The notes below the pieces were generated by a model that worked only from the letters and a program-made list of their open reading frames with translations, made no database searches and had not been told where the DNA came from. Below are positions 1-21,651 of a stretch of DNA of 21,651 nt, piece after piece. Both the position numbers and the translations under genes were made by a program. The stretch comes from a virus: positions 1 through 21,651 of the IMG/VR virus record IMGVR_UViG_3300037245_000253, one strand, 5' to 3'. The number at the start of each line of letters is the position of its first letter. Position 1 is the stretch's first letter.

Positions 1-357
1 TTTACTTCCCCATAGTTTACCTAACCATGAGCGCGTGTCTTTTACCTCGTTAATAGTATCTATGCTTTTTGTTTCGTCTTTAATGTCGATTAATTGCGCG
101 TCGGTCTCTGGAACGAATACAAGTTTTGCGCCTCGTTTAACCTTGGTGTCTGTGATTTGATTCGTTACGTTTAGTTTCGGTACCTCAGCTATTTTAATGA
201 TGGATTGTTGCCATTGCTTCATTACTTCGTCTTGGTGGTCTATCCGTTCGCTTAAAGCCCTGTTTTCACCTTTAACGTATACGTAGCCTATTACTATCCC
301 TGCGGTTAATAATAGTGCGTATCTGAATAATCTGTTTTTAAATAATAATGCTATCAT
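1..357 (-). CDS. Membrane-anchored spanin-like protein, cut by left window edge
   Basis: An open frame runs from an ATG at 357 through 119 codons to the window edge without a stop, so the C-terminus is missing. The N-terminus has a short basic start (FKNRLFRY) and then one hydrophobic segment at about residues 12-27 (ALLLTAGIVIGYVYV). The rest is a hydrophilic, charged region with helical stretches. An N-in single-pass anchor with a periplasmic helical domain, placed directly after an endolysin gene, is the layout of Rz-like inner-membrane spanins, which join inner and outer membranes at the last step of lysis. The function is inferred from topology and position only; no sequence signature proves it. 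It starts 10 bases after the endolysin stop. An outer-membrane partner, if present, would lie beyond the left edge. Confidence 0.6.
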   Translation of the reverse strand, partial: MIALLFKNRLFRYALLLTAGIVIGYVYVKGENRALSERIDHQDEVMKQWQQSIIKIAEVPKLNVTNQITDTKVKRGAKLVFVPETDAQLIDIKDETKSIDTINEVKDTRSWLGKLWGSK

Positions 358-367
358 AATTTAAGTT

Positions 368-721
368 TTAATATAACCAAGTTACTTGTGGATCTTTGCT
401 CGGGTCGTTGTCTGCGTGTATGAAAGTCTTACCTATACCTATGCGAGTAAATCCAACCGCGATTAACGAATGTAATATAATAAAACGTGTTCTGCTGTCA
501 TTTGCTTTTAAATCGGTTGCATAGCCTAATGGATGGCTTGAATCTTCTTTGCCTCCTACGTCTTCATTATGTTGTTTAGTTCTCCAACCTGAGTTAACTA
601 TAAACGGTACGCCTGCAATCTCTCGCGCGTCGTCTAACATGTTTAAATGAGATTGTTGCATGTTCTTACCGCTTCCTAGTTGGTCGGGGCTGTCAAATTC
701 TGAGTGGGTGAAATGTATCAT
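368..721 (-). CDS. Endolysin, M15-family peptidase (D-Ala-D-Ala carboxypeptidase-like)
   Basis: The protein is 117 aa from the ATG at 721. It matches the compact peptidase M15 fold: an N-terminal FTHSEFDSP element, SGWRT..HN..VGG, then SSHPLGYATDL, then FIHAD. The probable zinc and catalytic residues are His63 and Asp70 in SSH-x6-D and His102 in the last motif. Such enzymes cut peptide bonds in peptidoglycan stem or cross-bridge peptides. The frame stays open back to another ATG at 760 (130 aa), but the start at 721 shares one base with the upstream stop (TAATG) and places the EF-S motif at the N-terminus as usual for the family, so I prefer it. There is no signal peptide, so export would depend on the membrane proteins encoded just upstream. 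This is the lytic enzyme of the cassette. Confidence 0.88.
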   Translation of the reverse strand: MIHFTHSEFDSPDQLGSGKNMQQSHLNMLDDAREIAGVPFIVNSGWRTKQHNEDVGGKEDSSHPLGYATDLKANDSRTRFIILHSLIAVGFTRIGIGKTFIHADNDPSKDPQVTWLY

Positions 722-966
722 TATACTAATACTTTGGTTATAACTATTTTTAAAATCCATCCTATACCGCCACCGATTAAACCAAAAACAGCACCTATTT
801 TAAACGTCTGCATCTGCATGTCTTTTATAGTATCTTTGATTATTCCAACCTCTTCTACTATTCCTTTTTGATTTGTAGCAGGGTCGCTTTCTAAGTGGAA
901 AAGAATCCTAGTAACCTTTTCGTTAAGGTCTTTTATGTCTTTTTCTCGTCTTTCGTCTGGGGTCAT
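721..966 (-). CDS. XhlA-like holin or lysis accessory membrane protein
   Basis: An 81-aa protein with a charged, helical N-terminal half (DERREKDIKDLNEKVTRIL) likely to form a coiled coil, followed by a single hydrophobic segment at about residues 57-80 (IGAVFGLIGGGIGWILKIVI). This soluble-helix plus C-terminal transmembrane layout is that of XhlA/hemolysin-type phage lysis proteins, which work with a holin to release the endolysin. It lies between a multi-pass membrane protein and the endolysin. Its ATG overlaps the upstream stop as ATGA and its own stop overlaps the endolysin ATG, so the three are probably translated together. The assignment rests on topology and context; sequence identity to a characterised holin was not checked. 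Confidence 0.65.
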   Translation of the reverse strand: MTPDERREKDIKDLNEKVTRILFHLESDPATNQKGIVEEVGIIKDTIKDMQMQTFKIGAVFGLIGGGIGWILKIVITKVLV

Positions 967-1325
967 TTCTTGTAATATTTTGATGTTTTATACCAATCGT
1001 AACCGCTTATTAAAACAGTGACAATTATCATGTATATGTCTGCTTGTGTAAATTCTCTAACGTCAAAATACCATTTGTCAACTACGCTCGAAAGAGTTAA
1101 TCCTATTCCTAATGAAATTATAAATCTTAATACTCCTTTTTGACCGATGTTAGTTGCCAAAAAACATAACACCATAATAACAGCATATATGTCGGCTCTA
1201 AGTAGCCACCACGCCTTAATACTTTCGTCTGTGTCGTACGGATGAAAATACAAACTAATATGGTAATTAGAAACAAACAACAATACCGCTGTTATTATTA
1301 ATGATATTTTGAGTATTTTATTCAA
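963..1325 (-). CDS. Multi-pass membrane protein of the lysis cassette
   Basis: A strongly hydrophobic protein with about four predicted transmembrane segments (ISLIITAVLLFV; WLLRADIYAVIMVLCFL; VLRFIISLGIGLTLSSVV; ADIYMIIVTVLISGY) and a lysine/tyrosine-rich C-terminus. No family is recognised. The start is uncertain: the frame has no ATG and is open back to a TTG at 1367 (134 aa). A second TTG at 1325 gives MNKILKIS, a typical membrane-protein N-terminus, lies just after the upstream gene's stop, and has AGAGGT seven bases before it, so I chose it (120 aa). It sits between a two-pass membrane protein and the XhlA-like gene. A role in holin function or membrane disruption is inferred only from position. 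Confidence 0.65.
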   Translation of the reverse strand: MNKILKISLIITAVLLFVSNYHISLYFHPYDTDESIKAWWLLRADIYAVIMVLCFLATNIGQKGVLRFIISLGIGLTLSSVVDKWYFDVREFTQADIYMIIVTVLISGYDWYKTSKYYKK

Positions 1326-1329
1326 GATA

Positions 1330-1593
1330 TTAACCTCTTGTTTTCGGTGTTTCTCTGTCAGGATCAACCGTCATACTAGCATTGCTAGATTTACCTTTTA
1401 GCTTACCCTCAAATAGAGTAATCCCAAGTAATGAGCCTCCTGTGATAACTATCGCTATCCATACTTCAAAAGAGTTAATCTCGTAGTTAGTAACTTGGTC
1501 TATCGCGGCTAATAATAAAGCCGCTAACATGTAAATGATTCCGAGTGTTCGTTTAGAACTGTAATCTCCGTTTGAATCTTGAAATATATTCAT
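1330..1593 (-). CDS. Small two-pass membrane protein, holin candidate
   Basis: An 87-aa protein beginning with a polar stretch (QDSNGDYSSKRT), then two hydrophobic segments at about residues 17-32 (LGIIYMLAALLLAAID) and 43-60 (VWIAIVITGGSLLGITLF), and a charged, proline-containing tail. Two closely spaced membrane helices with a charged C-terminus fit a class II holin, and the gene opens the lysis cassette. Proteins with a similar DSNG-x-SSKR beginning are found near lysis genes in Bacteroidota phages as far as I recall; that link is not tested here. The ATG at 1593 is preceded by an A-rich sequence (ACAAAAACAATTATACA) with no Shine-Dalgarno site, as expected for this host group. Confidence 0.65.
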   Translation of the reverse strand: MNIFQDSNGDYSSKRTLGIIYMLAALLLAAIDQVTNYEINSFEVWIAIVITGGSLLGITLFEGKLKGKSSNASMTVDPDRETPKTRG

Positions 1594-1693
1594 TGTATAA
1601 TTGTTTTTGTTTATGTAAAGTTACTAAAAATTATTTAATTATTATTGTAAGCGTTTAAGAAATTAGTTACTGCTATAGTCTAATTTTAAGAAA
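1594..1693. other. AT-rich intergenic gap between tail fibre and lysis genes
   Basis: About 100 bases of very AT-rich sequence between the stop of the fibre gene and the start of the first lysis gene. This is one of the longer gaps in the otherwise packed cluster, so a promoter for the lysis genes or a transcript end could be here. On the minus strand TAACTTTA lies about 27 bases before the lysis start codon and resembles the TANNTTTG element of Bacteroidota promoters, but no matching upstream TTG was seen at the right distance. No hairpin with a T-run was found. Confidence 0.35.
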
Positions 1694-4354
1694 TTAATCA
1701 AATATCTTTTTAAGTTCCTCAAAGTAATAAGCGTTACCATTGTCTGATAAATGCAATCCATCAACTTGATTTACAATCGGTTCAGTATTGACAGTGGTCG
1801 GATTAGCTTGTTTATCAAGAATATTTATTACAGGAATATTTTGTAGCGAAGTAACATCACAACCTATTTGCACAAAATCTGATACAGGATAATGAGTACC
1901 AAAAGCGACAAAAGGAATACTCTTACCTTTTATAAAAGTGTACAATTCTGTTATATCAGAAATCCAATTGTTTACATTTTCACTAACTGCAAAGTCATTG
2001 ATTGCCAGAATATCCATAATAATTAAAGCGGGTTTATGTTGTTCAGAATAATATCCGTCTAATTTATCCAGAACAGTTCCTGCGGCTGTTGTTCCTGAAA
2101 ATGCTTCAACAACCACATCAAGCCTATTATTATTCCACATTTCAACTCCCCAAAAACATACATCAGCATACCCACTTGTTGGTACGATTTTATAAATATA
2201 ACTTGTAGCTGGTGTTATCTCGTATATCTTATAGGCTACCATTAACTGCCTTGCACTTGTAACGCTTATCGTTTCTATAGGTGTGAAATTAGAGCCCCCA
2301 TCGGTTGAACGTAAAATATCAAATGAATAATTAACTCCCTTATACTCTGACCATACCAATTTTAAATATTTGTAACCTGATACCGTAATTTCTGCTTCAT
2401 CACCAGAGGCACCCCCATACACTTCAATTTGATTGAATGTTTGATTAAGGTCGTCTTTTCCGTTTGAGATAGCAAAACCTGTCTTCGTCCAATCTGAATG
2501 AATTAAATTTCTAAATTCAGTATCTTCACCTACTAACTTATATCTATCAAAGAATTGACGTGCTATTATTAACTTACTCATATTTGGCGGAAAGTCACCT
2601 GTTAAATATCCTGCACTATGTTCAATATCGTCTAATTGTGAGCCGATTATTGAATCACCATTAAACGAAACAAGTATTCTATTAAACTCATCTACATACT
2701 CGTTTTCTAATCTATTAAAATATAAGGCTAAATTTCTTTTTGTGTCTTCAACATGATTAAAATCATAACCCTCAAAACCATTGCTAAAAACACCGTTTAA
2801 ATAGTCGGCATATTCTTGACCTTTTGCATAAGGCACTGTCAAAGGAATGTCCATTTTTTCTAACTCCCAATCACCAATAAGTTCTTTTGTTGTTTCATCT
2901 TCTGTATTATCAAACAATCCAATTTTCCAACCTGTAAAACCATAATCACCAACATTATATGTAGATGTTGCGGTACAATTAATATTTATGTTAAGATACG
3001 TACCACCGTCTACCTCTGTCAAGTTGTTAATAGAGCTAAAAATAAGTTTTTTTACATTTACAGAAGTAGTATCTTCAACTGATAATAAATTTGAAAGAAT
3101 ATGGTTACCAGATGAACCTACAATAGAAGTATTACCAATTACTGGAAAATCAAGATTTTTAGAATAAACAAAAACCTCTAGCCTAAATCGCTTACCATTT
3201 CCATCTGCTAATTGTTGGAGTAAATTTCCATCCTCAATACGGATAAATTTATTAAATGGCATATTTTCGGTTGATACCGCACTTATATTATTTGCGTCTA
3301 TTTCAGTTAAATTAAGCTCTGTTAAATAAGCATCATTTGTAGTTGTTACTAATGGAAAATAAGCTACAAGGTTAAATATATTTCTTATATATCTTGCCTT
3401 TGTATTATCACCACCAACCACTATCGAAGGCACATTATCAAAAACTCTTTTAGAATCAATTAATCCAAATTTTTCATTAAAATCAATAATAGCATCACCC
3501 TGAGCTATTATAGGAAACGTCTCTGAAACTTCCCTTGATTGTTGTTTTATAAGTGACTCAATTACTTCGTCATAATCATATTTTAATTCAATTACACCAT
3601 CTGCAATAACCGAACTTGCACCTATTCCAACAGAAACACCATTAAAATCTTGTGTCGCAGTAAATTCAAAATCGGTATTTTTACTTATTACATATGGTTG
3701 AAACCATTGATTATCAATTGTTTTTCGTAAGTATATAAAAAATGTACCTGAACCGATTACTACATTCGGGTCGTTAAATCTAAAAATAGCAGTTTTCCCT
3801 AATTTTAAATCAATTTCAATAAATCCATTACCAAAATTTACGGTGGTATTTGTAACTACATTAATATTTTGTATAGTATGTTGGCTAAAATCGTAACCGT
3901 CTCTTATTTCAATTATGTCGTCAGATAAAGCATTAGTTACATCGAATATTTTATCTCCGTTAACAGCTAAAGTTTCACCTTCTGCAACATCTCCTGTTGG
4001 CGTTGTGTTTGCAGGCGTAATTCCTAAATCAAATTGAGTCTGTCCTACACTAACAAAAATATCGTTTATCCCTGTCGCTAAATCTACAACTAAACCTCCG
4101 AAATTAGTATATGTTCCGTTATTGCCACATCTATAATACCCGTCCTCAGTTGGTGCTGGTGAATCAAACTCGATTATTCCTTTTTGACCTGAGCTTACTG
4201 CCGCAATATTATCTGTGTTTAAATCTATCTCGTCAGCGTTATTATTCGCAACTTCTTTTATTTCGTTGTAGTCATCGTCCCAAAACTGATTAACGTGAAC
4301 CTTCTTTGCAACTAATCCTATCTTATCTGCTGTTACTATTCTTTTTGTTGCCAT
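1694..4354 (-). CDS. Tail fibre/receptor-binding protein with C-terminal SGNH esterase domain
   Basis: The protein is 886 aa from the ATG at 4354 (MATKRIVTADKIG), one base after the previous stop. An upstream in-frame start at 4408 is less likely because it lies inside that gene. The N-terminal part (DDDYNEIKEVANNNADEIDLNTDNI) looks like a helical fibre attachment region, followed by beta-rich, Thr/Asn-rich segments. The C-terminal third is an SGNH/GDSL hydrolase: block I FNGDSI with Ser568, a block II Gly at about 754 (AFSGTT), block III INDF with Asn786, and block V DGLHLS with Asp865 and His868. Between blocks I and II sit about 150 residues of probable beta-sandwich, perhaps a carbohydrate-binding insert. 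It may deacetylate host capsule or O-antigen during attachment. Fibre role and enzyme family are well supported; substrate is unknown. Confidence 0.85.
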   Translation of the reverse strand: MATKRIVTADKIGLVAKKVHVNQFWDDDYNEIKEVANNNADEIDLNTDNIAAVSSGQKGIIEFDSPAPTEDGYYRCGNNGTYTNFGGLVVDLATGINDIFVSVGQTQFDLGITPANTTPTGDVAEGETLAVNGDKIFDVTNALSDDIIEIRDGYDFSQHTIQNINVVTNTTVNFGNGFIEIDLKLGKTAIFRFNDPNVVIGSGTFFIYLRKTIDNQWFQPYVISKNTDFEFTATQDFNGVSVGIGASSVIADGVIELKYDYDEVIESLIKQQSREVSETFPIIAQGDAIIDFNEKFGLIDSKRVFDNVPSIVVGGDNTKARYIRNIFNLVAYFPLVTTTNDAYLTELNLTEIDANNISAVSTENMPFNKFIRIEDGNLLQQLADGNGKRFRLEVFVYSKNLDFPVIGNTSIVGSSGNHILSNLLSVEDTTSVNVKKLIFSSINNLTEVDGGTYLNININCTATSTYNVGDYGFTGWKIGLFDNTEDETTKELIGDWELEKMDIPLTVPYAKGQEYADYLNGVFSNGFEGYDFNHVEDTKRNLALYFNRLENEYVDEFNRILVSFNGDSIIGSQLDDIEHSAGYLTGDFPPNMSKLIIARQFFDRYKLVGEDTEFRNLIHSDWTKTGFAISNGKDDLNQTFNQIEVYGGASGDEAEITVSGYKYLKLVWSEYKGVNYSFDILRSTDGGSNFTPIETISVTSARQLMVAYKIYEITPATSYIYKIVPTSGYADVCFWGVEMWNNNRLDVVVEAFSGTTAAGTVLDKLDGYYSEQHKPALIIMDILAINDFAVSENVNNWISDITELYTFIKGKSIPFVAFGTHYPVSDFVQIGCDVTSLQNIPVINILDKQANPTTVNTEPIVNQVDGLHLSDNGNAYYFEELKKIFD

Positions 4355-4355
4355 T

Positions 4356-4880
4356 TTATATATTAAAATTAAAATCGTAATTAAATACTTCTTCTTTATT
4401 AAACTCAAATAAACCTAAACTTTCCAAATCATCTATTAATAGTAAAGGGTTTTCTTCTTTACCTGTGAAATCTAAAGTGAATCCGTTGTATTCTGCTTTT
4501 TCTGTTCCACTCGTGTTGTTCGTGTTTCCTGTTAATCCGTTGCGAGTTCCGCTAATTAAATATTGGTCGTTATTTGTTAAAAATATCGCCCTGTAATTTT
4601 GTACTAATAAGTCTTGTATGTCTAAAACGTCATAAACCTCACTTAAATTAATAGTACAACTTTGGTTAAAAAACACCTCACCGTTTTCTACTTCTGAGTT
4701 TTGAGAGTAAGAACCTATTGCATCGAACTGATAAATATAAGTATTTGGAAATTCCGTTAGACTCATTCCTTTAACCTTGATTTGTGCCCGTGAGTATTTC
4801 ACAAAAGGAAATAGGTAAAATTTCTTTATACCTCCTAATGTAGATTTACATTTCTTTGTATAGTTGTCTATAAATACCAT
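4356..4880 (-). CDS. Tail tube-like structural protein, second paralogue
   Basis: A 174-aa protein with a CKSTLGG motif near the N-terminus followed by FYLFPF, a beta-rich centre, and a NGFTLDFTGKEENPLLL motif before a short acidic tail. It aligns end to end with the tube-like protein encoded at 7787-8305: the shared order is CKS-LGG, YL--F, hydrophobic strands, NGFTL-(x)-TG and an acidic C-terminus. I infer both are virion proteins of a tail-tube or tube-derived family, one perhaps forming the tube and the other a cap, neck or distal ring. It lies after the head-completion gene, overlapping its end by 13 bases, and before the fibre gene. The exact structural role cannot be decided from sequence. 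Confidence 0.55.
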   Translation of the reverse strand: MVFIDNYTKKCKSTLGGIKKFYLFPFVKYSRAQIKVKGMSLTEFPNTYIYQFDAIGSYSQNSEVENGEVFFNQSCTINLSEVYDVLDIQDLLVQNYRAIFLTNNDQYLISGTRNGLTGNTNNTSGTEKAEYNGFTLDFTGKEENPLLLIDDLESLGLFEFNKEEVFNYDFNFNI

Positions 4881-5362
4881 CCACCTGTTATTTTTAAATC
4901 GTTCTCAGCGTTAACCTCATCTTGGCTTGTTTTGTATTCCGGTAACTGATTTAATCCAATCCATTTATCAAACCTTTCTATATACATTTGGGCTGTTGAA
5001 TCGTAACTATTTGATAATGTTTCTACTTCCCCTAAACTTAAAGGCTCCATGTTATCGGAGGTATGTTTTCCAAGTCCGCTATTTGTTAACATTATCCCTG
5101 CAATGTTTACGTATTCTGAAACGCTCTTATGTTTTAGTACAGGCTTAACATAGTCCGTGTATAATTCAAGATATAAACCCGCTAGCGTGTCGGCTTCAAA
5201 ATCTGTTTTGATCTTATCGTATAGCTCACTACCTAACAACGGCTCTAGCGTCTTTATCTGAGTGTTGTGTATTGTATAAGTATATTTATCAATATCAACA
5301 TCACCGCCTAAAATGGTGGTTTCTGCTATCTCTTGTGGTTTAATTAATAATAATTCTGGCAT
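4868..5362 (-). CDS. Head completion / neck connector protein (DUF6712-like)
   Basis: A 164-aa helical protein with the pattern LLIKPQEIAETTILGGDVDIDKY...IHNTQIKTLEPLLGSELYDKI, typical of small head-tail connector proteins that follow portal genes in phages of Bacteroidota (I recall DUF6712). These proteins bind below the portal and complete the head before tail joining. The C-terminal half carries aromatic and charged residues (YIERFDKWIGLNQLPEY). The gene starts two bases after the portal stop and overlaps the tube-like gene downstream. Direct placement after the portal supports the role. Family naming is from memory and moderately sure. Confidence 0.65.
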   Translation of the reverse strand: MPELLLIKPQEIAETTILGGDVDIDKYTYTIHNTQIKTLEPLLGSELYDKIKTDFEADTLAGLYLELYTDYVKPVLKHKSVSEYVNIAGIMLTNSGLGKHTSDNMEPLSLGEVETLSNSYDSTAQMYIERFDKWIGLNQLPEYKTSQDEVNAENDLKITGGWYL

Positions 5363-5364
5363 AA

Positions 5365-7089
5365 CTATTTCATGTTGTGAGGTTCAATTGATACCCTCGT
5401 GTCGTTCGTTGGAACTTTATACCCTTTGCTTCTTGCTTTGGTTGTACTTATCTTTTCAGCTAAAGGACTTCTTACATCTACACTCTTTCCTTTTTTCAGA
5501 TATATAACTCTGTTCCATTTGTGTTTGCATGTTCCGTTTGGGAACGTTTCACTCATTAATCCTCCACCTTTCCACAACCAAATAGAATAAGTATTTACAC
5601 CGTCTAAACCAAATCCAGGGTTAACAGGTTGGTTCTCCATTGCTATAATATCTTCTTTTCTATATATCTTATCGGCTCGCATCATCTTACTGCAAAACTC
5701 TCTCTCTGGAGTTGGGTTACCTGTGTACTTGTATCTAATTACAATATCGTCACTATCCTGTTCGCTCTTTGAATTCGGTCTTGCTGTTCCTGTGGTTGCT
5801 AAATTTATACTTTGTTCAAAATCAAAATCATCATCATAATCTACTGCTTCTTCATAAACTAAATCGTATTGTGTTAAATCTATTTCGTCGCCTAAATCAA
5901 TTAACAGTTCAGCGTTAGATTTTTTTTTTAATCCAACTCTTTCGATAAGTGGTTTTTTTAATTCTTCCGTTTCTACTTCGTCTTTAATTTCTTCGGTATT
6001 ACTAGCGTCAGTGTTTTTAGATAATGGTATAAACTTTAAATCAATTTCAACATCGTAAAATAACATTATTTCTTCTAGAGCGTCTAGTATAAAATCTTGC
6101 TTAGGCTTAATTACTCGTTTAAGTAATTGCTTTTCCATCATATCCATTTCCTCTGCTGTACTGCTGAATCCACTACTTGTAACTAAACCAACTAACGAAG
6201 GGGATGTAACTCTGTGTGCTGTTAAGATTTGCTTCTTACTTTCCTCTGTTAAAAAACTCCATTGTTTATGAGCGTCATTTACTACAATAGGTGTGATTGT
6301 AATTTCTGCATCCCTACCGTTAAATGATAGTACAAATTTACCTGCGTTTGGACTACCTACTAATTTTTCTTTTATCTTTTTTTCGAATGCGTCTTTTTCT
6401 TCTGTGCTCATTCCTTTACCGTCAGGAATGTTAATTATGTACCCAAAAGATAAACCGTTTTTAATATGGCTTAATGCGTAGTTTCCGATTTCCTCCTCAA
6501 CCTCGCAATAAGATAAACAACTTATGTACGTAGGATCTGAAAAGTAAACCTTACCCGCTTGATATGGTTTTAGGTCGTATATTTCAATAGGTTCTTTTGT
6601 AGTTCCGAATGAAGGATAAGATACAGGTTTGTTCTGCCATTGTTTAGCCCAATCTCTACTAAACCAATAGTGTTCTATTTCTCCGTCTTCATTTTCTATA
6701 GAAGGAGCTACTAAGTTTTGTGCCATATGGAACAAATCAGGTCTTAGTTTCTTTCCTTTCTTGTTAACTTTTTGGATTTTAGCGCCATTAAATAACTGGA
6801 AATCATAGATAATTTTACGTAATTCTTTAGGTTTTAGCATATCATTTAAGATTTTTAAACCTTCTGTATTGTCGCTAGTTAATCCCTGTCCATAGATAAG
6901 GTCAGTATATGAAGCGTTAATACTTGCATTTGTCGCGCTTCCTATGTTCCTTTTGATAAGATAATCAAAGAAATCATTGTTTTTTCCGTTTAAAACCCAA
7001 TTTTTTGACTTGTTTTCCACTACATCTGGTCGGATATAGTTGTTTAATTGGATTAATCTTATCTCTGATGTGTTATTTTTGTTACTCAT
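5365..7089 (-). CDS. Portal protein with fused minor-head-type C-terminal module
   Basis: A 574-aa protein. Residues about 1-350 have portal features: YTDLIYGQGL near residue 65, DFQLFNGAKIQ, YYWF..W-rich wing region, and a long helical crown leading to QILTAHRVTSPSLVGL, the motif often seen in Bacteroidota phage portals. The portal is the dodecameric ring at one capsid vertex through which DNA enters and leaves. After an acidic linker (about 360-445), residues about 447-530 read VIRYKYTG...REFCSKMM...YRKEDI...CKHKWNRVIY, which resembles the C-terminal part of Mu gpF/SPP1 gp7-type minor head proteins, with Cys466, Cys521 and His523 as possible metal ligands. A run of ten A on the mRNA strand (5920-5929) lies at codons 387-390. 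The start ATG overlaps the previous stop by eight bases. Confidence 0.82.
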   Translation of the reverse strand: MSNKNNTSEIRLIQLNNYIRPDVVENKSKNWVLNGKNNDFFDYLIKRNIGSATNASINASYTDLIYGQGLTSDNTEGLKILNDMLKPKELRKIIYDFQLFNGAKIQKVNKKGKKLRPDLFHMAQNLVAPSIENEDGEIEHYWFSRDWAKQWQNKPVSYPSFGTTKEPIEIYDLKPYQAGKVYFSDPTYISCLSYCEVEEEIGNYALSHIKNGLSFGYIINIPDGKGMSTEEKDAFEKKIKEKLVGSPNAGKFVLSFNGRDAEITITPIVVNDAHKQWSFLTEESKKQILTAHRVTSPSLVGLVTSSGFSSTAEEMDMMEKQLLKRVIKPKQDFILDALEEIMLFYDVEIDLKFIPLSKNTDASNTEEIKDEVETEELKKPLIERVGLKKKSNAELLIDLGDEIDLTQYDLVYEEAVDYDDDFDFEQSINLATTGTARPNSKSEQDSDDIVIRYKYTGNPTPEREFCSKMMRADKIYRKEDIIAMENQPVNPGFGLDGVNTYSIWLWKGGGLMSETFPNGTCKHKWNRVIYLKKGKSVDVRSPLAEKISTTKARSKGYKVPTNDTRVSIEPHNMK

Positions 7090-7387
7090 AAAAATATAAA
7101 TCCTTAGTTAATCGGTATTCTTGCGTATTTTGGTCTGTTATTAGCAACTTTCCTCTAAATACTATACTATCTTCTTCTAATTTAATCTGGTATTTCTGTT
7201 TATTCTCGAAAGTATAGTCGAAATTTAACGTAAATAAACCATCTACAATCGTATAAGTGTTAGTGACTACGGTTTTCAACTTAGTACTTTCGTTATATAA
7301 TTCAAATGTTACCGCTCCATCTGGGTAATACCTAGGGATTAGTGTAATTGAATGGCTTGTATCGTTAAAATCTAATACTTTACTCAT
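7082..7387 (-). CDS. Small beta-rich virion-associated protein upstream of portal
   Basis: A 101-aa protein from the ATG at 7387 (MSKVLDFNDTSHS). The frame is open to a GTG at 7429 (115 aa), but the ATG gives a cleaner N-terminus and leaves more room for control sequences. The content suggests a beta-sandwich: ITLIPRYYPDGAVTFELYNESTKL, FTLNFDYTFENKQKYQIKLEE, IVFRGKLLITDQ. No characterised family is recognised. It overlaps the portal start by eight bases (ATGAGTAA), so translational coupling with the portal is likely. Proteins of this size and motif order often accompany portal or tail genes in Bacteroidota phages, but a role as head-tail joining or tail protein is only inferred from position. 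Confidence 0.6.
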   Translation of the reverse strand: MSKVLDFNDTSHSITLIPRYYPDGAVTFELYNESTKLKTVVTNTYTIVDGLFTLNFDYTFENKQKYQIKLEEDSIVFRGKLLITDQNTQEYRLTKDLYFYE

Positions 7388-7419
7388 ACCTTTTAAACGT
7401 TTATCTTTAAATATTGTTA

Positions 7420-7447
7420 TTGACACCACTTATTAGTTATATATTAT
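7420..7447 (+). promoter_or_regulatory. Possible promoter for the plus-strand gene
   Basis: TTGACA at 7420-7425 is followed, after 17 bases counted from TTG, by TATATTAT at 7440-7447. This partly matches the flavobacterial pattern TTG-N17-TANNTTTG and also contains an E. coli-like -35 hexamer. It sits 28 bases before the ATG at 7476, a reasonable leader length. The downstream element is imperfect (last bases TTAT instead of TTTG), so the call is tentative. Confidence 0.35.
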
Positions 7448-7475
7448 GTATATTGCAGTCTAAAACATAATAAAA

Positions 7476-7724
7476 ATGAAAAAAGTAAAGAAGAAAGTTG
7501 AATTAAATCTTCAATTAGAAGAAGTTAATATTGAAAATTACGGATGTGGAAATTTTGATAATACTATGAAGTATAAATATAGTGTTACTGATGAGTTTGT
7601 AGACCTTGAAACATTAGAGTGTTTTGTAGAAGTTGAAGAGCTAGAAACATTAAAAGAATGGCTAGATAAAAACAAGATGCCGAAAAAAGTGTTGTTAGAT
7701 TGGTTAATTAAAAACTATAAGTAA
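7476..7724 (+). CDS. Lone plus-strand accessory gene (moron candidate), unknown function
   Basis: An 82-aa protein, rich in Lys and Glu, with no signal peptide or membrane segment. It begins MKKVKKKVELNLQLEEV, has a middle stretch with two nearby Cys/aromatic positions (NYGCGNF, LECFVEV) and ends in a probable amphipathic helix (ELETLKEWLDKNKMPKKVL). No family is recognised. It is the only convincing gene on the plus strand, placed between the tube-like gene and the portal module. A near-perfect terminator begins one base after its stop codon and a possible promoter lies upstream, so it is an independent transcription unit inside a late operon. The ATG follows an A-rich leader (ACATAATAAAA). 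This form is that of a moron, a small accessory gene acquired by a phage and often expressed apart from lytic genes. The function is unknown. Confidence 0.75.
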   Translation: MKKVKKKVELNLQLEEVNIENYGCGNFDNTMKYKYSVTDEFVDLETLECFVEVEELETLKEWLDKNKMPKKVLLDWLIKNYK

Positions 7725-7725
7725 T

Positions 7726-7762
7726 AAAAAACCCCTTATCAATTACGATAAGGGGTTTTTTT
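7726..7762. terminator. Strong bidirectional intrinsic terminator
   Basis: A perfect 15-bp inverted repeat, 7726-7740 with 7747-7761, around a six-base loop (AATTAC). The core is CCCCTTATC/GATAAGGGG. On the plus strand it ends in seven T (7756-7762) and follows the stop of the 82-aa gene; on the minus strand it ends in six T and follows the tube-like gene stop by about 25 bases. It can therefore end transcripts from both sides, and would reduce readthrough from the capsid genes into the portal genes. Confidence 0.93.
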
Positions 7763-7786
7763 CTAAAACAAATTATGAAAAAACTA

Positions 7787-8305
7787 CTATGCTACTAACG
7801 CTTGAAATGCCGTTAATGTTGCTGAGTCTAATTTAGGGCTTAAACTTCCCTCTGTACTTACTCCAGTTAATGTGAATCCATTTAAATCAGTCTTCACTCC
7901 ACCTGTTGCGGAATCAATTGTAAAATCAATACCGTCTGTAATTCCTAGTGCATGTGCTACTCCGTTACGATCTAATACAACCGCTTGAGGGTAACCTTTA
8001 GCTAGTAAATTCATTTCGGCACTAGTTGTTGCATCAATCTTTTTTAGAATCGCTGTAAGGGTCTGTGTGTTTACTGTTGTTGATGTGTTACGGTCTGAAA
8101 CCATATTTTCAACTAAAGTATTACCGTCCCCTTCTAATTCAAATGCGAACACAACTGTTAACGCTACGTTAATTGCTGTTGCTTCCCCTGCTAGAATTGT
8201 AAAAGGATCTGCTATAAAGTTGTATAAGTAAAGAATAGAATTACCTCCTAAACTAGACTTGCAAACTCTTTCTCTTCCTGATGTTATATCACTACTACAA
8301 GACAT
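7787..8305 (-). CDS. Tail tube-like structural protein, first paralogue
   Basis: A 172-aa protein from the ATG at 8305 (MSCSSDITSGRERVCKSSLGG). The frame extends to a TTG at 8335, but the ATG follows AAAAAAT, the usual A-rich start context here. It contains CKSSLGG, YLYNF, several beta strands, VVLDRNGVAHALG and LNGFTLTG, with a small alanine-rich C-terminus. The same motif order appears in the 174-aa protein at 4356-4880, so the two are paralogues. Position directly after the major capsid gene and the beta-rich content suggest a major virion protein; I favour the tail tube. A capsid decoration protein is an alternative. The terminator lies just downstream, so it ends the capsid transcription segment. 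Confidence 0.55.
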   Translation of the reverse strand: MSCSSDITSGRERVCKSSLGGNSILYLYNFIADPFTILAGEATAINVALTVVFAFELEGDGNTLVENMVSDRNTSTTVNTQTLTAILKKIDATTSAEMNLLAKGYPQAVVLDRNGVAHALGITDGIDFTIDSATGGVKTDLNGFTLTGVSTEGSLSPKLDSATLTAFQALVA

Positions 8306-8324
8306 ATTTTTTAAGGTTTTTATA

Positions 8325-8351
8325 AAGGGTGTCAATTGTTATAACACCCTT
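8325..8351. other. Intercistronic hairpin between capsid and tube-like genes
   Basis: AAGGGTGT at 8325-8332 pairs with ACACCCTT at 8344-8351 across an 11-base loop, in the leader between the capsid stop (8366) and the tube-like start (8305). There is no T-run after it on either strand, so it is not a normal terminator. It may be an RNA stability or processing element between two highly expressed genes. Confidence 0.4.
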
Positions 8352-8365
8352 ATGTTAATTAATTT

Positions 8366-9397
8366 CTATCCTCCGTAAAGAGTTATGTATCTTTGGTTAA
8401 CTGGAAATGTTTCAGCAAACATAATAGATTTCCAAATTTGGAAGTCTGCTAAATTAGCACCTCTTTGTTGCTCAAATGATTGTGCATCGTTTGTCTTGTC
8501 TGTTAAGAACAATAAAAACTCTGGATCACACATAATTCTAAATCCAATCATAGGAACAAAAATAACTTCATACCCGTTATATGTCCAATTACCACCCACT
8601 TCTACAAAGTCAGGGTTTACAGTTGTAGCCCCTTTATTTGCTGAAACCATTAAAGCTTTATCCCCTAATGGAGCATAAATTTTATGTAAGTTTTCGCTAG
8701 AATCTGGAACCGCTGCAAAATGAGTTTCGTAAATCTTTAAATATTCATCTGCTATATTTCCAGACGTTAATGTTATAGGTGTTAACACTTTAATGTAATC
8801 ACCTAGTCCTGCTCCAGGCGATGCCTTTGCATTTGACGCATTGTGAATCAATGTTGCAGGAATAGAATTAAACTGATTAGAAGGCATTGCTGCAACTAAT
8901 GTTTGACCGTAAGCAGTTAAACTACCTTGACCCGCTCCAGGTGTTAATGCTGCAACTAAAGCTTTTTGTGCTGTTGTTGCTCCGTTCCAAATAGCTTTAT
9001 CTAAAGAAGTTCCAATTGCTGGAATCCTATTAGCTACTACTTTTCTATCATACTCATCAGAAATATAATTAGCTGCTCCTGCTGCTATTGATTTTTCAAA
9101 TCTTGTACCGTTCAATTGACTATAAAGAACTTTACCGTCGTATTGAAACTTGTTTAAGTTTACGACAGTGGAAAAAGTATCATTTGTAGTTCCTGCCCCT
9201 GTTAAATCAACTCCATCAACATCGTATACTTGTTGAATTACCGAGGTAGTTGTTTCCGTAACCTCTGTGTTTGATTTATGGTTTTCATCAATATTAATGA
9301 TGTTATCTCTTAAAGTTCTTGCTTCTGCGTACACATCTGCGAAGATTTCTTCAACTATTGATTGAGGGTACTTTGTACCTGTGAAATTATCTGCCAT
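8366..9397 (-). CDS. Major capsid protein, HK97-like fold
   Basis: A 343-aa protein with the length and composition of a HK97-fold shell subunit. The N-terminal region (SIVEEIFADVYAEARTLRDNI) is helical and could act as a short delta domain, followed by VDLTGAGTTNDTF and a spine-helix region. The C-terminal part reads GNWTYNGYEVIFVPMIGFRIMCDPEFLLFLTDKTNDAQSF...VNQRYITLYGG, the pattern of capsid C-termini with the late axial-domain strands. The gene follows a prohead protease/scaffold gene and a 52-aa gene, the usual context. Its ATG has a very A-rich leader (AATAAAAAAATAACAAA), in keeping with high expression. Assignment is from fold-like features and context, with no direct alignment run. 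Confidence 0.85.
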   Translation of the reverse strand: MADNFTGTKYPQSIVEEIFADVYAEARTLRDNIINIDENHKSNTEVTETTTSVIQQVYDVDGVDLTGAGTTNDTFSTVVNLNKFQYDGKVLYSQLNGTRFEKSIAAGAANYISDEYDRKVVANRIPAIGTSLDKAIWNGATTAQKALVAALTPGAGQGSLTAYGQTLVAAMPSNQFNSIPATLIHNASNAKASPGAGLGDYIKVLTPITLTSGNIADEYLKIYETHFAAVPDSSENLHKIYAPLGDKALMVSANKGATTVNPDFVEVGGNWTYNGYEVIFVPMIGFRIMCDPEFLLFLTDKTNDAQSFEQQRGANLADFQIWKSIMFAETFPVNQRYITLYGG

Positions 9398-9401
9398 TTT
9401 G

Positions 9402-9560
9402 TTATTTTTTTATTGATTTAATATCATTTTCGAGCCATTCAATTTGCTCTTTTGTTAATTTATTTTCGCAATATTCTGAGATTGTTTTTTTACCGACAGC
9501 TTTTAAAAACTGTACATAAGTAACACCGCTTTTGAAAGGGTTTAAAAATTTACCTGCCAT
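9402..9560 (-). CDS. 52-aa protein between protease/scaffold and capsid genes
   Basis: A short ORF of 52 codons, ATG at 9560 to TAA at 9402, that fills the gap between the protease and capsid genes. The protein starts MAGKFLNPFKSGVTYVQFLKAVG, then KKTISEYCENKLTKEQIEWLENDI and a lysine-rich end. It begins two bases after the protease stop and ends four bases before the capsid ATG, so all three are in one tight string. The amphipathic pattern and Phe/Tyr content suggest a small folded helical protein. I recall similar short proteins beside capsid genes in Bacteroidota phages, but their role is not known to me. A capsid assembly or cement role is speculation. Confidence 0.7.
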   Translation of the reverse strand: MAGKFLNPFKSGVTYVQFLKAVGKKTISEYCENKLTKEQIEWLENDIKSIKK

Positions 9561-9562
9561 AA

Positions 9563-10183
9563 TTAGTTGTTTTCTCTGTTGTACTCCATCTTTTCCCTAT
9601 TACTTAGCTTAGAATAATCAACTTGTGTTGGAGCTGTCTTAATTGGTTTAGCTGCAGGCTGTTTTTGTAACTCTAAAACTTCTGCTTTTAAAGTTTCATT
9701 CTCTTTCTTTAAAGAATCATTCTCTTTTTTAAAGTCTGCTTTTAATTCTGTTCTTAAATCTGTAATCTTTAAATCTACATTCTTGTCATATTTAATTAGA
9801 ATAGATTGTATAGCTTTATCAAGGGCATCGGCTACATTTTCATCACTTTCTAAATTTTCCTCAATTGGTGCTTCATCAACTGGAGCTGCTTCTTTTACTT
9901 CAGCGGCAACGCCTACCTCAGTAACTACTAAAATTAAACCACCTTCTAGTTCATATTCACCAACAGGTAAAGGTACATTTCCGCCTTCTGCATCAACTGC
10001 ACTAACTGTTGACCCCGCTTGTAATTGTTCGCCATCGAACATAATTTCCACAGTACCATCTGCACTGTTTACACTACCTAGTTTTATTTCTTCGTCTTTT
10101 TTCTCCTCTTCTTTGTTAAGGTTTAAAGCCAAAGCAATTTTTTCTGGTAGCTCTTTTATCATTTCTACTAATTTCGCACTCAT
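9563..10183 (-). CDS. Possible nested scaffold protein from internal start in the protease gene
   Basis: An in-frame ATG at 10183 (Met189 of the long protein) lies just after the protease domain and is preceded by AAAAAGCGATAAAAAA, which matches the A-rich start context seen at other genes here. A product of 206 aa would contain the small beta domain and coiled coil but no protease. This would parallel lambda C/Nu3, where a scaffold is made from an internal start. The evidence is position and leader only; A-rich sequence is common in this genome. Confidence 0.35.
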   Translation of the reverse strand: MSAKLVEMIKELPEKIALALNLNKEEEKKDEEIKLGSVNSADGTVEIMFDGEQLQAGSTVSAVDAEGGNVPLPVGEYELEGGLILVVTEVGVAAEVKEAAPVDEAPIEENLESDENVADALDKAIQSILIKYDKNVDLKITDLRTELKADFKKENDSLKKENETLKAEVLELQKQPAAKPIKTAPTQVDYSKLSNREKMEYNRENN

Positions 10184-10747
10184 TTTTTTATCGCTTTTTA
10201 AGTTAATTTCTTCTAAATTTACAAATGCATCAATTGAAAAACCTTGTATGTTTCCGTCTAACGCGTCTTGGTATATTTCTTTATTGTCACACTTCATTTT
10301 AACAACCCATGCACCCTCTACAATATCTTCTTTAGGCAACTTATAAGCGTTTGCGGTATCATTCTTAGGATCTTTAACAAGCCAAGCCTCAACAATACTA
10401 ACGCCACTTATTTCTTCACCGTGCTCTACTGATGAGTTTTTTTGGTAACCCATTTGAATGAAGTTATGTGCTACATCTTTTACTGTTTCTTTCGGGAATG
10501 TTATGTTAAATTCTTGCCCCCCTTGATTTCTGTAAATCTCTTTATCTGGAATTAAAGCAACACCTAAAAGAGTAAATTCTTTTTCGTCAATTTCTGCTAA
10601 CTTCATTTCAAACCCTTTCAAGTTTGTTTCTTTATTGTCTTTATTTAATGCAATAAACATAGACTCCATCGCGGGATCATGAACCAAAGAAATGCCATAC
10701 ACTCCTTTGTTTTTTAATTTATCGAAAAGTACTTTATATGTCTTCAT
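9563..10747 (-). CDS. XkdF-like prohead serine protease with scaffold-like C-terminus
   Basis: A 394-aa protein. Residues 1-180 are the protease domain: VYGISLVHDPAMES, LLGVALIPDKEIYR, then SSVEHG with His109, SIVEAWLVKDP with Glu120, and IQGFSIDAFV with Ser171, the expected catalytic elements of XkdF/U35-type prohead proteases, which cleave scaffold and capsid N-termini during maturation. Residues about 225-285 form a small beta domain (ADGTVEIMFDGEQL...GGLILVVTEVGV). Residues about 325-362 are a clear coiled coil (LRTELKADFKKENDSLKKEN) and the end is polar, as expected of a scaffold. Protease-scaffold fusion is common. Met189 could be an internal start. The gene follows the tape measure gene after a 40-base gap. 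Confidence 0.8.
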   Translation of the reverse strand: MKTYKVLFDKLKNKGVYGISLVHDPAMESMFIALNKDNKETNLKGFEMKLAEIDEKEFTLLGVALIPDKEIYRNQGGQEFNITFPKETVKDVAHNFIQMGYQKNSSVEHGEEISGVSIVEAWLVKDPKNDTANAYKLPKEDIVEGAWVVKMKCDNKEIYQDALDGNIQGFSIDAFVNLEEINLKSDKKMSAKLVEMIKELPEKIALALNLNKEEEKKDEEIKLGSVNSADGTVEIMFDGEQLQAGSTVSAVDAEGGNVPLPVGEYELEGGLILVVTEVGVAAEVKEAAPVDEAPIEENLESDENVADALDKAIQSILIKYDKNVDLKITDLRTELKADFKKENDSLKKENETLKAEVLELQKQPAAKPIKTAPTQVDYSKLSNREKMEYNRENN

Positions 10748-10787
10748 AAATATATCTTATATTATTAACGGTTTACATTGATTTTTG

Positions 10788-12584
10788 TTATAATGCTGCA
10801 TTGTCTACCGCGTTTCTGTCTAGCTCTTGCGCTGATGTTACTTTGCTGCTTACTACAAATACTTCTTGCGGTTGTGCGTTTTGTCCGGCTATGTTACTTG
10901 CAATTTGATTTCCTTGTGTTCCTTGCACTAAATTAAACGATGGCGCGTTTTGACCTCCTCCGTTTGGAATATCAGCTTTACCGCTGCTTAAACTCTGTCC
11001 TGTTTCATCTGTTCCTAAAATCTTTTTAACGTTCAGTAATCCACTGACTCCAATTACTGCTGCGTTAGCAAATTTTAAAGCTGTTCCAAATGGTTCTGGA
11101 ATAGTACTAACAGCTGCCAATGCCGATGTAACACCTTGGTATGTATTCATAAGTGTTTGTGCTGCTGCTGCTCCTTTTGCTAACTTACTACCTTTCTTAG
11201 CTAACAGCCCGACTAAATTAAATACTTGGTTTGCTATTTCTATTTTTGCGTCTGCCTCTAATTGTGCAACTACCTTTTTTTCTTCTGATGCTGATTTTTC
11301 GTTAGCTAATATTTGATTGTCAATTTCTTGTTTTCTAGTAAGAAATTCTTGTTCTGCGTCAATCCTTGCCTGTGTACCTTCTTGAAATAATTCTCTTTTA
11401 CGTTCTAGGTCTTCTGAAATTATTTCGTTTTCTTCGTCTAATCTTTCTCTTTGTTTTTCTAGTTTTAATACTGCGTTTTCCTCTTGCTCTTCTTCAAATG
11501 CTAATTGTGCTATTTGTCTTTCTTTTTCCGAATCGCTTATAGAATTATTTAACTCTATCTCTTCTTTTTGTAAAGCTATCCTGTTAACTATCTGTTCACT
11601 TCTAAACCCTTCTATTTGCGCTAATATTCCTATTTTATTTGTTTGCGAATCTATTAAAGCTATTCTGTTTTCGTCAGATTTATTTAGATTAAAAGCGTTC
11701 CTTGCTGCTGTTATTTGTAAATCAGCCTGTCTTAGCATTGCTTTTTCTTGCTTCTCTAGAACTTTACCTAACTCATCATTTGCTATCTTTCTTTCTTTAA
11801 TAGATTTATTTTCTGCGTCTCTTATTTGTCTTTGCTTTTCTGCTGCAATATCAAATTTTTCTACTAATTGAGCCTGTACTGCTGCTCCTATTAAAGCCGC
11901 TTTTGATGCTGCCGTTATGGCTGCTGCTGCTTCAAAAGTATTCTTAGCATATCCTGTAATTGCGTCCGCACCTTTTATTACTACGTCTGTAACTTTATCT
12001 ACTACGTTGTCTACTCCTGTAAGTACGTCAACCATCTCCTTACCTGCATTCTTAATCTCGTCAAAAGCTTCACTAAATTTACCTTCTTTGAATTTATTAA
12101 ATGCTTTTCTAAGGAATCCAAGTACTTCTAATGCTGATTCAAATCTCTCAATTATGTTCTTTTTAATTCCATCACCAACACTTTTAAATGTTAGTTCAGA
12201 AAAGAACTTTTTCATACCTTCAAATGCGGGCATAAAATTATCAGATACAAAAGAAAACAAGTCATTAAAAGCAATCTCTAGACTAGTCATTACGTTACTA
12301 AAAACGTCCATTACTTTTTGGTTCTTACCTAGTATTTCAGCAAGCTTAGCAAATAAAGCAACAACAATACCTATACCAATAGCTTTAAATGCCGTACCTA
12401 TAGCTTTAAACCCTTTAGCCGCACCACTAGCTCCTTTTTTAGTTTTATCTAATGAGGATTTTGTCGAGTCACCTAATTTATCAACGCTTTTATCAGTCTT
12501 TTTTATAGCATCGTCAACATCTTGAATACTTTTAACAGCATCAGTACTATCACCTTTTATTATAATTTCCTTCTCAATTGCCAT
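10788..12584 (-). CDS. Tape measure protein
   Basis: A 598-aa protein with the usual tape measure build. The N-terminal 55 residues are polar and helical (STDAVKSIQDVDDAIKK). A hydrophobic, Gly/Ala-rich stretch follows at about 55-86 (FKAIGIGIVVALFAKLAEIL) and another near 205-240. A very long charged coiled coil runs from about 240 to 455 (for example LEKQRERLDEENEIISEDLE). A second hydrophobic block is at about 475-522 (YQGVTSALAAVSTIPEPFG), with a polar Gln/Asn-rich end. Tape measure proteins set tail length and enter the host envelope during DNA ejection; at about 1.5 angstrom per residue the tail would be near 90 nm. The start overlaps a 50-aa gene by 25 bases. Confidence 0.85.
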   Translation of the reverse strand: MAIEKEIIIKGDSTDAVKSIQDVDDAIKKTDKSVDKLGDSTKSSLDKTKKGASGAAKGFKAIGTAFKAIGIGIVVALFAKLAEILGKNQKVMDVFSNVMTSLEIAFNDLFSFVSDNFMPAFEGMKKFFSELTFKSVGDGIKKNIIERFESALEVLGFLRKAFNKFKEGKFSEAFDEIKNAGKEMVDVLTGVDNVVDKVTDVVIKGADAITGYAKNTFEAAAAITAASKAALIGAAVQAQLVEKFDIAAEKQRQIRDAENKSIKERKIANDELGKVLEKQEKAMLRQADLQITAARNAFNLNKSDENRIALIDSQTNKIGILAQIEGFRSEQIVNRIALQKEEIELNNSISDSEKERQIAQLAFEEEQEENAVLKLEKQRERLDEENEIISEDLERKRELFQEGTQARIDAEQEFLTRKQEIDNQILANEKSASEEKKVVAQLEADAKIEIANQVFNLVGLLAKKGSKLAKGAAAAQTLMNTYQGVTSALAAVSTIPEPFGTALKFANAAVIGVSGLLNVKKILGTDETGQSLSSGKADIPNGGGQNAPSFNLVQGTQGNQIASNIAGQNAQPQEVFVVSSKVTSAQELDRNAVDNAAL

Positions 12585-12712
12585 GCTCGTTTCAATTTAA
12601 TTTTAAAACCCTTCCAGGTTGATACCATTTCGTTTTTACCTTTAGCAATATCAATTGTATTACTGCATCCGTAAAACTCTCGGCTTCTTAATATGTTGAT
12701 TACTTCTATCAT
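12560..12712 (-). CDS. 50-aa basic protein before the tape measure gene
   Basis: A 50-aa protein from the ATG at 12712, which shares a base with the stop of the previous gene (TAATG). The frame is open to a GTG at 12754, but that start is deep inside the upstream gene. The N-terminal half (MIEVINILRSREFYGCSN) is followed by WKGFKIKLKRAWQLRRKL, a strongly basic end. It overlaps the tape measure start by 25 bases. No family is recognised. It is small, coupled on both sides and probably translated; a role in tail assembly is a guess from position. Confidence 0.55.
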   Translation of the reverse strand: MIEVINILRSREFYGCSNTIDIAKGKNEMVSTWKGFKIKLKRAWQLRRKL

Positions 12713-13602
12713 TACGGTATAGCTATTGTTACTGTTTCTGTTTGAGTTGCCCACACCTTCATTGTGAATGATGAAAAATATTGCTGATTGGTTGGGTCTA
12801 GAAATAAATCAATAAATATTCCGTCTGTTGTTCCGTTTAATGACTCATTTATATTACCTATACGTTTTCTGTAACTTGCGTCTACAAACTCACCAGACGC
12901 ATGATTTAACGCAGCTACTTGTTCTATTTCTACTGTACTTCCTGTTACTTTAACTGTATATAAGTAAGTGTCCATTACGGCTGCTGTATTAGATATAATA
13001 TAGTTTGTGTCAAATGAATTTAACGTTATGTCTGGAGTGTCATTAAATTGCTCAAATGATAATTGAGCGAATCTAATTTCTGTTAAATCCAAATCAGTAG
13101 TGCTAAATGTTAATTGTCCTTTCCACCATTTAGAACTTAAATAAGCGTTTGAATATCCATGTATAGTATTTCCGTTTGAGTCTGTAGAACTTGTGTTTAT
13201 TGTTAATCCGTCTATAGATAGAATTTCCGTGTCAGCGGGTGTTTCTACTCCTGTATTTCTGTCTACGCTCGTTCCTGAAATTGTAATGCTTCCTGTAAGG
13301 TCTGAACCTGCTAAAACTGCCGCCATAACTTTAGATATACCACCGTCTCCGATTATGGGAGTTCCTGAGTTTAATATAATTCCATCCTCTGAATTATTAA
13401 TAAGTAAAGAACCATGAATACTGTTTAAGTCTGTTTTATTGTTTAACGGGAAATCAAAAGGAATTAAAACAGGATGTGATGTTGTTATTTGTCCAGTGTA
13501 TAACTCATCTGTATTACTATTTACCTTTATCATTGCATCTCTTAACGTGTCTCCTAACCCGTCGTTTGGTGCTGCTCCTACGTTTATTGTTTGCTTAGCC
13601 AT
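12712..13602 (-). CDS. Tail structural protein with fibre-type N-terminal motif
   Basis: A 296-aa protein. The first 35 residues, INVGAAPNDGLGDTLRDA followed by MIKVNSNTDELY, are the motif found at the start of many phage tail fibre and virion proteins (VG-x-x-PNDG-x-GD-x-LR-x-A-x-x-K-x-N-x-N), usually used to attach to the virion. The rest is Ser/Thr/Asn-rich and predicted to be beta-strand (ITISGTSVDR; TDLDLTEIRFAQLSFEQF), with no catalytic motif. It is encoded between a 792-aa tail protein, whose end it overlaps by eight bases, and the 50-aa gene. I infer a minor tail or baseplate component, perhaps a short fibre. Confidence 0.6.
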   Translation of the reverse strand: MAKQTINVGAAPNDGLGDTLRDAMIKVNSNTDELYTGQITTSHPVLIPFDFPLNNKTDLNSIHGSLLINNSEDGIILNSGTPIIGDGGISKVMAAVLAGSDLTGSITISGTSVDRNTGVETPADTEILSIDGLTINTSSTDSNGNTIHGYSNAYLSSKWWKGQLTFSTTDLDLTEIRFAQLSFEQFNDTPDITLNSFDTNYIISNTAAVMDTYLYTVKVTGSTVEIEQVAALNHASGEFVDASYRKRIGNINESLNGTTDGIFIDLFLDPTNQQYFSSFTMKVWATQTETVTIAIP

Positions 13603-15973
13603 TATCTACTGTTATTATATTGTTATCTACCGTTATAGTCGTGTTATCTACTGTTATATTACCGCCTGTCTGATTTATATAAACTCTAATTGTTTTTGTT
13701 GCTTCTTCATTTGTGATATCAACAAACATATCTCTAATTAATCCTGTTTCGTTTAGCGCTATTGAAAAATAAACGTTGTTTAAATTACTAGATACAGAAA
13801 TCCAATCAACATCAAACCCGTTATCTACTTTATCAAACGTAGCATTGCCTAAATTAGTTACATAGATACTTTGTATTTGTGCTTTAAAGTCAACATAAAT
13901 AGAGTCAGTCGAAGGTGTAAATCCTCCTATAACTTCATCAAAAGAACTGATTAAATTTAATTCGGCTTCTCCTGTTAATAGATTTAAGTTATAGTTACTT
14001 ATTCTATAATAGTTATCCCTTATTCTAAATATGTCATTCAGCTCTAATTTAGATAGAATCCTAAACGGCAACTTTGCGTTAAATCTATAATCTCTTCTCT
14101 TTACATTAAATAAGCTATCTATAAAATCCTTGTGATAATTTTTATATAGTGTATTTGTTATTTTTACGTTTGTCCATTCGCTAAACTCCTCACTAAATAC
14201 CGTGCTAAAATTAACGTTCTCTAATGTCATTGTGTGACTAGGAATGTTTATTGATCCGTTTAATAATGTTCTATTGCTTAAATCGTCTATAAATGCCAAC
14301 TCTGTAGTATCTAAAGATGTGTTTATGTTATAAAATATATGCGGTTTAGGGTTAGCAGGCTCTAAATCTTCTTTTATAACTGCCCCATATTGAATGTTTA
14401 CAATTCCGTTAGTGAATTGGTCTGTCAATCTCTCGTATACAATCTGTTCAAATGGTAGCTCGTAATCTAATGAATCACCGTCTAAAGGTTTTCCGTTACT
14501 GTCTTTTATCTCGTTCTCTTCATCTCCGTATCCTTTGCCTGTATTCTCTTCAAATTGTTTATTTAAGATAGTTGTAGGTTCCTTGAACGTGAAATTAATC
14601 TCGTTTAATAGTTTACCTCTATTTACATCATGGCTAGTATTATCAACGTATCTTGTAATGTCAATAAGTTCTCCTTCTGAATAGAAATCAACTAAAGTAT
14701 TAACATATAAATTATCAAAGTCCGTAGGGATAACAACTAGTTTATCCTTCTTAAAAATACCCTTTAGAAAATCAATTACTTTCATCTTTGGTAATTCCTC
14801 TGAAACTACAAACCTACTAGTTATTGTATTCTCACTAGCGAACGTGTTAAATGTTCCTCCAGAATCATTATGAAACCTTCTCTCTTGCCTAGCTCTAAAC
14901 TCATATTTAAACTCTTGCGTAGACGACACCTCGTAATATACGTTCCAAGTAAATGCACCCTCTCCTGTTCCACTTACGCTTAATTCCTCTTTAGCTAAAT
15001 TAACGGTTCCTACTCCGTTAGTTTCTGTCGAGGATTCATCATTTTTAAAGAACGTTACTTTCCAATCTACATTTTCATATCCTGCGCTAGGGGTTATTGT
15101 TGACCATAAATCAAAGTGTATATCATCCCCCGACGCTGCTGTATTCTGAACATCGAACGTTCCTATATTAGTTGTTAAGTTAAAAAAATCTGTGTCTCCT
15201 GAATCAAAATCTACTATCTGAGAATCACCTCCTGGAGTCACGCTCGAATCTGGATTTAGCCACATGAACAAATTTAAAAACTCAGCTCTACCGAAATAGT
15301 CACGGCTAAATGTAAGTTCATACTTTACTTCAATAGCTTTTATAATTTCTATTAATCGTAAACTAGGTCTTAAATCATTCCATGTTATCCCGTTGTCACC
15401 CAATCCGTTTCCGTATGCAATATTTGCTAACTTTGCAGTTATTGTTTTATCGCTAGGATCAGTATTATAGTAGTACCGCTTCTTAACAAACAGATTGTAA
15501 ATTATATTAGCATTAAACAAAGATCCTATTAAACCGCTTTTTACATTATTACTTGTATAGTCGTGGTCGAATTCTGTAAGGTCTAAATCTGATAACTCAT
15601 CTTTTCCTACTGCATCTTTTATACTTAATAGGTTCCCCCAAAATTGTATGGTATAACTAGATGGCTTGTTATTTTTTACGCTTACTTTCGATAGCCTGTA
15701 TTTCCCTAACTTATAAACAAAACCATTCAACAAAATACCACCCTCTACTTTTATACGTGCATCAAATGAGTTATCAATATCAGCGTTATAATAGTGCTTG
15801 AACTTTCTATTGTTTTTGTTCGAGGCGGGTACCGTGAAATCTTTAGTAAACTCAGTGGTGTTCTTTTCGATGTCCTCAATATCAGTAACAGACGAATTAA
15901 GCTCTATGTTTTCATCTTCATATAAATCTAATAAGTCTGTCGGATCGTTCCCTATGTATAAACCTGTTATCAT
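13595..15973 (-). CDS. Large tail/baseplate protein
   Basis: A 792-aa protein. The N-terminal region reads DLLDLYEDENIELNSSVTDI, then KNTTEFTKDFTVPASNKNNRKF, then FVYKLGKYRLSKVSVKNN, a beta-rich pattern found in conserved structural genes of Bacteroidota siphoviruses. The middle has a helical element (LPKMKVIDFLKGIFKKDKL) and later FNAKLPFRILSKLELNDIFRI. No enzyme motif is visible. Size, position after the 349-aa protein and before a fibre-type gene suggest a distal tail or tail-associated (Dit/Tal-like) component. The last 22 residues contain three ITVDN units encoded by a 21-base tandem repeat. Start ATG overlaps the upstream stop as ATGA. Confidence 0.6.
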   Translation of the reverse strand: MITGLYIGNDPTDLLDLYEDENIELNSSVTDIEDIEKNTTEFTKDFTVPASNKNNRKFKHYYNADIDNSFDARIKVEGGILLNGFVYKLGKYRLSKVSVKNNKPSSYTIQFWGNLLSIKDAVGKDELSDLDLTEFDHDYTSNNVKSGLIGSLFNANIIYNLFVKKRYYYNTDPSDKTITAKLANIAYGNGLGDNGITWNDLRPSLRLIEIIKAIEVKYELTFSRDYFGRAEFLNLFMWLNPDSSVTPGGDSQIVDFDSGDTDFFNLTTNIGTFDVQNTAASGDDIHFDLWSTITPSAGYENVDWKVTFFKNDESSTETNGVGTVNLAKEELSVSGTGEGAFTWNVYYEVSSTQEFKYEFRARQERRFHNDSGGTFNTFASENTITSRFVVSEELPKMKVIDFLKGIFKKDKLVVIPTDFDNLYVNTLVDFYSEGELIDITRYVDNTSHDVNRGKLLNEINFTFKEPTTILNKQFEENTGKGYGDEENEIKDSNGKPLDGDSLDYELPFEQIVYERLTDQFTNGIVNIQYGAVIKEDLEPANPKPHIFYNINTSLDTTELAFIDDLSNRTLLNGSINIPSHTMTLENVNFSTVFSEEFSEWTNVKITNTLYKNYHKDFIDSLFNVKRRDYRFNAKLPFRILSKLELNDIFRIRDNYYRISNYNLNLLTGEAELNLISSFDEVIGGFTPSTDSIYVDFKAQIQSIYVTNLGNATFDKVDNGFDVDWISVSSNLNNVYFSIALNETGLIRDMFVDITNEEATKTIRVYINQTGGNITVDNTTITVDNNIITVDNG
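13602..13657. repeat. Three-unit 21-base tandem repeat at the end of the 792-aa gene
   Basis: TTATCTACYGTTAT begins at 13602, 13623 and 13644, a strict 21-base period. On the coding (minus) strand this gives three ITVDN units spaced by seven residues (TVDNTTI, TVDNNII, TVDNG). Being a multiple of three, copy number can change without a frameshift. It overlaps the start of the following gene at 13602. Confidence 0.8.
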
Positions 15974-17019
15974 ATATCGTTGATCTCGTTAAACGAGTAT
16001 TTAAACTCTATGGTATAATTAATTAATTTATCGTTCACCTGTGATTTATATTCAATTCCTTTGCTGCCTATATTTAAAGGAGTCATTATTGAACCATCAT
16101 ATTGCCAAACTTTATCAGATAATAGTAATTGCTTAAACGTATCGTTGTTTTCTTCGTCTACAAAACCGCTACTCGCTACAAAACTACCAGTTCCGTTCTT
16201 GTTATAGTCTACTATTTGGTGGAATCCTGCTAGTGGCTGACCTCCTGATCCGTGGTATGTTTCTCCTGTGATACTTATATTGTCTTTTCGCTCCTTAAAG
16301 AAGGTTAAAACCTGCTGTGTTCCCTCTTTATTCTTGAAATGTATGTCGATTGGTGTGTATCTGTACTCTTTTTTAAGGAATAAACTGATCGTAACACCGT
16401 TATAAATCACCTCAATCAGGTTATCTACACTAGTTTCTGAACATTGTACCCATAAATAGCTAACAACCTCGTTAGAATTTAACGAAATAGGCACGTTTAT
16501 ATCTTCGTTTATCTCATTATCTGGATATGATATTACAGTTACGTTCGTTCCGTCACCAATTAAAGGAATAATAAATGAACTATCCGCATTTACCTTAAAC
16601 TCCGTACCTGATAACAGTATTTTATTAGCCGGTACGGTTGCGTTTTCTCCGTCCATTCCGTAATTATATCCACTTATAGCAGTGTCAATAACTAATTGAA
16701 CTACACCGCTTGAAACGTCGCTTATAAACCCCTCGTAATAAGCAGACACCCATACTTGATTGACCCCATTAATTAAACTTGTGGTTGTTGCAGTCTGCGA
16801 TTCAAACTCGATAAAGTCATTTATTAGATTAGATATATTTACTTTGTCTGTGGTAATGCTTTGAGTTGGGTTTTGACGTGTTAGTGGATAACTTGCAGTT
16901 GCAGGCTCAGCGCTTTGTAGTCCTGTCCAAACGTATAATGTAAATATGTAATTGTCAAATGGTACACCTCCATCTGATAACGGTACGGTTAAGTAATATG
17001 GTGAAAGTGTTTTTATCAT
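15970..17019 (-). CDS. Tail structural protein, unknown family
   Basis: A 349-aa protein with mostly beta-strand content. It starts MIKTLSPYYLTVPLSDGGVPFDNYIFTLYVW, has NQVWVSAYYEGF, and near the end LAGFHQIVDYN..., KQLLLSDKVWQYDGS and INYTIEFKYSF. The opening (P-Y-Y-L-T-V, Y-x-F-x-L-Y-V-W) suggests an early beta-sandwich domain. No characterised family can be named with confidence. It lies between the gp10-like protein and the large 792-aa tail protein, with spacing of two bases and an ATGA overlap, so it belongs to the tail module. A distal tail or upper baseplate role is inferred from neighbours only. Confidence 0.6.
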   Translation of the reverse strand: MIKTLSPYYLTVPLSDGGVPFDNYIFTLYVWTGLQSAEPATASYPLTRQNPTQSITTDKVNISNLINDFIEFESQTATTTSLINGVNQVWVSAYYEGFISDVSSGVVQLVIDTAISGYNYGMDGENATVPANKILLSGTEFKVNADSSFIIPLIGDGTNVTVISYPDNEINEDINVPISLNSNEVVSYLWVQCSETSVDNLIEVIYNGVTISLFLKKEYRYTPIDIHFKNKEGTQQVLTFFKERKDNISITGETYHGSGGQPLAGFHQIVDYNKNGTGSFVASSGFVDEENNDTFKQLLLSDKVWQYDGSIMTPLNIGSKGIEYKSQVNDKLINYTIEFKYSFNEINDI

Positions 17020-17021
17020 GG

Positions 17022-17552
17022 TTAATTATTTAATGCGTGTTCTAATAAGTTATCTAAATCAAGTCCAAATGCTTCTACAACATCGTCCGCTAGTTTGTCG
17101 AATCCTAACTCGAAAGGTCGTGTAAAAAAGTTAGTCGTTTCTAATCCTGTATGATAAACTGAATTAGCTATTGCGAACTGTAAACTTTTACGACTGATAA
17201 ACTGACCGCTTGCGCTTCTTGGCGCTATTCCTTTGCGAACTACCCAACCATTAAAAGCTGATGCAGGTGGTCGTTTATTTCTGTACTTGAATTTACTGTT
17301 TGTTACTCTTTTCTTTTTCCATTGCTCACCGTTTGCTTTAGTTCCTCCTACACCTTTCACTCCTGCATCTACAAACTTACCGTAGTCCTCCATAGAGAAC
17401 GAGAACGTAAAAGAATTCTTATGCTTGGTAAACTTATAACCAATAGAATTATAAAGCTCCTTAGAAGCGTTCTTATCCTTCTTAGTTAAATTACTCCTAG
17501 ACTGTTGTACTAGGAATTTACCAAACTTATTAAACTCTTTTTCTACATGCAT
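17022..17552 (-). CDS. HK97 gp10-like tail completion protein
   Basis: A 176-aa protein from the ATG at 17552 (MHVEKEFNKFGKFLVQQSRSNL), which overlaps the upstream stop by 10 bases. The frame is open to a TTG at 17600, giving 192 aa. The pattern is that of HK97 gp10/neck proteins: an N-terminal helix, ELYNSIGYKF, FSFSMEDYGKFVDAGVKGVGG, and a basic middle (GEQWKKKRVTNSKFKYRNKRPP). A late TRPFELGFDKLADDVVEAFG helix closes the protein. Such proteins join head and tail or complete the upper tail. It follows the tail-terminator candidate, a pairing common in siphovirus maps, although here both come after the chaperone gene. Confidence 0.7.
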   Translation of the reverse strand: MHVEKEFNKFGKFLVQQSRSNLTKKDKNASKELYNSIGYKFTKHKNSFTFSFSMEDYGKFVDAGVKGVGGTKANGEQWKKKRVTNSKFKYRNKRPPASAFNGWVVRKGIAPRSASGQFISRKSLQFAIANSVYHTGLETTNFFTRPFELGFDKLADDVVEAFGLDLDNLLEHALNN

Positions 17553-18001
17553 AAACTTATTTCTGTATTTGGAACCTCTACTGTAAATGTCATAATCCAA
17601 CCGTCAGTTATTTTAGCTCCTGTATAAGTTTGCGGATCTGATGTTGCTGCACTTGCTGTTATGTTATTTTTTTTAAAGTCCCTGAACATATTAAGCCATA
17701 AACGATTTAAAGTGTTTAAAGTTTCATTCATATTATCAACTTCATTATCCTGCTTCCAGAACCTATCCTCAACTATTTCTTTGTTTATATCTCTATTAGC
17801 AAAACAACCTATCTGCACATCAAACGTCACTACGGACTCATTAGGAAAACCTGCAGCTCCAACTTGGATATGTAGTAATGTATGCAACTGTCCTTTATCT
17901 AAGTCCATTTTACTAAAGTCTCCTTGTGTAATTGTATTTACAAAAGGGTCTTCGTCTCCTAGTAGCCAAAAGTAGTTCAGTAATTGCGTGTAAATGTTCA
18001 T
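17543..18001 (-). CDS. Tail terminator-like protein
   Basis: A 152-aa protein starting MNIYTQLLNYFWLLGDEDPFVNTITQGDFSKMDLDK, with HTLLHIQVGAAGFPNESVVTFDVQIGCFA, a helix NEVDNMNETLNTLNRLWLNMF and a final strand GWIMTFTVEV. The alternation of beta strands with one long central helix is the alpha/beta build of tail terminator or minor tail (gpU-like) proteins that cap the tube. Pairing with the gp10-like gene supports this. The ATG shares one base with the stop of the frameshifted chaperone extension (TAATG), which is further evidence that the extension is translated. Family assignment is inference from fold-like pattern and context. Confidence 0.5.
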   Translation of the reverse strand: MNIYTQLLNYFWLLGDEDPFVNTITQGDFSKMDLDKGQLHTLLHIQVGAAGFPNESVVTFDVQIGCFANRDINKEIVEDRFWKQDNEVDNMNETLNTLNRLWLNMFRDFKKNNITASAATSDPQTYTGAKITDGWIMTFTVEVPNTEISLCM

Positions 18002-18767
18002 TATAATTCTATTGTGTTATTACCTTTCCTAATGTTATTTTTTAACTTAGCTGTGTCTATCCTTGCTGCTAAAAAGTTGTGTACAAAATGTACATTCATG
18101 TTCTCTACTTCTTTTATCTTTGTTATGTCTCCGATTCCTTCCTCGGTTGTATTGGTTAGACTTAGTATAGTTGCGTACCATCCCCATTTTTCAAAGTAGT
18201 CTAATGCGTTATTGCCCTCACTTGTTCCTCCTCCGTATATCTCTGGATAGCTGTCTCTAAGTCGTTCGATAAACTCAAAAAAAAACCCAAGGCACCGTTT
18301 ACAATATTCAAAGGCATTTGTTTAAATAGTTCTTTTCGTGATGCTGTTCCGTTGTAATCTTCTATCGTGTAATTGCCGAATGCATCCTCACCATTAATCG
18401 GTCTAAATAATACCGACATTGTTTTGTTTAACTCCTCTTCTTTGTCTCCGTACTCTTTAAGGTCTCCTAATTCTGCAACGGTCATATTATCAAAGTTCGG
18501 GATAAAACCGTACTCTATACCTTGCAAAGTGAACCTATTCACGAACGGCACATCGTTGTTAAGTGCCAAGTCAATTTGTTTTATAATATCTTCGTAGTCG
18601 GTCTGCTGCATGTTAGCAACCTTCTGAAATGCTATCCCTGTAAAGATTTCAATCTTACGCTTGTTGAAATCCAACTCGTTTAAGTCGGTTCTCTCAGTCA
18701 GTTTATAGTAGCGTTGGAATTGCTCTAATGTAACCTCTGATATGTTCTCTGGTAAAATGACCTTCAT
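18001..18767 (-). CDS. Tail assembly chaperone, long form made by -1 ribosomal frameshift
   Basis: The zero-frame gene ends at 18201, but a -1 slip on a T9 run (18277-18285) opens 91 further codons to a TAA at 18001, giving about 255 aa. The extension begins EFIERLRDSYPEIYGGG and includes YFEKWGWYATILSL and VHFVHNFLAARID. It has no ATG, GTG or TTG near its beginning (the first ATG is at 18099), and the -1 frame is closed by a stop at 18324 just upstream of the slip site, so independent translation is unlikely. WGWY-type C-terminal modules are known to me from tail chaperones of Bacteroidota phages. This is the equivalent of lambda G/GT and its relatives, where the long form binds the tape measure protein. 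Its stop overlaps the next ATG as TAATG. Confidence 0.85.
18201..18767 (-). CDS. Tail assembly chaperone, short (zero-frame) form
   Basis: A 188-aa protein starting MKVILPENISEVTLEQFQRYYKLTERTD, with a mixed helical fold (FNKRKIEIFTGIAF; MTVAELGDLKEYGDKEEELNKTM) and a hydrophobic stretch LFKQMPLNIVNGALGFFLSL near the slip site. The 0-frame C-terminus after the slip is short and charged (SNDLETAIQRYTEEEQ). In tailed phages the short chaperone is made in excess over the long frameshifted form, and both help tail tube proteins assemble around the tape measure. Here it lies directly after the large terminase gene, far from the tape measure gene, which is unusual. The ATG at 18767 is preceded by a 14-base palindrome. 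Confidence 0.8.
   Translation of the reverse strand: MKVILPENISEVTLEQFQRYYKLTERTDLNELDFNKRKIEIFTGIAFQKVANMQQTDYEDIIKQIDLALNNDVPFVNRFTLQGIEYGFIPNFDNMTVAELGDLKEYGDKEEELNKTMSVLFRPINGEDAFGNYTIEDYNGTASRKELFKQMPLNIVNGALGFFLSLSNDLETAIQRYTEEEQVRAITH
18277..18285 (-). other. Slippery site for programmed -1 frameshifting
   Basis: On the mRNA strand the zero-frame codons are GGT TTT TTT TTG, giving two overlapping heptamers of the X-XXY-YYZ type, T-TTT-TTT and T-TTT-TTG. Re-pairing after a one-base backward slip keeps all T-T-T pairs at two or three positions. After the slip the new codons are GAG TTT ATC and the frame stays open for 91 codons. No clear downstream hairpin was found by eye; a stimulatory element may be absent or a pseudoknot. 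Confidence 0.85.
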
Positions 18768-18771
18768 GTAA

Positions 18772-18785
18772 TTAAAACGTTTTAA
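18772..18785. promoter_or_regulatory. 14-base palindrome upstream of the chaperone gene
   Basis: TTAAAACGTTTTAA is a perfect palindrome four bases upstream of the chaperone ATG, in the 33-base gap after the large terminase stop. It could be a protein-binding site or a weak RNA hairpin near the ribosome site. In AT-rich DNA such palindromes also arise by chance. Confidence 0.3.
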
Positions 18786-18800
18786 ATTGTTGATTGTTAT

Positions 18801-20003
18801 TTATCTTATTTCTATTCCGTAACTACCTAGTAAGTGATGTTCAACGTTATATCTAAATCCATCTATTGCGTGGTTCCAATCATCGACATAAAGTTTACTT
18901 CCTTTGTCTGCGTAGACATAGTTGTTTAACTCCTTGCCTATATTTATACTGTTTGGTTCAACTATTAATTTGTACTCAAGTAATAAAGTAACCCCTACCT
19001 CAATTAAGCCTTTCTTGTGTTGCTGTATATTGCAACCTCGACTATATAAATCATCAACCAATCTAGGATCAACCTCTGATATTATTAGTTTATTACCAAT
19101 CTTTGCGAGTATTAATTTAGCTAGGTCGTCAACCTTTAATCTATTTTTGTAGATGTGTTCTTTTAGGTATATAATCTTCTTAGATTTATCAATTGCAACC
19201 TCAGTTAACGTGTCAGGATCAACACTAAAACCGAAATCCATTCCGCAAGATGTTTGTAAACCGTCTGGATTAAACTCTCCAAACTCCCAATTTTCAAACA
19301 CAACTCCTTCCTGCTTATCTAGCCATCCCCCCATTATTTTATGCTTGTACTTTTTAGGGTTGTTTATTCTTATGTTCTCAATCTGTTTTAAATAACTCTT
19401 ACTAAGGTTTTCTTTGTTATCTAAGTAGGTTGAATGTATGTAGCACACATCATCTTTAATGCCGTTAAACCCGCCCTCTACACCTCGTTGCTCAAAGAAT
19501 CGTTTGTATATCCAATGCTCCTTGGTTGTCGGGTTAAGTATTAAAATTATCCTGTTCTTAATTCCTTTTTGACGTATAGATAAATCGATAGTATCAAATC
19601 TATCTTCGCTTTGTTCCTCTTCGCATTCATCATAAACCCATGTGCTAACTCCTTGTAATGATTTAAGGTTTGCAGTTTGGTTTCCTGCACTCGTTTTAAT
19701 ACCGCTGAATATTATATCTGATAATGTTGAGGTGTTGACTACTTCCGTTTTGTTTATATTAAATATACTATCTAGTCCTAGCAAACTAATCTTCTCCAAG
19801 AACTCAGGAATTATTGATAGGTGAGCAGACTTCATTGTAAAACGAGTAAACAGTATTCTGAACCCTTTCGCCATTGTAAGCAAGGTTAGAAATACTGTTA
19901 CTGCGAATGACTTACCAGAACCACGACCGCCTGTAATTATGAAGTATCTACAATCAGCAGTAAAAAGGTTGTTATATTTAGAATTAAGATCCAGACTTAA
20001 CAA
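18801..20003 (-). CDS. Terminase large subunit (PBSX/phage_terminase_2 type)
   Basis: A 400-aa DNA packaging motor. The ATPase domain has Walker A GGRGSGKS at residues 25-32, Walker B WVYDE with Asp125 and Glu126, and the coupling motif ILNPT at 155-159. The C-terminal nuclease domain shows GMDFG with Asp256, SEVDPR with Asp312, and DDWNHAIDGFRY with Asp375 and Asp381, the RNase H-like metal-binding acids. It drives DNA into the portal and cuts concatemers. No ATG exists near the beginning; the best start is TTG at 20003, which overlaps the small-subunit gene by 20 bases, so translation is probably coupled. The length is a little short for the family but all motifs are present. Confidence 0.95.
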   Translation of the reverse strand: MLSLDLNSKYNNLFTADCRYFIITGGRGSGKSFAVTVFLTLLTMAKGFRILFTRFTMKSAHLSIIPEFLEKISLLGLDSIFNINKTEVVNTSTLSDIIFSGIKTSAGNQTANLKSLQGVSTWVYDECEEEQSEDRFDTIDLSIRQKGIKNRIILILNPTTKEHWIYKRFFEQRGVEGGFNGIKDDVCYIHSTYLDNKENLSKSYLKQIENIRINNPKKYKHKIMGGWLDKQEGVVFENWEFGEFNPDGLQTSCGMDFGFSVDPDTLTEVAIDKSKKIIYLKEHIYKNRLKVDDLAKLILAKIGNKLIISEVDPRLVDDLYSRGCNIQQHKKGLIEVGVTLLLEYKLIVEPNSINIGKELNNYVYADKGSKLYVDDWNHAIDGFRYNVEHHLLGSYGIEIR

Positions 20004-20256
20004 AATTTATAATTGGTATGTTTAAATTATCTCCATTTGTAGTTACGTCAACTCTTTCTTTCGGCTTACCGTATCTGAACTCCATAAACTTATTCCAGTA
20101 CTGATAGTTACCCTCTTTGATTCCTTGCTCTAGGCATTTAAACGCCTTGTCATCTAGTTGAGATAATTTTTGTATAAGTTTGTCCTCGTCTGCCTTTGGC
20201 TTACGTCCAGACCCTTCTCTTTTCCCTCCGTTATTTATTCTTTTATCTTCTGACAT
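19984..20256 (-). CDS. Terminase small subunit candidate
   Basis: A 90-aa protein with an N-terminal Gly/Arg/Lys-rich stretch NNGGKREGSGRKPKADEDK, a common beginning of DNA-binding phage small terminases and related proteins, followed by helices LIQKLSQLDDKAFKCLEQGI and YQYWNKFMEFRYGKPKERVDV. It ends just inside the start of the large terminase gene and is upstream of it, as expected for TerS, which recognises the packaging site and regulates the motor. The protein is shorter than usual (about 130-180 aa), so a degenerate or minimal form is possible. Assignment rests mainly on position and the N-terminal pattern. Confidence 0.65.
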   Translation of the reverse strand: MSEDKRINNGGKREGSGRKPKADEDKLIQKLSQLDDKAFKCLEQGIKEGNYQYWNKFMEFRYGKPKERVDVTTNGDNLNIPIINFVKSGS

Positions 20257-20461
20257 AATTGATAAATGATTGCTTAATCAATCTTAAAACGCTCATAATA
20301 GTTCTATTGTTATTCGTGTTTTCTATAACTTCAACATCGTTATCAGTATCGAAGATCAACAAAACATTGTCGAAATCACTAATTCTTTTAACGATTTTAT
20401 CCTGTTCTTCTGTTGTTAAGTCGGATTTAATTTTTATTATAAAATCAGCTTTGTCTTTCAT
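20243..20461 (-). CDS. 72-aa hypothetical protein before terminase
   Basis: A 72-aa protein starting MKDKADFIIKIKSDLTTEEQDKIVKRISDF, then NVLLIFDTDNDVEVIENTNN and RTIMSVLRLIKQSFINYVRR. The pattern is beta-alpha-beta-(loop)-alpha, a compact small fold, with a basic C-terminus. It begins three bases after the sigma-like gene stop and overlaps the terminase small-subunit start by 14 bases, so it is co-translated with packaging genes. No family is recognised and no function is proposed. Confidence 0.6.
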   Translation of the reverse strand: MKDKADFIIKIKSDLTTEEQDKIVKRISDFDNVLLIFDTDNDVEVIENTNNNRTIMSVLRLIKQSFINYVRR

Positions 20462-20464
20462 GAT

Positions 20465-20950
20465 TTAGTTTTTAGGTTTCCTATACTTCAATCTTTTATT
20501 ATTATACTTCTCAGCGTAATCAGATCCTAACACCTCCTTTCTCGCTTTGTCAAGTTCTCGATATACGAACCCGTAATTAGTTTTATACTCGTTTCCAATC
20601 TGTCTTAACGTTCTGTCGTAGCTTTCTTCTAAATATTCTTTTTGTATGTACTTTAGATTGTCTGCTTTGTTTAGTAGTTCTGCTTGGTAATCGTCTGGTT
20701 CGAATATTTGTTTCTTATCCTCTACGTAATGAAGTAGGTCTATATCAACTGTCATGCCTTTTTTACGGCACATGTCAATCCAAAGGTTACGTATTATCAA
20801 TATTATATAATAATCGTTTATAGGCTTTGTAATAGTGCTAACTTTCAAATACATATCCTGGACTAGATCGTCTGCTATAGTTTTATTCTTACATATAAAC
20901 ATTGCTGTTGTTCTCCAGTGATTGTCTTTTTTGCAAATATCTTCTAGCAT
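20465..20950 (-). CDS. Sigma-70-like (ECF-type) protein
   Basis: A 161-aa protein with the two-domain build of a small sigma factor. Residues about 10-65 resemble region 2: WRTTAMFICKNKTIADDLVQDMYLKV, matching the A-x-DLVQ(E/D)-x-(F/Y)-(L/I)-K core that binds the RNA polymerase clamp, then YYIILIIRNLWIDMCRKKG, matching region 2.3-2.4. A linker follows, and residues about 105-140 (EESYDRTLRQIGNEYKTNYGFVYRELDKARKEVL) have the helix-turn-helix pattern of region 4, which reads the -35 element. The gene stands immediately upstream of the packaging and structural genes, so it may redirect host polymerase to late promoters. A sigma-derived DNA-binding protein without polymerase activity is the alternative. 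Confidence 0.7.
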   Translation of the reverse strand: MLEDICKKDNHWRTTAMFICKNKTIADDLVQDMYLKVSTITKPINDYYIILIIRNLWIDMCRKKGMTVDIDLLHYVEDKKQIFEPDDYQAELLNKADNLKYIQKEYLEESYDRTLRQIGNEYKTNYGFVYRELDKARKEVLGSDYAEKYNNKRLKYRKPKN

Positions 20951-21001
20951 GGGATTTGTTTTATCTACGTAAAGATAGTCTATTATTATTTAAGTGTTGT
21001 T

Positions 21002-21163
21002 TTACTCGGTTATCAGATCTATAGCTAATCTTATTAATAAAAAAAATAGTGTAGTAATAACCACAACACTTACTGTAATTAAAAATCCGTATTCAACGAA
21101 TGTAGGTATTAAAAATATACAGCATACTAGTAAAAGTATTATTATTCCTATTGCTTTCTTCAT
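21002..21163 (-). CDS. 53-aa membrane protein with two transmembrane segments
   Basis: A short ORF, ATG at 21163 to TAA at 21002. The product starts MKKAIGIIILLLVCCIFLIP, then a short turn (TFVEYG) and a second hydrophobic stretch FLITVSVVVITTLFFLLI, and ends RLAIDLITE. This is a hairpin of two membrane helices with a Lys-Lys start. It lies between the 103-aa unknown gene and the sigma-like gene, in the same direction, and follows an A-rich leader (AAAGTAAACGAGAT). The opposite strand also has a 61-aa frame here, which I consider a shadow. No function can be assigned; superinfection exclusion or a holin-like role are only possibilities. Confidence 0.6.
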   Translation of the reverse strand: MKKAIGIIILLLVCCIFLIPTFVEYGFLITVSVVVITTLFFLLIRLAIDLITE

Positions 21164-21201
21164 ATCTCGTTTACTTTAAATTATTATAATTTTCATTTGC
21201 C

Positions 21202-21513
21202 TTATGTATTGCTGCTGTTCTTGCGTGCGTGACTTTTATTATAAAACTTACACCCTGTACTTACCGCTTTCTCTTGTGCCTCGTGTCGTGTTTTATGTTG
21301 CGTCATTATTCCTGTGTACTCATGGTAATAACAATTGTAACCGCGCCCAATTTTACCTATACTTTGATTGATACTGTCGAACCATATTTCTATAATACTG
21401 TATGCCATCGCTCTTGCAGCGTCTAACGAATAGTCTTTAGCTTTCCAATTATCTAAACCTTTATGTTTAGTCCATTCGTAAAAATCTATTGCTGCTTGTC
21501 CTTCTAGTTTCAT
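21202..21513 (-). CDS. 103-aa hypothetical protein
   Basis: A 103-aa protein starting MKLEGQAAIDFYEWTKHKGLDNW, with a helix LDAARAMAYSIIEIWFDSINQSIG, then GRGYNCYYHEYTGIMTQHKTRHEAQEKAVSTGCKFYN and a basic end. The HEAQEKAVSTG part resembles the short C-terminal helix found in many small phage proteins of unknown function. There are two Cys and several His, but no clear metal site. The ATG at 21513 is preceded by ACAATAAAAACAAAACGAT, typical A-rich context. It lies upstream of the membrane protein and sigma-like genes, probably in an early or middle gene group. No family is recognised. Confidence 0.65.
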   Translation of the reverse strand: MKLEGQAAIDFYEWTKHKGLDNWKAKDYSLDAARAMAYSIIEIWFDSINQSIGKIGRGYNCYYHEYTGIMTQHKTRHEAQEKAVSTGCKFYNKSHARKNSSNT

Positions 21514-21578
21514 ATCGTTTTGTTTTTATTGTCTCCACCCCGTGAGGCATGTTGACTTAATTGTTGATTGTTAGGTGT

Positions 21579-21651
21579 TTATGTATCTAGTTCGAATATC
21601 TGTTTCCTTACTTCTTTCCAGAATTCTATCACTTCATCTGAAAAACCGCCT
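21579..21651 (-). CDS. C-terminal end of an unknown gene cut by the right edge
   Basis: The only minus-strand frame open from the right edge reads GGFSDEVIEFWKEVRKQIFELDT and stops at 21579; the other two frames close within a few codons. The peptide is helical and amphipathic (FWKEVRKQIF). The start lies beyond the window, so neither length nor function can be given. A 65-base gap with an A-rich leader separates it from the 103-aa gene. Confidence 0.45.
   Translation of the reverse strand, partial: GGFSDEVIEFWKEVRKQIFELDT

Follow-up and report, generated by a model that had tools for sequence, protein, structure and literature searches.

Two reading frames of a probable phage tail assembly chaperone gene are predicted to be joined at a run of T's conserved in length

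How two overlapping reading frames may come to be joined into one protein is the question raised by a gene in IMG/VR record IMGVR_UViG_3300037245_000253, of which we analyzed positions 1 to 21,651 (21,651 nucleotides; hereafter, the window). The zero-frame gene (18201..18767, minus strand) begins with an ATG at 18767 and runs for 188 codons to a TAG at 18203-18201, predicting a short product like gpG. Close to its end lie nine consecutive T's (T9; 18277..18285, minus strand) in the context GGT TTT TTT TTG, containing the in-frame heptamers T_TTT_TTT and T_TTT_TTG. A preliminary description had read this site as a programmed -1 frameshift in a tail assembly chaperone gene. Its account of the gene, the run and both heptamers was confirmed, and a further heptamer that it did not list, G_GGT_TTT, is also present. 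The -1 frame is shut upstream of T9 by a TAA at 18324-18322, and from T9 it stays open for 94 codons to a TAA at 18003-18001 (18001..18285, minus strand), encoding a candidate GT-like C-terminal module (FFFEFIERL...KWGWY...IEL). The 91 further codons originally counted are correct for a slip on the second heptamer, and a slip on the first would give 92. An open frame of this kind lies well beyond chance, as only about 0.1% of shuffled extensions stay open. Scanned for ATG, GTG and TTG, the -1 stretch yields a single ATG, at 18099 and 32 codons from its end, bearing out the remark that the extension lacks a usable start near its beginning. The stop of the extension and the ATG that starts the following gene (17543..18001, minus strand, 152 aa) overlap as TAATG, as had also been described.

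To determine how widely this arrangement occurs, we collected relatives from both sides of the run. The zero-frame protein as query found 80 loci in IMG/VR, a profile search found 577 confirmed relatives, of which 80 were kept, and a codon scan for the EYGFIPN motif, which ignored the run itself, added more. Together, the relatives of the conserved N-terminal domain (N-domain; residues 1-163) comprise 213 distinct sites, falling into 64 clusters below 70% amino acid identity. Searches from the extension side gave 89 and 74 distinct sites, sets that in part overlap the N-domain set. All 213 N-domain relatives carry a T run and an open -1 extension at the same place, with T9 at 190 sites, T10 at 20 and T11 at three, and the extension-side sites likewise have at least nine T's and the -1 relation in 89 of 89 and 74 of 74 cases. 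Of six hits without the run, four are contigs whose sequence stops short of the site and two are unrelated proteins. We found no fused or broken frames among the 213, 89 and 74 sites. Two observations named beforehand as able to overturn the frameshift, relatives that interrupt the -1 extension with stops and run lengths of 8 or 10 T that merge the frames, were thus encountered in none of the relatives found. T9 is also found in Nonlabens phages P12024L and P12024S, both of them sequenced isolates, whose GenBank annotation as two separate hypothetical genes illustrates how ordinary ORF calling hides the pair. The conservation in all relatives found indicates that the frame change is programmed and that the two frames form one functional pair. 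In L030 and its relatives the zero frame continues for 84 codons after the run and outlasts the -1 extension, giving two long, overlapping frames.

We next compared selection on the two frames in 53 disjoint pairs of relatives. Past the zero-frame stop, substitutions at -1 codon positions 1, 2 and 3 number 87, 56 and 269, and synonymous changes outnumber nonsynonymous ones in the extension 217 to 74; the -1 extension evolves under purifying selection. Conservation across the overlap had been proposed as a check on the frameshift, and it divides between the frames: the -1 frame is constrained there (283 synonymous to 195 nonsynonymous), but the zero frame is not (171 to 361). The last 25 zero-frame codons past T9 are little conserved, and across relatives the zero-frame tail has anywhere from 17 to 85 residues beyond the run. 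Given this selection pattern and the variable tail, the functional units look like the N-domain, up to its terminal FF, and the -1 module, with the zero-frame tail a by-product.

What is conserved at the junction itself bears on how the frames are joined. Counting T's before, within and after the two Phe codons (F162 and F163), the clusters show the layouts 2+6+1, 1+6+2, 3+6+1, 2+6+2, 1+6+3, 1+6+4 and 2+6+3. In every layout the flanking T's sum to at least three, the total never falls below nine, and all three codon phases occur. The layout 1+6+1, with eight T's and a good heptamer intact, was found in no cluster against an expectation of 5.8 clusters (P about 4e-7 under independence of the clusters, a value that overstates significance given their shared ancestry), and the N-domain tree requires about 12 changes of layout. 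F162 and F163 are both encoded by TTT in 64 of 64 clusters, and the third base of F163 is T in 188 of 188 sequences; a control conserved phenylalanine, F88, is TTT in 45 of the 64 clusters and TTC in 19, a split that takes at least 17 changes on that tree. Conservation of a heptamer alone, for which seven nucleotides suffice and the last base is free, is thus not the pattern here, since the third base of F163 is always T and the run is never shorter than nine. Instead, the homopolymer is conserved as a length and not as in-frame codons, as is characteristic of programmed transcriptional realignment.

The preservation of run length rather than of an X_XXY_YYZ heptamer points to transcriptional slippage, acting alone or with ribosomal slippage. 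Our favored reading is that this is a G/GT-type tail chaperone gene whose frame switch occurs mostly through slippage of RNA polymerase on T9, in phages probably infecting Bacteroidota, and we give it a probability of roughly 0.6. On nine T's the polymerase's RNA:DNA hybrid of 8-10 bp would consist wholly of rU:dA and could re-pair one base out of register, so that some of the mRNAs would gain one U, and ribosomes would read these straight into the -1 frame. The short product would stop 25 codons after T9, and the long product would gain a helical module of about 91 residues. By analogy with lambda, the N-domain may coat the tape measure protein while the extension recruits tail tube subunits, in which case the slip rate would set the ratio of the two products. 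We also find it somewhat more likely than not that a whole large group of tailed phages sets its G/GT chaperone ratio by polymerase slippage on a conserved run of at least nine T's, in place of the ribosomal frameshift that serves this purpose in other tailed phages.

The use of long runs elsewhere in these phages was also compared with expectation. Relative to synonymous shuffles of related loci (1.8 Mb), coding runs of A outside the slip gene occur at 0.73 of expectation for A8 and at 0.32, 0.09 and 0.05 for A9, A10 and A11 or longer. This step between eight and nine matches the published slippage length, nine, at which runs of this kind are avoided in many bacterial genomes (PMC1088944). 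Likewise, a first-order Markov model predicts about 240 other T or A runs of at least nine over the two strands of 1.84 Mb, and about 58-69 are present. The avoidance of A runs counts in favor of polymerase slippage at T9, although some of this depletion may stem from replication slippage.

An ordinary -1 ribosomal frameshift, the mechanism implied by the preliminary description, would have tRNA-Phe slip on U_UUU_UUU or U_UUU_UUG as in P2 E/E' and lambda G/GT, with the additional T's serving as more slip sites or simply dictated by the amino acids. We regard this as possible and rather unlikely as the whole explanation. It has precedent, as tail chaperones of the lambda type are ribosomal in the reviewed literature (PMC5009743) and the annotation of P2 E/E' records a -1 translational frameshift, and every run contains the in-frame heptamer T_TTT_TTT, which is unavoidable in any T9. 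Near T9 we found no conserved RNA structure either up- or downstream (mean z near 0, energies like those of shuffled sequence), nor any mean folding excess within 95 nt downstream across the 64 clusters, in a folding-energy comparison confined to pseudoknot-free RNA structure, a result that fits polymerase slippage better; stimulators are unnecessary in low-efficiency cases (PMC5009743). Against a purely ribosomal mechanism stand the disuse of the eight-T layout and the absence of TTC at F163. U_UUU_UUC is an efficient ribosomal shifter in E. coli, with TTC as shifty or more so (PMC4066793), and in 48 clusters the T to C change at F163 would leave the amino acids of both frames unchanged. The claim of a programmed frame change stands, and the heptamer mechanism it carried is doubtful, the run being kept as a length in any codon phase. 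Because T9 always holds an in-frame T_TTT_TTT, both mechanisms may act; we infer that polymerase slippage is the main route, to which ribosomal slipping may add.

Other explanations fare worse against the relatives. Phase variation at the DNA level, in which replication slippage would alter run length and switch a fused protein on and off within the phage population, could draw on the ready mutation of homopolymers of nine and on the range of lengths (9-11) among relatives, but it is very improbable given that no contig among the 213, 89 and 74 sites is fused and that every length variant keeps the -1 relation. It is just as improbable that the extension is a separate small gene expressed by re-initiation or coupling. 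This is how P12024L/S are annotated, where an ATG overlapping the zero-frame stop was taken as the start of gp41, yet -1 conservation begins at the T run itself, with its invariant FF, well before that ATG, and the window's -1 stretch offers no start besides the late ATG noted above. Homopolymers are error-prone in some sequencing methods, which might suggest a sequencing error or a decayed gene; this, the least likely reading of all, was ruled out for practical purposes, since hundreds of contigs and the two sequenced isolates share this arrangement and the extension is under purifying selection.

What the joined protein would do is suggested by several lines of similarity. Its two-product architecture, the tape measure gene downstream and weak remote matches make a tail assembly chaperone the best reading of the slip gene product, and a likely one. 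PF10109 (Phage_TAC_7), the chaperone family for the P2/Mu/HK97 group, weakly matches three of the 64 cluster members (best E 0.0024), and phrog_166 (tail protein), which also picks up P2 gpE, weakly matches ten (best 2e-4). An AlphaFold model of residues 1-163 has a pLDDT of 95, and its residues 1-70 align weakly with HK97 gp13 (2ob9; Z 2.8), in the part where the phrog_166 match of relative L136 falls (residues 11-73). The extension is modeled as helical with moderate confidence (pLDDT 77). Matches in BFVD are mostly unnamed phage proteins, with one weak match named tail assembly chaperone. Comparison by hhalign with P2 E, HK97 gp13 and Mu gp41 gave nothing, Foldseek of the N-domain against the PDB gave nothing below E 1, sequence profiles found no convincing match among solved structures, and the extension model had no match in the PDB. 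The chaperone identity first put forward is accordingly probable, through the PF10109, phrog_166 and HK97 gp13 matches, rather than proven.

The order of the surrounding genes is unusual. Just upstream of the slip gene lies the large terminase subunit (18801..20003, minus strand; PF04466 E 4e-35, phrog_3717). A tape-measure-like protein of 598 aa (10788..12584, minus strand; phrog_9483 E 4e-11 and phrog_1538, tail length tape measure protein), the presumed partner of the chaperone, is encoded downstream on the same strand with six ORFs between. The slip gene thus stands beside the terminase, an unusual place, and away from the customary, if not strictly defining, chaperone position, which is immediately ahead of the tape measure gene. 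Across 5365-20003 of the window, the large terminase is separated from the capsid and portal genes by genes of tail type, and the tape measure gene lies upstream of both the major capsid candidate and the portal. Within the portal gene, the coding strand holds an A10 (5920-5929, Lys-Lys-Lys), one of the few A/T runs of nine or more outside the chaperone gene in these phages; both other frames close shortly after it. As to the host, we infer Bacteroidota from the Nonlabens isolates and from one Flavobacteriales bin holding a relative; among Bacteroidota genomes, one of 395 carried the gene.

Placed beside lambda G/GT, HK97 gp13/14 and P2 E/E', the locus resembles them in predicting, here from the genes alone, a short product and a longer one with a C-terminal -1 module near the end of the first ORF, in belonging to a tailed phage with a same-direction tape measure gene downstream, and in the weak similarity by HMM and fold of its first ~70 residues. 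Unlike these chaperones, it has a slip site that is a long pure run of T's rather than a heptamer, and it adjoins the large terminase, separated from the tape measure gene by six ORFs; it shares no close sequence similarity with them; its N-domain is nearly twice the size of P2 gpE and carries its own EYGFIPN...RP signature. In the conserved homopolymer of about nine A or T joining two frames, it resembles Thermus dnaX (A9), Shigella spa13/mxiE and IS elements (runs of 8-9 A/T), which, unlike this phage gene, are cellular, secretion or IS genes. Throughout the reviewed literature the G/GT design uses ribosomal -1, -2 or +1 shifts (PMC5009743). In the open-access literature searched, we found no phage tail gene among cases of programmed transcriptional realignment, no paper giving transcriptional slippage as the mechanism of a tail chaperone, none on a frameshift in this gene family, and nothing on chaperone frameshifts in Flavobacterium or Bacteroides phages.

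The G/GT design itself is well known; what appears to be new is a large, unrecognized group of frameshifted chaperones in which the slip site is kept as a homopolymer length. All 64 cluster members match phrog_32199 and 13 of the 64 extensions match phrog_38404. These PHROGs derive from the same genes, the P12024L/S pair, and are catalogued as if unrelated, each without a known function and with the frameshift unannotated; if our reading is correct, the two would become a single gene for which a function is likely, and annotation would be corrected in many environmental phage genomes. It would also mean that the protein ratio that governs tail assembly in lambda is set in this phage group by RNA polymerase instead of the ribosome, paralleling dnaX in Thermus versus E. 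coli.

Beyond this group, two BFVD entries, A0A516L611 (258 aa) and A0A6J5MY57 (244 aa), each resemble both the N-domain model and the extension model, suggesting that in-frame fused versions may exist in more distant phages. Flavobacterium phage 6H gp10 (L278:10048-10927 together with the gap after it, the gene being identified by its length) is N-domain-like by structure (BFVD R9VW65, of the same length) and is followed by an unannotated gap of ~300 nt with a long -1-frame stretch ending in DEEAAYKKLEKK and a stop. T9 is absent from the 6H locus, which has only T_TTT_TTC and then a -1 stop, so another form of recoding or a separate gene may serve there.
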